DNA from: Actinomadura citrea
Lineage (GTDB): Bacteria; Actinomycetota; Actinomycetes; Streptosporangiales; Streptosporangiaceae
Assembly: GCF_013409045.1 (NCBI RefSeq)
Contig: NZ_JACCBT010000001.1
Span: 4,836,001-4,900,000 of the forward strand
Length of the DNA stretch: 64,000 nucleotides
Direction: 5' to 3'
Shown here one piece after another: positions 1-64,000 of the stretch. Position numbers and translations under genes: made by a program. Within the stretch, counting starts at the first letter, position 1. Every line of letters starts with the position of its first letter. The notes beneath the pieces were generated by a model. The model was not told the origin of the DNA. It ran no database searches and saw only the letters and a list, made by a program, of their open reading frames with translations.

Positions 1-1762
1 GCCCGGACGGGACGAGGATGACGTCGCCCGGACGCAGCCGCTCCAGGGACCGGGCGGCCTCGGCGCGGCGGGCCCCGGCGCGCTCGCGCGAGAGCTCGGA
101 CTCGCGGTCCGACAGCCGCCGCCGCATCGCGGCGTACTCCATGAAGTCGCCGAGATGGCACTCGGCGGCCTTGGCGTAGCCCTGCAGGGCCTCCTCGTTC
201 TTGTGCACCTGCCGGGCCAGGCCGACGACGGCGCGGTCGGCCTGGAACTGCGCGAACGACTCCTCCAGGAGCGTGCGGGCCCGTTCGTTGCCGACGGCGC
301 CGACCAGGTTGACGGCCATGTTGTAGGACGGCCGGAAGCTGGAGTTCAGCGGGTAGGTGCGGGTGCCGGCCAGCCCGGCCACGGACGCGGGCTCGACGTT
401 CGGGCCCCACACCACGACGGCGTGGCCCTCGACGTCGATGCCGCGCCGTCCGGCGCGCCCGGTGAGCTGGGTGTACTCGCCCGGGGTGAGGTCGACGTGG
501 GCCTCGCCGTTCCACTTGTCCAGCTTCTCGATCACCACGGTGCGGGCGGGCATGTTGATGCCGAGCGCGAGCGTCTCGGTGGCGAACACGGCCTTGATCA
601 GCCCGCGGGTGAACAGCTCCTCGACGATCTCCTTGAACGTGGGGAGCATCCCGGCGTGGTGGGCGGCGACGCCGCGCTCCAGGGCCTCCCGGAAGTCGCC
701 GTAGCCGAGGATCCGCAGGTCCTCCGTCGCGATGTCGGCGGTGCGCAGCTCGGCGTGCGCGCGGATCTCCTCGGCCTCCTCCTTGGAGGTCAGCCGGATC
801 CCGGCGTGCAGGCACTGCAGGACGGCGGCGTCGCAGCCGGCGCGGCTGAAGATGAACGTGATCGCCGGGAGCAGCCCGGCGCGCTCCAGCCGCTCGATCA
901 CATCGGGCCGGGCGGGCGGCCGGAACCGCTGCGGGCGCGGGGCCCGGCGGCGGCCGGTGCGGCGCCCCTGGTTGACCTTGGCGCGCCGGACCTCCTCCAC
1001 CGCCATCCGGGTCAGCTGCGGGTTCAGCCTGGCCTGCCGGTCGCCGCCCTTGCCGGTGTCGACGAACAGGTCGTACAGCCGCGTCCCCACCAGCATGTGC
1101 TGGAACAGCGGGACGGGGCGGTGCTCGTCCACGATCACCGCGGTGTCGCCGCGGACCTCGTGCAGCCACTCGCCGAACTCCTCGGCGTTGCTGACGGTCG
1201 CCGACAGCGCCACGATCCGCACCGAGTCCGGAACGTGGATGATCACCTCTTCCCAGACGGCGCCGCGGAACCGGTCGGCGAGGTAGTGCACCTCGTCCAT
1301 CACGACGAACGCCAGCCCGGCGAGGGTCTGGGAGCCCGCGTACAGCATGTTCCGCAGGACCTCGGTCGTCATGACGACGATCGGGGCCTCCCCGTTGACG
1401 CTGTTGTCGCCGGTGAGCAGGCCCACCTTCTCCGGGCCGTACCGGCGGACGAGGTCGGCGTACTTCTGGTTCGACAGCGCCTTGATCGGCGTGGTGTAGA
1501 AGCACTTGCTGCCGCCGGTCAGGGCGAGGTGGACCGCGAACTCCCCCACCACCGTCTTCCCGGAACCGGTCGGGGCGGCGACCAGCACGCCGCTGCCGTC
1601 CTCCAGTGCCTGGCACGCCTCCAGCTGGAACGCGTCGAGCTCGAAGTCGTACAGCGTCCGGAAGTCCAGCAGGGCCGGGCCGTTCCCGCCGGTGCGCCTG
1701 CGGTAGGCGGCGTAGCGCTGGGCCGGGCTCTGTCCGGCCGACGTGGTGTCGGGGGTGGTCAT
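1..1762 (-). CDS. helY: HelY/Mtr4-like DEAD/DEAH-box RNA helicase, C-terminus cut by window edge
   Basis: 587 codons are visible from an ATG at 1762 and the frame stays open to base 1, so the C-terminal part lies outside. Superfamily-2 motifs are clear: Walker A APTGSGKT near residues 63-70, DEVH box (VVMDEVHYL), SAT motif (ALSATVSN) and the motif VI run QLTGRAGRRG. After the core comes the helical region typical of Ski2/Mtr4 proteins. These enzymes unwind structured RNA with ATP; the mycobacterial orthologue is called HelY. It lies 38 bases after tatC, as in other actinobacteria. A TAGGCT box seven bases before the ATG suggests it also has its own leaderless promoter inside the tatC tail. 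Confidence 0.9.
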   Translation of the reverse strand, partial: MTTPDTTSAGQSPAQRYAAYRRRTGGNGPALLDFRTLYDFELDAFQLEACQALEDGSGVLVAAPTGSGKTVVGEFAVHLALTGGSKCFYTTPIKALSNQKYADLVRRYGPEKVGLLTGDNSVNGEAPIVVMTTEVLRNMLYAGSQTLAGLAFVVMDEVHYLADRFRGAVWEEVIIHVPDSVRIVALSATVSNAEEFGEWLHEVRGDTAVIVDEHRPVPLFQHMLVGTRLYDLFVDTGKGGDRQARLNPQLTRMAVEEVRRAKVNQGRRTGRRRAPRPQRFRPPARPDVIERLERAGLLPAITFIFSRAGCDAAVLQCLHAGIRLTSKEEAEEIRAHAELRTADIATEDLRILGYGDFREALERGVAAHHAGMLPTFKEIVEELFTRGLIKAVFATETLALGINMPARTVVIEKLDKWNGEAHVDLTPGEYTQLTGRAGRRGIDVEGHAVVVWGPNVEPASVAGLAGTRTYPLNSSFRPSYNMAVNLVGAVGNERARTLLEESFAQFQADRAVVGLARQVHKNEEALQGYAKAAECHLGDFMEYAAMRRRLSDRESELSRERAGARRAEAARSLERLRPGDVILVPSG

Positions 1763-1769
1763 ACCATCG

Positions 1770-1775
1770 AGCCTA
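1770..1775 (-). promoter_or_regulatory. Leaderless -10 box of helY
   Basis: TAGGCT on the minus strand, seven bases before the helY ATG. The same hexamer and spacing precede dop. It implies helY can be transcribed independently of the upstream paf-tat genes. Confidence 0.45.
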
Positions 1776-1800
1776 CGGTTTCGACCGGCCCGATACCCAA

Positions 1801-2673
1801 TCAGCGGGCCCGGTCGCCCTTCTCCAGCTCCGCGTCGATCGATTCGAGGTCGAGGGGCGAGACCTCGTCGTCGGCCAGGCCCGCGTACGGGTCGGGGCGG
1901 CGGGCCCGCCTGCGGTCGTTGAAGAAGGCCAGCAGCGCGGCGATCTCGAACAGCAGGACGGTCGGCAGCGCGAGCGCGAGCATCGTGAACGGGTCGGCGC
2001 TCGGCGTGGCGACCGCCGCGAAGACGAAGATCCCGAACAGGATCAGCCGCTGGGACCGGCGGATCCGCGACGAGCTCAGCACGCCCGCCATGTTCAGGAC
2101 GACCACGAACAGCGGGAGCTCGAACGTCAGCCCGAACACCAGCAGCATCGTCAGCACGTAGCTGAGATAGCTGTCGACCGTGATCAGGGGCTTGACGTCG
2201 TCGGCGACGAACCCCAGGAAGATCGCCAGGCCCTTGTCGACGGTCAGGTACGCCAGGCCGGTGCCGACGAAGAACAGCGGGACGGCGGCGCCGAGGAAGA
2301 CGTACGTCCAGCGGCGCTCCCGCTGGTACAGGCCCGGCGCCACGAACGCCCAGAGCTGGTACAGCCAGACCGGCGCGGAGATGACCCCGCCGATGATGCA
2401 GGAGATCTTCAGCTTCAGGAAGAACGAGGAGAAGATCCCGTTCACGAACAGGGAGCACTGGTCCTTGTCGACCACGTGGGACTGGGGCAGCGAGCAGTAC
2501 GGCTGCTTGAGGAAGTCCCAGACCGGGTCGAACAGCAGCCAGCCGAGGACCGCGCCCACCACGAAGGCCAGCACGGCCTTGATCAGCCTGTTCCGCAGCT
2601 CACGGAGGTGCTCCATGAGGGGCATGCGGCCGTCGGGGGCGGCGTCGCGCCTGTTCAGCTTCATCGTCGGCAT
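1801..2673 (-). CDS. tatC: Sec-independent protein translocase TatC
   Basis: 290-residue polytopic membrane protein with the TatC hallmarks: N-terminal LMEHLRELRNRL, the conserved FxLP-type stretch (FELPLFVVVLN) and six hydrophobic segments. TatC is the twin-arginine signal receptor of the Tat pathway, which exports folded proteins across the plasma membrane together with TatA. It sits 45 bases after tatA and 38 bases before helY, an arrangement conserved in actinobacteria. Two start codons are possible, ATG 2673 or ATG 2664 (MKLNRR); neither has a good ribosome-binding site. The C-terminal tail is charged and probably cytoplasmic. Confidence 0.95.
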   Translation of the reverse strand: MPTMKLNRRDAAPDGRMPLMEHLRELRNRLIKAVLAFVVGAVLGWLLFDPVWDFLKQPYCSLPQSHVVDKDQCSLFVNGIFSSFFLKLKISCIIGGVISAPVWLYQLWAFVAPGLYQRERRWTYVFLGAAVPLFFVGTGLAYLTVDKGLAIFLGFVADDVKPLITVDSYLSYVLTMLLVFGLTFELPLFVVVLNMAGVLSSSRIRRSQRLILFGIFVFAAVATPSADPFTMLALALPTVLLFEIAALLAFFNDRRRARRPDPYAGLADDEVSPLDLESIDAELEKGDRAR

Positions 2674-2718
2674 TCGGCTCGGGGGTCGCGGGGCGGGGTG
2701 GTCGTGGCGTGGGCCGGG

Positions 2719-3084
2719 TCAGCCCTTGCGCGCCTGACCGGGGTCCGACACCGGCACACCCTGGATCGGCTCACCCGAGGCCAGCGCGCCGCGGGAACGC
2801 TGCCCGCCCTCGGAGGCCGCCGCCTCGCGCTCCAGCCGGGCGGCCTCCTCGCGCAGCCGGGCCGCCCTGTCACGCGCCTCGTCGCCCTGCGAGGTCGGCA
2901 TGGTCTTGGCGGGCCGATCGGCGGGCGCGTCGTCATCGTCCTCGCGCAGGCCCTTGGTCTCGGCCTTCAGGATGCGCGCCGACTTGCCCAGCGAACGGGC
3001 GAGCTGGGGCAGCTTCGCCGACCCGAAGATCAGGACGACGACCAGCAGGATGATGAGCAGTTCGGGGGTCCCGATGTTCGGCAT
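2719..3084 (-). CDS. tatA: Twin-arginine translocase subunit TatA
   Basis: 121 residues with the standard TatA plan: a single N-terminal membrane helix (about residues 7-22), the [16 protein letters not shown] hinge and amphipathic helix, then a long charged cytoplasmic tail rich in Asp, Arg and Glu. TatA oligomers form the pore that lets Tat substrates cross. No tatB is present here; actinobacteria usually encode it elsewhere. It starts 26 bases after the small membrane protein gene and ends 45 bases before tatC, so the genes are probably cotranscribed. Confidence 0.93.
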
Positions 3085-3110
3085 GTGCAGTCCTCTTCAA
3101 CAGGTGACAC

Positions 3111-3359
3111 TCAGGACGATCGTACGCCGTCCCCGGGCGGTTGTGGCGACCGATCGTCCTCGAGCCGGGAGAGTTCATCGCGCAGCGCCGACCGTTCCGG
3201 TTCCAGCCGGCGCCTGGTGCGTTCCAGTTCACGTCCGAAACGCCGCACGCCGAGCCACACCTTGAAGGCGCACCAGGCGAGCACGGCCAGCCCTGCGAAA
3301 CCGAGCGACACCGACACCGAGACCCACGCCACGCCCGCCACGCTATCCGATCGGCTCAC
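3111..3359 (-). CDS. Small single-span membrane protein between pafC and tatA
   Basis: 82 residues starting at a GTG whose bases overlap the pafC stop (GTGA), so it is translationally coupled to pafC. One hydrophobic helix (about residues 8-31) is followed by a strongly charged, probably cytoplasmic helix rich in Arg and Glu (ERTRRRLEPERSALRDELSR) and a polar tail. I do not recognise a named family. A small protein in this slot also occurs in Streptomyces, as far as I recall. Its coupling to pafC and proximity to tatA suggest a conserved role, but no function can be assigned from sequence. Confidence 0.75.
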   Translation of the reverse strand: MSRSDSVAGVAWVSVSVSLGFAGLAVLAWCAFKVWLGVRRFGRELERTRRRLEPERSALRDELSRLEDDRSPQPPGDGVRSS

Positions 3360-4357
3360 GCCAGGCCGTACCGGGCCAGCGCGCGCGCCGCGTCGTCCCG
3401 CACCCCGGCCGCGATCGCCTCCGGGGCCACGACGCGGCCCTGGTCGCCGAGGCGCAGCGCCAGGCCCCGCACCCAGCGGGCGTCCGGGGTGCGCAGGACG
3501 ACCCGGAGCCGCCCCTCCCCCAGTTCCTCCACGCTCTCGCACGGGTAGTAGTCGGCGACCCACCGGCCGCGCGCGGACAGCTCCAGGGTGACCGCCTCGT
3601 CCTGCGGCGAGGGGCGGAACAGGCCGGCGTCCACGTCGATCGGCTCCGCATCGTCCGGCACCTCGGCGGGCACGTCCAGCACCGACAGGTCGGCGATCCG
3701 GTCCAGCTTGAACAGCCGCACCCCCTCGGCCCGGCGGCACCAGCCCTCCAGGTAGGTGGTGCCCTCCACGACCAGCAGCCGCATCGGGTCGACGTCGCGC
3801 TCGGTGTTCTCGTCCCGCGCCGGGACGTAGTAGGTCAAGTGCACGCGGCGGGCCGCCGCGATCGCCTCGCGCAGGACGCCGACCGCGGTGCGGGCCGAGT
3901 CGGCCGAGCCGCCCCGGGCGTCCACCTCCACGGAGACCTTGCTGGACACCGCCGCGGCCGCGCCCGCCGCGGTCTCCAGCTTGGCGATCACGCGGCTGAG
4001 CGCGTCCCGGTCGTGCAACTCGGGGATCTCGGCCAGCATCCGCAGCGCCACCAGCAGCGCGCTCGCCTCGTCCACCTTCAGCCGCAGCGGCCGGGCGATC
4101 GACTCCGCCTCCGCCACCGTGATCTCCCCGCCCTCGTAGGACAGGTCGATCGGGCAGTAGGGGTCGGGCGCGCGCAGCTCCACGCACCACAGCAGGTTCA
4201 GGTCGTCGATCAGCTGCTTCTCGGTCACCCCGAACGCGGCGGCGGCCTCGCCGAGCGCCACCGAGTCGCGGTTCACCACGTACGGAACGAGTGCCAGCAG
4301 GCGCGCGAGCCGGTCCGTGGACGTCGTCGCCGCCTTCGCCGCGGTCTTCGCCGTCAT
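3356..4357 (-). CDS. pafC: PafC, WYL-domain DNA-damage transcription activator subunit
   Basis: 333 residues: an N-terminal winged-helix region (DRLARLLALVPYVVNR, ..AAAAFGVTEKQLIDDLNLL) and a WYL domain (TYLEGWCRRAEGVRLFKLDRI). In mycobacteria PafB and PafC form a heterodimer that activates the RecA-independent DNA-damage response. The ATG start at 4357 overlaps the pafB stop by four bases (ATGA), consistent with stoichiometric translation. It lies in the paf-tat operon; unlike the mycobacterial arrangement, pafA is not immediately upstream but about 3.5 kb away behind unrelated genes. Confidence 0.93.
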   Translation of the reverse strand: MTAKTAAKAATTSTDRLARLLALVPYVVNRDSVALGEAAAAFGVTEKQLIDDLNLLWCVELRAPDPYCPIDLSYEGGEITVAEAESIARPLRLKVDEASALLVALRMLAEIPELHDRDALSRVIAKLETAAGAAAAVSSKVSVEVDARGGSADSARTAVGVLREAIAAARRVHLTYYVPARDENTERDVDPMRLLVVEGTTYLEGWCRRAEGVRLFKLDRIADLSVLDVPAEVPDDAEPIDVDAGLFRPSPQDEAVTLELSARGRWVADYYPCESVEELGEGRLRVVLRTPDARWVRGLALRLGDQGRVVAPEAIAAGVRDDAARALARYGLA

Positions 4358-5382
4358 CGGCCGTTCATCTCCCCATGCTCGCCGTGCGCCGCCGCCGGGT
4401 GCGCGCCGGCCGCGGCCAGCACCGACTTCAGGTGCTGGACCACCGCCTCGCGCAGGTCCGGCGGGTCGAGGACCACCACGTCGTCGGCGAACCGCGCCAG
4501 GTAGGGCGCGAACCGGTCGACGTCTCCGAAGGTCAGGACCGCCTCGTCCCACTCCCCGTCCCAGGCCGGCTCCTCGACCGGGCGGACGTCGCGGGCCCAC
4601 CGCCGCGGGCCCTGCGCCGCGCCGCGCCGCAGCCGGACGGTCGCCGGGCGGGGCTCGCCGAGCGGCTCGCTCCAGTCGAACGCGATGCGCCGCACGTCCA
4701 CCCCGTCCGGGACCGTCACCGACCCGGGCGGGCCGTCCGGCGCGACGTCCCCGACGATGCGGCTCAGCCGGAACACCCGCTGCTCGTCGCGGTCGCGGTC
4801 GAACCCGACCACGTACCAGCGGCCCCGCCGGCTCACCACGCCCCACGGGTCCAGGTGCCGGCGCGCCACCGACGTGCGCCCGATGCCCTGGTAGTCGAAC
4901 GCGACCGGGCGGCCGTCGCGCACCGCCTCCCACAGGGCGGGGAAGGACGGGTCGTGCGTGTTCACCCGCGGCTCGATGCCCGTCGCGGCGGCCACGTCGG
5001 TCTCCACCCCGGCCGCGCGCAGCTTCAGCAGCGCCCCCGACGCCGCCTCGGCCATGCTGGCGCGCTGCCACACCCGCGCCGCCAGGCCCAGCACCGCCGC
5101 CTCGTCCGGGGACAGGTGGATGTCGGGCAGCTCGTAGGCCTGCGGTGGGATCCGGTAGCCGATCTCCTCGCCGCCGCCGCCCTGCTGGTCGCTGCCGACC
5201 TCCAGGGGGACGCCGAGCTCGCGCAGCTCCTCCTTGTCCCGCTCGAACATGCGCTTGAACGCCTCGTCGGAGTCGGGGTAGCCGGGCACCGCCCGGCGGA
5301 TCTGCTCGGCCGTCAGATAGCGCCGGGTGGCGAGCAGGCAGACCACCAGGTTCAGCAGCCGCTCGGTCTTGCGCCGCGACAC
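4354..5382 (-). CDS. pafB: PafB, WYL-domain DNA-damage transcription activator subunit
   Basis: 342 residues when started at the GTG at 5382 (SRRKTERLLNLVVCLL), where a GGTGG-rich ribosome-binding site lies just upstream; the frame is open to 5445 but the extra 21 residues are not family-like. The N-terminal winged helix (RYLTAEQIRRAVPGY..FERDKEELRELG) is followed by a WYL domain (VVSRRGRWYVVGFDRDR, FRLSRI). It is the partner of PafC; WYL domains are thought to sense a nucleic-acid ligand. First gene of the minus-strand paf-tat-helY run, divergent from the DUF3866 gene. Confidence 0.93.
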   Translation of the reverse strand: MSRRKTERLLNLVVCLLATRRYLTAEQIRRAVPGYPDSDEAFKRMFERDKEELRELGVPLEVGSDQQGGGGEEIGYRIPPQAYELPDIHLSPDEAAVLGLAARVWQRASMAEAASGALLKLRAAGVETDVAAATGIEPRVNTHDPSFPALWEAVRDGRPVAFDYQGIGRTSVARRHLDPWGVVSRRGRWYVVGFDRDRDEQRVFRLSRIVGDVAPDGPPGSVTVPDGVDVRRIAFDWSEPLGEPRPATVRLRRGAAQGPRRWARDVRPVEEPAWDGEWDEAVLTFGDVDRFAPYLARFADDVVVLDPPDLREAVVQHLKSVLAAAGAHPAAAHGEHGEMNGR

Positions 5383-5464
5383 TTCGCCACCACCTCGTTC
5401 CCTCCGTGAGCCCCGAACCCCGGCCGGCGCGCCGATCGTCCCCACGTGCCGTCCCGCAGGACGC

Positions 5465-5470
5465 TACCGT
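5465..5470 (+). promoter_or_regulatory. Leaderless -10 box of the DUF3866 gene
   Basis: TACCGT, eight bases before GTG 5479. This favours 5479 over the in-frame GTG at 5446 as the true start. Confidence 0.4.
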
Positions 5471-5478
5471 TTCCCGGT

Positions 5479-6561
5479 GTGATCCGATGGCGCAAAGGCA
5501 CAGTCGAGGACATCCGCCGCGAATGGCCGGGGGCGGTCGAGCTGGACGTCTCGATCGGGGGCGAAGGGACGCACCGGGCCCTGGCCTATCCCGCCCTGGT
5601 GGGCAGGCCCGAACCGGGCGACACCGTCCTGCTCAACACTACGGCCTTGGCGATGGGTCTCGGCACCGGCGGGTACGCCATGGTCGTCGCGGTCCCGGAC
5701 CGGCTCCCGCCCGACCCGGAGGGGCCCGGCCACCTGGTCAAGGCCCGCTACACCCCGTTGCAGGCCACCGTCCTCGGCGCCGACGAGCAGGACTCCCCCC
5801 ACCACGCGGTCCTGCGCGACGCCGACTCGCTGGACCGGATGCCCGTCATCGTCGCCGACCTGCACTCCGCGCTGCCCCCGATCCTTGCCGCCCTGCTGGC
5901 CGGGCGCCCGGACGCGCGGGTCGTCTACGTGATGCCGGACGGCGGGGCGCTGCCGTCGTGGTTCTCGATGTCGATCGCCCGGCTGAAGGACGCCGGGGCG
6001 CTCGCCGCGACCGTCACCGTGGGGCAGGCGTTCGGCGGCGACCTCGAGGCCGTCACCGTCCACACCGGCCTGCTGGCCGCGCGGCTCGTCCTGGAGGCCG
6101 ACGCGGTGGTCCTCGCCCAGGGCCCGGGCAACCTGGGGACGGGCACCAGGTGGGGCTTCTCGGGCGTCACGGCGGGCGAGGCCGTCAACGCCGCGTCCGT
6201 GCTGGGCGGGCGGCCGGTGGGGTCGCTGCGGGTCAGCGAGGGCGACAGGCGCGAGCGCCACATCGGCGTCTCGCACCACTCCCTGACCGCCTACGGGCGC
6301 GTGGCGCTGGCCCGCGCCGACATCCCCGTCCCCGAGCTCGGCGGCCCCTTCGGCGCCCGCGTCGCTGCCGGGGCCGCGCCGCTGGGCGAACGGCACCGGC
6401 TCGTCCCGGTCCCCGTCGACGGCCTCCACGAGGCCCTCAGGACCGCCGAGAAGGACTGGGGCGTCCGGCTGTCGACCATGGGGCGCCGGCTGGAGGAGGA
6501 CCTCCCCTACTTCCTCACGGCGGCCGCGGCGGGCCGCCACACGGCCGCCCTGCTCGGCTGA
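5479..6561 (+). CDS. DUF3866 family protein
   Basis: 360 residues from GTG 5479 (an in-frame GTG at 5446 would add 11). It resembles the DUF3866 family, uncharacterised proteins commonly encoded next to pafBC in actinobacteria. Seen in sequence: a Gly-rich N-terminal half with alternating beta-like stretches (TVLLNTTALAMGLGTGGYAMVVAV), a central VVYVMPDGGALPSWFS segment and a conserved-looking VVLAQGPGNLGTGTRWGFSG motif that could bind a nucleotide or phosphate. No signal peptide or membrane helix is evident. It is divergent from pafB with about 96 bases between starts, so the two could share regulation. Function unknown. Confidence 0.8.
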   Translation: MIRWRKGTVEDIRREWPGAVELDVSIGGEGTHRALAYPALVGRPEPGDTVLLNTTALAMGLGTGGYAMVVAVPDRLPPDPEGPGHLVKARYTPLQATVLGADEQDSPHHAVLRDADSLDRMPVIVADLHSALPPILAALLAGRPDARVVYVMPDGGALPSWFSMSIARLKDAGALAATVTVGQAFGGDLEAVTVHTGLLAARLVLEADAVVLAQGPGNLGTGTRWGFSGVTAGEAVNAASVLGGRPVGSLRVSEGDRRERHIGVSHHSLTAYGRVALARADIPVPELGGPFGARVAAGAAPLGERHRLVPVPVDGLHEALRTAEKDWGVRLSTMGRRLEEDLPYFLTAAAAGRHTAALLG

Positions 6562-6563
6562 CC

Positions 6564-7091
6564 CTAGAGCGCCGCGGGCCCGGTGCCGGCAGAAAGGGTG
6601 CCGGCTGAAACGGCGCCGGCGTCGGCGCCCGCGGCCTCCTCGGCGGTGTAGGACGAGGTGAACGTGAACGCCCGCGGCGAGGGGCCGTCCGCGCGGAGCA
6701 GCGCGAGGCGCTCCAGGGCCTCGCCGACGCTCGGGATGTGGCCCGCCGGCACCCACCACAGCACGAGATGCGCGTCCACGTGCCGCTGGAACCACTCGCG
6801 GCGGCGCCGCATCGTCTCCAGGTGGCCGCTGCGGTAGACGAAGTCCCACAGCGCCTCCGCCGACTCCCACACCGAGAAGTTGACGATGACGTCCTCGCCG
6901 GCGGGGCGCATCCCGGTGGCGTCGGCCTCCCCCTCCTCCACCAGCCGCCAGACGAATCCGGGCGTGCCGTCGGCGAGCGCGTTGACCGGCTCCACCAGCG
7001 AGAGGAAGTCCGCCATGCGCGGGTCGCCGAGGGGAAAGCGGAGCGTGCCGAGGTTGAACTGGGCGAGGTGGTACCGGGTCCGTGTGCTCAT
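6564..7091 (-). CDS. DUF3291 domain protein
   Basis: 175 residues starting ATG at 7091. The sequence (YHLAQFNLGTLRFPLGDPRM, VNFSVWESAEALWDFVYRS, HLVLWWVPAGHIPSV) matches the DUF3291 family, small proteins with a ferredoxin-like monooxygenase (ABM-type) fold and no established reaction. The last 25 residues (AGADAGAVSAG...) are low-complexity. It lies 32 bases after the COG2345-type regulator on the same strand and is probably cotranscribed with it. Confidence 0.75.
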   Translation of the reverse strand: MSTRTRYHLAQFNLGTLRFPLGDPRMADFLSLVEPVNALADGTPGFVWRLVEEGEADATGMRPAGEDVIVNFSVWESAEALWDFVYRSGHLETMRRRREWFQRHVDAHLVLWWVPAGHIPSVGEALERLALLRADGPSPRAFTFTSSYTAEEAAGADAGAVSAGTLSAGTGPAAL

Positions 7092-7123
7092 GGGCTCACC
7101 CCACCACGCTCCCCACTTCTATG

Positions 7124-7780
7124 TCAATGCTCATTGTTTTTAGAAGGAGCGGCCGCGACGCAGCACCACCCGGGCCGCGGATCCATCCGGACCCGGACCC
7201 GCGAGCCCTCTGCCAGCCCTTCGAGCAGCGCCAGGTTCATCCCGCAGACGAGCGGCGGGAACTGCTCGGCGACCGTGTGGAAGGGGCAGTTGCGCATGCG
7301 CAGGACGGCGCCGTCGTCGTCCAAGACGGGTTCGTAGCCGCGGCCGGCCAGCACGTCCGCCAGCTGGTCCAGGTCGTCGAAGGAGGCGCCCTGGCCGCGC
7401 AGCGCCCTTCCCCTGCGGCGGGCCGCGTCCTGGAGCTCCATGTCGAGACCCGCCGTCTCGGCCGCCTCGGCCAGCAGCCCCGCCGCCGTCCGGTAGTCGC
7501 GGGCGGGCAGCGACACGTCCCGCTCCGCCGCCGAGCGCCGGTACACCTTCGCCGGGCGTCCCGCCCCGGGGCCCGACCGCCCCGTCAGCCGCCTGCTGCC
7601 GGCCTCCAGCAGCCCGGCGTCGACCAGCTTGTCCAGGTGGAACGCCGCCAGGGTCCGCGCGACGCCGGCCGCCTCGGCGGCCTCGCCCCGCCCCACCTCG
7701 CGGCCCTGCGCCGCGACGAACTCGTACAGCCGCCGCCGCACCGGGTCCTGCAGCAGCGCGATCGCGTCGATGTCCTCCAT
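7124..7780 (-). CDS. COG2345/SufR-like winged-helix regulator
   Basis: 218 residues. The N-terminus is an ArsR/DeoR-type winged helix (ALLQDPVRRRLYEFVAAQ, then LAAFHLDKLVDAGLL as recognition helix). The C-terminal half carries NCPFHTVAEQFPPLVC (Cys165, Cys179) and a late Cys206-Cys207 pair. In SufR-type COG2345 regulators similarly placed cysteines hold an iron-sulfur cluster, so redox or iron sensing is plausible but unproven. The downstream DUF3291 gene is the obvious operon partner; no suf genes are in the window. A TAGAAT box six bases before the ATG indicates a leaderless transcript. Confidence 0.75.
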   Translation of the reverse strand: MEDIDAIALLQDPVRRRLYEFVAAQGREVGRGEAAEAAGVARTLAAFHLDKLVDAGLLEAGSRRLTGRSGPGAGRPAKVYRRSAAERDVSLPARDYRTAAGLLAEAAETAGLDMELQDAARRRGRALRGQGASFDDLDQLADVLAGRGYEPVLDDDGAVLRMRNCPFHTVAEQFPPLVCGMNLALLEGLAEGSRVRVRMDPRPGWCCVAAAPSKNNEH

Positions 7781-7786
7781 CCCGCC

Positions 7787-7792
7787 ATTCTA
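7787..7792 (-). promoter_or_regulatory. Leaderless -10 box of the COG2345-type regulator
   Basis: TAGAAT six bases before the ATG at 7780. Confidence 0.45.
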
Positions 7793-7825
7793 AGAACGAC
7801 GGGAACTCGACTTAGAGCGCGCGGC

Positions 7826-8758
7826 TCAGTGCGCGCCCAGCAGGTCCACGACGAACACCAGCGTGTCGTTGCCCTTGATGCCGAACTGCGCCAGCCCCTT
7901 CGCCCCGTACCCGAGGGCCGGCGGCACCACCAGCAGCACGCGGCCGCCCACCCGCTGGCCCACCAGGCCCTGGTCCCAGCCCTTCATGACCTGGCCGGTC
8001 CCGATCATCGCCCCGAACGGGTGACCCTCCGACCAGGAGGAGTTGAACATCTTCCCGTCGCGCCAGAAGTACCCGCCGTACTGCAGCGCCACCAGCTGGC
8101 CCTTGCGCACGGCCGGGCCGTTCCCCTTGACCAGGGTCCGGACCTGAAGGCCCTTCGGCGGGGCCGAGCGCGGCATCGTCACCGCCGGCGCCTGCCCCGC
8201 CGCCGCGTCCGCCACCTTCGGCAGCCCCGGCTCGTCCAGCGGCGCCTGCCGCGCGCCGTGCGGGCCCGCCGTCCGCGGGTACACCGCCCGGACGTCCAGG
8301 ACGTACACCAGCGTGTCGTCGCCGCCCACCTGGTGCTTCGGGTCGCCCTCGTCGCCGAAGCCGTCCTTGGGCGGGATCCGGGTCACCACCCGCGATCCCG
8401 GCCGCACCCCCTCGAACGCCTTGGTGAGGCCGGGCACCAGCCGGCCGGTGGGGAACGCGCCCGGCTCGCCCTTGGAGTAGCTGCTGGCCAGCAGCTTGCG
8501 CCCGCCCTTGTTCCACCGGTAGCCGACGTAGTCGGCCACGACGAGGTCGCCCTTGCGCGCCGCCGTTCCCCCGCCCTTCCTGACGGTCTTCACCGCGAAG
8601 GAGTCGCCGGGCGCCCCCTTGGGGAACTTCACCTGCGGCAGCTTCCCGAAGTCCCCGCTCACCTCGACGTCCACGCCGCCGCCCGAGCAGGCGGCGGACA
8701 GCACGAGCGGCAGGGCGAGCACGACGGCCGCGGGGAGGAACCGAACACGACGGCGCAT
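7826..8758 (-). CDS. Lipoprotein with two FKBP-type peptidyl-prolyl isomerase domains
   Basis: 310 residues. A basic N-terminus, hydrophobic stretch and lipobox (LSAAC, Cys at about residue 24) mark a lipoprotein exported to the outer face of the membrane. Two FKBP domains follow: a divergent one (about residues 50-160) and a canonical one (about 200-310, with GTGQVMKGWDQGL, VPPALGYGAKG and NDTLVFVVDLL). Such enzymes catalyse proline isomerisation during folding of exported proteins. FKBP genes near pafA are common in actinobacteria. It begins 134 bases after pafA, with an inverted repeat over its promoter. Confidence 0.88.
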   Translation of the reverse strand: MRRRVRFLPAAVVLALPLVLSAACSGGGVDVEVSGDFGKLPQVKFPKGAPGDSFAVKTVRKGGGTAARKGDLVVADYVGYRWNKGGRKLLASSYSKGEPGAFPTGRLVPGLTKAFEGVRPGSRVVTRIPPKDGFGDEGDPKHQVGGDDTLVYVLDVRAVYPRTAGPHGARQAPLDEPGLPKVADAAAGQAPAVTMPRSAPPKGLQVRTLVKGNGPAVRKGQLVALQYGGYFWRDGKMFNSSWSEGHPFGAMIGTGQVMKGWDQGLVGQRVGGRVLLVVPPALGYGAKGLAQFGIKGNDTLVFVVDLLGAH

Positions 8759-8777
8759 ACGGGGGTCCTTCGGGGGT

Positions 8778-8804
8778 GGTGAGCGCTACTGCGCGCTCAC
8801 CCTA
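8778..8804 (-). promoter_or_regulatory. Promoter of the FKBP lipoprotein gene with perfect inverted repeat
   Basis: A TAGGGT -10 box (8804 to 8799 on the minus strand) abuts a perfect 9-bp inverted repeat, GGTGAGCGC/GCGCTCACC with a 6-base spacer (8778-8801). The repeat sits at the expected transcription start and could be an operator or a 5' mRNA hairpin. Confidence 0.45.
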
Positions 8805-8891
8805 CCGCCCAGGTGACCTGCCGGTAACCTGCCGTGCGCGTGTCGTCCCGCGCGGTCCGGGACGCGCCCCCGGGACCGCCGTGCGCCGCGC

Positions 8892-10250
8892 CTACATGCC
8901 GGCGATGAGCTTGTCGACGCGCTCGTCCACGGAGCGGAACGGGTCCTTGCACAGCACCGTGCGCTGCGCCTGGTCGTTCAGCTTCAGATGGACCCAGTCC
9001 ACCGTGAAGTCGCGCCGCTTCTCCTGCGCCTTGCGGATGAACTCGCCCCGCAGCCGCGCCCGCGTCGTCTGCGGCGGCACCGACTTCGCCTCGAAGATGT
9101 CGAGGTCGCGCGACACCCGGTCGACGGACGCCCGCTTCTCCAGCAGGTAGTACAGGCCGCGGTCGCGGTGCACGTCGTGGTAGGTGAGGTCGAGCTGGGC
9201 CACGCGCGGCGACGACAGCGGCAGGTCGTACTTGCGCCGGTACCGCTCGATCAGCTTGTACTTGATCACCCAGTCGATCTCGCGCGAGACCAGGTCCAGG
9301 TCCCCGGTCTCCACCGCGCGCAGCGTCCGCTCCCACAGCTCCAGCACCCGCTTGGCCGTCGCGTCGCCGCCTCGCGCGTCCACGAAGTCGCGCGCCTTGC
9401 CGTAGTACTCCTTCTGGATCTCCAGCGAGCTGGCCTCGCGGCCGTTGGCCAGCCGCACCTTCCGGCGGCCCGTCATGTCGTGGCTGACCTCGCGGATCGC
9501 CCGGATCGGGTTCTCCAGGGTGAGGTCGCGCATCACCACCCCGGCCTCGATCATCCGCAGCACCAGGTCGGTCGCCCCGACCTTGAGCAGCATCGTCGTC
9601 TCGCTCATGTTCGAGTCGCCGACGATCACATGCAGGCGGCGGAACCGCTCGGCGTCCGCGTGCGGCTCGTCACGGGTGTTGATGATCGGACGGGACCGCG
9701 TCGTCGCCGACGACACGCCCTCCCAGATGTGCTCCGCCCGCTGCGACACGCAGTACACCGCGCCGCGGGGCGTCTGCAGGACCTTGCCGGCGCCGCAGAT
9801 GATCTGCCGGGTCACCAGGTACGGGATCAGCACGTCCGCGAGCCGTCCGAACTCGCCGTGCCGCCCCACCAGGTAGTTCTCGTGGCAGCCGTAGGAGTTG
9901 CCGGCCGAGTCGGTGTTGTTCTTGAACAGGTAGATGTCGCCGGCGATGCCCTCCTCGCGGAGCCGCCGCTCGGCGTCGACCAGAAGGCCCTCCAGGATCC
10001 GCTCGCCCGCCTTGTCATGCGTCACCAGGTCGACGACGCTGTCGCACTCCGGCGTCGCGTATTCCGGATGGCTCCCCACGTCCAGGTAGAGCCGAGCCCC
10101 GTTGCGAAGGAACACGTTGCTGCTACGGCCCCACGACACGACCCTGCGGAACAGATAGCGCGCCACCTCGTCCGGTGACAACCGCCGCTGCCCGCGGAAG
10201 GTGCAGGTGACGCCGTACTCGTTCTCAAGCCCGAAGATGCGCCTGTCCAC
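8892..10250 (-). CDS. pafA: Pup-protein ligase PafA
   Basis: 452 residues. PafA joins the C-terminal Glu of Pup to substrate lysines using ATP. Key residues are visible: the Mg-binding Glu in GLENEYG (Glu9), the catalytic base in [15 protein letters not shown] (Asp57), and the carboxylate-amine ligase core ([41 protein letters not shown]). It lacks the insert that marks Dop. The start is a GTG six bases after a TAGGGT box, so the message is probably leaderless and independent of prcA, which is 194 bases upstream beyond a 23-bp hairpin. Confidence 0.97.
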
Positions 10251-10256
10251 ACCAAG

Positions 10257-10262
10257 ACCCTA
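10257..10262 (-). promoter_or_regulatory. Leaderless -10 box of pafA
   Basis: TAGGGT six bases before the GTG start at 10250. The identical hexamer precedes pup, prcB, arc and the FKBP gene in this window. Confidence 0.5.
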
Positions 10263-10347
10263 TGCGGCGCGGCCGTCACTTGGCAGTCTCTCGACCCACC
10301 GTTTCCGGCGAACGCGGCCGCCGCGTCGCAAGGCGCCCGGAACGCCG

Positions 10348-10399
10348 CGGGCCCGCGGCGGCGGGGACGGTGGTCGCCGTCCCCGCCGCCGCGGGCCCG
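10348..10399 (-). terminator. Perfect 23-bp hairpin between prcA and pafA
   Basis: Arms 10348-10370 and 10377-10399 are perfectly complementary, with a 6-base loop. There is no U-tract on the minus strand, so it may terminate, attenuate or protect the prcBA message rather than act as a classical terminator. It separates prcA from the independently promoted pafA. Confidence 0.65.
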
Positions 10400-10444
10400 T
10401 TTCGGCAGGCAGGGGCGCCGTCCGGCGGCCCGCCCGCCCGCGCG

Positions 10445-11227
10445 TCAGTCCTCGTCCGCGCCGGACGAGGAGGCCGTTCCGCCGGTGGTACCGCCGGACC
10501 CGGAGTCCTCGTCGCCGGAGGTGACGCCGGACGCGGAGTCCTCCGCGGCGAGCAGGTCCCCGATCCGCGCCGCCGAGAGCCGCTTGAACAGCCGGTGCTC
10601 GCGGTTGCGGTCCAGCACCGCGACCTCCAGCGAGGTCGCCTCCAGGTGCCGGTCGGAGTCCTGGGCCTCCAGCGCCCGCACGGCCGTGCGCAGCGCGTCC
10701 GCCAGCGAGGAGCCCTCCTGGTAGCCGTCCTTCAGCGACTGCGCCACCGCCTCGGCCTGCCCGCCCATGGCGACGTAGCCGTGCTCGTCGGCGACCGAGC
10801 CGTCGAACGTCAGCCGGTAGATCTGGTCGGTGTCGGCGTCGTCGCCCACCTCCGCGACGACCAGCTCAACCTCGTACGGCTTGTTGGTCTCGGTGAAGAT
10901 CGTCCCGAGCGACTGCGCGTACACGTTCGCCAGGCCCCGCGCCGTCACGTCGCGGCGGTCGTACTGGTAGCCGTTGATGTCGGCGTAGCGGACGCCCCCG
11001 AGCCGCAGGTTCTCGAACTCGTTGTACTTCCCCACCGCCGCGAACGCGATCCGGTCGTAGATCTCACTGATCTTGTGCAGCGCTCGCGACGGGTTGTCCG
11101 CCACGAACAGGATGCCGTCGTCGTACTGCAGGACCACGACGCTGCGGCCGCGCGCGATGCCCTTGCGCGCGTAGTCCGCCTTGTCCTTCATCTGCTGTTC
11201 GGGCGACACGTAGAACGGCATGGACAC
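10445..11227 (-). CDS. prcA: Proteasome alpha subunit
   Basis: 260 residues. The N-terminus [21 protein letters not shown] is the actinobacterial alpha-type signature (gating residues plus helix H0), followed by the proteasome fold ([27 protein letters not shown]). Alpha rings cap the 20S core and receive the ARC ATPase. The last 30 or so residues are an unusual low-complexity acidic Ser/Gly/Asp tail. It starts at GTG 11227 or ATG 11221, 15 bases after prcB, so prcB and prcA form one operon. Confidence 0.97.
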
Positions 11228-11242
11228 CGGTCTGGATCCCTT

Positions 11243-12088
11243 CTATCGCAGCGGGGCGGTCGGGCCGCCCGGCGAGTCGTAACGTGCGTCGACGACGGCC
11301 TGCGCCAGCGCGCCCACCTCGTCCTCGCCGAACCGGTGGTACCCGTCCGCCGTCACCGACGCCACCACGGGGAAGATCCGGCGCGTCAGGTCGGGCCCGC
11401 CCGTCGCCGAGTCGTCGTCGGCCGCGTCGTACAGCGCCTGGACGCACACCAGCGCGGCGTCCTGCGCCGACAGTTCGGGCCGGTAGAGCTTCTTCAGGGC
11501 GCCGCGCGCGAAGACCGACCCCGAGCCGATCGAGTGGAAGTCGCGCTCCTCGTAGCGGCCGCCCGCCGGGTCGTAGGAGAAGATCCGCCCCTCGTTCCGC
11601 TCCTCGTCGTAGCCCGCGAACAGCGGCACCACCGCCAGTCCCTGCATCGCCATCGCCAGGTTCTGCCGCACCATCGTCGCCAGGCGGTTCGCCTTGCCCT
11701 CGACCGACAGCGTCCGGCCCTCGCGCTTCTCGTAGTGCTCCAGCTCCACCTGGAACAGCCGGACCATCTCGATCCCGATCCCGGCCGTGCCGGCGATCGC
11801 GATCGCGGAGAACTCGTCGGCCCGGAAGACCTTCTCGATGTCGCGCTGCGCGATGACGTTGCCCGCCGTCGCCCGCCGGTCGCCCGCCATCACCACCCCG
11901 CCGGGGAATCCGACCGCGACGATCGTCGTCCCGTGCGGGATGTCCTCGCCCGCCCGCGAGGACGGCGGCGTCCGCCTGCCGGGCAGCAGCTCCGGCGAGT
12001 ACGCCCCGAGGAACTCCGTGAACGACGACGTATCCGGGCTCGCGAACAACCCCGGCAGACGTCCGGTGTGCGAATCGTGGGACGCCAC
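11243..12088 (-). CDS. prcB: Proteasome beta subunit
   Basis: 281 residues. A 53-residue propeptide ends at HG, and autocleavage would expose Thr54 ([21 protein letters not shown]), the N-terminal nucleophile; the Asp and Lys of the catalytic set lie downstream ([22 protein letters not shown]). The beta subunits are the peptidase sites of the 20S core that degrades pupylated proteins. The start is GTG 12088 with an AAGGGAG ribosome-binding site. Unlike the tight pup-prcB-prcA operon of mycobacteria, 280 bases with a hairpin and a candidate promoter separate it from pup. Confidence 0.97.
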
Positions 12089-12150
12089 GCGACTCCCTTC
12101 CCCTCCACCATGGCGCCGGCTTCGACATTCCCACCGGCGCGGACTCTACG

Positions 12151-12156
12151 ACCCTA
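12151..12156 (-). promoter_or_regulatory. Candidate internal promoter for prcBA
   Basis: TAGGGT at 12156 to 12151 on the minus strand (with TAGAGT at 12148-12143 as an alternative), about 65 bases upstream of the prcB GTG. No convincing -35 is present. It would allow prcBA transcription independently of pup. Confidence 0.4.
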
Positions 12157-12259
12157 CTGTTCAAGGTCGCCCGCGCGCATGCCGCCCGATCACCGGTCCG
12201 ATCAGCCCACGGCGAACCCGGCGCGCCCGCGCCCGGCGCGCACGAGCACGGACACGCGA

Positions 12260-12289
12260 ACATGGGCGGGCCGCCGGGCCCACCCATGT
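12260..12289 (-). terminator. Hairpin in the pup-prcB intergenic region
   Basis: 13-bp stem (12260-12272 with 12277-12289) and a 4-base loop. The single DNA mismatch becomes a G-U pair only in the minus-strand RNA, the sense of the operon. No U-tract follows; attenuation between pup and prcBA is inferred. Confidence 0.5.
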
Positions 12290-12368
12290 CCTCACTACCG
12301 TGTCAAGTTGGAGTTCCGCTCCGAAGAAACGGCGATTCGCTATGTGGCCGATCCGCCCGATTCGGGGT

Positions 12369-12578
12369 TCACTGTCCGCCCTTTTGGATATAGGCGCGGA
12401 CGAAGTCCTCGGCGTTCTCTTCCAGCACCTCGTCTATTTCGTCCAGGATCGAGTCCACGTCGTCGGTGAGCTTCTCCTGGCGCTCCTGCACGTCCTCGGT
12501 GGTCGTGGCCTCGGTCTCCTCGACCTCTTCCGTGCGCCGGGTGGTCTGCTTCTGACCGCCGGTGTCCTTCGTGGCCAT
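12369..12578 (-). CDS. pup: Prokaryotic ubiquitin-like protein Pup
   Basis: 69 residues, disordered and acidic, rich in Glu, Thr, Asp and Gln, ending in the Pup signature YIQKGGQ. The terminal Gln means Dop must deamidate it to Glu before PafA can attach it to lysines. The C-terminal half (KLTDDVDSILDEIDEVL) is the segment that folds against the ARC coiled coil. The ATG at 12578 has a strong GGAGG eight bases upstream; a longer upstream reading has no support. It lies between dop and prcB on the same strand. Confidence 0.97.
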   Translation of the reverse strand: MATKDTGGQKQTTRRTEEVEETEATTTEDVQERQEKLTDDVDSILDEIDEVLEENAEDFVRAYIQKGGQ

Positions 12579-12607
12579 TCCGTACCTCCGCTCTGCCGGT
12601 GCCTCCG

Positions 12608-12613
12608 ACCCTA
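12608..12613 (-). promoter_or_regulatory. Candidate -10 box of pup
   Basis: TAGGGT at 12613 to 12608, about 30 bases before the pup ATG and inside the 275-base dop-pup gap, giving a short leader that includes the GGAGG site. Confidence 0.45.
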
Positions 12614-12853
12614 TCTCCGATCTTCGACGGTGCGCGGAAGTCTCGGGTCCGTTTCGCCGTCTCCGCCCGAGGGCCGGGGGCATGCTCGGGTTATCGCCGG
12701 TCCACCGCCCACCGAAACGGGCAAAGCGGCCACGAAACCGGCCCGTTACCCGGCACGGCCGTTCGGTGGCGCCGGCCGTGCTCGGACCGTCCAGCCCTCC
12801 AGCGGACGCGCGAGCGGGGCCCTCAGGCGCGTGTGCGGCGCCCTCGGCCCCGT

Positions 12854-14371
12854 TCAGCCCTGGCCGGTCAGGGTGGCCACGAGGTCCGCGGCGGTGCGGC
12901 AGCGGTCCAGGAGGGCGCCCACGTGCTGCTTGGTGCCGCGCAGGGGCTCCAGGGTGGGCACGCGCTGCAGCGACTCCCGGCCGGGGACGTCGAAGATCAC
13001 CGAATCCCAGGAGGCCGCGGCGACGGACTCGGCGTACTGACGCAGGCAGCGGCCCCGGAAGTAGGCCCGGGTGTCCTCCGGCGGGTCCTCGACGGCGGCC
13101 TGGACCTGCGCCTCGGTGACGACCCGGTCGATGCGGCCGCGGTCCACCAGGCGGTTGTAGAGGCCCTTGTCGGGCCGGATGTCGGTGTACTGCAGGTCGA
13201 CGAGCTGCAGGCGCGGGTGGGACCAGTCGAGGCCGTCGCGGCTGCGGTAGCCCTCCAGCAGAGACAGCTTGGCGACCCAGTCGAGCTCGCGGGACAGCTG
13301 CATCGGGTCGTCGCCGAGGCGGTGCAGGACGGACTCCCAGCGGTCGAGGACGTCCTTGGTCATCTCGTCCACGTCCACGCCGAACCGGTCCTCGACGTAC
13401 TTGCGCGACTGCTCCAGGTACTCCATCTGGAGCTGGACCGCGGTCATCTTCCTGCCGTCGCGCAGCGTGAGCAGGTGCTTGCAGGACGGGTCGTGGGAGA
13501 CCGCCCGGAGCGCGGCGACGGGCATGTCGACCGAGAGGTCGACGGTGAGGAAGCCGTCCTCGATCATGGCGAGGACGAGCGAGGTGGTGCCGAGCTTGAG
13601 GTAGGTGGACAGCTCGGCCATGTTGGCGTCGCCGATGATGACGTGCAGCCGCCGGTACTTCTCGGGGTCGGCGTGGGGCTCGTCGCGGGTGTTGATGATC
13701 GGCCGCTTGAGGGTGGTCTCCAGCCCCACCTCGACCTCGAAGAAGTCGGCGCGCTGGCTGATCTGGAAGCCGTCGCCGCGGCCGTCCACGCCGATGCCGA
13801 CGCGGCCGGCGCCGCAGACGACCTGGCGGGAGACGAAGAACGGGGTGAGGTGCCGGACGATGTCGGCGAAGGGCGTCTCGCGGCGCATGAGGTAGTTCTC
13901 ATGGCAGCCGTAGGAGGCGCCCTTGTTGTCGGTGTTGTTCTTGTAGAGCTGGATGGGGTGGGTGCCGGGGACGAGCGCGGCGCGCCGCGCGGCGTCGGCC
14001 ATCACGCGCTCGCCCGCCTTGTCCCAGATGACGGCGTCGAGCGGGTTGGTGCACTCGGGCGCCGAGTACTCGGGGTGGGCGTGGTCGACGTACAGCCGGG
14101 CGCCGTTGGTGAGGATGACGTTGGCGAGGCCGAGGTCCTCGTCGGTGAGCTGCGTGGGGTCGGCGACCTCGCGGGCGAGGTCGAAGCCGCGGGCGTCTCG
14201 GAGCGGGTTCTCCTCCTCGAAGTCCCAGCGGGCCCTGCGGGCCCGTGCCGCCGACGCCGCCAGGTAGGCGTTGACGACCTGGGAGGAGGTCACCATCGCG
14301 TTGGCCCCTGGCTGCCCGGGTACGGAGATGCCGTACTCGGTCTCGATGCCCATCACCCGCCGCACACTCAT
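12854..14371 (-). CDS. dop: Pup deamidase/depupylase Dop
   Basis: 505 residues, homologous to PafA. Dop converts the Pup C-terminal Gln to Glu and removes Pup from substrates. Visible features are the N-terminal [11 protein letters not shown], the catalytic Asp in [14 protein letters not shown] (Asp96), [38 protein letters not shown], and the Dop-specific loop insert at about residues 55-80 ([15 protein letters not shown]) that PafA lacks. A TAGGCT box seven bases before the ATG suggests a leaderless transcript. It lies between arc and pup. Confidence 0.97.
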
Positions 14372-14378
14372 ATCGTCG

Positions 14379-14384
14379 AGCCTA
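14379..14384 (-). promoter_or_regulatory. Leaderless -10 box of dop
   Basis: TAGGCT seven bases before the ATG at 14371; same hexamer and spacing as helY. Confidence 0.45.
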
Positions 14385-14451
14385 TCGGGGCCGGGAGGGT
14401 GGAGTCATGGGGCCCGCTGTTCGCGGCGCCCGTGGCGTGGCACACCCGCAC

Positions 14452-14477
14452 GGCGGCCCCTGGGTGCAGGGACCGCC
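14452..14477 (-). terminator. Hairpin between arc and dop
   Basis: 11-bp stem (14452-14462 with 14467-14477), 4-base loop; the one mismatch becomes a G-U pair in minus-strand RNA. Flanking GCACAC/GTGTGC arms could lengthen it. It lies just after the arc stop, with no clear U-tract. Confidence 0.4.
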
Positions 14478-14501
14478 GCGCGTGTGCGTCAAGGCCGGGG
14501 G

Positions 14502-16265
14502 TTACAGGTACTGGCCGGTGTTGGCGACGGTGTCGATGGAGCGTCCGGCCTCGGAGCCCTTGGTCCCGGAGACGAGCGTGCGGATGTAGACGATCCGCTC
14601 GCCCTTCTTGCCGGAGATGCGGGCCCAGTCGTCGGGGTTGGTGGTGTTGGGCAGGTCCTCGTTCTCACTGAACTCGTCGACGCAGGCGGCCAGCAGGTGA
14701 GTCACCCGCAGGCCCTTCTGGCCGGTGTCGAGGAACTGCTTGATGGCCATCTTCTTGGCACGGTCGACGATGTTCTGGATCATCGCGCCGGAGTTGAAGT
14801 CCTTGAAGAACAGGACTTCCTTGTCCCCGTTGGCGTAGGTGACCTCCAGGAAGCGGTTCTCCTCGCTCTCGGTGTACATGCGCTCGACGGTGCGCTGGAT
14901 CATCGCCTCGACGGTGGCCTCGGTGGAACCGCCGTGCTCCTTGAGGTCGTCGGGGTGCAGCGGCAGTCCGTGGAGGATGTACTTGGAGAAGATGTCCTTG
15001 GCGGCCTCGGCGTCCGGCCGCTCGATCTTGATCTTGACGTCCAGCCGGCCCGGCCGCAGGATCGCGGGGTCGATCATGTCCTCGCGATTGGACGCGCCGA
15101 TCACGATGACGTTCTCCAGGCCCTCGACGCCGTCGATCTCGCTGAGCAGCTGAGGGACGATGGTGTTCTCGACGTCGGAGGAGACCCCCGAGCCGCGGGT
15201 GCGGAAGATGGAGTCCATCTCGTCGAAGAACACGATGACCGGGGTCCCGGCGGACGCCTTCTCGCGGGCCCGCTGGAAGACCAGGCGGATGTGCCGCTCG
15301 GTCTCGCCGACGTACTTGTTCAGCAGCTCGGGGCCCTTGATGTTGAGGAAGAAGCTCTTGCCCTCCTGGCCGGTCTTCTCCGCGACCTGCTTGGCGAGCG
15401 AGTTCGCGACGGCCTTGGCGATGAGCGTCTTGCCGCAGCCGGGCGGACCGTAGAGCAGCACGCCCTTGGGCGGCCGCAGCTGGTGCTCACGGAACAGGTC
15501 GGCGTGCAGGTAGGGCAGCTCCACCGCGTCGCGGATCATCTCGATCTGCGATCCGAGGCCGCCGATCTCGTTGTAGGAGATGTCGGGGACCTCTTCGAGG
15601 ACGAGCTCCTCGACCTCCGCCTTGTGGATCTTCTCGTAGGCGTAACCGGACCTCGGCTCGAGCATCAGGGAGTCGCCCGCCCGCAGCGGGACGCCGCGCA
15701 GCGGCTCGGCGAGCTTGACGACGCGCTCCTCGTCGGCGTGCGCGATGACCAGGGCGCGCTCGCCGTCGTCGAAGAGCTCCTTGAGCATGACGACCTCGCC
15801 CTGCTCCTCGAACTTCAGCGCCTCGACGATGTTGAGGGCCTCGTTGAGCATGACCTCCTGGCCGCGCTGAAGTTCGTCGACGTCGACGGCCGGGCTGACG
15901 TTGACACGCAGCTTGCGCCCGCCGGTGAAGATGTCGACCGTTCCATCGTCGCGCGCGTCCAGGAAGACACCGAATCCGGAAGGTGGTTGTGCGAGCCTGT
16001 CGACCTCCTCCTTGAGCGCCACGATCTGTTCGCGAGCCTCTTTGAGGGTCGCTACGAGACGCTCGTTCTGACCGGTTACGGCGGCCAGGTTGGCCTGTGC
16101 CTCATGGAGGCGTTCTTCCAGCACACGTACTTGGCGCGGGGATTCCGCGAGCTTCCGGCGCAGCACGGAGATCTCCTCCTCCAGGAAGGAAATCTGCGTC
16201 TGGAGGTCCCTGACCTCCTTTTCGTGCTGCGCCCTGCGCGCCCCAGCATCGTCACGAGCGGCCAC
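14502..16265 (-). CDS. arc: Proteasome-associated AAA ATPase ARC/Mpa
   Basis: 587 residues from GTG 16265, which has AGGAGG upstream. Domains: N-terminal coiled coil (about residues 10-92) that binds Pup; two OB folds (about 97-245, with [20 protein letters not shown]); an AAA+ domain with Walker A GPPGCGKT, Walker [11 protein letters not shown] and arginine finger region [17 protein letters not shown]; and the C-terminal GQYL tail that docks into PrcA pockets and opens the gate. The hexamer unfolds pupylated proteins into the 20S core. First proteasome gene of the minus-strand cluster, with a TAGGGT box about 43 bases upstream. Confidence 0.97.
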
Positions 16266-16307
16266 GCCCCGCCACCTCCTCACGAAGAGAGCCGACGACC
16301 TACTGAG

Positions 16308-16313
16308 ACCCTA
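16308..16313 (-). promoter_or_regulatory. Candidate -10 box of arc
   Basis: TAGGGT at 16313 to 16308; a poor -35 (GTTACG) sits 17 bases upstream. The arc ribosome-binding site and GTG follow. Confidence 0.4.
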
Positions 16314-16510
16314 CCTATCTGGAGGGCTTCCGTAACCTGCCCATTCGGTGTTCGTGTCGTGCGGGGGTCTTCCGGGAGGGTTGGCAGGGGTTCTGTGGGG
16401 GTGGCGGGGGTCGGGGGCTTACGACGTCTGGACCTGCGGGTTCGGCATCCCGGGCGTGTCGTGGCACGGCGTTTGCCGAGTCCGGTGGAGGGGCGCCGAC
16501 GGAATGTGAT

Positions 16511-17449
16511 CTAGGACTCGGCGGGATCCCCGGGCGCGGCGCCGGGCGAGGGCGCGGCGTCGCCGGTCACGGGGTGGGCGCCCTTCGCGGGACGGCGGCG
16601 CCGGGCGGGCGGGGCCACTCCGTCGGCGAGGCGCCGCGCGGTGACGAGGAAACCGGTGTGGCCGACCATGCGGTGGTCGGGCCGGACGGCGAGCCCGTCG
16701 ACGTGCCAGGAGCGCAGCATCGTCTCGAAGGCGTAGGGCTCGGCGAACCGGCCGTGGGAGCGCAGGTCCTCGACGACCCGCGACATCTGGGTGGTGGTGG
16801 CGATGTAGGCGCAGACCATGCCCCCGGGGACGAGGGCCTTGGCGACGGCGTCGAGGGTCTCCCAGGGCGCGAGCATGTCCAGCACGACGCGGTCGACGTC
16901 GGCCTCGGCGAGGGCGTCCTCCAGGGAGCCGACGGTGAGGCGCCAGGCGGGGTGGGGCCCGCCGAAGAACTTCTCGACGTTGGCGCGGGCGATGTCGGCG
17001 AAGTCGGGCCGGCGCTCGTAGGAGGAGACGAGGCCGCGCTCGCCGACGGCGCGCAGCAGGAAGCAGCTGAGGGCCCCGGACCCGGCGCCGGCCTCGACCA
17101 CGCGGGCGCCGGGGAAGATGTCGGCCATCGCGATGATCTGGGCGGCGTCCTTGGGGTAGACGACGGCGGCGCCGCGCGGCATGCGGAGGGTGAAGTCGGC
17201 GAGCAGCGGGCGGAAGGCCAGGTACTCGATGCCGCCGGTGGAGCGGAAGACGCTCCCCTCGGGGCTGCCGATCATGTCGTCGTGGGGGACCGAGCCCTTG
17301 TGCGAGTGGTAGACCTTGCCGGGCTGGAGCGTGATGGTGTTGATCCGGCCCTTGGGGTCGGTGAGCTGAACCTGGTCGCCGGGGCGGAACGGGCCGTGGG
17401 GGATGCGGCCGGGCGAGGGGGCGGGGCCGTCGGGTCGGGGTTCGCTCAT
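16511..17449 (-). CDS. trmI: tRNA (adenine-N1)-methyltransferase TrmI
   Basis: 312 residues. TrmI methylates N1 of adenine 58 in the T-loop of tRNAs using S-adenosylmethionine. The N-terminal beta-barrel (FRPGDQVQLTDPKGRINTITL) and Rossmann methyltransferase domain are clear: SAM motif VVEAGAGSGALSCFLL, then SSYERRPDFADIARANVE and VLDMLAPWE. A gene for this enzyme directly upstream of arc/mpa is usual in actinobacteria. I chose ATG 17449 because TAGCCT lies eight bases before it; an in-frame TTG at 17458 is less likely. The C-terminal 45 residues are a low-complexity Arg/Pro/Ala tail. Confidence 0.93.
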   Translation of the reverse strand: MSEPRPDGPAPSPGRIPHGPFRPGDQVQLTDPKGRINTITLQPGKVYHSHKGSVPHDDMIGSPEGSVFRSTGGIEYLAFRPLLADFTLRMPRGAAVVYPKDAAQIIAMADIFPGARVVEAGAGSGALSCFLLRAVGERGLVSSYERRPDFADIARANVEKFFGGPHPAWRLTVGSLEDALAEADVDRVVLDMLAPWETLDAVAKALVPGGMVCAYIATTTQMSRVVEDLRSHGRFAEPYAFETMLRSWHVDGLAVRPDHRMVGHTGFLVTARRLADGVAPPARRRRPAKGAHPVTGDAAPSPGAAPGDPAES

Positions 17450-17457
17450 GGAGGTCA

Positions 17458-17463
17458 AGGCTA
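17458..17463 (-). promoter_or_regulatory. Leaderless -10 box of trmI
   Basis: TAGCCT eight bases before ATG 17449. Confidence 0.4.
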
Positions 17464-17512
17464 GCGGCGGGCGCGGGCAGGTCGGGCCGCGGCGCCGCCC
17501 CGCGGGAGCGGG

Positions 17513-18694
17513 TCAGATGCCGGCGAAGGCGCGGTCGACGTCGGCGACCGCGAGGACGCCGTAGACGCGCCCGTCGGGCTCCACGAGAAGGTACTCCGAG
17601 GCGGGCGCGCGGCGCAGTGCCTCGACCAGATCCTCGCCGGACAGGTCGGCGGGCAGGGTGAGGCCGTCGTCGACGCCCCGCGACACGTCGCCCGCGCTGA
17701 CCCAGGGGCGGCGGTGCTCGGGGGTGGCGGTGACGGCCTTCTCGCTGACGAGGCCGAGGGGCCTTCCGTCGTGGTCGGCGATGACGATGGCGCCGGCCTG
17801 GTCCTCGCGGGCGCGGCGGACGGCCTCGGCGAGCGGGACGTCGGCGGTGACGAGGGTGGCGCGGCGGGCGAGGCGGCGCGCGGACAGCAGCGGGATGCGG
17901 TCGCGGACGCGCTCGGCGCGGATGGCCTGCGTGGCGCCGACCCAGATGAAGGAGGCGACCAGGGCCGACCACAGCAGGGCGAGCCAGCCGATGCCGCCGC
18001 CCTCGCCGGTGTTGTAGGTGGCGAGGTAGGCGCCGGCGACGAGGCAGGCGATGGCGACGCCGCGGCCGACCCAGCCGGCGAAGACGCCGCCGCTGCGGCT
18101 GCGTCCGGTGACCTTCCAGACGACGGCGCGCACGAGGCGGCCGCCGTCCAGCGGGAGGCCGGGCAGCAGGTTGAACAGCCCGACCAGGAGGTTGGCGAAG
18201 GTGAGGGCCTCGACGAGCAGCAGCGCGACCTCGGGCAGGGGGACGACGGCGTGGACGAGCAGCCCGAGCCCGGCGAGGACGAGGTTCACCAGCGGCCCGG
18301 CGAAGGCGATGAGGAACTCGCGGGCGGGGGTGGGGGCCTCGCGCTCGATGGAGGTCTCCCCGCCGAGGATGTGGAGGGTGACGGATCGGACGGGAAGGCC
18401 GAAGGCGCGCGCGGTGACGGCGTGGCTCAGTTCGTGGACGAACACCGAGCCGTAGAGCAGGACGGCGTAGGTGAAGGCGACGAGGTAGCTGAGCGGGGGG
18501 CTGACGACGTCGTGGACCTGGCCCTCGAACATGACGGTGACGAGGACCGCGACCAGGAACCAGCTGGGCGAGACGTAGACGGGCACGCCGAACAGGCGGC
18601 CCATGAGCAGGCCGGGGCGTGCGGGGCGGTCGTCGTCGGGCCCGGGGCCGCCGGCCGGGGTCCTGTCCTCGGTCGGGGGCGCGCTGTGTGTCAC
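17513..18694 (-). CDS. Site-2-type intramembrane zinc metalloprotease with CBS domains
   Basis: 393 residues, M50 family. The zinc motif HELSH is at residues 87-91 within a membrane helix, and the third zinc ligand is in NLLPGLPLDGGRL (Asp183). Six or so hydrophobic helices span residues 40-265; the C-terminal 120 residues form a CBS pair (TADVPLAEAVRRA, GLVSEKAV, YGVLAVADVDRAF), which in other proteins binds adenyl ligands. Such proteases cleave membrane-embedded substrates; no anti-sigma factor is encoded nearby. TAGCAT seven bases before the GTG start indicates a leaderless mRNA. Confidence 0.9.
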   Translation of the reverse strand: MTHSAPPTEDRTPAGGPGPDDDRPARPGLLMGRLFGVPVYVSPSWFLVAVLVTVMFEGQVHDVVSPPLSYLVAFTYAVLLYGSVFVHELSHAVTARAFGLPVRSVTLHILGGETSIEREAPTPAREFLIAFAGPLVNLVLAGLGLLVHAVVPLPEVALLLVEALTFANLLVGLFNLLPGLPLDGGRLVRAVVWKVTGRSRSGGVFAGWVGRGVAIACLVAGAYLATYNTGEGGGIGWLALLWSALVASFIWVGATQAIRAERVRDRIPLLSARRLARRATLVTADVPLAEAVRRAREDQAGAIVIADHDGRPLGLVSEKAVTATPEHRRPWVSAGDVSRGVDDGLTLPADLSGEDLVEALRRAPASEYLLVEPDGRVYGVLAVADVDRAFAGI

Positions 18695-18701
18695 GCCCCC
18701 G

Positions 18702-18707
18702 ATGCTA
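18702..18707 (-). promoter_or_regulatory. Leaderless -10 box of the site-2 protease gene
   Basis: TAGCAT seven bases before GTG 18694. Confidence 0.45.
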
Positions 18708-18781
18708 CGGCCCCGGCGGCGGTACCGGGCCTCCGCCGGGCGCGCGGCGGCGGGTGCGGGATTTCCGTCGGGGGTGTCACC

Positions 18782-18787
18782 TACGCT
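18782..18787 (+). promoter_or_regulatory. Leaderless -10 box of the RecB-like nuclease gene
   Basis: TACGCT eight bases before ATG 18796. It lies back-to-back with the site-2 protease promoter in the 101-base divergent gap. Confidence 0.4.
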
Positions 18788-18795
18788 GCTGTGCC

Positions 18796-19800
18796 ATGAC
18801 GACGACCGAGGCGGGCAGCACCGAGGCGGGTGGCATCGGAGCGGGAGGCAGGGCGTCCGTACCGTCCGCGCGCACGGCGGAGGCGGGCGGAGGCGCGGGG
18901 GACGCGGCGGTGGTGGTCGGGTCGTTGTCGCCGTCGCGGGCGGGCGATTTCATGACGTGCCCGCTGCTGTACCGGTTCCGGGTGATCGACCGGATCCCGG
19001 AGCGGCCAAGCGCCGCGGCCGTGCGGGGGACGCTGGTGCACGCGGTGCTGGAGCGGCTGTTCGACCTGCCGACCGGGGCGCGGACGCCGGCGGCGGCACT
19101 GGAGATGCTGGCGCCGGAGTGGGACCGGCTGCTGGAGGCCGAGCCGGAGCTGGCCGAGCTGTTCGAGGACGGCGCCGACGGCGAGGCCGAGCACGCCGAG
19201 TGGCTGGCGCAGGCACGGCGGATGGTCGAGCGGTACTTCACCCTGGAGGACCCGCGCCGCCTCGAGCCGGCCGAGCGCGAGCTGTTCGTGGAGACGGTGC
19301 TCGACTCGGGGCTGAAGCTGCGCGGGTACATCGACCGCGTCGACGTGGCGCCCAGCGGCGACGTGCGGATCGTGGACTACAAGACCGGGACGGCTCCGCG
19401 GGCCGACTTCGAGGCGCGGGCCCTGTTCCAGATGAAGTTCTACGCGCTGGTGCTGTGGCGGCTTCGCGGCCGGGTGCCGCGGCTGCTGCAGCTGATGTAC
19501 CTGGGCAACGGCGAGATCCTGCGCTACGAGCCGGACGAGGCCGACCTGCGCGCCACGCAGCGCAAGGTGGAGGCGCTGTGGCAGGCGATCCGGCGGGCGA
19601 TGGAGACCGGCGAGTGGCGGGCGCGCTCGGGGCGGCTGTGCGACTGGTGCGACCACAAGGAGCGCTGCCCGGAGTTCGGCGGCACTCCCCCGCCGCTGCC
19701 CGCGGCGCCCGTGAACCGCCCCTCCCCCGCCGACCTGGAGGAGGCCAGACGGGCCGACCCGCGCGCCGGGGCCGGGGCGCGGGAGCACGACGATCTCTAG
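18796..19800 (+). CDS. RecB-family PD-(D/E)XK exonuclease with iron-sulfur cysteines
   Basis: 334 residues. The nuclease fold is shown by VRGTLVHAVLERLF, YIDRVDVAPSGDVRIVDYKTG (Asp and the (D/E)xK core) and QMKFYALVLWR. One early cysteine (Cys55, FMTCPLLYRF) and three late ones (Cys282, Cys285, Cys291 in CDWCDHKERCPEF) match the AddB/Cas4-type 4Fe-4S staple. These stand-alone RecB-like proteins are widespread in actinobacteria; the physiological substrate is unknown, but DNA end processing is likely. The first 40 residues are Gly/Ala-rich and probably disordered. Confidence 0.9.
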   Translation: MTTTEAGSTEAGGIGAGGRASVPSARTAEAGGGAGDAAVVVGSLSPSRAGDFMTCPLLYRFRVIDRIPERPSAAAVRGTLVHAVLERLFDLPTGARTPAAALEMLAPEWDRLLEAEPELAELFEDGADGEAEHAEWLAQARRMVERYFTLEDPRRLEPAERELFVETVLDSGLKLRGYIDRVDVAPSGDVRIVDYKTGTAPRADFEARALFQMKFYALVLWRLRGRVPRLLQLMYLGNGEILRYEPDEADLRATQRKVEALWQAIRRAMETGEWRARSGRLCDWCDHKERCPEFGGTPPPLPAAPVNRPSPADLEEARRADPRAGAGAREHDDL

Positions 19801-19883
19801 TAGCGCCCCCGGCGCGGCCGGGTCATCCTTGGGGAGGACCGCGGATCCGCGTTCAGGAGGGCTCGGGACCTGCCGCGGCCTCC

Positions 19884-19889
19884 TAGGGT
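19884..19889 (+). promoter_or_regulatory. Leaderless -10 box of the histidine kinase gene
   Basis: TAGGGT seven bases before GTG 19897; the alternative GTG at 19888 overlaps the box, so 19897 is the better start. Confidence 0.45.
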
Positions 19890-19896
19890 GAGTGTC

Positions 19897-21120
19897 GTGT
19901 CACCCCGCATCCGTGGTCTCCAAGCCGTCCGCGCCTGGCTGCACGCGCGCCCGATGGCGGCCGACGCGTTGCTCGCGCTGGGCGTGCTGGCGGTGGGGCT
20001 GCCACAGCTGTTCCTGGAGAGGCTGCCCGCCGGCGACGGCTTCGAGCACTTCCGGTCGCCGGACGTCTGGGACGGGCTGCTGGTCACCGCGGTGACGATG
20101 GCGCTGACGTGGCGCCGCCGCCATCCGGTGCCGGTGCTGCTGTTCATCATCGGCGGTGAACTGGTGATGACGCTGGCGCACTACCCGCCGTCGGTGCCGG
20201 ACGTCGTGGCGTTCCTGATCGCCGTCTACAGCGTGGCGGCGCACCGGGGGCTGGCGCAGAGCGCGCTCGGCGGCGCGACGGCGTTCGCCTACTTCCTCAC
20301 CTCCCTGCTGGTGCTGCCGATATCGGTGGCGCCGGAGGTGCTGTTCACCGACTGCGCGCTGGTGATCGGCGTGTGGGTGCTGGGCCGCAACCTGCGGCTG
20401 CGCCGGGCGTACTTCGCCGAGCTGGAGGACCGGGCGGCCCGGCTGGAGCGGGCGCGCGGCACCGACGCGCGGGCCGCCCGCGTGGAGGAGCGGTCCCGGA
20501 TCGCGCGGGAGCTGCACGACGTCGTGGCGCACCACGTGAGCGTGATGACCGTGCAGGCGGGCGCCGCGCGGCGGATCATCGACCGGGACCCCGGCAGCGC
20601 GCGCGAGGCGATGTCGACGATCGAGGAGGTCGGGCGGACCGCGCTGAGCGAGATGCGGCGGATCGTCGGCGTGCTGCGCACGGACCGCGATCCCGAGCGG
20701 GCGGGCCGGGAGCTGGCGCCGCAGCCGGGCCTCGGCGACCTCGGCGAGCTGCTGGAGCACGTGCGGGAGACGGGCCTGTCGGTCCAGCTGTGGATGGAGG
20801 GCGAGGCGCGGTCGCCGTCCCCCGGCGTGGACGTGGCGGCGTTCCGGCTGATCCAGGAGGCGCTGACGAACACGCTGAAGCACGCGGGGCCGCAGGCGCG
20901 GTCCTGGGTGCGGCTGTACTACGGCGCCAGCGACCTGACGGTGGAGATCGAGGACGACGGGCACGGAACGGCGACGTTCATGGCCGACAACGGGGACAAT
21001 CCGGGGCACGGCCTGGTCGGCATGTACGAGCGGGTCGCGCTGTACGGTGGCGAGTTGAAGATCGGGCCGCGGGTCGGCGGCGGATTCGGCGTGCGGGCCC
21101 GGTTCCCGCTGGAGCCGTGA
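19897..21120 (+). CDS. NarL-type sensor histidine kinase
   Basis: 407 residues. Four to five hydrophobic helices (about residues 22-165) form a membrane sensor without a large extracellular domain. Then comes the HisKA_3 dimerisation helix with phospho-acceptor His207 in RIARELHDVVAHHVSVM and the ATPase domain (IQEALTNTLKHAGP as N box, VEIEDDGHG as G1, GHGLVGMYERVALYGG). It autophosphorylates and passes phosphate to the response regulator encoded 110 bases downstream. The adjacent MacB/FtsX-type transporter suggests a cell-envelope stress or peptide-resistance module, which is inferred from context. Confidence 0.92.
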   Translation: MSPRIRGLQAVRAWLHARPMAADALLALGVLAVGLPQLFLERLPAGDGFEHFRSPDVWDGLLVTAVTMALTWRRRHPVPVLLFIIGGELVMTLAHYPPSVPDVVAFLIAVYSVAAHRGLAQSALGGATAFAYFLTSLLVLPISVAPEVLFTDCALVIGVWVLGRNLRLRRAYFAELEDRAARLERARGTDARAARVEERSRIARELHDVVAHHVSVMTVQAGAARRIIDRDPGSAREAMSTIEEVGRTALSEMRRIVGVLRTDRDPERAGRELAPQPGLGDLGELLEHVRETGLSVQLWMEGEARSPSPGVDVAAFRLIQEALTNTLKHAGPQARSWVRLYYGASDLTVEIEDDGHGTATFMADNGDNPGHGLVGMYERVALYGGELKIGPRVGGGFGVRARFPLEP

Positions 21121-21134
21121 GCCGTGCGAGGCCG

Positions 21135-21140
21135 TAGGTT
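21135..21140 (+). promoter_or_regulatory. Candidate -10 box before the response regulator
   Basis: TAGGTT 15 bases after the kinase stop; it would give a short leader carrying the mini-cistron at 21193. Confidence 0.3.
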
Positions 21141-21192
21141 GGGGCAGGAGCGCCGCGGACGCGGCGGTCCGGTGAGGGCGAGGAGCGCAACG

Positions 21193-21234
21193 ATGAACGG
21201 TCCGGGACGGCGACCGGCGGGGGCTGCCCGATGA
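21193..21234 (+). CDS. Possible 13-codon coupling mini-cistron before the response regulator
   Basis: An ATG at 21193 with AGGAG seven bases upstream opens a 13-residue frame (MNGPGRRPAGAAR) whose TGA overlaps the response-regulator ATG (ATGA at 21231-21234). The regulator itself has no good ribosome-binding site, so its translation may depend on this short frame. Direct evidence is limited to the reading frame, ribosome-binding site and overlap. Confidence 0.45.
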   Translation: MNGPGRRPAGAAR

Positions 21235-21911
21235 CCGCGGTGCGGGTGCTGCTCGTCGACGACCAGCCGCTGCTGCGGACGGGTTTCCGGCTCATCCTGG
21301 AGGCGGAGGCGGACATCGCCGTCGTCGGGGAGGCCGGGGACGGCGCGGTGGCGGTGGAGCTGACCCGGTCGCTGCTGCCGGACGTGGTGCTGATGGACAT
21401 CCGGATGCCGGGGGTGGACGGCATCGAGGCGACCCGCCGGATCATCCGTGAGGGCGCGGCCTCGCACGACCCCAGGGTGCTGATCCTGACGACGTTCGAC
21501 CTGGACGAGTACGTCATCGAGGCGGTCCGGGCGGGCGCCAGCGGGTTCCTGCTCAAGGACTCCCCGCCGGAGGACCTGGTGCAGGCGATCCGCATCGTGG
21601 CGGCGGGCGACGCGATCGTGGCGCCGTCGGTGACGCGGCGCCTGCTGGACAAGTTCGCCAGCCGGCTGCCGGCCGTCCGGGACGCCTCGCCCCCGCCCGG
21701 GCTGGACACCCTGACCGAGCGCGAGCGCGAGGTGCTGTCGCACGTGGCCCGCGGCCAGTCCAACGCCGAGATCGCGGCGGAGCTCGTGGTGAGCGAGACC
21801 ACGGTGAAGACGCACGTCGGCAACGTCCTGGCCAAGCTCGGCCTGCGCGACCGCGTGCAGGCCGTGGTGTACGCGTACGAGACGGGGCTGAGCAGGCCCG
21901 GCCAGAGCTGA
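21231..21911 (+). CDS. NarL/LuxR-type response regulator
   Basis: 226 residues. The receiver domain shows the acidic pocket (Asp10, Asp11), phospho-acceptor Asp56 in VVLMDIRMPGVDG, the conserved Thr (LILTTFD) and Lys in GFLLKDSPPEDL. The C-terminal LuxR helix-turn-helix is LTEREREVLSHVARGQSN..VSETTVKTHVGNVLAKL. It is the partner of the kinase just upstream and the probable regulator of the ABC exporter genes that begin 240 bases downstream, where a 17-bp palindrome overlaps a candidate promoter. Confidence 0.95.
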   Translation: MTAVRVLLVDDQPLLRTGFRLILEAEADIAVVGEAGDGAVAVELTRSLLPDVVLMDIRMPGVDGIEATRRIIREGAASHDPRVLILTTFDLDEYVIEAVRAGASGFLLKDSPPEDLVQAIRIVAAGDAIVAPSVTRRLLDKFASRLPAVRDASPPPGLDTLTEREREVLSHVARGQSNAEIAAELVVSETTVKTHVGNVLAKLGLRDRVQAVVYAYETGLSRPGQS

Positions 21912-22038
21912 CGCGCGGGCCGGGGCGCCGGTTTCAGGGTCGTTCCCTGAGGCACCCCTGGCTTTCGGCGGCGGAGGCCTACTCCGGTAGGACGACGGAG
22001 GGCGGGCTTCTCCTGCCGTGGGTGGACGGGCAAGTCCA

Positions 22039-22079
22039 TTCCTGGGGTCCAGGAAACCGCTTTGTTCGACTTCTAGGGT
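22039..22079 (+). promoter_or_regulatory. Palindrome and candidate promoter of the ABC exporter operon
   Basis: TTCCTGG-GGT-CCAGGAA (22039-22055) is a perfect 7-bp inverted repeat that runs into a GGAAAC -35-like element. TAGGGT (22074-22079) follows 16 bases later as -10. The ABC gene starts at 22152, giving a leader of about 65 bases. This is the best candidate binding site for the neighbouring response regulator. Confidence 0.45.
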
Positions 22080-22151
22080 TTTGGGAGTCGGATCGCCGGG
22101 GGCACGGCGCGGTCCGGACGCATTCCTGCTCACTCACCCACGGGAGTACAC

Positions 22152-22982
22152 GTGACGAACACCGCCCCATCGACCGCCGGCGCGGAGCACGCGCCCGGGG
22201 CGGGCGACTTCGCCGCTCGAACCCAGCAGATCGCGAAGGTGTACGGGCGCGGCGACGCCCAGGTCGTCGCGCTCGACGCGGTCACCGTCGGCATTCCCCG
22301 CGGCCGGTTCACCGCGATCATGGGCCCCTCCGGATCCGGCAAGTCCACCCTGATGCACTGCATGGCGGGGCTGGACTCGGTGGACTCCGGACAGGTCCTC
22401 ATCGGCGACACCGAGCTGACCCGGCTCAAGGACAAGCAGCTCACCCGGCTGCGCCGCGACAAGATCGGCTTCATCTTCCAGGCGTTCAACCTGGTGCCGA
22501 CCCTGACCGCGCTGGAGAACATCACGCTGCCGATGGACATCGCGGGCCGCAAGGCCGACAAGGAGTGGCTGGACGCGGTGATCGACACGGTGGGGCTGCG
22601 GCCGCGGCTCAAGCACCGGCCCACCGAGCTGTCGGGCGGCCAGCAGCAGCGGGTGGCGTGCGCCCGGGCCCTGGCGTCCCGCCCCGAGATCATCTTCGCG
22701 GACGAGCCGACCGGGAACCTGGACTCGCGCTCGGGCGCCGAGGTCCTCGGCTTCCTGCGCGACTCGGTGCGGCGGATGGGGCAGACCATCGTGATGGTCA
22801 CCCACGACCCGTCCGCGGCCGCCTACGCCGACCAGGTGCTGTTCCTGTCCGACGGTCAGATCGTCGACACCATGACCGAGCCGACCGCCGAGCGGGTGCT
22901 GGAGCGCATGAAGGGCTTCGACGCCGGCGGCCACAACACCCGTCCCGCGAGCACGCCCGAATCCGGGGTGTCGGCGCGATGA
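22152..22982 (+). CDS. MacB/LolD-type ABC transporter ATP-binding protein
   Basis: 276 residues. Walker A GPSGSGKST (58-66), Q-loop FQAFNLVPTLTALENI, signature ELSGGQQQRVACARAL, Walker B IIFADEPTGNLDS and the H-loop VTHDPSAAAYAD are all intact. The family powers mechanotransmission-type exporters and lipoprotein extractors with FtsX-like permeases. The GTG start has GGGAG upstream. Its stop overlaps the permease ATG (ATGA). The extra 30-residue N-terminus and a Thr/Glu-rich C-terminus are not part of the fold. Confidence 0.95.
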   Translation: MTNTAPSTAGAEHAPGAGDFAARTQQIAKVYGRGDAQVVALDAVTVGIPRGRFTAIMGPSGSGKSTLMHCMAGLDSVDSGQVLIGDTELTRLKDKQLTRLRRDKIGFIFQAFNLVPTLTALENITLPMDIAGRKADKEWLDAVIDTVGLRPRLKHRPTELSGGQQQRVACARALASRPEIIFADEPTGNLDSRSGAEVLGFLRDSVRRMGQTIVMVTHDPSAAAYADQVLFLSDGQIVDTMTEPTAERVLERMKGFDAGGHNTRPASTPESGVSAR

Positions 22983-25480
22983 TGGGCAAGGTCACGCTCC
23001 GCAACCTCGCGGCGCACAAGATCAGACTGGTGCTGACGGCCGTCGCGGTGATCCTCGGCGTCGCGTTCGTGGCCGGCACGCTGATCTTCACCGACAGTAT
23101 GAACAAGCAGTTCGACGACCTGTTCAGCCGGATCGGCACGAACGTGGCGGTCGACGTGCGGGCCAAGAAGGTCATCGAGGGCGACGACGACGGGATGGCG
23201 GCGCAGCCGGTCCCGGCGACCGTGCTGAAGACCCTGCAGGGCATCGACGGCGTCAAGGACCCCAAGGGCAACGTCAACGGGTACGCCGCCGTCGTCGGCA
23301 AGGACGGGAAGATCGTCGGGACGGCGCAGGACGGGCCGCCCCAGATCGGAACGAACTGGGCGACGGGCGGGACCTACGACCTGGCGTCGGGCCGCGCCCC
23401 GCAGGGGCCGGACGAGGTCGTCATCGACGCCAAGACCGCGGAGAAGGGCAAGCTCGCGGTCGGCGACACCACCCGGGTCATCACCGCCGGGCCGCCCGCC
23501 CGCATGCGGATCGTCGGGCTGGTCGACGCCGGGAACCTCATGGGCGCGACCCTCACCGGTTTCGACACCCCGACGGCGCAGCGGCTGATGCTGAAGCCCG
23601 GCTACTTCAGCGACATCGAGATGGGCTCCACCGGCCCGTCCCAGAGCGAGCTGCGCGACCGGGTCGCCAAGGCGCTGCCGCAGAACCTGGAGGCCGTCAC
23701 CGGAGAGAAGCTCCGCGAGGAGTCCAAGAGCGACATCGCCGCGATGATGAGCTTCTTCCGCACGTTCCTGCTCGTGTTCGCGCTCATCTCGATCTTCGTC
23801 GGGTCGTTCATCATCTTCAACACGTTCTCGATGCTGGTCGCGCAGCGGACCCGCGAGCTGGCGCTGCTGCGCGCGATCGGCGCGGCCCGCGGCCAGGTGA
23901 CGCGCGCGGTGATCGGCGAGGCCGTGGCGGTGGGCGTGGTGGGCTCCACCCTCGGCCTCGCGGCCGGCGCCGGACTGGCCTCCCTGCTGCAGACGCAGAT
24001 GGGCGACGCCGGGGCCGGCGGGCTGACCTTCACCGCGACCCCGGTGATCTGGGCGTACGCGGTGGGCATCGTGGTGACGGTCGTGTCGGCCTACTTCCCG
24101 GCCCGCCGCGCCGCGAAGATCCCGCCGGTGGCGGCGATGCGCGACGACGTCGCGCTCCCCCAGCGGTCGCTGCGGATCCGGATCGCGCTCGGCTCCCTGC
24201 TCACCCTCGTGGGCGCGGGCCTCATCGGCGCCGGCCTCGCCGGGAACGGCGGGAACCCGGCGGTGCCGGTGGGCGCGGGCGCGTTCGCGGTCTTCATCGG
24301 CGTCGCCATGCTCGCCCCGGTGATCAGCGTGCCGGTCATGAAGGTGCTCGGCGCGCCGTTCGCGCGGCTGATGGGCCCGCCCGGGCGCCTCGCGCGGCAG
24401 AACGCCCTGCGCAACCCGCGCCGCACCGCCGCCACCGCCGCCGCGCTGATGATCGGGCTGGCGCTGATCACCACGGTCAACGTGCTGGGCGCGACGATGC
24501 GGGCCTCGATCGACGAGCAGGTCGACGCGCAGTTCGGCGCCGACTACCTCGTCGAGGTCCAGGGCGCGGGCGGCATCAGCGCCGAGGCCGCGCAGCAGGT
24601 CCGGGCGACGCCCGGGGTGACCGCCGCGTCCCCCACCTACGAGGGCGATGCCAAGATCGAGAACAAGAAGGCGTGGTACATGTCCGGCGACGCGGCGGTG
24701 ATCGCCAAGGCGGCCAAGCTGAAGATCACCTCCGGTGGCACCGACATCGGCGACGCCGGGATCATGGTGGACGAGGCCACCGCGAAGGACCGCGGCTGGA
24801 AGGTCGGGGCGGCGGTCCCGGTGCAGTTCACCGACGGGCGGACCGAGCGGCTGACGCTGACGGGCGTGTACGCCAAGAGCGATCTGATCGGCCCCCGCCT
24901 CATCTCCCAGCAGGCGCACCTGCGGCACACGGTGCGGCCGGCCGTGACCGCGGTCGTGGTGGACGCCTCGGCGCCGTCGGCGGCGACGAAGAGCGCGCTG
25001 GAGTCGGCACTGAAGGACTACCCGAACCTCAAGGTGTCCGACCAGGCGTCGCTGAAGGCCGACGCCCGCAAGCAGGTCGACGGGTTCGTGACGTTCCTGA
25101 CGATCCTGCTGGTGATGTCCGTCATCATCGCCGCCGTCGGAGTGATCAACACCCTGGCGCTTTCGGTGATCGAGCGGACCCGGGAGATCGGGCTGCTGCG
25201 CGCGATCGGGATCTCCCGGCGGCAGCTGCGCCGCATGATCCGGCTGGAGTCCATCATGATCGCGATCTTCGGCGCGGTGCTCGGCATGGGCATCGGGGTG
25301 GCGTTCGGCGCCGCGCTGCAGAACGCCCTCGCGGACAAGGGCCTCGGGGTCCTCGCCGTGCCGTACGGGACCCTGGGGATCTACCTTGTGGTCGCCGCGG
25401 TCATCGGTGTGCTGGCCGCCCTCTGGCCGGCGTGGCGCGCGGGCCGCATGGACGTCCTCAAGGCCATCTCCACCGAGTAG
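22979..25480 (+). CDS. FtsX/MacB-type ABC transporter permease, tandem FtsX domains
   Basis: 833 residues. An N-terminal membrane helix (about 15-40) is followed by a first extracytoplasmic MacB-like domain, a first FtsX block of three helices (from about residue 255; FNTFSMLVAQRTRELALLRAIG), a linker, a second extracytoplasmic domain and a second FtsX block at the C-terminus (INTLALSVIERTREIGLLRAIG). This duplicated layout is standard for actinobacterial exporters of this type. Substrate unknown; the two-component system beside it suggests an antimicrobial-peptide or envelope-stress role. Confidence 0.93.
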   Translation: MMGKVTLRNLAAHKIRLVLTAVAVILGVAFVAGTLIFTDSMNKQFDDLFSRIGTNVAVDVRAKKVIEGDDDGMAAQPVPATVLKTLQGIDGVKDPKGNVNGYAAVVGKDGKIVGTAQDGPPQIGTNWATGGTYDLASGRAPQGPDEVVIDAKTAEKGKLAVGDTTRVITAGPPARMRIVGLVDAGNLMGATLTGFDTPTAQRLMLKPGYFSDIEMGSTGPSQSELRDRVAKALPQNLEAVTGEKLREESKSDIAAMMSFFRTFLLVFALISIFVGSFIIFNTFSMLVAQRTRELALLRAIGAARGQVTRAVIGEAVAVGVVGSTLGLAAGAGLASLLQTQMGDAGAGGLTFTATPVIWAYAVGIVVTVVSAYFPARRAAKIPPVAAMRDDVALPQRSLRIRIALGSLLTLVGAGLIGAGLAGNGGNPAVPVGAGAFAVFIGVAMLAPVISVPVMKVLGAPFARLMGPPGRLARQNALRNPRRTAATAAALMIGLALITTVNVLGATMRASIDEQVDAQFGADYLVEVQGAGGISAEAAQQVRATPGVTAASPTYEGDAKIENKKAWYMSGDAAVIAKAAKLKITSGGTDIGDAGIMVDEATAKDRGWKVGAAVPVQFTDGRTERLTLTGVYAKSDLIGPRLISQQAHLRHTVRPAVTAVVVDASAPSAATKSALESALKDYPNLKVSDQASLKADARKQVDGFVTFLTILLVMSVIIAAVGVINTLALSVIERTREIGLLRAIGISRRQLRRMIRLESIMIAIFGAVLGMGIGVAFGAALQNALADKGLGVLAVPYGTLGIYLVVAAVIGVLAALWPAWRAGRMDVLKAISTE

Positions 25481-25496
25481 CCCCGGGCGTGCGGCC

Positions 25497-25543
25497 ATGA
25501 GGAAAGGCCCGGTCCCCCTCGCGGGGGCCGGGCCTTTCCTCAT
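25497..25543. terminator. Bidirectional terminator between convergent transport operons
   Basis: A 20-bp stem with one bulged T and a 4-base TCGC loop lies 16 bases after the permease stop and 23 bases before the end of the convergent peptide-importer operon. The A/T-rich stem bases could serve as U-tracts in either direction. Confidence 0.8.
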
Positions 25544-25565
25544 GCGCGGGGCATGCCTGTCGGCG

Positions 25566-26723
25566 CTACTCCGCGGACTCCGGGTCGTCGGCCGGGGCCG
25601 GGGCCACGGCCGGCGTCACCGCGGCCTTGGCGACCGCGTCCGTCGCGCTGACCGTGGTGTTCTCCGGGAAGTGGCAGGCGGCCTGGTGTCCGGGGCTGAG
25701 CTCCACCAGCGGCGGCTCGACCTGCTTGCAGATGTCCTGCGCCTTCCAGCAGCGGGTGTGGAAGCGGCAGGCGGGCGGCGGGTCGAGCGGGCTCGGCACG
25801 TCGCCCTGCAGCCGGATCCGCTTGCGGTCCCCGCGCTCGCTCGGGTCGGGGATCGGCACCGCCGACAGCAGCGCGTTGGTGTAGGGGTGCATGGGCCGCT
25901 CGTACAGGTCCGCCCGGTCCGCCAGCTCGACGAGCTTGCCGAGGTACATGACGGCGACGCGGTCGGAGATGTGCCGGACGACCGACAGGTCGTGCGCGAT
26001 CACCACGTAGGTGAGGTCGAGCTCGTTCTGCAGGTCCTCCAGCAGGTTGACGACCTGCGCCTGCACCGACACGTCCAGCGCCGACACCGGCTCGTCCGCG
26101 ACGATCAGCTTCGGCTTGAGGGCCAGGGTGCGGGCGATGCCGATGCGCTGCCGCTGACCGCCGGAGAACTCGTGCGGGTAGCGGTTGTAGTGCTCGGGGT
26201 TGAGCCCGACCAGCTCCAGGATCTCCTGGACGGCCTTCTTGACGCCCTGCTTGGCCTCGAGGTTCTGCAGCCGGAAGGGAGCCCCGACGATCGCGCCGAC
26301 CGTCTTGCGCGGGTTCAGCGACGAGTACGGGTCCTGGAAGATCATCTGAATGTCCCGGCGGAGCGGCCGGAGCCGCCCCTGCGACATCGCGGTGATGTCC
26401 TGGCCCTCGAAAGTGATCTTGCCGAAGCTGGGGTCCAGCAGCCGCATGATCATCCGGCCGGTGGTGGACTTGCCGCAGCCCGACTCGCCCACCAGCCCGA
26501 GCGTCTCGCCCTTGCGCACCGAGAACGACACGCCGTCGACGGCCTTCACCGCCGCGACCTGCCGGCGCAGCAGCCCCGCGGTGACGGGGAAGTGCTTGCC
26601 GAGGTTCTCCACCTCCAGCAGCGGCTCGCCGTCCCGCGCGGGGCGGGTCTCCGCGGCCGTACGGGTCTCGTCGGCCGGGGTCTTCGTTGTGTTCACAGTC
26701 TCGTTCCCACCCGTGCTCGTCAC
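25566..26723 (-). CDS. Oligopeptide ABC transporter ATP-binding protein (OppF/DppF type)
   Basis: 385 residues. Walker [10 protein letters not shown], signature [17 protein letters not shown], Walker [13 protein letters not shown] and the H-loop IAHDLSV are intact. The C-terminal peptide-transporter extension carries four cysteines (CRFHTRC, DIC, AAC), the set that binds a 4Fe-4S cluster in related Dpp ATPases. The GTG start at 26723 overlaps the stop of the OppD-type gene (GTGA). Last gene of the five-gene importer operon. An Ala/Pro-rich tail follows the domain. Confidence 0.93.
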
Positions 26724-27787
26724 AGCTTCGCCCGGATCTCGTCGTTCCAGATCTGCCGCTTCTTCTCCAGCGGGAGATGGCACGCCGCCTTGTGGCCGGG
26801 TTCGGCCTCGACCAGCTCGGGCCGCTCGGTCGTGCTCTTGTCCCCGTTGAGGTCACTGTAGGGGCAGCGCGGATGGAACGCGCACCCCGACGGCACGTTG
26901 ATCAGGCTCGGCGGCGATCCCTCGATCGGCATCAGCCGCTCCGAGCGCTCCCGGTCCAGCCTCGGCATCGAACCGAGCAGCCCCCAGGTGTAGGGGTGCA
27001 GCGGGTTGTGGAAGGCGTCGTCGACGGAGGCGTACTCCACCGCGCGGCCCGCGTACATCACCAGGATGTCGTCGGACAGCTCGGCGACCACCCCGAGGTC
27101 GTGGGTGATCATGATGACGGCGGAGTTGAACTCCTGCTGCAGATCCCGGATCAGGTCCAGGATCTGCGCCTGGACGGTCACGTCCAGCGCCGTGGTCGGC
27201 TCGTCGGCGATCAGCAGCTCGGGGTCGCAGGACAGCGCCATCGCGATCATCGCGCGCTGCCGCATGCCGCCGGAGAACTGGTGCGGGTAGTCGTCCACCC
27301 GCTTGTCCGGCTTGGGGATGCCGACCTTGCCGAGCATGTCGATGGCGTGCTTGCGGGCCACCGACTTGGACACGTCGTTGTGCACCCGGTAGGCCTCGAT
27401 GATCTGGTGGCCGACCGTGTAGAAGGGGTGCATCGACGACAGCGGGTCCTGGAAGATCATCGCCATGTCGCGGCCGCGGAGCCGGCGCACCTCGGACTGC
27501 GGGGCGCCGACGATCTCCTTGCCGTCCAGCCAGATCTCCCCGGACACGTCGGCGTTGCGCCGGTTGTGCAGGCCGAGGATGCCGAGGCTGGTCACGCTCT
27601 TGCCGGAGCCCGACTCGCCCACGATGCCGAGCGTGCGGCCGCGCTCCAGCTGGAACGACAGCCCGTCGACGGACTTGACCAGGCCGTCGTCCGTCGGGAA
27701 GTGGATCTTGAGGTCGCGGACCTCGAGGAACGCGCTCGGAGCGTCGCCGGTGCCCGCGGTCTCCGCGGCGGGCGCGGTGCCGGTCAT
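26720..27787 (-). CDS. Oligopeptide ABC transporter ATP-binding protein (OppD/DppD type)
   Basis: 355 residues. Walker [10 protein letters not shown], signature [16 protein letters not shown], Walker [13 protein letters not shown]. It pairs with the OppF-type ATPase to drive peptide uptake. The C-terminal extension has only three of the usual four cysteines (CAFHPRC and AAC); the third position is replaced by a polar insert ([13 protein letters not shown]), so cluster binding may differ from its partner. The ATG start overlaps the permease stop by four bases. Confidence 0.93.
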
Positions 27788-28800
27788 CAGCCCAGCCTCA
27801 CTCTCGGGTCGACGATCGCGTACAGCATGTCGACGATCAGGTTGATCACGATGATGGAGGCCGCCGTGAGCAGCGTCACGCCGAGCACCATGGGCAGGTC
27901 GCCGCCCCTGATCGAACTGATCGCCAGCTGGCCCAGTCCCGGGATCCCGAAGGTGTTCTCGGTCAGGACGGCCCCGCCGAGCAGCAGGCCGAGGTCGAGG
28001 CCGAAGATGGTGAGGATCGGCGTCAGCGAGGCGCGCAGCGCGTGCTTGGTGACGACCGTCCTCTCCAGCAGGCCCTTCGCGCGGGCTGTGCGGATGTAGT
28101 CCTCGTTCATCGTTTCCAGCATGCCCGCTCTGGTGAGCCGCGCGTACATCGCGGCGTAGAGGAACGCGAGCGTGATCCAGGGCAGCACCAACGCCTCGAA
28201 CCACTTCACCGGATTCGAGGTGATCGGAATGTAGCTGCCGCCGCCCGGGAAGATCTTCAGGCTGTAGGAGAACACGGCGAGGGAGACCAGGCCGGTGAAG
28301 TAGATGGGCAGCGACACGCCGGCCAAGGCGACGATCATCGCCCCCCGGTCCCAGACCGAGCCTCTGCGCAGGGCCGACACCACACCGGTGGCGATGCCGG
28401 CGACGAGCCAGACGAGGGCGGCGCCCAGTGCCAGCGACAGGGTGGCCGGGGCGCGGTCCACCAGCGTGTCCAGCACCGGCTGGCTGCTCCGGAACGAGTA
28501 ACCGAGGCACGGCGCCGGGCAGTGGTCGGTCACGGGGCCGGCCTTGTAGTCCTTGCCGACCACGATGGCCTTGACGTAGTTGCCGTACTGCACCACGACC
28601 GGCTTGTCGAGGCCGAGCCGCTCCTTGGTGTCCTGGATCGCCTCGACGGTCGGCGCCTTACCGACGTAGGCCGCCGCGATCTGGTCGGTCGTCTGCCCCG
28701 CGATCTTGGGCAGCCAGAAGAAGATGCCGAAGGTCACCATGCTGACCAGCAGCAACATGACGACGGCACCGATGAGGCGCCGGATTATGTATGCGAACAC
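27787..28800 (-). CDS. Oligopeptide ABC transporter permease (DppB type)
   Basis: 337 residues with six membrane helices. The first helix carries the DppB N-terminal pattern (YIIRRLIGAVVMLLLVS), and the EAA coupling loop is RTARAKGLLERTVVTKHALR. It forms the membrane channel with the DppC-type permease. A strong 20-bp hairpin lies between it and the upstream binding-protein gene, which may lower permease expression relative to the binding protein. Confidence 0.93.
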   Translation of the reverse strand: MFAYIIRRLIGAVVMLLLVSMVTFGIFFWLPKIAGQTTDQIAAAYVGKAPTVEAIQDTKERLGLDKPVVVQYGNYVKAIVVGKDYKAGPVTDHCPAPCLGYSFRSSQPVLDTLVDRAPATLSLALGAALVWLVAGIATGVVSALRRGSVWDRGAMIVALAGVSLPIYFTGLVSLAVFSYSLKIFPGGGSYIPITSNPVKWFEALVLPWITLAFLYAAMYARLTRAGMLETMNEDYIRTARAKGLLERTVVTKHALRASLTPILTIFGLDLGLLLGGAVLTENTFGIPGLGQLAISSIRGGDLPMVLGVTLLTAASIIVINLIVDMLYAIVDPRVRLG

Positions 28801-28813
28801 ATTGCTCGGCCCA

Positions 28814-28858
28814 CCCGCCGGCCGGTCGGGACCTGTGGGTCCCGGACCGGCCGGCGGG
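28814..28858 (-). terminator. Strong hairpin between binding protein and permease genes
   Basis: Two arms of about 20 bases with one bulge and a short TGTG loop fill most of the 105-base gap. No U-tract on the minus strand. In transporter operons such structures commonly stabilise the upstream binding-protein mRNA or partly stop polymerase; that role is inferred here. Confidence 0.6.
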
Positions 28859-28905
28859 CGTCGCCTTCACCTGCCTTCAGCTGGACGCACGGACGAAGCG
28901 GAGTG

Positions 28906-30669
28906 TCACTCCACGCCCATGTTGAGGTAGTCGTACATTCCGCCGTAGTAGTAAGTGATGCCCGCGTTGGTCACACGCTTCGGCCGGTACATCAGGGCCT
29001 TGGCGTAGATCAGCGGGACCTCGGCGGCGGTCCCCATGACCGCCTTGTCGACCTCACCGTAGGCCTTCAGACGGGCCGCCTTGTCCGGGTTGGCGATCGC
29101 GTCGTTGAGCCCCTGGTTGACCTTCGGGTCGTCGAGCTCGGCGAGGTTGTTGCCGCCGGACGGCTTGATCGCCTGACCGTGCACGATCTGCGAGAGGAAG
29201 CCGTAGCCGGTGTTCCAGTCGGCCGCCCACGCCATGATCATCATGCCGATGCCGTGGTCGTGGACGTACTTCGGCGCGCCGACGTACTTGTTGAAGTAGT
29301 CACCGGCCGGGAACTGGACGATGCTGACCTTGATGCCGACCTTGGCGAGGCTCTGCTGGATCGCCTCGGCCATCGCGACTTCCTTCGGCCGGTCCGACCG
29401 CGCCGAGATCTTGCTGGTGAAGCCGTCCGGCTTGCCGCACGCCTGCAGTTCCGACTTGGCCTTGGCGAGCGTGGCCTGGTCGAGGCCACCGCCCTCGGCC
29501 TGCTTCTGCGGGTACAGGTCGAACTTGGAGTAGCCGTCCACCGACGGGGGCAGGACGGTGGTGGCGATGTCGCCGCCGGCCAGCGGGCCTCCGTAGGCGG
29601 TCTGCGCGGCGACCTTGTCGGTCGCGTACTGCACGGCGAGCCGGCAGTGGATGTTGTCGAGCGGCTTGACGTGCACGTTCAGCGACATGAACCGCAGGAA
29701 GCCCTGGACCGGGTTGTCCACGTACGGCTTCTGCTCGGGCGTCAGCACCTTCGGCTGCGTCCCCGACTGGACGCCGACGCCGGTGATGTCCATGTCCAGC
29801 GAGCCGGCCAGCAGCCGCTGGTCGATGTCGTCCGCGTTCTGCTTGATCTGGACTTCGATCTTGTCCGGCAGCGCCTTGCGGAGCGGGTCGGTGCTCTGGT
29901 TCCAGTTCGGGTTGCGCGACAGCGACATCGACTTGCCGCGCGTGTAGTTGTCGATCTTGTACGGCCCGCTGGAGACGATCGCGGACTCGTACTTCGTGCC
30001 GGTGTCCTTGGCCTTCGGCACGGGGATCGACTGCGACATCGCGACCAGGTAGTCGAACTCCTGGAACGGCTCGTTCAGGTGGAAGACGATCGTCTGGTCG
30101 TCGGGGGTCTCGATGGACTTCAGACCCTCGTCGCTCTTGTCGTCGTACGGGCCCTTGTAGGCGGGCTTGTTGTCGACGAGGTACTGCTTGAAGTACTTCG
30201 GCCCGAGCTGCAGCTCCTTGGTGTAGTTGCTGCGCTCGATCGCGTACTTGACGTCCTTGGACGTGACCGTGGTGCCGTCGTCGTACTTGACGCCGGTCCG
30301 CAGCTTGTACGTCCAGGTCTTGCCGCCGTCGCTGGACTGGCCCATGTCGGTGGCCAGGTCAGGGACGATCTCAAGGCTCTCCTTGCCCGCCGCCGCCTTG
30401 GCCGTGGTCAGGCCGCGGCCGTAGAGACGGGCGAAGTTCTGGGAGAACGCGTAGTAGGTGTTGCCGGGGTCCGGCGAGTCCCAGTCGTCGGAGTCGGCCA
30501 GCTTGAGCGTGCCGCCCTTCTTGTCCGACTTGTTGACGACCTCGTTCACACCGGCGTTGTACCCGGGTCCGCTCCCCGAGCCCCCGGATTCACCGCCGCC
30601 GCAGGCGGCGAGCCCAGCGGCCACGACCACACCGGCCGCGAAGACCGCTATCGGTCTCATCTTGTTCAT
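28906..30669 (-). CDS. Oligopeptide-binding lipoprotein (SBP_bac_5 family)
   Basis: 587 residues. ATG 30669 is chosen because it gives a compact lipoprotein signal (MNKMRPIAVFAAG..GLAAC, lipidated Cys23) with GAAGGGG upstream. The mature protein has the peptide-binding pattern: WTYKLRTGVKYDDGTTVTSKDVKYAIERS, then PYKIDNYTRG and AWAADWNTGYGFL. It captures oligopeptides outside the membrane and delivers them to the permease pair. Family proteins are usually 500-600 residues. Confidence 0.93.
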   Translation of the reverse strand: MNKMRPIAVFAAGVVVAAGLAACGGGESGGSGSGPGYNAGVNEVVNKSDKKGGTLKLADSDDWDSPDPGNTYYAFSQNFARLYGRGLTTAKAAAGKESLEIVPDLATDMGQSSDGGKTWTYKLRTGVKYDDGTTVTSKDVKYAIERSNYTKELQLGPKYFKQYLVDNKPAYKGPYDDKSDEGLKSIETPDDQTIVFHLNEPFQEFDYLVAMSQSIPVPKAKDTGTKYESAIVSSGPYKIDNYTRGKSMSLSRNPNWNQSTDPLRKALPDKIEVQIKQNADDIDQRLLAGSLDMDITGVGVQSGTQPKVLTPEQKPYVDNPVQGFLRFMSLNVHVKPLDNIHCRLAVQYATDKVAAQTAYGGPLAGGDIATTVLPPSVDGYSKFDLYPQKQAEGGGLDQATLAKAKSELQACGKPDGFTSKISARSDRPKEVAMAEAIQQSLAKVGIKVSIVQFPAGDYFNKYVGAPKYVHDHGIGMMIMAWAADWNTGYGFLSQIVHGQAIKPSGGNNLAELDDPKVNQGLNDAIANPDKAARLKAYGEVDKAVMGTAAEVPLIYAKALMYRPKRVTNAGITYYYGGMYDYLNMGVE

Positions 30670-30713
30670 GTGCAGGCGCACCCCTTCAATTAGACGGGTC
30701 GGTTGAACCCGAG

Positions 30714-31706
30714 TCACTTGGCCCGAGGGTCGAGAGCGTCCCGCAGCCCGTCACCGAAGAGGTTGAAGGCGAGGACGGTGATGAAGATGGCCATACCAGG
30801 GATGATCATGTACGCGGGGTCCGAGGAGTAGATCGGTACCGCGAGCGTCAGCATGGCGCCCCACGAGGGCGTCGGCGGGATCACTCCGACGCCGAGGAAC
30901 GACAGCGCCGCCTCGAACAGGATGTTGGTCGGGATCAGCAGGGTCGAGTAGACCAGGATCGGGGCGACCAGGTTCGGCAGGATCTCCTTGAAGAGCACGT
31001 AGGAGTTGCGGGCTCCCAGGCTGCGCGCGGCGTCGACGAACTCGCGCTCGCGCAGCGACAGCGTCTGGCCGCGGATGATGCGGCCGATGTAGGGCCAGTT
31101 GAAGAAGCCGATGACCACGACCAGCACCGAGATCCGCAGCCCGTTGCCGTTCAGCCCGAACGCGCCGTCGGAGACGACGCCGACCAGCGCGATCGCGAAC
31201 AGCAGCAGGGGGAAGGCCAGGAAGGCGTCCATGGCCCGGCTGATCAGGTAGTCGACCCAGCCGCCGAAGTAGCCGGCGACGATGCCGGCGACCGTCCCGA
31301 TGACCACCGACAGCAGGGTGGCGAGGAACGACACCAGGAGCGAGATCCGGGCGCCGTGCACGATGCGGGCCAGCAGGTCGCGGCCGGTGCCGGGCTCCAC
31401 GCCCAGCCAGTGGTCGCCGCTGATGCCCGTGTGCCAGATCCCGGACTTCGGCCGGTTGTAGGTCGGGTCGATCAGGTTCTGGTGGTACGTCAGCGGGTCC
31501 TGCACGAAGTACGGGCCGAAGATCGCGATCAGGATGAGCACGAAGACGATGACGGCGCCGCTGAGAGCGATCTTGTCCCGCTTCAGCCGCATCCAAGCGA
31601 TCTGCCCGAGTGAGCGTCCCTGGATCTTCTTCCTGTCGACGCCGGCGAGAACCGCCTCCGGTTGTGCCTCGCTGTCGGACCCGGTCACCTCTAGGGGTGC
31701 GGCCAC
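30714..31706 (-). CDS. Oligopeptide ABC transporter permease (DppC type)
   Basis: 330 residues with a long cytoplasmic N-terminus, six membrane helices and the EAA loop FVDAARSLGARNSYVLFKEILPN. First gene of the importer operon (DppC type, binding protein, DppB type, two ATPases), an order that places the binding protein second. The start is GTG 31706 with a perfect AGGAGG ten bases upstream. Confidence 0.93.
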   Translation of the reverse strand: MAAPLEVTGSDSEAQPEAVLAGVDRKKIQGRSLGQIAWMRLKRDKIALSGAVIVFVLILIAIFGPYFVQDPLTYHQNLIDPTYNRPKSGIWHTGISGDHWLGVEPGTGRDLLARIVHGARISLLVSFLATLLSVVIGTVAGIVAGYFGGWVDYLISRAMDAFLAFPLLLFAIALVGVVSDGAFGLNGNGLRISVLVVVIGFFNWPYIGRIIRGQTLSLREREFVDAARSLGARNSYVLFKEILPNLVAPILVYSTLLIPTNILFEAALSFLGVGVIPPTPSWGAMLTLAVPIYSSDPAYMIIPGMAIFITVLAFNLFGDGLRDALDPRAK

Positions 31707-31821
31707 GCTCGATACCTCCTACCGTCCGGCCACTGGTTCGGCCATGCCGCCGGCGAGTGACCGGCGGTCGCGGAGATCATCCGCTGCCCCCGTGCCCGTT
31801 ACGCCGCGTTTGCTGAAGGGA

Positions 31822-31849
31822 AACGTAGTCCTTCGGGCACGACTGTCCA
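31822..31849 (-). promoter_or_regulatory. Candidate promoter of the peptide importer operon
   Basis: TGGACA (31849 to 31844), 16-base spacer, TACGTT (31827 to 31822) on the minus strand, giving a leader of about 110 bases. The rest of the 430-base gap from 31707 to 32137 holds no convincing gene; it ends with the terminator of the neighbouring membrane-protein gene. Confidence 0.4.
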
Positions 31850-32066
31850 TCCGTGAAGCGTCCTTAGGAAGTACCCGTATCTGACTTGTGATCTCGTCGT
31901 CATCTGGGGAACACGCGTCCGCGTACCACTTCGGACAAATCGCCCGAATAGTACGTTCGGTGAGGACCGGACAGGCAACTCGGGAGGGGTCTGGAACGGC
32001 AAGCTTTACCGTACTGAGTCCGATCTGAGACTGATCGTCCGCAGGTCAGGGCCGGGACGCGCAGAA

Positions 32067-32110
32067 ACGGCGGGCCGGGACGCCCCCTCCGGGACGTCCC
32101 GGCCCGCCGT
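32067..32110 (-). terminator. Intrinsic terminator of the 32.1-32.6 kb membrane-protein gene
   Basis: Perfect 16-bp stem (32067-32082 with 32095-32110), 12-base loop, followed on the minus strand by UUUCUG. It lies 28 bases after the gene's stop. Confidence 0.75.
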
Positions 32111-32137
32111 CACGACGCGTGCGGGAGCCGCGCGGCG

Positions 32138-32566
32138 TCAGGAGATGCCGCGGTTGCGAAGGATCTTCTCGATCTCCGCCATCTCCGGGTCGCCACCGCC
32201 GGGCGCGGGCCCCTCGACCCCCCGCTTGGGCTTGGCGGCGCGGCCCGCGGAGCGGCGCCCCTCGCCGCCCCCGGCGGCCCCGGCGGCGTCACCGGTGCCC
32301 GCGCGGCGGCTCAGCATCGCTCCGGACGCCAGATAGAGGACCACGGCAAGGCCCGCCACCGCGACGCCCGCCCACTTCACCGGGCTGAACGCCAGGTCGA
32401 CGAAGAACTCGGTCACGCCCGTCATCGCCGCCGCGAGCGGCACCAGCGACAGGGCCGCGCCGCGCAGCCCCGTCCCCGCGCCCCGGCGGCGGTAGGCGCC
32501 CCAGCTGATCACCAACCCGACCAGGGTCACCCCGAGACTGATCGCGAATATGGCTGCGTCGCTCAT
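32138..32566 (-). CDS. Small membrane protein of unknown function
   Basis: 142 residues. Three hydrophobic helices (about residues 3-22, 35-58, 62-86) are followed by a Gly/Arg-rich linker and a conserved-looking C-terminal motif (EMAEIEKILRNRGIS) that could form a short amphipathic helix. ATG 32566 has GAGGGG upstream. I do not recognise a named family. It is followed by its own terminator, so it is probably a single-gene transcript or the end of the HAD phosphatase transcript. Confidence 0.7.
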   Translation of the reverse strand: MSDAAIFAISLGVTLVGLVISWGAYRRRGAGTGLRGAALSLVPLAAAMTGVTEFFVDLAFSPVKWAGVAVAGLAVVLYLASGAMLSRRAGTGDAAGAAGGGEGRRSAGRAAKPKRGVEGPAPGGGDPEMAEIEKILRNRGIS

Positions 32567-32771
32567 GCCGGCCCCTCATTCCGTGCGGCGGTGCTCTCTC
32601 CATCGTCACACGCGAACCGGCGGACCTGCTCCTTCTCGCGGACGGTTTGCGTCCGCGACGTCATCCTCCTGCGGCGGGACCCGTCCCCTAGGGACCGCCC
32701 CCGCGGGTACCGGCTCCCGGGTATCAGGTCACGGCCGGGCGGCGGGTGCGCTACGGGACGGGACGCCCCGG

Positions 32772-33428
32772 TCAGGCGACCAGCGAACGCAGCCGCTCCA
32801 GGTTCACCTCGCGCAGCGAGGCGACCACCGTCCGCCGCGGCGCGGGCGGGATCGGCAGGAGGCCCGGGACGGCGACGGTGACGCATCCCGCCGCCTCCGC
32901 CGCGGCGACGCCGTTCGGGGAGTCCTCCAGGACCACGCACCGGGCGGGGTCGGCGCCGAGCCGGGCCGCGGCGGTCAGGTACGGCTCGGGGTGCGGCTTG
33001 GTCTGGGCGACCTCGTCCCCGGCGACGCTGAGCGCGAAGTGCTCGCGGCCGACGGCGTCCAGCACCGGCTCGATCAGCCGCCGGTGGCTGGAGGAGACCA
33101 GGGCCGCCGTCACCCCGGCGGCGCGGACCTCGGCGAGCAGGTCCTTGGCGCCGGGCATCATCGGGACGCAGGCGCTGAGGCGCTCGACCATGCCGTCCAG
33201 CATCCGCCGGCCGACCTCCTCGCGGGGGGCGTCCGCCCCGGTCAGCTCCAGCATGTAGTCGACGGCGAGGTACAGGGAGCCGCCGACCAGGCGCTCCTGG
33301 TGGGCGGGGCTCCATTCACCGCCGAGCCACGCCATGACCTCCGACTCCACCTCCAGCCAGACGTGCTCGGAGTCGATGAGCAGACCGTCCATGTCGAACA
33401 GCACGGCGTGCGGGCCGCCACCAGTCAC
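32772..33428 (-). CDS. HAD-superfamily hydrolase, beta-phosphoglucomutase-like
   Basis: 218 residues from GTG 33428, which has GAGGAG five bases upstream; the frame is open further but lacks support. HAD motifs are intact: I FDMDGLLIDSE (two catalytic Asp), II ALVSSSH, III-IV KPHPEPYLTAAARLG and VLEDSPNGVAAAEAAG. The cap lies between motifs I and II, as in phosphoglucomutase-like phosphatases. Substrate unknown. A HAD gene of this type in the neighbourhood of PAC2 and mshC is common in actinobacteria. Confidence 0.88.
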   Translation of the reverse strand: MTGGGPHAVLFDMDGLLIDSEHVWLEVESEVMAWLGGEWSPAHQERLVGGSLYLAVDYMLELTGADAPREEVGRRMLDGMVERLSACVPMMPGAKDLLAEVRAAGVTAALVSSSHRRLIEPVLDAVGREHFALSVAGDEVAQTKPHPEPYLTAAARLGADPARCVVLEDSPNGVAAAEAAGCVTVAVPGLLPIPPAPRRTVVASLREVNLERLRSLVA

Positions 33429-33568
33429 AACTCTCCTCACAGGTCGTACGAGCCGGGAAACCACCCTATCCATGCGATCAAGGGGCACCTCGGGCGTCCC
33501 CTCCGGGGGGCCGGCGCCTCTTGGACGGGGTGTGCAAAGAGACGGTGACGGATGGGACGGCGGACCGG

Positions 33569-33574
33569 TAGCGT
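33569..33574 (+). promoter_or_regulatory. Candidate -10 box of the universal stress protein gene
   Basis: TAGCGT about 34 bases before ATG 33608, leaving a short leader with an AAGGAA ribosome-binding site. Confidence 0.35.
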
Positions 33575-33607
33575 GCCCGCAGTGACTACTAACGGGTAAG
33601 GAACGGC

Positions 33608-34069
33608 ATGAGCGCGTACCGCATCATCCTCGTCGGCACCGACGGCTCCGACTCCTCGTTCCGCGCGGTCGACAAGGCCGCGCAGCTGGCCGCCGCCACG
33701 GGCGCCACCCTCCTGCTCGCCTCCGCCTACAGCCCCATGCCCGAGCGCGAGCGCGCGAACGCCGCCGACCGGCTCGGCGACCTGGCCTACAAGGTGCAGG
33801 GGTCCACGCCCGCCGACGACGCGCTGCGGGCCGCGCGGGAGCGGGCCGTCGCCGCCGGCGCCACCGACATCGAGCAGGAGGCCGTCGAGGGTGACGCCGT
33901 GGACGTGCTGTCGAAGCTGGCGAAGGAGCGCCCCGTGGACCTCATGGTGATCGGCAACCGGGGGCTCAACAGCCTCGCGGGCCGCATCCTCGGCTCCGTC
34001 CCGGCGAACCTGTCGCACCGCGCCTCCTGCGACGTGCTCATCGTGCACACCACTCCGCGCGGCAAATGA
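33608..34069 (+). CDS. Universal stress protein (UspA family, ATP-binding type)
   Basis: 153 residues. The ATP-binding signature G-x2-G-x9-G-S is exact (GNRGLNSLAGRILGSVPANL), and the N-terminal IILVGTDGSDSS strand-turn is typical. Single-domain Usp proteins dimerise and bind ATP during starvation, hypoxia or redox stress; the specific role is unknown. It is divergent from the HAD gene and followed by the PAC2 gene with its own promoter. Confidence 0.93.
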   Translation: MSAYRIILVGTDGSDSSFRAVDKAAQLAAATGATLLLASAYSPMPERERANAADRLGDLAYKVQGSTPADDALRAARERAVAAGATDIEQEAVEGDAVDVLSKLAKERPVDLMVIGNRGLNSLAGRILGSVPANLSHRASCDVLIVHTTPRGK

Positions 34070-34175
34070 CACCGCTCCCCCGCTGCCGGTGACCCGATCG
34101 TGACCCGGGTTCCGCCGCGGGCGTACAGGGCGGGGTCTGGCTTCCGGAGGGGTGGGGTACGTCACCGTCAGGACG

Positions 34176-34181
34176 TAGGCT
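34176..34181 (+). promoter_or_regulatory. Candidate -10 box of the PAC2 gene
   Basis: TAGGCT about 92 bases before GTG 34274; the gap from the stress-protein gene holds nothing else recognisable. Confidence 0.3.
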
Positions 34182-34273
34182 GACAGCCACCGATCATGAG
34201 CGGGGCCCCCGACCCCCGGGAATGACGGCCCCCGTCGGTGACGCTGTACCTGGGCGTCGAAAGGAGGCAGCGC

Positions 34274-35116
34274 GTGGTCGAGCTCGAAAGCGTGCCGGAA
34301 CTCGTCGATCCGGTGCTCGTGGCCGCCTTTGAGGGGTGGAACGACGCCGGGGAGGCCGCCAGCGGGGTCATCGCGCATCTGGAGTCGACCTGGGAGGCGG
34401 TGCCCATCGCCGAGCTCGACCCGGACGACTACTACGACTTCCAGGTCACCCGCCCCATCGTCGAGATGACCGACGGCGAGACCCGCGGCATCACCTGGCC
34501 GACGACGCGCGTGTCATGGGCGCGGCTCCCGAACGGCAAGGACGTCGTGCTGCTGCACGGGATCGAGCCCAACATGCGGTGGCGGTCGTTCTGCCGCGAG
34601 CTGGTCGGGCTGATGCTGGAGCTGGAGATCCGCAACGTCGTGCTGCTCGGCGCGCTGCTCGCCGACGCCCCCCACACCCGGCCGGTGCCGGTCACCGGCG
34701 CCGCGTCCGAGGCCGGCCTGGTCAACACCCTGAACCTGGAGCCGGCCCGCTACGAGGGGCCGACCGGCATCCTCGGGGTGCTCCAGGACGCCTGCGCCAA
34801 GGCCGACCTCGACACCGTGTCGCTGTGGGCGGCCGTCCCGCACTACGTCGCGCAGCCGCCCTCCCCCAAGGCCACCCTCGCGCTGCTGCGCCGCGTCGAG
34901 GACCTCCTCGACGTCACCGTCCCGCTCGGTGAGCTGCCCGAGGAGGCCCGCGCCTGGGAGCACGGCGTCAACGAGCTCGCCGAGGAGGACTCGGAGGTCG
35001 CCGAGTACGTCCGCACGCTGGAGGAGCAGAAGGACGCCACGGAGCTGCCCGAGGCGAGCGGCGACGCCATCGCCCGCGAGTTCGAGCGCTACCTGCGCCG
35101 CCGCGACCCGGGCTGA
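34274..35116 (+). CDS. PAC2 family protein (proteasome-assembly-chaperone-like)
   Basis: 280 residues from GTG 34274, preceded by AGGAGG; an in-frame GTG at 34238 lacks a ribosome-binding site. The PAC2/DUF75 fold is shown by VLVAAFEGWNDAGEAA, VVLLHGIEPNMRWRSFC, VVLLGALLADAPHTRPVPVTG and LWAAVPHYVAQPPSPKA. Eukaryotic PAC2 assists 20S assembly, and the presence of prcAB in this genome makes a proteasome link attractive but unproven. The C-terminus is an acidic helix. It converges on mshC across a hairpin. Confidence 0.88.
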   Translation: MVELESVPELVDPVLVAAFEGWNDAGEAASGVIAHLESTWEAVPIAELDPDDYYDFQVTRPIVEMTDGETRGITWPTTRVSWARLPNGKDVVLLHGIEPNMRWRSFCRELVGLMLELEIRNVVLLGALLADAPHTRPVPVTGAASEAGLVNTLNLEPARYEGPTGILGVLQDACAKADLDTVSLWAAVPHYVAQPPSPKATLALLRRVEDLLDVTVPLGELPEEARAWEHGVNELAEEDSEVAEYVRTLEEQKDATELPEASGDAIAREFERYLRRRDPG

Positions 35117-35271
35117 GCGCCGCGTCCGGGGTGCACACGGGTCGCTCCGAAACCCCGGCGGCGGCCCACCCGCGTCGCGCCGCGCCGCGGCCGATCATGA
35201 CGTCTTCCTCCCTGGAGGCCGGTGGCGCCGGGGGCCGGTGAGCCCGCCGTGACCGGTTCGCCGGTCCGGTG

Positions 35272-35309
35272 CGCGCCGGCAGACCTGCTGTGACAGGCCC
35301 GCCGGCGCG
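35272..35309. terminator. Hairpin between the convergent PAC2 and mshC genes
   Basis: Outer 9-bp arms 35272-35280 and 35301-35309 are perfect, with an inner CCTG/CAGG stem. It lies in the 214-base convergent gap. No U-tract. Confidence 0.5.
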
Positions 35310-35330
35310 GGGCGAGGCGGAGGGCGCCGG

Positions 35331-36560
35331 TCAGAGTGCGATGCCGAGGAGGGCGTCGACGATGGCGGCGGCCTGGGCCGGCGCGGCCTCGTCGTCGCCG
35401 TCGGCGGAGGCCCAGGCGTCCACGGCCGCCAGCGCGGCCGGGGTGTCCAGGTCGTCGGCCAGGCCCGCGCGGACCGCGGCGGCCAGCGGGGCGGCGGGCG
35501 GGCCGGACGGGCGGGCCGCGGCGGCGCGCCAGCGGCCGAGGCGGGCGGCCGCCTCGTCGAGGGCGTCCGGGGTCCACTCCCAGTCGGAGCGGTAGTGGTG
35601 GGCCAGCAGCGCCGTCCGGATCGCCATCGGGTCGGCGCCGGACTCCCGCAGCCTCGACACGAACACGAGGTTGCCGCGCGACTTGGACATCTTCTCGCCG
35701 TCCAGGCCGACCATGCCGGCGTGCACGTAGGCGCGGGCGTGCGGCCGCTCCCCCGTGGCGACCTGCGCGTGCGAGGCGCCCATCTCGTGGTGCGGGAACG
35801 CCAGGTCCGAGCCGCCGCCCTCGACGTCGAACGCCATGCCGAGGTACTCGATGGAGATCGCCGAGCACTCCACGTGCCAGCCGGGCCGGCCCTCCCCGAA
35901 CGGTGAGTCCCAGCCGGGCTCGCCGGGGCGCCGCGCCATCCACAGCAGCGCGTCGAGGGGGTCGCGCTTGCCGGTTCGGTCCGGGTCGCCCCCGCGCTCG
36001 GCGAACAGCGGCGCCATCTCCTCCCGCGTCAGCCGGCTGACCTGGCCGAACGCCGGGTCGGAGGCGATGGGGAAGTAGACGTCGCCGTCCAGCTCGTAGG
36101 CGGCGTCCCGGCCGCGCAGCTTCTCGATCATCTCGATGATCAGCGGGATCGCCTCGACCGCGCCGACGTAGCGGTCGGGCGGCAGGACGCGCAGCGCGGT
36201 CATGTCGTCGCGGAAGAGCTGGATCTCCCGGTCGGCGAGCGCGCGCCAGTCCTCCCCGGTCTGCTGGGCACGTTCCAGCAGCGGGTCGTCGACGTCGGTG
36301 GCGTTCTGGACGTAGTGGACCCGGTGGCCGAGGTCCCGCCACACCCGGTTGACGAGGTCGAAGGCCAGGTAGGTGCTGGCGTGGCCGAGGTGCGTCGCGT
36401 CGTAGGGGGTGATCCCGCACACGTACATCCGGGCCGTGTCGCCGGGGGACGTGGGGCGCGTCGTCCCGGTGCCGGTGTCGTGCAGGCTGAGGGGCCGGGT
36501 CGCGGCGGGCAGTCCCGCGTCGGACAGGCTGGGGACTTCGGAGGCGGGCCACGATCGCAT
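35331..36560 (-). CDS. mshC: Cysteine:GlcN-inositol ligase MshC (mycothiol biosynthesis)
   Basis: 409 residues. MshC uses ATP to attach cysteine to the amine of glucosaminyl-inositol, the penultimate step of mycothiol synthesis. It is a class-I cysteinyl-tRNA-synthetase relative: HIGH-type motif THLGHA (56-61), zinc Cys48 in [13 protein letters not shown], substrate loop [24 protein letters not shown] and KMSKSRGN near residue 288. The length (about 410, lacking the tRNA-binding domain) separates it from CysS. TAAGCT six bases before the ATG points to a leaderless mRNA. Confidence 0.96.
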
Positions 36561-36566
36561 ACGGAA

Positions 36567-36572
36567 AGCTTA
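36567..36572 (-). promoter_or_regulatory. Leaderless -10 box of mshC
   Basis: TAAGCT six bases before ATG 36560, so mshC need not depend on the permease genes 80 bases upstream. Confidence 0.5.
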
Positions 36573-36639
36573 TCCATGGGCACTTCGCGGCATGAATCCG
36601 AGATCGCGGCTTCCGCCGGAGTGGGCCCCGCCGGCGGGC

Positions 36640-37584
36640 TCAGCGGAGCCGGACGCGCGGGTCCAGCACCGAGTAGCCGATGTCGACCAGCAGGTTCGCG
36701 ACGACGACGAACGACGTCACCAGCAGCGTCACCCCGATGATGACCGGTGTGTCGCCGAGCGCGATGGACTGGTAGACCAGCTGCCCCATGCCCTGCAGCC
36801 CGAACACCTTCTCGGTGACGATCGTCGAGCCGATCAGCGCGCCGAGGTCGATGCCGAGCTGGGTGACGACGGGGGCCAGCGCGGTCCGCAGCCCGTGCCG
36901 GCCGACCACGCGGCGTTCCGGCAGGCCCTTGGCCCGCGCCGTCCGCACGTAGTCCTCGCCGAGCACGTCCAGCATCGCCCCGCGGGTGAGGCGCGTGTAG
37001 GTGGCGATCATGAGGAACGCCAGCGCGAACCACGGCAGGACCATCCGCCGCAGGAAGTGCTCCTGCAGCGGGGGCCCCGCCTCGAAGAGGTGGACGGCGC
37101 CCCCGCCGAGCCCGGCGGAGAACACGTGCAGCAGCGCGAGGGCCATCACGAACGGCGGGGTGGACAGGCCGATCAGCACGAACACGGTCACCGCCCTGTC
37201 CCCCAGGCCGCGCGCCCTCGTCGCGCTGAGGACGCCGAGCAGCACGCCGCCGGCGAACCACAGGACGGCGGCGCCCGCCACCAGGCACAGCGTCGTGGGG
37301 AGGCGCTGGCCGATCAGGGTGGTGACCGGCACGCCGTTGATGTAGGAGTCGCCGAGGTCGCCGCGCATCAGCCGTCCGGCGAACCGCCAGTACTGGACGA
37401 GGACGGGACGGTCCAGCCCGAGGTTGCGGCGGATCTGGTCGAGGGTGTCGGCGGTGGCGCGCGGCCCGCCGATGACGCGCTCCACCGGCACGGGCGAGAC
37501 GTGCAGGAACACGAAGACCAGCGTGGCCGCCAGCCACAGCACCACGACCGCGTAGAGCAGGCGGCGGAGGGCGAACCGCGCCAC
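36640..37584 (-). CDS. Peptide-type ABC transporter permease (DppB type), orphan
   Basis: 314 residues, six membrane helices, N-terminal FALRRLLYAVVVLWLAATL and EAA loop RTARAKGLPERRVVGRHGLR. It follows the DppC-type partner by six bases and starts with GTG. No binding protein or ATPase genes adjoin this pair, so it must borrow ATPases encoded elsewhere or be a remnant; the protein itself looks intact. Confidence 0.9.
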   Translation of the reverse strand: MARFALRRLLYAVVVLWLAATLVFVFLHVSPVPVERVIGGPRATADTLDQIRRNLGLDRPVLVQYWRFAGRLMRGDLGDSYINGVPVTTLIGQRLPTTLCLVAGAAVLWFAGGVLLGVLSATRARGLGDRAVTVFVLIGLSTPPFVMALALLHVFSAGLGGGAVHLFEAGPPLQEHFLRRMVLPWFALAFLMIATYTRLTRGAMLDVLGEDYVRTARAKGLPERRVVGRHGLRTALAPVVTQLGIDLGALIGSTIVTEKVFGLQGMGQLVYQSIALGDTPVIIGVTLLVTSFVVVANLLVDIGYSVLDPRVRLR

Positions 37585-37590
37585 GACGCC

Positions 37591-38559
37591 TCACCGCCCC
37601 CCGGGCGCGCGGTCGCCGCGCGGGTCGAAGGCGTCGCGGATGCCCTCGCCGAGCAGGTTGAACGCCAGCGTGGTCGCCAGCAGCAGGACGCCCGGGACGG
37701 CCAGCAGCCACCAGGCCGACTGGAACGCGTCGCCGCCCTCGCCGAGCATCGACCCCCAGCTCGGCATCGGCGGGCGCACCCCGACGCCGAGGAACGACAG
37801 CGTCGCCTCGAACACGATCGAGGCCGGGACCAGCAGCGAGGTCAGCACGGTGACGTGCGCGGACAGGTTCGGCAGGACCTCGCCGAACATGATCCTGACG
37901 TCGGAGGCGCCGAGGGCGCGGGCCGCCTCGATGAACTCCCGCCGCCTGAGCATGATCACCTGACCGCGGATGACGCGGGCGACCGCGGCGAACGAGAAGA
38001 ACGCGATGATCAGGATCGTCATGGTCAGGCTGGCGGTGATCGAGGTGATCTGGAAGGTGGTCGCCAGCACGATGGCCACCAGCAGGTACGGCAGGGCGAG
38101 CATCATGTCCATGAGCCGGGCGAGCAGGGTGTCCAGGGCGCCGCCCGCGAACCCGGCGAGCGTCCCGACCGCGGTCCCGGCGGCGGAGGCGATCAGGGCC
38201 GCGAGGACCCCGACGGCCAGGGAGATCCGTGCCCCGTAGGCGGCGCGGACCAGGACGTCGCGGCCGAGCTGGTCGGCGCCGAGCGGGAACCGCGCGCCCG
38301 GCCCGCGCGGCTGCCCTCCGGCGTCCAGGCCGGTGCCGGGGAAGGTCGCGTCGTAGGGGTGGCCGGTCAGCCGCGCCCACAGCGGCGCCAGCGCCGCGAA
38401 CGCGAGGATCAGCGCGAGGACGGCGAGCGCCGCGACCGCGAGCCGGTCGCGGCGGAACCGCGTCCAGGCGAGCTGGCAGGGGGTGCGGCCGTCCACGGGC
38501 AGGGCCTCGTCCGGCGCCGTCCTCGGCCTGCGGGTCTCCACCTCGGCGTAGCTGCTCAT
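37591..38559 (-). CDS. Peptide-type ABC transporter permease (DppC type), orphan
   Basis: 322 residues, six membrane helices, EAA loop FIEAARALGASDVRIMFGEVLPN, C-terminal FNLLGEGIRDAFDPRGD. First gene of the orphan permease pair next to mshC. Its ATG has no ribosome-binding site and overlaps the stop of a possible 30-codon upstream frame, so translation may be coupled. Confidence 0.9.
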   Translation of the reverse strand: MSSYAEVETRRPRTAPDEALPVDGRTPCQLAWTRFRRDRLAVAALAVLALILAFAALAPLWARLTGHPYDATFPGTGLDAGGQPRGPGARFPLGADQLGRDVLVRAAYGARISLAVGVLAALIASAAGTAVGTLAGFAGGALDTLLARLMDMMLALPYLLVAIVLATTFQITSITASLTMTILIIAFFSFAAVARVIRGQVIMLRRREFIEAARALGASDVRIMFGEVLPNLSAHVTVLTSLLVPASIVFEATLSFLGVGVRPPMPSWGSMLGEGGDAFQSAWWLLAVPGVLLLATTLAFNLLGEGIRDAFDPRGDRAPGGR

Positions 38560-38648
38560 CGCGCCGCCGCGCGTGCCACCGCTGCCATCCGCACTCCCCG
38601 TCTGCCGATGACCCTTCGCGGGCGGCTCCGCCCCGACGAAGATCGCAT
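38556..38648 (-). CDS. Possible 30-codon upstream frame before the orphan DppC-type gene
   Basis: ATG 38648 opens an Arg/Ala-rich 30-residue frame whose TGA overlaps the permease ATG (ATGA). TAGTTT lies nine bases upstream as a weak leaderless box. The composition is typical of non-coding high-GC DNA, so a real peptide product is doubtful; a coupling role is the more plausible reading. Confidence 0.3.
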   Translation of the reverse strand: MRSSSGRSRPRRVIGRRGVRMAAVARAAAR

Positions 38649-38718
38649 TAGGTAGTCAAACTAGCACCGAGCGTCATGTTCCGCAGCCGGAGCCGGCAAG
38701 TGGGCGGGACGGCGCATC

Positions 38719-39483
38719 TCAGCGCACGCGCGTCCAGGCGCGCGGGTCCCCGGGGACGGCGGAGAAGTCGTACCGGACGCCGGTCGGCCCGAGGGCGACG
38801 AGGCTGACGGAGGTGGTGCCCCACACGCGGCCGTCGCCCAGGTCGAGCAGGGGAAGCAGGGCGCGGTGGTCGGCGCGGGGCAGGCCGTCGCCGTCCACCA
38901 GCGGCAGCCACGCGCCCCAGGCCCGCTCCACCGGGTCCTCAAGGCGCGGCTCCGGGCGCGGCGCGGCGGCCAGAAGCGGCCGGAAGTGCGCGAGCCGCGC
39001 CGCCATGTAGGCGTCCTCGGTCTCGCCCTCCAGTTGGCCCTCCCCCTCCAGCCCGCTGTTGACGATCATGTGCAGGCCGGGGCCGAGCCCGCGCTCGGTG
39101 AGTGCCGTGCCGTCCCAGCTCCACAGCCGCACCCGGTCGGGTTCGGCGCCGACGAGGTGGAAGGGGTCGAACGCGGCGAGGTCCGGCCGGCCGAGCTTGC
39201 CGTCGGCGGCGACCCGCAGCGGCAGCTCCCCGCGCGAGGCGCGGCCCGCCTCGGGCGCCATCGCGCCGCGGCCGTTCAGCACGACGGCGGCCCGCGGCGC
39301 GGCGGGGTCAACCGCCAGCCAGGTGCCGCCCGCGCGCAGGTCGCGGCCGCCGACGAGGCCGGGGCGGTCCGGCCAGTGCCGGCCGGGGGCCTCCCATGCG
39401 CGGGCGGTGAACTCGTCCCGCACGCCCGCGAGGAGCACCGGGACCGGAGAGGACGGGTCGACACTGATGATCGCCGTGCACAT
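38719..39483 (-). CDS. NRDE family protein (TANGO2-like)
   Basis: 254 residues starting MCTAI, where Cys2 is the expected N-terminal nucleophile of this Ntn-hydrolase-like family. The signature that gives the family its name is changed to GVRDEF. Other matches are GTWLAVD, VVLNGRG and the central LHMIVNSGLE. TANGO2 relatives are linked to haem or lipid handling in eukaryotes; the bacterial role is unknown. It lies between the orphan permeases and the SCO1664-type gene, with no evident promoter of its own. Confidence 0.8.
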   Translation of the reverse strand: MCTAIISVDPSSPVPVLLAGVRDEFTARAWEAPGRHWPDRPGLVGGRDLRAGGTWLAVDPAAPRAAVVLNGRGAMAPEAGRASRGELPLRVAADGKLGRPDLAAFDPFHLVGAEPDRVRLWSWDGTALTERGLGPGLHMIVNSGLEGEGQLEGETEDAYMAARLAHFRPLLAAAPRPEPRLEDPVERAWGAWLPLVDGDGLPRADHRALLPLLDLGDGRVWGTTSVSLVALGPTGVRYDFSAVPGDPRAWTRVR

Positions 39484-39531
39484 GCCCCAATTGGAACATT
39501 CCCCCGATATGCCGAACTCGGCGGGGCAGGC

Positions 39532-40323
39532 CTACAGCGGCGGCCAGGGGATGGCGGGCCAGTCCTCGGGCGGGTAGGGGTGGATGCGGTGCTTGAGCAT
39601 CAGCTCGACGCGGCGCCGGGTGGCGTCGACCTCCTCGGCGGTGAGCAGCTCCGCGAGCCGCGAGCCGAGGGCGCCGCCGCGCAGATCCGCGTCGACCCGG
39701 CCGAGCGCCTCGACGGCCTCGGGGGTGAGGGGCTTGCCGCGCCACTGCCACAGGACGGTGCGCAGCTTGTACTCGACGGAGAAGCAGACGCCGTGGTCGC
39801 AGCCGTACACGTGGCCGTCGCCGGGCGGCAGCAGGTGGCCGATCTTGCGGTCGGCGTTGTTGACGACGGCGTCGAAGACCGACATCCGGCGGACGGCCTC
39901 GTCGTCGGAGCGCGACAGGCCGACCAGGTCGACCTCGGGATCGGGCTCCACCCACAGCTGCACCATGCCGGGCCCGTAGGGGCCGTCGCGGTGGACGGTG
40001 GGCGGGACGGTGCCCCAGCCCATCGCCTTGGAGACCTCGTAGGCGGCGACCTCCCGCTCGGCGAGGGTCCCGTCGGGGAAGTCCCACAGGGGCCGCTCCC
40101 CCGCGACCGGCTTGTAGACGCAGTTGGCCGACACCCCGTCGTGCTCGATCGCGCAGTAGAGGGTGGCGTTGGACGCCTGGACGAGGCGGCCCTCCACGGC
40201 GAGGCGCCCGGCGGACAGCAGCCGCTCGGCGGCGGCGGCGTCGCGCGGCGACACCGCGCGCCCGGCCTCGCCCCGCCCGCCTGCGTCGCCGGCGGGCGCC
40301 CGGCCCCGGGAGGACTGCGTCAT
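39532..40323 (-). CDS. SCO1664-family PI3/4-kinase-like protein
   Basis: 263 residues from ATG 40323 (GGGAGAA upstream). The sequence has a lipid-kinase-like core: LYCAIEHDGVSANCVYKPVAGERPLWDF (with the presumed ATP-binding Lys), REVAAYEVSKAMGW, the catalytic-loop equivalent VFDAVVNNADRKIGHLL (Asn, Asp) and the metal-site stretch GCDHGVCFSVEYK (Asp). This actinobacterial family forms a conserved trio with DUF3090 and the MSMEG_4193-type phosphomutase, both encoded just upstream. Biochemical function is unknown; a small-molecule kinase is the usual proposal. Confidence 0.88.
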   Translation of the reverse strand: MTQSSRGRAPAGDAGGRGEAGRAVSPRDAAAAERLLSAGRLAVEGRLVQASNATLYCAIEHDGVSANCVYKPVAGERPLWDFPDGTLAEREVAAYEVSKAMGWGTVPPTVHRDGPYGPGMVQLWVEPDPEVDLVGLSRSDDEAVRRMSVFDAVVNNADRKIGHLLPPGDGHVYGCDHGVCFSVEYKLRTVLWQWRGKPLTPEAVEALGRVDADLRGGALGSRLAELLTAEEVDATRRRVELMLKHRIHPYPPEDWPAIPWPPL

Positions 40324-40376
40324 GCGTTCATTCTCCCGGCCACGTCGTCCATGATCCAGCACAGCGGGGTGTCATC

Positions 40377-40925
40377 TCAGCCGAGGTATCCGTTCTGGCG
40401 GGGGCACACGTGCCCCTCGCTGTCGAGCGGCAGGCCGCACAGCGGGCACGGCGGCCGTCCCGCCGCGACCACCTGCAGGGCGCGCTCGGCGAACGCGCGG
40501 GCCTGCGCCGCGCTGATCCGCACCCGCAGCACCGCGACGGCGGGGTCGTCCTCGCCGACCTCGGGCTCCTCGTCGGACTCGGTGACCTCCTGCGCCTCGA
40601 TGACCACCTGCTCGTCGTCGGGGTCCCAGGCCAGCGCCATCGTGCCGACCTTGAACTCCTCCTCGACGGGCTGGTCGAGGGGGCCGTCGTCCTTGAGCTC
40701 GGACGGGGCGACCGCGGGCACGTCGGCGTCCCCGCCGCTGCGCCGCAGGACCTCGTCCAGCAGCTCCTCGAGCCGCTCGGCCAGCAGCGTCACCTGGAAC
40801 TTCTCCAGGCCCACGCTGGTGACGCGGCGGCCGGAACGCGCCTGCAGGTAGAACGCGCGGTCGCCGGGACGCCCGACGGCGCCGGCGACGAAGCGCTCCG
40901 GCAGATCGTAGGAGATGACGGGCAT
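40377..40925 (-). CDS. DUF3090 family protein with zinc-ribbon tail
   Basis: 182 residues starting MPVISYDLPERFVAGAVG, the conserved N-terminus of the family. The body has alternating strands (FYLQARSGRRVTSVGLEK, VGTMALAWDPDDEQVVIEAQE). The C-terminus is a probable zinc ribbon: CPLCGLPLDSEGHVCPRQNG. Second member of the three-gene actinobacterial system. TAGGGT seven bases before the ATG gives a leaderless start inside the short gap after the phosphomutase-like gene. Confidence 0.9.
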   Translation of the reverse strand: MPVISYDLPERFVAGAVGRPGDRAFYLQARSGRRVTSVGLEKFQVTLLAERLEELLDEVLRRSGGDADVPAVAPSELKDDGPLDQPVEEEFKVGTMALAWDPDDEQVVIEAQEVTESDEEPEVGEDDPAVAVLRVRISAAQARAFAERALQVVAAGRPPCPLCGLPLDSEGHVCPRQNGYLG

Positions 40926-40932
40926 GACAAAG

Positions 40933-40938
40933 ACCCTA
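40933..40938 (-). promoter_or_regulatory. Leaderless -10 box of the DUF3090 gene
   Basis: TAGGGT seven bases before ATG 40925. It overlaps the 3' end of the upstream phosphomutase-like gene. Confidence 0.5.
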
Positions 40939-41649
40939 CGCGCCGCCGCCCACGGCCGCGTCACTCGACCCGAGTCCGTCTTTCCCGGAACGTTCCTCCG
41001 GCGGTTCCGGGACCAACCCGGCGACATCGCCTCCGGTGTCGTTGAGCCGGACGACGAACGGGCGCGTCTCCGTGTAGCGGATCACGGTGAGCGACGCCGG
41101 GTCGGCCTGGATGCGCTGGAACTGGTCCAGGTGCAGGCCGAGGGCGTCGGCGACGATCGACTTGATGATGTCGCCGTGGCTGCACACCGCGTAGAGCGCT
41201 CCGGATCCGTGGGCGGCGGCGATCCGCTCGTTCCAGTCGCGGACGGCCGTGACGGCGCGGTGCTGCGCGTCCGCCAGCGCCTCCCCCGCCTCGCCGGGGA
41301 ACCGGGCGGCGCTCGGATGGGCCTGCACGACGCGCCAGAGCGGCTCCTCCGCCAGCTCCTTGAGGGGGCGGCCCGTCCAGTCCCCGTAGTGGACCTCGCC
41401 GAAACGGTCGTCGGTCTCGATCTTCTCGACGGGCTCGGCGCGCCCCGCGGTGACGGCCTCGGCCGTCTCGACGCAGCGTTCGAGGGGGCTGGACACGACT
41501 GCGGAGAGCGGCAGGGGCGCCAGGCGGGCGGCGAGCGCCGCCGCCTGCGCGCGGCCGCGCTCGTCCAGGCGCACTCCGGGCGTCCATCCGGCCAGCACGG
41601 GGCCGGTCATGGCGGTCAGGCCATGCCGAACCAGCAGAAGCGTCGTCAC
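40936..41649 (-). CDS. MSMEG_4193-family histidine phosphatase/phosphomutase
   Basis: 237 residues from GTG 41649. Phosphoglycerate-mutase-superfamily motifs: LLLVRHGLTAMTG (phosphohistidine), SSPLERCVETAEAV (Arg), FGEVHYGDWTGRPLKELA (acid/base Glu) and AVCSHGDIIKSIVADALG (second His). Family knowledge links it to a kinase-like protein and DUF3090 in a three-gene system, which makes a phosphomutase or phosphatase acting on the same unknown metabolite plausible. TAGAGT seven bases before the GTG suggests a leaderless mRNA, so the upstream GTG at 41658 is disfavoured. Confidence 0.9.
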   Translation of the reverse strand: MTTLLLVRHGLTAMTGPVLAGWTPGVRLDERGRAQAAALAARLAPLPLSAVVSSPLERCVETAEAVTAGRAEPVEKIETDDRFGEVHYGDWTGRPLKELAEEPLWRVVQAHPSAARFPGEAGEALADAQHRAVTAVRDWNERIAAAHGSGALYAVCSHGDIIKSIVADALGLHLDQFQRIQADPASLTVIRYTETRPFVVRLNDTGGDVAGLVPEPPEERSGKDGLGSSDAAVGGGA

Positions 41650-41656
41650 ACCGGCC

Positions 41657-41662
41657 ACTCTA
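41657..41662 (-). promoter_or_regulatory. Leaderless -10 box of the MSMEG_4193-type gene
   Basis: TAGAGT seven bases before GTG 41649, in the short divergent gap with corA. Confidence 0.5.
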
Positions 41663-41698
41663 GGAGATCATCCGGACGTTCCGTCGCCCCGGATGCGC

Positions 41699-41704
41699 GA
41701 CAAT
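41699..41704 (+). promoter_or_regulatory. Leaderless -10 box of corA
   Basis: GACAAT seven bases before GTG 41712; an ATG at 41703 overlaps the box. Confidence 0.35.
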
Positions 41705-41711
41705 GCGTGGT

Positions 41712-42683
41712 GTGATCGTCGACAAGGCCATCTACGCCGGCGGGAAGCGCCGCGACATCGAGGGCGACATCAGCGACGCCTTCGACCTCGCCCGCGAGGA
41801 CGGCGAGTGCTTCCTGTGGATCGGCCTCTTCGAGCCCGACGAGGACGAGTTCGAGCTGGTCAAGGACGAGCTGAACCTGCATCCCCTGGCCGCCGAGGAC
41901 GCGGTGTCCGCGCACCAGCGGCCCAAGATGGAACGCTACGACGACACGCTGTTCGTGGTGCTGAAGACGCTCGCCTACATCGACAAGACCTCCGACATCG
42001 AGGTCGGCGAGATCATGGTCTTCCTCGGCCGCGACTTCGTGGTGACCGTCCGGCACGGCGCCGGCAACCCGCTCGGGCCCGTCCGCAAGCGGCTGGAGGA
42101 CTCGCCGGAGCTGCTCGGGCACGGCGCCACGGCCGTCCTCTACGCGGTGTGCGACGAGGTCGTCGACCGGTACGGCGTCGTCGCCCACGAGGTCGAGGTC
42201 GACATCATCGGGCTGGAGCGGGCCGTGTTCGACCCGAACGCCCGGGACGTCACCGCCGACATCTACTCGCTCAAGCGGGAGGTGCTGGAGTTCCGCAGCG
42301 CCGAGGACCCGCTCGTCCCCGTGCTGCAGGAGATCGTGAAGGGGCGCGTCGCCGAGTGCGGCTCCACCCGGGAGTACTTCCGCGACGTCCTGGACCACCT
42401 GCTGCGCGTCGACGGGCAGGTGGACTCCCACAACGAGCTGCTCAACAGCGTGCTGACCGCGCACCTGGCGCTGCTCGGCAAGCGGCAGAACGAGGACATG
42501 CGCAAGATCTCCGCGTGGGCCGCGATCATCGCCGTGCCCACCGCGATCGCCGGGATCTACGGCATGAACTTCGACCACATGCCCGAGCTGCACTGGACGT
42601 TCGGGTACCCGCTGGTCGTCGCCGTGATGGCCGTCGTGTGCGTGCTCCTGTTCCGCCGCCTGCGCAGGAGCGGCTGGCTCTAG
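41712..42683 (+). CDS. corA: CorA magnesium/cobalt transporter
   Basis: 323 residues. A long cytoplasmic alpha/beta and helical funnel precedes two C-terminal membrane helices, the first ending in the selectivity signature IYGMNF near residue 283. ..KISAWAAIIAVPTAIAG is the typical pore helix. The pentamer conducts Mg2+ and some Co2+. GTG 41712 is preferred over ATG 41703 because it matches the family N-terminus (IVDKAIYAGG) and the upstream -10 box. Its TAG stop shares a CTAG with the stop of the convergent membrane-protein gene. Confidence 0.94.
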   Translation: MIVDKAIYAGGKRRDIEGDISDAFDLAREDGECFLWIGLFEPDEDEFELVKDELNLHPLAAEDAVSAHQRPKMERYDDTLFVVLKTLAYIDKTSDIEVGEIMVFLGRDFVVTVRHGAGNPLGPVRKRLEDSPELLGHGATAVLYAVCDEVVDRYGVVAHEVEVDIIGLERAVFDPNARDVTADIYSLKREVLEFRSAEDPLVPVLQEIVKGRVAECGSTREYFRDVLDHLLRVDGQVDSHNELLNSVLTAHLALLGKRQNEDMRKISAWAAIIAVPTAIAGIYGMNFDHMPELHWTFGYPLVVAVMAVVCVLLFRRLRRSGWL

Positions 42684-43300
42684 GCGCCGGAGTCGTGGGG
42701 GGACGCGGGCGCGGCGAGGAGCACCGCCCACAGGTGGGACTCGGCGTCCCGCGACTCCAGCCGGCGGCGCATCCGCTCCACGCCGGAGCGCGTGGGCAGC
42801 GCCAGCCAGACCAGCATCGGGTAGCCGAGGACGAACCCGGCGACGAAGACCAGCTCGCTGTGGGCGACCATCGCCAGCGGGAGCCCCAGCAGGATCACGC
42901 CTTCGGCCAGCGCGAACCGCAGCAGGATCGCCTGCCGGAACATCATCAGCGCGGTCCGCGCCGCCGCGGCCGGGTCGGCGACCGGCGTCATCGGGCGCGG
43001 CGCGCGGGGCCCGGCGAGCAGGGCCGACAGCGCGGCCGCCGCGAGCGGCAGGTAGATCCAGGGCCGCGCGTCCCCGCGGCCGTCCTCGACGATCAGCGGC
43101 ATGATCGCCAGGATCAGGACGGGGGCGCCCAGCAGCGCCAGCATCATCAGGCGCATCCGGCCGAGCTCGGTGCCGCCGCGCAGCGAGGCGAGGTAGCCGG
43201 GGTCGTCGCCGGGCCCCGCCCCGAACACCGGCGCCACGTCCGGCCCGCCGTCGCCCTCCGGCGTCTTCGGCGAGTACATCGAGAACGGGGGTGGCGCCAT
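42680..43300 (-). CDS. Integral membrane protein of unknown function
   Basis: 206 residues from ATG 43300. The proline-rich N-terminus (PPPFSMYSPKTPEGDGGPD) is followed by four hydrophobic helices (about residues 50-70, 80-97, 125-150, 152-170) and a charged tail (ERMRRRLESRDAESHLW). No family recognised. TAGAGT eight bases before the ATG suggests a leaderless mRNA. It ends tail-to-tail with corA, sharing the tetranucleotide CTAG. Confidence 0.7.
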   Translation of the reverse strand: MAPPPFSMYSPKTPEGDGGPDVAPVFGAGPGDDPGYLASLRGGTELGRMRLMMLALLGAPVLILAIMPLIVEDGRGDARPWIYLPLAAAALSALLAGPRAPRPMTPVADPAAAARTALMMFRQAILLRFALAEGVILLGLPLAMVAHSELVFVAGFVLGYPMLVWLALPTRSGVERMRRRLESRDAESHLWAVLLAAPASPHDSGA

Positions 43301-43308
43301 GGCTGCGA

Positions 43309-43314
43309 ACTCTA
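43309..43314 (-). promoter_or_regulatory. Leaderless -10 box of the 42.7-43.3 kb membrane-protein gene
   Basis: TAGAGT eight bases before ATG 43300. Confidence 0.4.
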
Positions 43315-43417
43315 GCCCGGCGGCGCCCGGCCGCAATAGATCCTCACCAGGATCTTTGCGCCGCGGCGCATCCGGCCGGGGCGGCCGCTCACTTTCCGCG
43401 CGGCTCGCGCGGACCGC

Positions 43418-43423
43418 TAGATT
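43418..43423 (+). promoter_or_regulatory. Leaderless -10 box of the aldo/keto reductase gene
   Basis: TAGATT eight bases before ATG 43432. Confidence 0.4.
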
Positions 43424-43431
43424 GGCCGCCT

Positions 43432-44391
43432 ATGAAGGAGCGTCACCTCGGGCGGAGCGGGCTGCTGGTGTCCCGGCTGGGACTCGGCACCATGACCTGG
43501 GGCCAGGACACCGCCCCGGACGAGGCGGCCGCGCAGCTCATCGCCTTCGTGGAGGCCGGGGGCACCCTGGTCGACACCGCCGACGTCTACAGCGACGGCG
43601 ACAGCGAGCGCATCCTCGGCCACCTGCTGCGCGAACTGGTCGACCGCGACGACCTCGTCGTCGCGACCAAGGCCGCGATCCGGCCGAACGGACGCTACGA
43701 CGGCTCGCGCCGGCACCTGCTGCGCGCCCTCGACGCCTCCCTCGACCGCATGGACCTCGACCACGTCGACCTGTGGCAGCTGCACGTCTACGACCCGAAC
43801 ACGCCGCTGGAGGAGACGCTCTCGGCGCTGGACGAGGCGGTCTCCTCGGGCCGGGCCCGGTACGTCGGGGTCTCCAACTACGCGGGCTGGCAGGTCGCCA
43901 AGGCCGCCGCTTGGCAGCGGGCCTGGCCGGGCCGCGCGCCCGTGGTGTCCGCGCAACTGGAGTACTCGCTGCTGCGCCGCGACATCGAGCGGGAGGTCGT
44001 GCCCGCGGCGCTGGACGCCGGGGCGGGCCTGCTGCCGTGGTCGCCGCTCGGCCGCGGCGTCCTCACCGGCAAGTACCGCACCGGCATTCCCGCCGGGTCG
44101 CGCGCCGCCGCGCCGCACTTCGCCGAGTTCGTCCAGCCGTACCTGGACGAGGAGTGCGCCCGCATCGTGGAGTCCGTGGTGACCGCCGCCGAGGGCCTCG
44201 GGCGCTCCCCGCTCGCCGTGGCGCTCGCGTGGGTCCGCGACCGGGAGGGCGTCGCCGCGCCGATCGTCGGCGCGCGGACCGCGGCGCAGCTCGGCGCGAT
44301 CCTGGAGAGCGAGGAGGTCACGCTGCCGCACGAGATCCGCGGGGCGCTGGACGACGTCTCCGATCTCTCCGACACGACCTCCCACCCGTGA
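43432..44391 (+). CDS. Aldo/keto reductase
   Basis: 319 residues, TIM-barrel NADPH-dependent oxidoreductase. The catalytic tetrad is visible: Asp and Tyr in TLVDTADVYSDGDSE, Lys in LVVATKAAI, His in WQLHVYDPN. Cofactor-binding strands include YVGVSNYAGWQ, LLPWSPLGRGVLTGKY and the C-terminal PIVGARTAAQLGA. It probably reduces a carbonyl compound; the substrate cannot be told. Single-gene unit followed by an 81-base gap. Confidence 0.93.
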   Translation: MKERHLGRSGLLVSRLGLGTMTWGQDTAPDEAAAQLIAFVEAGGTLVDTADVYSDGDSERILGHLLRELVDRDDLVVATKAAIRPNGRYDGSRRHLLRALDASLDRMDLDHVDLWQLHVYDPNTPLEETLSALDEAVSSGRARYVGVSNYAGWQVAKAAAWQRAWPGRAPVVSAQLEYSLLRRDIEREVVPAALDAGAGLLPWSPLGRGVLTGKYRTGIPAGSRAAAPHFAEFVQPYLDEECARIVESVVTAAEGLGRSPLAVALAWVRDREGVAAPIVGARTAAQLGAILESEEVTLPHEIRGALDDVSDLSDTTSHP

Positions 44392-44472
44392 TTCGTCCGT
44401 GAACCCCGGGGCCGTCCGTGGCACGCTCTGGACGGTCCACCGCCAACCGAGATCAGCCGTGACGGGAAGCCC

Positions 44473-46368
44473 GTGACCGACACCCCTGACCAGACCCCCA
44501 CCCCCGCCGAGCGCAAGGCGCGCGCCGAGGCCGCCATGCGCGCGGCCGAGGCCGCCGCCGGCGCGCTCGACGGGCCGGACGCCTCCAAGCCCGCGCCGGC
44601 GCCGCCGCCGCCCGAGCCCGCCGGGAGCCCGGAGGAGGGCCTGCGCGCCCTCGGCGGGCTGTTCGCCGAGACGGGCGTGCCCGCCGCGCTCGCCTCCCGC
44701 GCCGTGGCGCGGCTCGGGCCCGGCGCCGCCGGGCGGCTGCGCGACGACCCGTGGCGCCTGCTGAGCGTCCCCGGCGTCCAGCCCGGTCAGGCCGACCATT
44801 TCGCCCGTGCCCTGCTCGGCGAGGACGCCCGTCCCGACGACCCCCGCCGCGGCGGGGCCCTCGTCCTGCACCTGCTGACGGAGGCGGCCCGCCAGGGCCA
44901 CACGGTCACGCCCGCCGCCGACGTGCTGTCCGCGTTGGAGCGCCTGCGCTTCCCCGATCCGCGGCGCGCCGTCGAGGCGGCGCTGGACGAGGCGGAGGTC
45001 CTGTCCCTCACCGAGGAGCCCGAGTTCGACGAGGAGACCTTCGAGGAGGACGCGGAGCCGCCGGAGCCGGAGGAGACGCTCGGCCCGGCGCGGTGGGCGC
45101 TCGCGGAGGAGGCGGCGGCCGAGGGGTTCCAGCGCCTGACGCTCACCGCCGCGCCGCTGCTGGACGACGCGGCTCTGAAGGGCCTGCGCGACGGGCTCCC
45201 CGAAGACCGCTCGCTGGCCCTCACCGCCGCGCTGCGCACCGGTGTGAGCATCCTGAGCGGCGCGCCGGACGACGTCGCGCGCATGGTCGCCGAGATCGCC
45301 TCGGCCGCGGCGTCGCAGGGCGTCCGCACGGCCGTGGCGGCGCCCACCGACCGCGCCGCCGCCGATCTGGCGGCCGCCGGCCCCGGCGGGGCGGCGGAGG
45401 GCCTCGCGGTCACCAGCCTGCACCGGCTGCTGGAGCCGCGCGAGGACCCGTCGGCCGCGCCCGGGGCCGTCGTCTACGGGCGCGGCGAGCAGCGGCCCTT
45501 CGACCTCGACCTGGTGATCGTGACGGACGGCGCGGCGCTCGACGTCGAACTGTGCGCGGTGCTGGCCGAGGCGTGCCCCGACGGCGCCCACCTCGTGCTG
45601 TGCCGCGAGCAGGGCGCCCCGCCGCCCGCCGGGCCCGGCCGGCCGCTGGACGACCTGGAGGCGTCGGAGACGGTGCCCGTCGTGACGCTGGACGCCGAGC
45701 CGCCGTCCGGCCCGCTCGGCGCGCTCACCGAGGCGGTGCGCGGCGGCGAACTGGCCGCCGTGGACGCCCCCGGCCGCGAGGTCGTCATCGTGCCCGCCGA
45801 GGACGCCGGCGAGGCGGTGCACCGGGCCGTCCAGCTCGTCGCCGACTCGATCCCCCGCGCCCTCGGCATCCCCGTGGAGGACGTCCAGGTCGTCGCCCCG
45901 GCGGCGGGCGGGGACGCGGGCGCGGGCGCCCTGAACGCCGCGCTGAAGGCCCGGCTGAACCCCGGCCCCGGCGCGTTCGGCGGCATGGACCCCGGCGACC
46001 GCGTGGTCGTCGCCGCGCCGCTCCCGCAGGCCCCGCTCGGCGAGACGGGCGTGGTGACCGGCGGCGGCCCGCACGGGCTGGAGGTCGACTTCCCGGGCGG
46101 CGCCGCGGTCGTCGCCCCGGCGGAGGCGTCCCGGCTGCGGCACGGCTGGGCGGTGCCGGTGGCGCTCGCGCGCGGAACGCGGCGTCCCGCCGTGGTCGCG
46201 GTCCTGGCCGCGGACGGCCTGTCGCGGCCGCTGGTGGCCACCGCGTTCGGGCTCGCGCGCCGCCACCTGTCCGTCGTGCAGGCGGCCGGACCCGCGCTGG
46301 CCAGGGCCGTCCGCGAGGACGGGGCTCCCGTGCGGCGCACGAGGCTCGCGCGGCTGGTGGCCCCGTGA
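44473..46368 (+). CDS. RecD2-like protein with degenerate helicase motifs
   Basis: 631 residues. The architecture follows RecD2: helix-hairpin-helix region (about 55-125, LRDDPWRLLSVPGVQPGQADHF), a winged-helix-like segment and two RecA-like domains. Motif Ia is kept (VAAPTDRAA, 288-296), but the Walker A position reads SGAPDDVAR (262-270) instead of GGPGTGKT, Walker B reads VIVTDGAALD (348-357) instead of DEAS, the DQLP-VGPG motif is REQGAPPPAGPG, and the C-terminal HKSQG-type motif is VALARGTRR. It therefore cannot hydrolyse ATP in the usual way. The frame is intact with normal codon use, so it looks like a maintained pseudo-enzyme, not a pseudogene. Function unknown. Confidence 0.75.
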   Translation: MTDTPDQTPTPAERKARAEAAMRAAEAAAGALDGPDASKPAPAPPPPEPAGSPEEGLRALGGLFAETGVPAALASRAVARLGPGAAGRLRDDPWRLLSVPGVQPGQADHFARALLGEDARPDDPRRGGALVLHLLTEAARQGHTVTPAADVLSALERLRFPDPRRAVEAALDEAEVLSLTEEPEFDEETFEEDAEPPEPEETLGPARWALAEEAAAEGFQRLTLTAAPLLDDAALKGLRDGLPEDRSLALTAALRTGVSILSGAPDDVARMVAEIASAAASQGVRTAVAAPTDRAAADLAAAGPGGAAEGLAVTSLHRLLEPREDPSAAPGAVVYGRGEQRPFDLDLVIVTDGAALDVELCAVLAEACPDGAHLVLCREQGAPPPAGPGRPLDDLEASETVPVVTLDAEPPSGPLGALTEAVRGGELAAVDAPGREVVIVPAEDAGEAVHRAVQLVADSIPRALGIPVEDVQVVAPAAGGDAGAGALNAALKARLNPGPGAFGGMDPGDRVVVAAPLPQAPLGETGVVTGGGPHGLEVDFPGGAAVVAPAEASRLRHGWAVPVALARGTRRPAVVAVLAADGLSRPLVATAFGLARRHLSVVQAAGPALARAVREDGAPVRRTRLARLVAP

Positions 46369-46470
46369 GGTACTGACGGGTAAAGAAACCCCCGTGTCGC
46401 GGTTTACGGACGGCCCCGTATGGGACACGATGTCAACAAGGGTCAGGACGGCATCGGGTGGAGGAACGAC

Positions 46471-47100
46471 ATGCCCCAGCGGCTCAGGCGGCTCGGAACG
46501 GCGTCCGCGGCGGTCTCGGCGGGGGCGCTCGTCCTGGTCCTCGCCGCCCCGGCGGCCGAGGCGGCGGCGGAGACGTGCAAGAAGGGCGTCGACCCCGAGA
46601 GCACGGTCGAGAACTGGAAGTGCAACCTCGGCAACCTGCGCGAGGCGATCACTCCGAAGAGCCCCACGCCGGCGCCGCCGCCCAAGACCGTGAAGCCCGT
46701 CCCTGAGAAGTCCACGAAGAAGACGAGGACGCCGGCCAAGGCGCCCGCCAAGGCCCCGCGCAAGGCCCCCTCGGCGCCGGGCGGCGGGCGGGCGACGGCG
46801 GGCGGCCCGGCCCCGATGACGGGGCCGGGCGGCCTCAAGCCCTACTCCGGGCAGACCCCGGCCACCGCGGCGGGGCTGCCGGGCGTCCTGCCCACCCCTG
46901 AGATCGCGGCCGACCCGAACGCCCCCGGCGGGACGGCCGCCATGCCGCAGACCCGCCTCATCTCCCCCGTGGCCGCCTCCGGCCAGGACAACGGCCAGAT
47001 GATGCTGGTCGCCGCCGCGGCCGGGGCCGCCGGGGCGGTGGGCGCGCTCAACATGAGCGTCGCGGGCCGCGCCCTCCGGCGCCGGCGCGGCGCTCGCTGA
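46471..47100 (+). CDS. Secreted Pro/Lys-rich protein with C-terminal membrane anchor
   Basis: 209 residues from ATG 46471 with GGAGGA upstream. A signal peptide (RRLGTASAAVSAGALVLVLA, cleavage after AEAAA) precedes a short domain with two cysteines (ETCKKG, WKCNLG), a Pro/Lys/Thr-rich wall-spanning stretch (about 60-130) and a C-terminal hydrophobic helix ending RRRRGAR. The tail resembles a sortase signal but no LPxTG-type motif precedes the helix, so it is probably membrane-anchored. Family unknown. Confidence 0.7.
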   Translation: MPQRLRRLGTASAAVSAGALVLVLAAPAAEAAAETCKKGVDPESTVENWKCNLGNLREAITPKSPTPAPPPKTVKPVPEKSTKKTRTPAKAPAKAPRKAPSAPGGGRATAGGPAPMTGPGGLKPYSGQTPATAAGLPGVLPTPEIAADPNAPGGTAAMPQTRLISPVAASGQDNGQMMLVAAAAGAAGAVGALNMSVAGRALRRRRGAR

Positions 47101-47124
47101 GCACGAGACTGCGGCCGGCGGAGG

Positions 47125-47913
47125 TCACGCGGACGCGCCGCCGATGGAGTGCAGACCGCCGTCGACGTGGACGATCTCGCCCGTCGTCGCGGGGAACCAG
47201 TCCGACAGCAGGGCCGCGCAGGCGCGGGCGGTGGGCTCGCTGTCCTTGATGTCCCAGCCGAGCGGGGCCGCCTTCGGCCACATGTCGGTCATGCCCTCGA
47301 AGCCGGGGATGCTCTTGGCCGCCATCGTCGCGAGCGGGCCCGCCGCGACGAGGTTCACCCGGATGCCCTGCGGGCCCAGGTACTTGGCCAGGTAGCGGGC
47401 GCACGACTCCAGGCCGGCCTTGGCCACGCCCATCCAGTCGTACACCGGCCACGCCTTGGTGGCGTCGAAGTCGAGGCCGACGACCGAGCCGCCGTCCTTC
47501 ATCAGCGGCAGGCACGCCATCGTCAGCGACTTCAGCGAGTACGCCGAGGCGTGCACGGCGGTGGCGACGTCCTCCCACGGCGTCTCCAGGAAGTTCCCGC
47601 CGAGCGCGGTCTGCGGCGCGAAGGCGATCGCGTGCATCACGCCGTCGAGGCGGTCGAAGCCGCTGTCGCGCAAATTCCCGGCGAGGGCGCCCAGCTGGTC
47701 GGCGTCGGTCACGTCGAGCTCCAGCACCGGCGGCGGGTCGTCGGGGCCGGACGGCAGCCGCTTGGCGGTCCGCTGCGTGAGCGTCGGCCGCGGGTAGGCG
47801 GTCAGCACCACCTCGGCGCCCTGCTCCTGCGCGATCCGCGCGACGTGGAAGCCGATGGAGGCGTCGGTGAGGACGCCGGTGACGAGGATGCGCTTGCCTT
47901 CGAGGATTCCCAT
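47125..47913 (-). CDS. fabI: Enoyl-ACP reductase, InhA/FabI type
   Basis: 262 residues, last reduction of fatty-acid elongation, NADH-dependent. It closely resembles mycobacterial InhA: GVLTDASIGFHVARIAQEQGA (InhA has [21 protein letters not shown]), the YxxMxxxK catalytic set in YDWMGVAKAGLES, and GIRVNLVAAGPLATMAAKSIPGF. It starts six bases after fabG ends, reproducing the mabA-inhA operon order. Confidence 0.95.
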   Translation of the reverse strand: MGILEGKRILVTGVLTDASIGFHVARIAQEQGAEVVLTAYPRPTLTQRTAKRLPSGPDDPPPVLELDVTDADQLGALAGNLRDSGFDRLDGVMHAIAFAPQTALGGNFLETPWEDVATAVHASAYSLKSLTMACLPLMKDGGSVVGLDFDATKAWPVYDWMGVAKAGLESCARYLAKYLGPQGIRVNLVAAGPLATMAAKSIPGFEGMTDMWPKAAPLGWDIKDSEPTARACAALLSDWFPATTGEIVHVDGGLHSIGGASA

Positions 47914-47918
47914 GACTG

Positions 47919-48665
<747 letters not shown>

Positions 48666-48768
48666 CTAGCGGCCCGCGCACCCGCTGCGGATGTGCCGAA
48701 TCGACAAGATCCGCTCACCTCCCTTTGTTCGGGCGGCGCGCGGCCCCCGCCGGGACGGGCGCGGACGG

Positions 48769-48774
48769 TAGGTT
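48769..48774 (+). promoter_or_regulatory. Leaderless -10 box of tldD
   Basis: TAGGTT seven bases before GTG 48782. The spacer is itself GGAGG-like, so both leadered and leaderless initiation are possible. Confidence 0.4.
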
Positions 48775-48781
48775 GCGGAGG

Positions 48782-50281
48782 GTGCATGACATCGATCCCG
48801 CCTTCACCGCGCTGCCGCTTCGCGCGCTGGCCGACGCGGCGCTGTCCCGCGCCAGGGAGCTGGGCGCAGAGCACGCCGACTTCCGCCTGGAGCGCATCCG
48901 CAGCCAGACACTCCGCCTCCACGACGCCGCCCTGGAGACCGCCCTGGACGCCGACGACGTCGGGCTGTCGGTCAGGGTCGTCAAGGACGGCACCTGGGGC
49001 TTCGCCGCCGGCATCGACCTGACGCCCGAGGGCGCCGCCGGCGTCGCCGCGCGGGCGGTGGAGGTCGCCGCCGTCGCCAGGGCCGTCAACCGCGAGCCCA
49101 TCGAGCTGGCGCCCGAGCCCGTCCACGGGGAGCGCACCTGGGTCTCCGCCTACGAGACCGATCCGTTCGAGGTGCCGACCGCCGACAAGGTCGCGCTGCT
49201 GGCGGGCTGGAGCCGCCGGCTGCTCGGCGACGACCGCGTCGACCACGTCGACGCGACCCTGCTGCAGGTCAAGGAGAACAAGTTCTTCGCCGACCTCGCC
49301 GGCACGGTCACGACACAGCAGCGCGTCCGGCTGCACCCCGTCGTCAACGCCGTGGGCATCGCCGGCGGCCTGTTCGACACGATGCGGACGCTGGCGCCGC
49401 CCGCCGGGTACGGGTGGGAGTGGCTGTCGGGCGAGCACTGGGACTGGGACGGCGAGCTCGCCCGCATCCCCGAACTGCTCGCCGAGAAGCTCGCCGCGCC
49501 GTCGGTGGAGCCGGGCGTGTACGACGTCGTCGTCGACCCGTCCAACCTGTGGCTGACGATCCACGAGTCGATCGGGCACGCCACCGAGCTGGACCGGGCG
49601 CTCGGCTACGAGGCCGCCTACGCGGGCACGTCGTTCGCCACGCCCGACAAGCTCGGGACCCTGCAGTACGGCTCCAAGGTCATGAACATCACCGGGGACC
49701 GGACGGCCGAGCACGGCCTGGCCACCGTCGGCTACGACGACGAGGGCGTGCAGGCCCAGTCGTTCGACATCGTCTCCGAGGGCCTGTTCACCGGCTACCA
49801 GACCGACCGGCGCATCGCCCGCCTCACCGGCGCCGAACGCTCGAACGGCTGCGCGTTCGCCGACGCCGCGTCCAGCATGCCGATCCAGCGGATGGCGAAC
49901 GTCTCGCTCAAGCCCGCCGAGGGCGGCCCGTCCACCGACGAGCTGATCTCCGGGGTCGAGCGCGGCATCTACATCGTCGGCGACAAGAGCTGGTCGATCG
50001 ACATGCAGCGCCACAACTTCCAGTTCACCGGGCAGCGGTTCTTCCGCATCGAGAACGGGCGCCTCGCCGGGCAGCTCCGCGACGTCGCCTACCAGGCGAC
50101 CACCACCGACTTCTGGAACTCGATGGAGGCCGTCGGCGGGCCGCAGACCTACGTGCTCGGCGGCGCGTTCAACTGCGGCAAGGGCCAGCCGGGGCAGGTC
50201 GCGCCGGTCAGCCACGGCTGCCCTTCGGCGCTGTTCCGGGGCGTCAACATCCTCAACGCGCTGAAGGAGGCCGGCCAGTGA
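48782..50281 (+). CDS. tldD: TldD metalloprotease subunit
   Basis: 499 residues, PmbA/TldD family. The zinc motif HESIGH (261-266) and downstream ligand region (NGCAFADAASSMPIQRM) are intact, and the C-terminal GGAFNCGKGQPGQVAPVSHGCP fits the catalytic TldD side. TldD/TldE heterodimers cleave unstructured peptides, process some ribosomal peptides and degrade antitoxins in other bacteria. Its stop overlaps the tldE GTG (GTGA), so the two are coupled. Confidence 0.94.
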   Translation: MHDIDPAFTALPLRALADAALSRARELGAEHADFRLERIRSQTLRLHDAALETALDADDVGLSVRVVKDGTWGFAAGIDLTPEGAAGVAARAVEVAAVARAVNREPIELAPEPVHGERTWVSAYETDPFEVPTADKVALLAGWSRRLLGDDRVDHVDATLLQVKENKFFADLAGTVTTQQRVRLHPVVNAVGIAGGLFDTMRTLAPPAGYGWEWLSGEHWDWDGELARIPELLAEKLAAPSVEPGVYDVVVDPSNLWLTIHESIGHATELDRALGYEAAYAGTSFATPDKLGTLQYGSKVMNITGDRTAEHGLATVGYDDEGVQAQSFDIVSEGLFTGYQTDRRIARLTGAERSNGCAFADAASSMPIQRMANVSLKPAEGGPSTDELISGVERGIYIVGDKSWSIDMQRHNFQFTGQRFFRIENGRLAGQLRDVAYQATTTDFWNSMEAVGGPQTYVLGGAFNCGKGQPGQVAPVSHGCPSALFRGVNILNALKEAGQ

Positions 50282-51669
50282 GCACGATCAGGCCGCAGGA
50301 GGCCGTCGAGCGGGCCCTGTCGCTGTCGCGCGCCGACGACTGCGTCGTCATCGCCGACGAGGCGAGCACCGCGAACCTGCGGTGGGCGGGCAACACCCTC
50401 ACCACCAACGGCGTGACCCGCTCCAGCCGCCTCACCGTCATCGCGCTGCGGAACACCGCGGACGGCGTGGCGGCGGGCGTGGTGTCGCGGTCGGCCGTCG
50501 ACGCCGACGGCATCGAGGAGCTGGTGCGCGCCGCGGAGGCCGACGCCGCCGGCAACGAGGCCGCCGAGGACGCCCGGCCGCTGGTCGCCGAGGGGCCGCC
50601 CGGCGGCGCCGCCGGATGGGACGACGAGCCCGCCGAGACCGGGATCGGGGTGTTCGAGGGCTTCGCTCCCGCGCTGGGCGAGGCGTTCGCCGCCGCGCAG
50701 GCCGGCGACCGGCGTCTGTACGGGTTCGCCAACCACGTCCTCACCTCGACGTTCCTCGGCTCCTCGGCGGGGCTGCGGCTGCGCCACGACCAGCCCACGG
50801 GGCTGCTGGAGCTGAACGCCAAGGGCGCGGGCGGCTCGGCGTGGGCGGGCGTCGGCACCCGCGACTTCACCGACGTCGACGTCCCCGCCCTCACCGGCGA
50901 CCTCACCCGGCGGCTGGAGTGGGGCGAGCGGCGCGTCGAGCTGCCGGCCGGGCGGTACGAGACGATCCTGCCGCCGTCCGCCGTCGCCGACCTGATGATC
51001 TACCTGTACTGGTCGGCGGGCGCCCAGGACGCGCAGGACGGCCGGACGGTGTTCAGCGCCCCCGGCGGCGGCACCCGCGTCGGGGAGCGGCTCGCGGACC
51101 TGCCGGTCACCCTGTCCAGCGACCCGGCCGCCCCGGGCATGCAGTGCGCCCCGTTCGTCATCGCGCACGCCTCCAGCCGCGAGTCCTCGGTGTTCGACAA
51201 CGGGCTCGCGCTCGGCGCCACCGACTGGATCCGCGAGGGGACCCTCGCGTCCCTCGCCCAGACCCGGCACTCCGCCGAGCGCACCGGGCTGCCGCTCACC
51301 CCCGCCGTCGACAACCTGGCGATGAGGGGGCCGGACGGCGGCGCGTCCCTGGAGGAGATGGTCGCCCGTACCGAGCGCGGGCTGCTGCTGACCTGCCTCT
51401 GGTACATCCGGGAGGTCGACCCGCAGAGCCTGCTGCTGACCGGCCTCACCCGCGACGGCGTCTACCTCGTCGAGGACGGCGAGGTCGTCGGGGCCGTGAA
51501 CAACTTCCGGTTCAACGAGAGCCCCGTCGACCTGCTGTCGCGGATCGCCGAGGTCGGCGAGACCGGGCCGACGCTGCCGCGCGAGTGGTCGGACTACTTC
51601 ACCCGCGCCGCCATGCCGGCGATCCGGGTCCCCGACTTCCACATGTCGACGGTGAGCCAGGCCACCTGA
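50278..51669 (+). CDS. tldE: TldE/PmbA protease partner subunit
   Basis: 463 residues. It aligns with TldD in the N-terminal half (LRWAGNTLTTNGVTRSSRLTVIAL) but lacks HExxxH, as expected for the non-catalytic TldE partner. The C-terminal region (LLLTCLWYIREVDPQSLLLTGLTRDGVYLVEDGE) is typical. GTG 50278 overlaps the tldD stop. Ends before a 97-base gap to the convergent dodecin gene. Confidence 0.93.
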   Translation: MSTIRPQEAVERALSLSRADDCVVIADEASTANLRWAGNTLTTNGVTRSSRLTVIALRNTADGVAAGVVSRSAVDADGIEELVRAAEADAAGNEAAEDARPLVAEGPPGGAAGWDDEPAETGIGVFEGFAPALGEAFAAAQAGDRRLYGFANHVLTSTFLGSSAGLRLRHDQPTGLLELNAKGAGGSAWAGVGTRDFTDVDVPALTGDLTRRLEWGERRVELPAGRYETILPPSAVADLMIYLYWSAGAQDAQDGRTVFSAPGGGTRVGERLADLPVTLSSDPAAPGMQCAPFVIAHASSRESSVFDNGLALGATDWIREGTLASLAQTRHSAERTGLPLTPAVDNLAMRGPDGGASLEEMVARTERGLLLTCLWYIREVDPQSLLLTGLTRDGVYLVEDGEVVGAVNNFRFNESPVDLLSRIAEVGETGPTLPREWSDYFTRAAMPAIRVPDFHMSTVSQAT

Positions 51670-51766
51670 GCCGTCGCGGCCGGGGACGTCGGGAGCACGC
51701 GCCGGCGCCCCCGGCCGCGGCGGTCCGGACACCGGGCGGCACCCGGCGCCGGGCCCGGCGCGCGCG

Positions 51767-51979
51767 TCAGCCGTCCTCCAGGCGGAAGCCGACCTTCATG
51801 GTGACCTGGAAGTGGCCCACCTCACCGTCCTCGATGTGGCCGCGGACCTCGGTCACCTCGAACCAGTCCAGGTGCCGCAGGGTCTGCGAGGCGCGCCGGA
51901 CGCCGTTGCGTATCGCGGCATCGACGGACTCCGGCGAGGTCCCCACGATCTCGGTCACGCGGTACGTGCGATCGGTCAT
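51767..51979 (-). CDS. Dodecin flavin-binding protein
   Basis: 70 residues from ATG 51979 with GGAGGA upstream. Dodecin signature: YRVTEIVGTSPESVDAAIRN, then RHLDWFEVTEVRGHIEDG with the flavin-stacking Trp, and VGHFQVTMKVGFRLED. Twelve copies assemble into a hollow shell that stores flavin and limits flavin photochemistry. Divergent from the DUF3099 gene with 68 bases between starts. Confidence 0.94.
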   Translation of the reverse strand: MTDRTYRVTEIVGTSPESVDAAIRNGVRRASQTLRHLDWFEVTEVRGHIEDGEVGHFQVTMKVGFRLEDG

Positions 51980-52035
51980 CGATTCCTCCAGAGGTTTTGC
52001 CCCGTACTGCCGGTGCAGGTCGGACTCCATGGGCT

Positions 52036-52041
52036 TACCGT
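52036..52041 (+). promoter_or_regulatory. Leaderless -10 box of the DUF3099 gene
   Basis: TACCGT six bases before GTG 52048; an overlapping ATG at 52045 is only three bases away, so GTG is favoured. Confidence 0.4.
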
Positions 52042-52047
52042 GGAATG

Positions 52048-52383
52048 GTGAAGGTCAATCCCCGCCACCACCGCGAGCCGGCGGTCTACACGGTCACCGA
52101 CGCTCCCCGCCCCATGTCGGAGGACATCGGCCACCGCCAGCGCCGGTACCTGATGTCCATGGGCGTCCGCACGATCTGCTTCGTGGGGGCGGTGGTGGCC
52201 GCCGTCGCGGGTGCGCCGTGGTGGCTCGCGCTGCTCATGGTGGTCGGCGCCGCCGTGCTCCCCTACGTCGCCGTGATCTTCGCCAACGGAGGGCGCGAGC
52301 CGACCGCCCCGGCGGCTTACGACGACCGTCTTCGCGGGGAACAGAAGCCGGTTTCCGGACAGCGACCGGAAATCCGGTCGTGA
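52048..52383 (+). CDS. DUF3099 family small membrane protein
   Basis: 111 residues. A cytoplasmic N-terminus (EPAVYTVTDAPRPMSEDIGHRQRRYLMSMGVRT) is the conserved core of DUF3099, followed by two hydrophobic helices (about residues 45-63 and 66-85) and an Arg-rich tail. Function unknown; it is a common actinobacterial core gene. It ends eight bases before the -35 of the small RNA promoter. Confidence 0.85.
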   Translation: MKVNPRHHREPAVYTVTDAPRPMSEDIGHRQRRYLMSMGVRTICFVGAVVAAVAGAPWWLALLMVVGAAVLPYVAVIFANGGREPTAPAAYDDRLRGEQKPVSGQRPEIRS

Positions 52384-52390
52384 CATTCTC

Positions 52391-52422
52391 TTGACTAACC
52401 GCGGGGGGTTTCGGTGTACGAT
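52391..52422 (+). promoter_or_regulatory. Candidate promoter of the C-loop small RNA
   Basis: TTGACT (52391-52396) and TACGAT (52417-52422), separated by a rather long 20-base spacer. The predicted transcript start near 52429 coincides with the first hairpin arm. Confidence 0.5.
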
Positions 52423-52429
52423 TTGTACC

Positions 52430-52540
52430 GGCGCTCTGGTCCCCCGTCGGGGCGCCCTTGCCGGTGTTCCGGGCCCCCGTCGGAACACCGATGATGCGGC
52501 GCCGGGTGGATTGCCCCCGTATCCACCCGGCGCCGCTTTT
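52430..52540 (+). ncRNA. 6C-RNA-like small RNA with three C-loop hairpins
   Basis: About 111 bases. Hairpin 1: 10-bp stem (52430-52439 with 52447-52456, including G-U pairs), loop TCCCCCG. Hairpin 2: perfect 10-bp stem (52462-52471 with 52481-52490), loop GGCCCCCGT. Hairpin 3: perfect 16-bp stem (52496-52511 with 52521-52536), loop TGCCCCCGT, followed by TTTT as an intrinsic terminator. The actinobacterial 6C RNA family has two hairpins with C-rich loops (six or more Cs) near its 3' end, which fits hairpins 2 and 3, although only five Cs are present here and hairpin 1 is extra. C-rich loops are thought to pair with G-rich mRNA sites. Confidence 0.75.
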
Positions 52541-52687
52541 CACTTTCCGGGGTTTCCGCTGAAACTTCACGGCGTCGCGGATGACCTTCCCCGCACCTTC
52601 GCTTGACCGGCCGCCCGGCCGACGCACATCCCCGCGAGAACGCAAGCCCTCCCCGCTGTCCTGGTCCGGCCATGACCCGAAACCCGG

Positions 52688-52721
52688 CCCCGCCGAACCC
52701 CGCGCGCCCGGTTCGGCGGGG
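52688..52721. other. 12-bp perfect inverted repeat in the 52.5-53.1 kb gap
   Basis: Arms 52688-52699 and 52710-52721, 10-base loop. It lies in a 550-base stretch (52541-53091) where I see no credible gene; there is no U-tract. It could be a remnant terminator or part of the leader of the VWA gene. Confidence 0.45.
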
Positions 52722-52999
52722 GGCGGGGCGTTCCCGCGCGGGCACCCTCCGCCGGGACGGCCCGATCGTGGACCGATCCTTCCCCGCACCCGCTGCGTAC
52801 TGCTGAGCGGCACCACCGTCCCCGCGTCCCAGGGGAGGTTCCGTGGACCCGGATTCCGGCCGGACGACCGCCACCGCGTGGAACGCCCCGCGCCGCGCGC
52901 CGAGGCGCCCGGCCCGCCGTCCTGACCGCGCGTCCCCATCCCGGGCCTCCCGCCCCCTTGACGGAGGCGGCCGATGAGACGAACATCACAGCTGCCTCA

Positions 53000-53028
53000 C
53001 CTGAGACATATCGACCATGTGTCTCAGG
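53000..53028 (+). promoter_or_regulatory. Inverted repeat upstream of the VWA protein gene
   Basis: CCTGAGACA (53000-53008) and TGTCTCAGG (53020-53028) with an 11-base spacer, 64 bases before the ATG. It is less GC-rich than its surroundings and looks like an operator. Confidence 0.45.
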
Positions 53029-53091
53029 GGCGGGCCGGCCACCCACGGCGCGACGCGGCCCGCAGCCCCGCCCGGGAAACGGAGATCGGCC

Positions 53092-55113
53092 ATGAGCGCA
53101 TTCGACGACGTGCCCGAGTGGGCGCCTCGGAACCAGCCGGAACCGGGCGGCCCCGAGTCCCCCTACACCTTTCTCGGGGCCTCGCACCCGGCCGGGCCGC
53201 CGCCCCGCCGCGCGGCGGGCGGGCATGAGGGCGAGCCCTTCGACGCCTTCAGCAGACCCGACCGCACGCCGCGTCCCCCGGGCCCGGCGCACGCCGCCGC
53301 CAGGCAGCCGCGAGGGCCGTGGGCTCTCGGCAGGGGCCGCCCGCCGCGGCGGGTCGGCGGGATCCTGCTCGGACCGCTGGCGGGCGCGATCGGCCTGGTG
53401 CTGCTCACCGGGTTCGGCGCGTACGCGCTCGCCTCGCCGGGCGACGGCTGCTCCGGCGGCGCCGCGCTGACGCTCGACGTGGCCGCGGCGCCGGACGTCG
53501 CGCCCGCGGTCGCGCGGTCGGCGGGGCGCTTCAACGACGCGGGGCACCGGGTGGACGGGCGGTGCGCCCGCGCGCGGGTGCGCGCCGCCGATCCCGCCGC
53601 GGTGGCGACGCTGCTGTCCGGCAAGGGCGTGGCCGGCGTCGCCCGCAGGCCGGACGTCTGGATCCCCGACTCCTCGCTGTGGACCAAGCTCGTCGGCGGT
53701 TCCGGGCGGGCCCCGGCCGCCGGCGCTCCGGGACGGCCCGCCGGGATCGCCTCGTCCCCGATCGTCCTGGCCGCGCCGCGCGGCCTGGCGACGCAGCTGC
53801 GCAACCTCGGCGCCCCGGAGCGGCCTGCCTGGAGGGACCTGCTCGCCGCGGCCGGGACGGCCTCGGGCGCCGAGCGGGATCCGGCCGCCGGGCCCGGCAC
53901 CGGGGTCATCCCTCCGCGGCTGTTCCGGCTCCAGGTCCCCGACCCGGCCCGCAGCGCGACCGGCATGGGCTCGCTGATCCTGGCCGGTGCGGTGCTGGGC
54001 GGCGCCCCCGGCGGGGAGGCGTCGTTCACCGGTGTGGTCCGCACGATCCGGGAGGGCGTCGCCGTCTCCGTGGACGCCGCGTTCACGGCGTTCGCGACGT
54101 CCGCCTCGCCCGGCCAGGGCGAGGCCGACCGCTACCCGGTCGCGATGGCGCCCGAGCAGGCGGTGTTCGCCTACAACGCGCGGCGTCCGGCCGAGCCGGC
54201 CGTCGCGGTGTACCCGGAGGAGGGGACGGTCTACCTCGACTATCCGGTCGCCGTCCTGGCGGAGGACCGGGCCAAGGCGGGCGCCGCGCGGATGCTGGAG
54301 ACGGCCCTCGCGGACAGGGCGACCCGGGACGACCTGCGGCGGCTGGGCTTCCGGGCACCCGGCGGAGCGGCGCCCGCGTCGTTCTCCCCGCGGACCGGCC
54401 TGGACCCGCGACCCCCGCGGGCGCTCCCCGAGACGCCGGCGGCGGACGTGCGGCGCACCATGCAGTCGTGGGCCCAGCTGTCGCTGAGCATCCGGATGCT
54501 GAGCATCATCGACGTGTCGGGGTCCATGGACGAGGGGGTCGCGCCGGGCGTGACGCGGCTGCAGTCCACGGTGCGCACCGCCCAGGGCGGGCTCGCGCTG
54601 CTGCCGGACGACAGCGAGCTCGGCCAGTGGATCTTCTCCACGGACCTGCAGGGCGGCCGGGACTGGCGGGAGCTGGTCAGTGTGGGACCGCTCAACCAGC
54701 GGCTGGGCTCGGCGACCCGGCGGCAGCTCGTGCTGAGCGCGTTCGCGCGGATCCGGGTGAAGGAGCACGGCGACACCGGCCTGTACGACACGGTGATGGC
54801 CGCGTTCGACTACATGAAGCGGACCTACAAGCCCGAGTACGTGAACTCCGTCCTCCTGTGGACGGACGGGGAGAACGAGGACCCGCGCGGCCCGTCCCTG
54901 GAGGAGACCCTCGACCACATGCGGCGCGAGTACGACCCGGAGCGCCCCGTCCAGGTCAACATGCTGGGCTACGGATCGGACGTGGACGTCAACGAGCTGC
55001 GGCGCATCGCGCAGGTGACGCACGGGGACGCCTATGTGGCCGAGACGCCCGGGCAGATCCAGGCGATCTTCCTCAGGGCCGTCTCGCGCCGGGTCTGCGA
55101 GCCCGACTGCTGA
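53092..55113 (+). CDS. Membrane-anchored solute-binding-like protein with C-terminal VWA domain
   Basis: 673 residues from ATG 53092 (GGAG upstream). The disordered cytoplasmic N-terminus (1-85) is rich in Pro, Gly and Arg; one membrane helix (about 89-112) follows; then a periplasmic-binding-protein-like domain (about 120-440: FNDAGHRVDGRCARARVRAADP, PIVLAAPRGLA); then a von Willebrand A domain with an intact metal site DVSGSMDE (Asp474, Ser476, Ser478) and LLWTDGENED. Such fused proteins are widespread in actinomycetes and probably mediate metal-dependent adhesion or complex assembly outside the membrane. Specific role unknown. Confidence 0.85.
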   Translation: MSAFDDVPEWAPRNQPEPGGPESPYTFLGASHPAGPPPRRAAGGHEGEPFDAFSRPDRTPRPPGPAHAAARQPRGPWALGRGRPPRRVGGILLGPLAGAIGLVLLTGFGAYALASPGDGCSGGAALTLDVAAAPDVAPAVARSAGRFNDAGHRVDGRCARARVRAADPAAVATLLSGKGVAGVARRPDVWIPDSSLWTKLVGGSGRAPAAGAPGRPAGIASSPIVLAAPRGLATQLRNLGAPERPAWRDLLAAAGTASGAERDPAAGPGTGVIPPRLFRLQVPDPARSATGMGSLILAGAVLGGAPGGEASFTGVVRTIREGVAVSVDAAFTAFATSASPGQGEADRYPVAMAPEQAVFAYNARRPAEPAVAVYPEEGTVYLDYPVAVLAEDRAKAGAARMLETALADRATRDDLRRLGFRAPGGAAPASFSPRTGLDPRPPRALPETPAADVRRTMQSWAQLSLSIRMLSIIDVSGSMDEGVAPGVTRLQSTVRTAQGGLALLPDDSELGQWIFSTDLQGGRDWRELVSVGPLNQRLGSATRRQLVLSAFARIRVKEHGDTGLYDTVMAAFDYMKRTYKPEYVNSVLLWTDGENEDPRGPSLEETLDHMRREYDPERPVQVNMLGYGSDVDVNELRRIAQVTHGDAYVAETPGQIQAIFLRAVSRRVCEPDC

Positions 55114-55152
55114 ACCGCCGGCGGGCCGCCCTCGCCCGGCCACCTCTCGTAT

Positions 55153-55202
55153 TTGATTCTAGAACTACCTTCGAGTTAACTTAGCGTTCTGTTAACAACG
55201 CT
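55153..55202 (+). promoter_or_regulatory. Promoter and palindromic operator of the acyl-CoA dehydrogenase operon
   Basis: TTGATT (55153-55158), 18-base spacer, TAACTT (55177-55182). Overlapping it are two GTTAAC sites (55175 and 55191) and an inverted repeat AGCGTT-N8-AACGCT (55183-55202) across the expected transcript start. The patch is strikingly AT-rich. It is the likely target of the TetR regulator encoded as third gene of the operon. Confidence 0.55.
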
Positions 55203-55219
55203 GGCGAGAGGGGCACGGC

Positions 55220-56371
55220 GTGCGCCGCACCGTTTTCAACGAGGACCACGAGGCCTTCCGGGACACGATCCGGGCGTTCATCGAGGCCGAGGTGGCCCCG
55301 GTCTACGAGGAGTGGGAGAACGCCGGCCATCCGCCGCGGGACTTCTACGCCAAGCTCGGCGAGCTGGGCGTGTTCGGCATCCAGGTGCCCGAGGAGTACG
55401 GCGGCGCGGGCGAGACGAGCTTCAAGTACCAGGCCGTGATCTCCGAGGAGTGCGCCCGCGCCGGGGTGAGCTTCGGCGGCTACGGCGTGCACGTCAACCT
55501 CGTCCTGCCCTACCTGCTGAAGTACGGGTCGCAGGAGCAGAAGAAGCGCTGGCTGCCGCCGTTCGTGTCCGGCGAGATGATGACGGCGATCGCGATGACC
55601 GAGCCCGGAACCGGCTCCGACCTCGCGGGCATGCAGACCACGGCGAAGCGGGACGGCGACCACTACGTCCTGAACGGCGCCAAGACGTTCATCACCGGCG
55701 GCGTCCTCGCCGACCGGGTGCTCGTGGTCGCGCGGACGTCCCCGGCCACGCCGGAGAACCGGCGGGCGGGCCTGTCGATCCTCGCCGTGGACACCCGCAG
55801 CGAGGGCTACGCGGTCGGCCGCAAGCTGGAGAAGATCGGGCTGCGGAGCTCCGACACCGCCGAGCTGTCGTTCACCGACGTCCGGGTGCCCGTGGAGGAC
55901 CTGCTCGGCGAGGAGGGACGCGGGTTCGAGTACCTGACGCACAACCTCGCCGAAGAGCGCCTCGGCATCGCGACCAGCTCCTACGCGTCGGCGGCCGCCG
56001 CCGTGGAGTTCGCCCGCAAATACGTCCAGGAGCGCACCGTCTTCGGCAAGACCGTGTCGTCGTTCCAGAACACCAAGTTCGTGCTGGCCGAGTGCGCCAC
56101 CGAGGTCGAGGCCGCCCGCTCGCTCGTCGACCGCTGCATCGAGGCGCTGGACGCGGGCGAGCTCACTCCCGCCGACGCCGCCGTCTGCAAGCTGTTCTGC
56201 ACCGAGGTGCAGGCCCGCGTCGTCGACAAGTGCCTCCAGTTGCACGGCGGCTACGGCTACATCCTGGAGTACCCGATCGCGCGCCTGTACGCCGACGCCC
56301 GGGTCGCCCGGATCTACGGCGGCACCAGCGAGGTGCTCAAGACCATCATCGCCAAGGACATCCAGGTCTGA
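55220..56371 (+). CDS. Acyl-CoA dehydrogenase (long-chain/isovaleryl-type active site)
   Basis: 383 residues, FAD enzyme introducing the alpha-beta double bond in acyl-CoA. Family motifs: IAMTEPGTGSDLAGM, YVLNGAKTFITGG and the C-terminal LHGGYGYILEYPIARLYADAR. The usual catalytic Glu of YEGT is Gly here (IYGGTSEV); a Glu in NLAEERLGIA matches the alternative catalytic position of long-chain and isovaleryl-CoA dehydrogenases. First gene of an operon with an SDR dehydrogenase and TetR regulator. The start is GTG 55220 with GAGAGGGG upstream. Confidence 0.93.
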   Translation: MRRTVFNEDHEAFRDTIRAFIEAEVAPVYEEWENAGHPPRDFYAKLGELGVFGIQVPEEYGGAGETSFKYQAVISEECARAGVSFGGYGVHVNLVLPYLLKYGSQEQKKRWLPPFVSGEMMTAIAMTEPGTGSDLAGMQTTAKRDGDHYVLNGAKTFITGGVLADRVLVVARTSPATPENRRAGLSILAVDTRSEGYAVGRKLEKIGLRSSDTAELSFTDVRVPVEDLLGEEGRGFEYLTHNLAEERLGIATSSYASAAAAVEFARKYVQERTVFGKTVSSFQNTKFVLAECATEVEAARSLVDRCIEALDAGELTPADAAVCKLFCTEVQARVVDKCLQLHGGYGYILEYPIARLYADARVARIYGGTSEVLKTIIAKDIQV

Positions 56372-56387
56372 CGGAAGGGCTGCGCAC

Positions 56388-57143
56388 ATGACCGACACCC
56401 GGGTGGCCATCGTCACCGGCGCCGCGCGCGGCATCGGCGCCGCCACCGCCGTCCGCCTCGCCAGGGAGGGCTTCGCCGTCGCGGTCTGCGACCTCGACGA
56501 GGCCGCCTGCGCCGACACGGTCGAGACGATCACCAAGGACGGCGGCACCGCGCTCGCCGTCGGCGTGGACGTCGCCGACACGGCGCGGGCCGACGCCGCC
56601 GTCGCGCGCGTCGCCGCGGAGCTCGGACCGCCCCTCGTCCTCGTGAACAACGCCGGCATCACCCGCGACAACCTGCTGTTCAAGATGTCCGACGACGACT
56701 GGGACGCGGTCCTGTCGGTGCACCTGCGCGGCTCGTTCGTGATGACCCGCGCCGCGCAGGCGCACATGACGAAGGCCGGATGGGGCCGGATCGTGAACCT
56801 GTCGTCGGTGTCGGCCCTCGGCAACCGCGGCCAGGTCAACTACTCGGCGGCCAAGGCGGGCCTCCAGGGGTTCACGAAGACGCTGGCGATCGAGCTGGGC
56901 AGGTTCGGGGTGACGGCCAACGCGATCGCGCCCGGGTTCATCGCCACCGAGATGACCGCCGCGACCGCCGCCCGCGTCGGCGTCGACTTCGAGGACTTCA
57001 AGGCCGCCGCCGCCAGGGAGATCCCGGTCCGGCGCGTCGGCGTCCCCGAGGACATCGCCGGGACCGTCGCGTTCCTGGTCGGCGACGACGCCTCCTTCGT
57101 CTCCGGCCAGGTCATCTATGTGGCCGGTGGTCCCCGCGCGTGA
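56388..57143 (+). CDS. SDR oxidoreductase, FabG-like
   Basis: 251 residues. TGAARGIG cofactor loop, NNAGITRDNLLFKMSD, catalytic Ser (NLSSVSALG) and YSAAKAG, C-terminal VIYVAGGPRA. The Asp after the second strand (VAVCDLDEAA) favours NAD over NADP. In this operon it probably oxidises a 3-hydroxyacyl-CoA or similar intermediate after the dehydrogenase step, rather than serving fatty-acid synthesis. It starts 16 bases after the dehydrogenase stop. Confidence 0.92.
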   Translation: MTDTRVAIVTGAARGIGAATAVRLAREGFAVAVCDLDEAACADTVETITKDGGTALAVGVDVADTARADAAVARVAAELGPPLVLVNNAGITRDNLLFKMSDDDWDAVLSVHLRGSFVMTRAAQAHMTKAGWGRIVNLSSVSALGNRGQVNYSAAKAGLQGFTKTLAIELGRFGVTANAIAPGFIATEMTAATAARVGVDFEDFKAAAAREIPVRRVGVPEDIAGTVAFLVGDDASFVSGQVIYVAGGPRA

Positions 57144-57717
57144 CGGGGCGGCCCGGGTGCGCGACCGGGAGGGGACGGAGGAGTCGCTGCGCGCCGCGGC
57201 GGTCGCGCTCCTGCGGCGCGGCGGCGTCCTGGCCGGGCTGAACCTGCGCCAGGTCGCCGACGAGGCCGGGGTCAACCGCGGGCTGGTCTACCAGTACTTC
57301 GGGTCGCGGCGGGCGCTGCTGCGCTCGGCGCTGTTCCACCGGTCGCGCCCGAACGCCGAGGACGCGGTGGACGCGGCCGGGCTGCCGCTGCGCGAGCGGC
57401 TGGCGCGGCTGTTCTGGACGAGCCTGCGCAACCCCGAGCCGGTCCGGCTGGCGACGCTGCTGGTGCTGGACGGCGACGACCGGCCCCGGGTCCTGCTCAA
57501 CCGGGGCGCGGGCAGGGAGGACCTCGCGGCGGAGGCGGAGCGCGGCGACCTGCCGGTCGGGGACGTGGCGGCCGTGCAGGCGGCCATCGCGTCCACGGTC
57601 TACGGGTACACGCTGCTGCGCGAGCACCTGGCGCGGGAGATCGGCGTGCCCGCCGAGGAGCTCGACGAGCGCATGGCCCGCTGTGTGGAGGCCATGTTCG
57701 TACGCCGCCCCGACTAG
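57118..57717 (+). CDS. TetR family regulator
   Basis: 199 residues. N-terminal TetR helix-turn-helix: SLRAAAVALLRRGGVLAGLNLRQVADEAGVNRGLVYQYFGSRRALL. The C-terminal helical domain binds an unknown ligand, plausibly an acyl-CoA given the operon. ATG 57118 overlaps the SDR gene by 26 bases; an alternative start is GTG 57157. It ends tail-to-tail with the BtuF-like gene, sharing CTAG as both stops. Confidence 0.9.
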   Translation: MWPVVPARDGAARVRDREGTEESLRAAAVALLRRGGVLAGLNLRQVADEAGVNRGLVYQYFGSRRALLRSALFHRSRPNAEDAVDAAGLPLRERLARLFWTSLRNPEPVRLATLLVLDGDDRPRVLLNRGAGREDLAAEAERGDLPVGDVAAVQAAIASTVYGYTLLREHLAREIGVPAEELDERMARCVEAMFVRRPD

Positions 57718-58484
57718 CGGGGGCGGGCCGCGGCGAGCCGTTCCGCGAGGGCGGCCGGGGCCTCGACGAGGGACGGGCCGTACCAGGTGAGGAGCCGGCC
57801 GCTGACGAGCGCGGCGTCGAGCCCGGGGAAGGACTCCGGGCCGTCGTCCTCGGTGAAGCGGTACGGCTCGTCCGGCAGGACCACCAGGTCCGCGCCGGCC
57901 GCGTTCAGCTCGTCCAGCGGGATCTTCGGATAGCGCTCGGGATGCCCGGCGTACACGTTGGACACGCCGAGGCGGGACAGGACGTCGCCGGTGAAGGTGT
58001 CGCGCCCGACGACCATCCACGGCCGCCGCCAGATCGGGATCACCGCCGCCCGGAACTCGCCGGGCGCGACGTCCGCCCATACGCGGGACGCCTCCTCCAG
58101 CCAGCCGGGCACCGGCGCCCGGCACGCCTCGGTGAGCATGCGCCGCAGCGACGCCAGTGCCTCCTCGACCGTGCGGATCCGCGTCATCCACACCGGCACG
58201 CCGGCCGCGCGCAGCGCCTCGACGTCGGCGGGCCGGTTCTCCTCGGTGTTGCCGACGACGACGTCGGGCCGCAGCCCGATGATCCGCTCCAGGTCGGGGT
58301 TCTTCGTACCCCTCACGCGCGGCACGTCCAGGCCCTCGGGGTGGGTGCACCAGTCGGTGGCGCCGACGAGCAGTTCCGGCGCGGTCGCCGCGACCGTCTC
58401 GGTCAGGGACGGGACGATCGACACGACGCGGCGCACCCGGTCCGGGACCGGGACCGGGGCGCCTGCGTCGTCGTGGACGGCCAT
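57714..58484 (-). CDS. BtuF-like helical-backbone metal/cobalamin receptor without signal peptide
   Basis: 256 residues. The COG0614 fold is clear: RRVVSIVPSLTETVAAT, LVGATDWCTHPEGL, IIGLRPDVVVGN, LGVSNVYAGHPERYPKIPLDEL, ADLVVLPDEPYRF. Typical members are exported and bind cobalamin or siderophores; this one starts MAVHDDAGAPVPV with no signal peptide or lipobox, so it should be cytoplasmic. It begins 11 bases after icmF, whose product uses adenosylcobalamin, suggesting a cofactor-related job. Confidence 0.85.
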   Translation of the reverse strand: MAVHDDAGAPVPVPDRVRRVVSIVPSLTETVAATAPELLVGATDWCTHPEGLDVPRVRGTKNPDLERIIGLRPDVVVGNTEENRPADVEALRAAGVPVWMTRIRTVEEALASLRRMLTEACRAPVPGWLEEASRVWADVAPGEFRAAVIPIWRRPWMVVGRDTFTGDVLSRLGVSNVYAGHPERYPKIPLDELNAAGADLVVLPDEPYRFTEDDGPESFPGLDAALVSGRLLTWYGPSLVEAPAALAERLAAARPR

Positions 58485-58495
58485 CGGCGAGGGCG

Positions 58496-61400
58496 TCAGA
58501 CGTTGCGGCGGTACTGGCCGCCGACCTCGAAGAAGGCGTCGGTGATCTGCTGGAGGCTGCACACGCGCGCCGCGTCCATCAGCACCGCGAACACGTTCTC
58601 GCCTGACCGGGCCGCGTCCTTGAGGGCGGCGAGGGCGGCCCGCGCCCCGTCCCGGTGCGCCTCCTGGTAGCCATGGACGCGGTCGAGCTGGGAGCGCTTC
58701 TCGTCCTCGGTGGCGCGGGCGAGCTCGATCGTCCTCGGCGTCCCGTCGCCGGCCTCGGGGCCGCGGAAGGTGTTGACGCCGATGATCGGCAGCGAGCCGT
58801 CGTGCTTGCGCTGCTCGTACAGCATCGACTCGTCCTGGATGCGGCCGCGCTGGTAGCCGGTCTCCATCGCGCCGAGGACGCCGCCGCGCTCGCTGATGCT
58901 GTCGAACTCGGCCAGCACCGCCTCCTCGACCAGGTCGGTCAGCTCGTCGATGACGAACGACCCCTGCAGCGGGTTCTCGTTCATCGCCAGGCCCCACTCG
59001 CGGTTGATGATGAGCTGGATCGCCAGGGCCCGCCGCACCGACTCGGCCGTCGGCGTGGTGACCGCCTCGTCGTAGGCGTTGGTGTGCAGGCTGTTGCAGT
59101 TGTCGTAGATGGCGATGAGCGCCTGCAGCGTCGTGCGGATGTCGTTGAAGTGCATCTCCTGCGCGTGCAGGGAGCGCCCGGACGTCTGCACGTGGTACTT
59201 GAGCTTCTGGCTGCGCTCGTTCGCGCCGTACCGGTCGCGCATGGCCACGGCCCAGATGCGGCGTGCCACCCGTCCGAGCACGTTGTACTCGGGGTCCATC
59301 CCGTTGGAGAAGAAGAACGACAGGTTGGGCGCGAAGTCGTCGATGTCCATGCCCCGCGCCAGGTAGGACTCGACGTAGGTGAAGCCGTTGGCGAGGGTGA
59401 ACGCGAGCTGGCTGATGGGGTTCGCCCCGGCCTCGGCGATGTGGTAGCCGGAGATGGACACCGAGTAGAAGTTGCGGACCTTGTTGGCGATGAACCACTC
59501 CTGGATGTCGCCCATCATCCGCAGCGAGAACTCGGTGGAGAAGATGCAGGTGTTCTGCCCCTGGTCCTCCTTGAGGATGTCGGCCTGCACGGTGCCGCGC
59601 ACGGTCGACAGCACGCGCGCGCGGATCTGCGCGGCCTCCTCCTCGGACGGCTCGCGGCCGTTCTCCTCGTGGAAGGCGTCCATTCCCTGGTCGACGGCCG
59701 TGTTGAGGAAGAACGCCAGGATCGTGGGCGCGGGACCGTTGATGGTCATCGACACCGAGGTGGTCGGGGACGACAGGTCGAACCCGTCGTAGAGCGCCTT
59801 CATGTCGTCCAGCGTGGCGATCGAGACCCCGGACGTGCCGACCTTGCCGTACACGTCGGGACGCTCGTCGGGGTCGCGCCCGTACAGGGTGACCGAGTCG
59901 AACGCGGTGGACAGGCGGGTCGCGGGCTGGCCCTCCGACAGCAGCTTGAAGCGGCGGTTGGTGCGGAAGGGGTCGCCCTCCCCCGCGAACATGCGGGCGG
60001 GGTCCTCGTTGTCGCGCTTGAACGGGAACACCCCGGCGGTGAAGGGGAACCGGCCGGGCAGGTTCTCGTTGCGCAGGAACCGCAGCAGTTCGCCGTGGTC
60101 GGTGTAGCGCGGCAGCGCGACGCGGGGGATCCGGCTGCCCGACAGGGACTCGCGCGTGAGCCTGGTGCGCAGCTCCCTGTCGCGGATCTTCACGACCTGC
60201 TCGTCGCCGGAGTAGGCCTCCACGACGGCGGGCCAGCCCCGGACCAGTTCGGCGTTCCCGGGCTCCACGTCCCGACGCGCCTTCTCCAGCAGGCCCTCGA
60301 CCTCGGAGGCGTCCGCCAGCTCGGCGCGCACCTCGTCCAGCCGCTGGACGCGCCGCACCGCCTCCATCTGCCTCACCGTGTCGGCGTGGTAGCCCCGCAC
60401 GGTCTCGGCGATGTCGGACAGGTACCGCACGCGGTTCGGCGGGATGACGGTCGCGGCGCCGGTCGACACCTTGGTCGCGACCTCGGGCAGGGCGCCGTCC
60501 TCCAGGCGCAGGCCGTGCTCGCCCAGCAGCTCGCCGAGGTGCCGATAGAGCGCGGTGACGCCGTCGTCGTTGAACGTGGCGGCGCTCGTGCCGAACACCG
60601 GCATGTCCTCGGGCCGCTGCCCGAACGCCTCCCGGTTGCGCACGAGCTGGCGGCCCACGTCCCGCAGCGCGTCGGCCGCGCCGCGCCGCTCGAACTTGTT
60701 GATCGCGACCACGTCCGCGAAGTCGAGCATGTCGATCTTCTCGAGCTGGGACGCGGCGCCGAACTCCGGCGTCATCACGTACAGCGACACGTCCACCAGC
60801 GGAACGATCGCGGCGTCGCCCTGCCCGATGCCGGGCGTCTCCAGGATCACCAGGTCGTAGCCGGCGGCCTTGCAGGCGAGGACGATGTCCTCGACGTTCT
60901 CCGGCAGCTCCCGGGCGCCCCGGGTGGCCAGCGAGCGGAAGAACACGCGGTCGCCGTCCAGGGAGTTCATCCTGATCCGGTCGCCGAGCAGCGCGCCGCC
61001 GCCGCGCCGCCGCGTCGGGTCCACGGCGAGCACCGCGACGCGCAGCCGGTCGCCCTGGTCGACGCGCAGCCGCCGCACCAGCTCGTCGGTGAGGGACGAC
61101 TTCCCGGACCCGCCCGTCCCGGTGATCCCCAGCACGGGGACCCGCCGCCCGGCCGCCGCCTCGGCGAGCCGCGCGCGGGCGTCCTCGGGCAGGCTCCCGG
61201 CCTGCAGGCAGGTGATGGTCCGGGCGAGGGCGCGCCGCTCCCCCGCCACCACGGCGCCGGCCGGCACGGGCTCGGCGGCCAGGTCGACGTCGCACTCGCG
61301 GACCAGCTCGTTGATCATGCCGGGCAGGCCGAGCCGCTGCCCGTCCTCCGGGGAGAAGATCCGCACGCCCGCACCGGACAGCCGCGCGATCTCCTCGTGC

Positions 61401-61723
61401 ACGATGACGCCGCCGCCACCGCCGAACACCTTCACGTGCTCGGCGCCGGCCTCCTTCAGGCTGCGCGACAGGTACTCGAAGTACTCGACGTGGCCGCCCT
61501 GGTAGGAGCTGATCGCCACGCCCTGCGCGTCCTCCTCCAGGACGGCGTCGACGACCTCGCGGACCGAGCGGTCGTGCCCGAGGTGCACGACCTCGGCGCC
61601 CTGGGACTGCAGGATGCGCCGCATGATGTTGATGGCCGCGTCATGGCCGTCGAACAGCGCCGCGGCCGTCACGAAGCGCACCGGGTGCACCGGCGCGTGC
61701 AGTTCCCCCGTCACCGTCCCCAC
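58496..61723 (-). CDS. icmF: Fused isobutyryl-CoA mutase IcmF
   Basis: 1075 residues. Domains in order: B12-binding (about 15-145) with base-off motif LFDGHDAAINIMRRIL (axial His27) and GGGGGVIVHEE; MeaB-like G-protein chaperone with P-loop GTGGSGKSS (202-210) and NKFERRGA; linker; mutase TIM barrel (about 540-1075) with FPFTAGVFPFKR, AFDSVTLYGRDP and SVSMTINGPAPTI. This fusion order is diagnostic of IcmF, which interconverts isobutyryl- and n-butyryl-CoA (and, less well, isovaleryl/pivalyl-CoA). The FPF pattern, rather than the YPFVRGPY of methylmalonyl-CoA mutase, supports that choice. GTG 61723 or 61714 may be the start. Confidence 0.95.
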   Translation of the reverse strand: MGTVTGELHAPVHPVRFVTAAALFDGHDAAINIMRRILQSQGAEVVHLGHDRSVREVVDAVLEEDAQGVAISSYQGGHVEYFEYLSRSLKEAGAEHVKVFGGGGGVIVHEEIARLSGAGVRIFSPEDGQRLGLPGMINELVRECDVDLAAEPVPAGAVVAGERRALARTITCLQAGSLPEDARARLAEAAAGRRVPVLGITGTGGSGKSSLTDELVRRLRVDQGDRLRVAVLAVDPTRRRGGGALLGDRIRMNSLDGDRVFFRSLATRGARELPENVEDIVLACKAAGYDLVILETPGIGQGDAAIVPLVDVSLYVMTPEFGAASQLEKIDMLDFADVVAINKFERRGAADALRDVGRQLVRNREAFGQRPEDMPVFGTSAATFNDDGVTALYRHLGELLGEHGLRLEDGALPEVATKVSTGAATVIPPNRVRYLSDIAETVRGYHADTVRQMEAVRRVQRLDEVRAELADASEVEGLLEKARRDVEPGNAELVRGWPAVVEAYSGDEQVVKIRDRELRTRLTRESLSGSRIPRVALPRYTDHGELLRFLRNENLPGRFPFTAGVFPFKRDNEDPARMFAGEGDPFRTNRRFKLLSEGQPATRLSTAFDSVTLYGRDPDERPDVYGKVGTSGVSIATLDDMKALYDGFDLSSPTTSVSMTINGPAPTILAFFLNTAVDQGMDAFHEENGREPSEEEAAQIRARVLSTVRGTVQADILKEDQGQNTCIFSTEFSLRMMGDIQEWFIANKVRNFYSVSISGYHIAEAGANPISQLAFTLANGFTYVESYLARGMDIDDFAPNLSFFFSNGMDPEYNVLGRVARRIWAVAMRDRYGANERSQKLKYHVQTSGRSLHAQEMHFNDIRTTLQALIAIYDNCNSLHTNAYDEAVTTPTAESVRRALAIQLIINREWGLAMNENPLQGSFVIDELTDLVEEAVLAEFDSISERGGVLGAMETGYQRGRIQDESMLYEQRKHDGSLPIIGVNTFRGPEAGDGTPRTIELARATEDEKRSQLDRVHGYQEAHRDGARAALAALKDAARSGENVFAVLMDAARVCSLQQITDAFFEVGGQYRRNV

Positions 61724-61731
61724 CCCAGACC

Positions 61732-61760
61732 TTGGACATCCAATATTTGGAAGTTAAAAT
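61732..61760 (+). promoter_or_regulatory. marR promoter with palindromic operator filling the spacer
   Basis: TTGGAC (61732-61737), 17-base spacer, TAAAAT (61755-61760), then seven bases to GTG 61768. ACATCCAATATTTGGAAGT (61736-61754) is a 19-base near-palindrome with a perfect TCCAA-TAT-TTGGA core. It occupies the spacer and lies 13 bases from the divergent icmF start, well placed to control both genes. Confidence 0.65.
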
Positions 61761-61767
61761 AGTTTCC

Positions 61768-62298
61768 GTGCGCGACGCAGTCAAGACCGCATACGGTGGG
61801 CCGGTGCCCGACATGCCCGATCCCATCGCCGAGGCCCACCGCCAGTGGAGCGGCCGCTGGCCCGAGCACGCCGACCGCATGGCGGCCGTCACCTCGGTGA
61901 TGCGGGCCCAGCAGATCCTGCTGAGCCGGATCGAGGCCGTCCTCAAGCCCTACGGGCTGACGTTCGCCGCCTACGAGGCCCTGCGCCTGCTCGCCTTCGC
62001 CCGCACCGGGACCCTTCCCATGGGCAAGATGGGCGCCCGCCTCATGGTGCACCCCGCGTCCGTGACCAACGTGATCGGCCGCCTGGAGCAGCGGGGCCTC
62101 GTCGGCCGCCGCCCCTCCCCCGACGACCGCCGCGTCGTCCTCGCCACCCTCACCCCCGCGGGCCGCGACCTCGCCGAAGAGGCCACGCTCGCCCTGAACG
62201 AGTCCGGCTTCGGCATCGCCGGCCTCCCGGCCGCCGAGGCCGCCGACATCACCACCGCCCTCCGCCGCGTCCGCCTCGCCACCGGCGATCTCGACTGA
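61768..62298 (+). CDS. MarR family regulator
   Basis: 176 residues from GTG 61768. Winged-helix MarR: RAQQILLSRIEAVLKPYGLTFAAYEALRLL, recognition region ARLMVHPASVTNVIGRLEQRGLVGR, wing SPDDRRVVLATLTPAGR. MarR proteins usually repress their own gene and a divergent one in response to small ligands. The divergent neighbour is icmF, so control of branched-chain or butyryl-CoA metabolism is likely. TAAAAT seven bases before the GTG implies a leaderless mRNA. Confidence 0.92.
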   Translation: MRDAVKTAYGGPVPDMPDPIAEAHRQWSGRWPEHADRMAAVTSVMRAQQILLSRIEAVLKPYGLTFAAYEALRLLAFARTGTLPMGKMGARLMVHPASVTNVIGRLEQRGLVGRRPSPDDRRVVLATLTPAGRDLAEEATLALNESGFGIAGLPAAEAADITTALRRVRLATGDLD

Positions 62299-62387
62299 CG
62301 CCGGTCAGTCCGGCCTTGCCGGGGGGCGTGGGGGGCGCCCCACAAAGGCGCTGATCCCGAAGCACCGGCGTCTCCGGCACGGCCGTA

Positions 62388-62402
62388 AAGGTGTGACACC
62401 TT
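62388..62402 (+). promoter_or_regulatory. 15-bp palindrome upstream of the transhydrogenase gene
   Basis: AAGGTGT-G-ACACCTT, a perfect 7-bp inverted repeat around one base, ending six bases before ATG 62409. The one-base centre excludes an RNA hairpin, so a protein operator is more likely; it would also cover the ribosome-binding region. Confidence 0.5.
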
Positions 62403-62408
62403 GGGGGG

Positions 62409-63680
62409 ATGACGAGCGAGACGGTCTTCACGTACGGGGCGCCGCAGCTGAAGTTCGGGAGCGGGGCGGCCGACGAGATCGGGTTCGATCTGGCGCAGTT
62501 CGGGGCGCGGCGGGTGCTGGTCGTCACCGATGCCGGGATCGCGGCGACGGGCGGGCCGCGGCGGATCGCGGACGCGATGAAGGCGTACGGGATCGAGGCC
62601 GCGGTGTTCGACGGCGTGCGCGTCGAACCGACGGACGCGAGCATGCGCGAGGCGGTCGAGCACGCCCGGGAGACCGGACCCTACGACGCGTACGTGGCGG
62701 TCGGGGGCGGGTCGAGCATCGACACCGCGAAGGCGGTCAACCTCCTCACGACCAACGAGGGCGATCTCGCGGAGTACCTGAACCCGCCGGTGGGGGCGGG
62801 GCGGGCGCCGGAGCGGCCGCTGCTGCCGCTGGTGGCCGTCCCCACCACGACGGGCACGGGCGCGGAGAGCACCACGGTCTGCGTCCTGGACGTCCTGGAC
62901 CTGCGGGTCAAGACCGGCATCAGCCACCCGCGGCTGCGGCCGGCGCTGGCCGTGGTGGACCCGGAGCTGACGATGTCGCAGCCGCCCGGTGTGACCGCTT
63001 CGGCGGGGATGGACATCCTGTGCCACGCCCTGGAGAGCTACACCGCGCGCCCGTACGACCGGTACGAGCGCAAGAGGCCCGAGGAGCGGGTGCCGTACTG
63101 CGGGGCCAATCCGGTGTCGGACATGTGGGCGGAGAAGTCGCTGAGCCTGCTGTCGCGGTCGTTCCGCCGGGCCGTCGCGGACGGGGAGGACCGGGAGGCG
63201 CGCACCGACATGGCGCTGGCGGCGACGTTCGCGGGGCTCGGGTTCGGCAACGCCGGGGTGCACATCCCGCACGCCAACGCCTACCCCATCGCCGGGCAGG
63301 TCAGGGACTTCCGGCCGGACGGCTACCCGGACGGGGAGGCGCTGGTCCCGCACGGCATGTCGGTGTCGCTGACGGCGCCCGAGGCGTTCCGGTTCACCTT
63401 CGAGGCGCGCCCCGAGCGGCACGTCCGGGCGGCGGAACTGCTGGACCCGCGGATGGATCGGCCGGACGACCCGGCCGAGCACCTGCCGCTGGCGGTGCTG
63501 CGGCTGATGCGCGACATCGGCATCCCGGACGGGATCGGCGGCGTCGGGTACGGGGAGGGCGACGTCCCCGCGCTGGTGGAGGGCGCGATGAAGCAGCGGC
63601 GGCTGCTGGCGATCTCACCGCGTCCGGTGGACGAGGAGGCCGTGGCCGGTATCCTCACGCGGTCGCTGCGGCTGTGGTGA
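62409..63680 (+). CDS. Iron-dependent alcohol dehydrogenase, hydroxyacid-oxoacid transhydrogenase type
   Basis: 423 residues. Iron-ADH motifs: VAVGGGSSIDTAKAVNLL, PTTTGTGAESTTVCVL, SAGMDILCHALESYTARPY and the late His-rich HIPHANAYPIAGQV. The pattern and length resemble ADHFE1-type transhydrogenases, which couple oxidation of 4-hydroxybutyrate to reduction of 2-oxoglutarate without free NAD turnover. A link to the nearby butyryl-CoA chemistry is possible but not shown. ATG 62409 has a G-rich stretch immediately upstream. Confidence 0.88.
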   Translation: MTSETVFTYGAPQLKFGSGAADEIGFDLAQFGARRVLVVTDAGIAATGGPRRIADAMKAYGIEAAVFDGVRVEPTDASMREAVEHARETGPYDAYVAVGGGSSIDTAKAVNLLTTNEGDLAEYLNPPVGAGRAPERPLLPLVAVPTTTGTGAESTTVCVLDVLDLRVKTGISHPRLRPALAVVDPELTMSQPPGVTASAGMDILCHALESYTARPYDRYERKRPEERVPYCGANPVSDMWAEKSLSLLSRSFRRAVADGEDREARTDMALAATFAGLGFGNAGVHIPHANAYPIAGQVRDFRPDGYPDGEALVPHGMSVSLTAPEAFRFTFEARPERHVRAAELLDPRMDRPDDPAEHLPLAVLRLMRDIGIPDGIGGVGYGEGDVPALVEGAMKQRRLLAISPRPVDEEAVAGILTRSLRLW

Positions 63681-63681
63681 C

Positions 63682-64000
63682 TCAGCGGGCGCGGACCCAG
63701 GCGTCGACCAGGTCGGCGACCTCGGGCCGGGAGTCCGGCAGGTAGTGGGTGTCCCTGATGCGGTGGAGCGTCCTGTCGGACGCGGCGAGGGCACCGAAGA
63801 TCGCACGGGCGTCGCCGTCGTAGACGCACTCGTCCGCCGTGGCGTGCACCACCAGGGACGGGACCGTGATGCGCGCCAGGTGCGGGGCGGCGGTGCACTG
63901 CGAGGTGCGCAGGCTCCACATCGACAGCCAGGAGCGCAGCGTGCACAGCGAGCCGATGCCGAACACGCCGTAGTTGGCCTTGGCGGGATCGCCGAGGTAG
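63682..64000 (-). CDS. Alpha/beta hydrolase, N-terminus cut by window edge
   Basis: The frame runs open from the right edge to a stop at 63682, about 105 C-terminal residues. The visible part has the last two catalytic positions of an alpha/beta hydrolase: Asp in VPSLVVHATADECVYDGDAR and His in IRDTHYLPDSRPE. The nucleophile and oxyanion hole lie outside the window, so the activity cannot be narrowed. It converges on the transhydrogenase gene with no intergenic space. Confidence 0.75.
   Translation of the reverse strand, partial: YLGDPAKANYGVFGIGSLCTLRSWLSMWSLRTSQCTAAPHLARITVPSLVVHATADECVYDGDARAIFGALAASDRTLHRIRDTHYLPDSRPEVADLVDAWVRAR

Follow-up and report, generated by a model that had tools for sequence, protein, structure and literature searches.

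The 64-kb stretch of DNA analyzed here (referred to as the window) raises the question of whether three adjacent C-loop hairpins, located just downstream of a DUF3099 gene, belong to an RNA gene of their own, which RNAs are related to it, and what the repeated loop might recognize. The C-loop small RNA gene at window positions 52430-52536 (+) is referred to as the three-loop RNA.

Structure and location of the three-loop RNA

The first-pass annotation had described three adjacent hairpins with CCCCCG loops, behind TTGACT/TACGAT promoter words and followed by a U-tract. The hairpins were borne out by direct reading, by the MFE fold, and by a scan for C5-loop hairpins, and both promoter words and the TTTT after hairpin 3 were present (Table 1). 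Each of the three loops carried five Cs and then G, in agreement with the count of five rather than six that had been given.

Table 1. Features of the three-loop RNA locus and its neighbors (window coordinates)
Feature	Position	Strand	Evidence and remarks
DUF3099 gene (PF11298)	52048..52383	+	Pfam 95.7 bits; directly 5' of three-loop RNA
-35 word TTGACT, three-loop RNA promoter	52391..52396	+	Read directly; arrangement kept in 95/95 distinct loci
-10 word TACGAT, three-loop RNA promoter	52417..52422	+	Read directly; GTG before it in 95/95 loci
Predicted transcript, ~112 nt	52429..52540	+	Inferred from sequence, fold, and promoter words
Hairpin 1, 10 bp, loop TCCCCCG at 52440-52446	52430..52456	+	7/10 pairs changed on both sides; 99.3% of cells paired
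Hairpin 2, 11 bp, loop GCCCCCG at 52473-52479	52462..52490	+	6/11 pairs changed on both sides; 99.1% paired
Hairpin 3, terminator-like, 16 bp, loop TGCCCCCGT at 52512-52520	52496..52536	+	7/16 pairs changed on both sides; 99.8% paired
Short U-tract TTTT	52537..52540	+	Read directly after hairpin 3
Solute-binding/VWA gene	53017-55113		3' neighbor of three-loop RNA; Pfam profile search

The stop codon of DUF3099 is separated from the -35 word by 7 nt. The predicted 5' end of the RNA was placed ~7 nt past the -10 word, and its 3' end was placed from the terminator-like hairpin. In the genome of the window (G000), the covariance model match to the three-loop RNA spans G000:C1:4888428-4888544. The 11 bp of hairpin 2 include a G-U closing pair; with that pair open, the loop has 9 nt.

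The MFE fold of 52423-52545 consisted of the three hairpins, with an energy of -75.4 kcal/mol (z = -6.2), and none of 200 shuffled sequences was as stable. A few pairs within loop 3 were added by both the MFE and the consensus folds, and the MFE fold added one within loop 1; the actual loop 3 may be more compact than shown here. Scanning both strands of the window for C5-loop hairpins with stems of at least 8 bp returned exactly three, namely, hairpins 1-3. Such hairpins arose by chance at a mean of 3.1 (maximum 11) in 60 first-order Markov simulations, but three of them inside 160 nt occurred in 0/60 simulations, so that their clustering, and not their number, is unusual.

Two inverted repeats were observed at the flanks. 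TTTCCGG-N8-CCGGAAA lies in the final codons of DUF3099 (window 52352-52373) and is retained in many aligned genomes of the genus. A perfect 9-bp repeat, CCTGAGACA-N11-TGTCTCAGG (window 53000-53028), lies 5' of the solute-binding/VWA gene and looks like an operator.

Conservation, covariation, and independence from DUF3099

In a DNA search of 40 genomes, the three-loop RNA was found in 25 (the window's own included). Every one of the 23 other genomes examined from the genus had it, as did G024, a member of another family within the order; it was found neither in the 12 other genomes of the class nor in the three sampled from a third family. When the window's family was sampled more widely, the RNA was present in 145 of 150 genomes (own included), representing 65 of 68 genera, with Nonomuraea gerenzanensis (order Streptosporangiales) among the matches. 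The sequence just 3' of the RNA diverged fast, even inside the genus.

From the family, 111 loci were taken (some genomes twice), which gave 96 distinct sequences; 60 sequences less than ~95% alike by ungapped comparison were used for the structure alignment. The three-hairpin structure was paired in 99.5% of the cells of this alignment, in comparison with 34-56% for slid structures. Changes on both sides were observed in 20 of 37 pairs (131 cells); the averages over 500 shuffles were 10.0 pairs and 34.9 cells, and none of the shuffles was as high. The number of further pair types (43) was weakly above the shuffles, 18 of 500 of which reached 43. The stem-maintenance check suggested in the first-pass annotation thus came out positively, all three stems being kept by compensatory changes. 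There were 220 G-U cells against 4 A-C cells, indicating that the + strand is the RNA strand.

The loops were conserved far more strictly than the rest, with a mean majority identity of 99.9% in loop columns, 90% in stems, and 67% in linkers. The complete word CCCCCGU was found in 52, 58, and 60 of the 60 sequences for loops 1, 2, and 3, respectively; the variant CCCCCGC occupied loop 1 in seven sequences and loop 2 in one, and L129 had four Cs in both loop 1 and loop 2. A strict C5 hairpin scan of the 111 family loci found three such hairpins in 108, two in 2, and one in 1. These results suggest that the loops are likely the functional part of the three-loop RNA. The earlier argument for this had been that the loops are identical while the stems differ, and its first half agrees with the identity of the loop columns, whereas stems 1 and 2 are not unrelated: in many members both contain GCG-TC-GG/CGGA-CGC, and either one looks like a copy of the other.

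The region might instead encode a small protein, as a 71-codon open frame (52391-52606) overlaps the three-loop RNA. However, the linkers vary by 1-3 bases among relatives, which shifts the reading frame, and the conserved pattern tracks base pairs rather than codons. The coding reading was rejected on both grounds, and its probability appears negligible.

Upstream of the hairpins, the arrangement TTGA(C/T)-N20-TAnnnT, with a spacer of exactly 20 nt and GTG before TAnnnT, was present in 95/95 distinct family loci; the count omits the 96th distinct locus, L074, whose contig starts too near. In the 110 loci besides L074, this arrangement occurred once per locus on the + strand and nowhere else. 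Textbook promoters have spacers of 16-18 nt, and a standard scan with such spacers did not report the TTGACT/TACGAT pair of the window because its spacer is 20 nt. Long spacers of 20 nt occur in activator-dependent promoters of the MerR type. The TTTT end of the RNA was likewise not reported by a terminator scan of the window because the T run is too short.

In 85 of the 111 family loci, DUF3099 lies beside the three-loop RNA on the same strand. With its stop codon just 5' of the RNA in these 85 loci, and with hairpin 3 plus TTTT resembling a terminator, the hairpins could be regarded as nothing more than the 3' end of the DUF3099 message with its terminator. However, termination does not need a fixed loop sequence and would leave two more hairpins idle, and all 95 loci preserve the promoter words that lie between the DUF3099 stop codon and hairpin 1. 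Moreover, 24 loci of one branch (L113-L136) have no DUF3099 within ~1.5 kb on either side according to a profile search, yet they retain the three-loop RNA and its promoter words, and dodecin (17/24) and PmbA (20/24) are still there; in two further family loci without DUF3099, the contig ends cut the locus. The persistence of the RNA in these 24 loci speaks against its being a mere DUF3099 terminator or 3' UTR, and this explanation, which we rejected, seems highly improbable.

Relatives across Actinomycetes and comparison with known RNA families

A covariance model built from the 60 family sequences (model R1) gave weak but consistent matches in other families (28-63 bits). We examined 19 of these matches and L186, a second match in a family genome; by inspection, L186 was a chance match and was kept out of the alignments. 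The 19 relatives outside the family had one or two similar C-loop hairpins. Hairpins 2 and 3 were then aligned jointly for 39 sequences, including 16 that lie outside the family; L168, L170, and L173, whose first hairpin lacks a C-loop, were omitted. In this class-wide alignment, 20 of 27 pairs changed on both sides: 8 of 11 pairs in hairpin 2, which was paired in 89.4%, and 12 of 16 pairs in hairpin 3.

The 39-sequence alignment was used to build a second model (R2), the E-values of which are rough owing to a short calibration. At E up to 0.05, R2 matched 150 of 394 genomes of the class, 41 of them from the window's family. L341 (E 0.008) was a chance match by inspection and was left out of the alignments and of the loop count; therefore, some of the weakest R2 matches are due to chance. 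In a sample of the phylum, 10 of 246 genomes matched, nine of them from the class Actinomycetes. None of the five family genomes without a DNA match had an R2 match at E up to 1, and a further family of the order was represented by three genomes, one of which gave a weak R2 match (23.5 bits) and the others none. Among the matches listed in a pattern scan, 78 of 80 records were from Streptomyces, one from Kitasatospora, and one from Streptacidiphilus.

The 3' hairpin carried CCCCCGUG in 19 of 19 relatives not used in the model (20 matches minus the one due to chance) and in 17 of 19 others, the remaining two having CCCCCGUA (L174) and CCCCGUA with four Cs (L175). In a strict scan of two sets of 19 loci outside the family, two C-loop hairpins were found in 14 loci of one set and in 7 of the other, and one C-loop hairpin was found in 4 and 11 loci, respectively; one locus per set had no C-loop hairpin, although the C-loop word was present. 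A third C-loop hairpin was absent from all 38 loci, supporting the previous description of hairpin 1 as additional. On these comparisons, the 3' hairpin is the common core of the class-wide family. Hairpin 1 looks like an addition in this order, since the outside loci show one or two C-loops and 108 of 111 family loci three, and it was possibly derived as a copy of hairpin 2, because their stems resemble each other.

DUF3099 also accompanied the relatives, being located on the same strand just 5' of the RNA in 18 of the 19 R1 loci outside the family (the exception is L168) and in 16 of 20 picked R2 matches not used in the model. Synteny with DUF3099 played no part in the searches, and the outside loci were picked rather than exhaustive. 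In L168, L330, L331, and L340, the C-loop 3' hairpin was present and no DUF3099 was found in the examined stretch; the 3' hairpin may be mobile, or the locus may have been rearranged, in the lineages of L330, L331, and L340. In the Streptomyces-type genome G045, the gene order was tldD, tyrS, DUF3099, RNA, moaA; the latter is SCO1821 in S. coelicolor, according to the accessible text of PMC4021200. A second, weaker DUF3099 match was observed at G000:C1:4918821-4919015 and G045:C1:4151161-4151337, and the G000 copy contains a stop codon. The Streptomyces-type loci (L187-L303) also have a conserved block ~45-66 nt 5' of the RNA, with CTCAGATCAATC in 79 of 107 distinct copies and the full block AGAAAAGCTCAGATCAATCATG in 44 of 107. 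The CTCAGATCAATC block precedes the -10-like TGACATACT, found in 103 of 107 distinct copies, and may mark either an activator site or the point where the DUF3099 mRNA ends.

No Rfam 15 family reached its cut-off within the 64-kb window, which implies that Rfam-based annotation would pass over the three-loop RNA. The first-pass annotation had proposed kinship with 6C RNA, and this proposal was not supported: a covariance search with RF01066 gave no match in window 51000-54000 up to E 10 and none in 18 family loci or 19 outside loci at E up to 1, and the window's genome has its own 6C RNA at G000:C1:8930147-8930221 (59.5 bits; cut-off 47), 4 Mb from the three-loop RNA. Among 60 genomes of the class, RF01066 matched 41 at E up to 0.01, 33 of them over the cut-off. 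The 6C RNA and the member of the three-loop family were far apart in G084 and G086 (6C over the cut-off) and in G045 (44.2 bits, under it).

B11 and 6C, which we take to be the same RNA, resemble the three-loop RNA as actinobacterial small RNAs whose hairpin loops are rich in C and whose last hairpin is a terminator. This shared plan, as presented in the available portions of PMC8388888 and PMC12395582, would favor a diverged member of the 6C family. However, 6C is defined in the available text of PMC8388888 as a pair of stem-loops that each contain at least six cytosines, whereas the three-loop family has one to three hairpins with CCCCCG, five Cs and then G, and is mostly located beside DUF3099. 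On the model score, the number of Cs, and the separate 6C loci over the cut-off in G000, G084, and G086, 6C membership was rejected and is very unlikely.

In B11 of M. marinum, the C-rich loop of the terminator hairpin pairs with targets (PMC12395582, accessible text). An architectural likeness was also provided by sX13 of Xanthomonas, an RNA of ~115 nt with three stable stems and C-rich apical loops (4C, 4C, 5C) that acts on G-rich motifs near start sites, as the available text of PMC3771888 describes. The three-loop RNA has a similar length and likewise three stems with C-rich loops, but the likeness is one of architecture: sX13 belongs to another phylum and another locus and has an unstructured 5' region, whereas the three-loop RNA has nearly one fixed loop word in all hairpins and a loop number of one to three among lineages.

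Other candidates were considered and rejected. Scr3202 (RF02833), an RNA with two C-rich-loop hairpins in Streptomyces, bears a weak resemblance to the three-loop RNA and scored 29.4 bits (E 0.17) against a cut-off of 52 bits; it was over the cut-off in 10 of 197 class genomes, all of genus g27, and is located elsewhere than the member of the three-loop family in G045 and G084. Burkholderia ncS035 scored 20.0 of 79 bits at this locus (E 0.12), and two relatives gave 21.7-23.9 bits; we took these scores as chance. According to the accessible text of PMC3765725, scr5583 and scr1434 are conserved RNAs of Streptomyces that are expressed at high levels and have C-rich loops. These were set apart from the three-loop family by gene position rather than by sequence comparison: in the available text, they take their names from the genes to their right (SCO5583 and SCO1434), whereas the G045 relative adjoins moaA (SCO1821), and identity with scr1434 was rejected on the position between DUF3099 and moaA.

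The main text of Moody et al. 2013 (PMC3765725), as far as accessible, mentions no scr18xx RNA, and the main text of a 2008 prediction paper (PMC2422843) does not name SCO1818-SCO1821. A literature search of openly licensed main texts found no paper on the three-loop RNA; an unnamed entry in supplementary RNA-seq tables is possible. By sequence comparison, the three-loop RNA has stable stems exposing C-rich loops together with its own promoter and terminator-like signals. As far as searched, it appears to be an undescribed RNA, representing a new family among the C-loop small RNAs, which are themselves a known kind.

Proposed function and biological meaning

We propose, with a probability of about 0.6, that the three-loop RNA is an independent RNA gene of ~112 nt in a class-wide C-loop family, acting in trans through C-loops that would form kissing contacts with G-tracts and block translation. 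The RNA would be made as a free transcript, and its C-loops, above all that of the terminator-like hairpin, would initiate kissing interactions with G-tracts close to the start codons of several mRNAs, the best-matching tract for the loop being ACGGGGG. Translation of the target mRNAs would thereby be blocked. Extra C-loop hairpins, the second in many lineages and the third in the window's family and one neighboring family, would increase avidity or broaden the range of targets. Base pairing to G-tracts close to start codons is considered the most likely mode of action because of the precedents of sX13 and B11, as described in the available portions of their reports.

Candidate targets were searched for in 400 kb from each of two genomes of the genus, in which a simple gene caller found 332 and 302 open frames. 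These gave 154 reciprocal best hits and 138 start windows, after the removal of 16 pairs that lacked an identifiable start codon or upstream sequence. In these windows, CGGGGG was neither more frequent nor more conserved than permuted words: it was conserved in both genomes in one of the 138 windows (0.4 expected; less than 5% of the genome), in comparison with 1-3 for permuted words, among which GGCGGG and GGGCGG were each conserved in three. ACGGGGG occurred in no start-window pair among the 138, a sample of less than 5% of the genome with simple gene calls. For the 8-nt loop core, 23 conserved strong duplexes were found against a control mean of 14.6, and 5 of 40 shuffled cores reached 23; its mean duplex energy over the 138 windows was weaker than that of 28 of 40 shuffled controls. 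A test of this size has little power and would miss a few dozen targets. The earlier suggestion of pairing with G-rich ribosome-binding sites is plausible by analogy; no clear excess of such sites was observed in the 138 start windows (less than 5% of the genome, little power).

The loop is conserved nearly to the letter, a stricter conservation than pairing with G-tracts would seem to require by itself. For this reason, the main rival is a protein docking site: the RNA would titrate or scaffold a protein recognizing the hairpin-loop word CCCCCG(U), much as CsrB-type decoys present repeated loops to an RNA-binding protein. The same loop on three stems, its near letter-for-letter conservation, its copy number of one to three between lineages, and the lack of clear backing for G-tract pairing in the target test are all consistent with a decoy. 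However, two C-loop RNAs that have been studied experimentally, sX13 and B11, pair with mRNA, as stated in the accessible text of PMC3771888 and PMC12395582, and we regard the protein decoy as rather unlikely.

The three-loop RNA has a clear address, 3' of DUF3099 and, in the Streptomyces-type genome G045, beside moaA. G084 contains 6C, Scr3202, and a member of the three-loop family, making three C-loop RNAs in one genome, which lets one ask whether C-loop RNAs are a shared regulatory layer in GC-rich bacteria. The differences in loop number between lineages are natural variants.

Actinomycetes make many antibiotics, and few of their small RNAs are understood. Tentatively, the three-loop RNA may represent a core regulatory RNA that serves much of the class, including Streptomyces; the CCCCCGU loop heptamer would be its recognized word, and loops would be added like beads (one, two, or three, depending on the lineage), tuning a global post-transcriptional switch or an RNA-binding protein.
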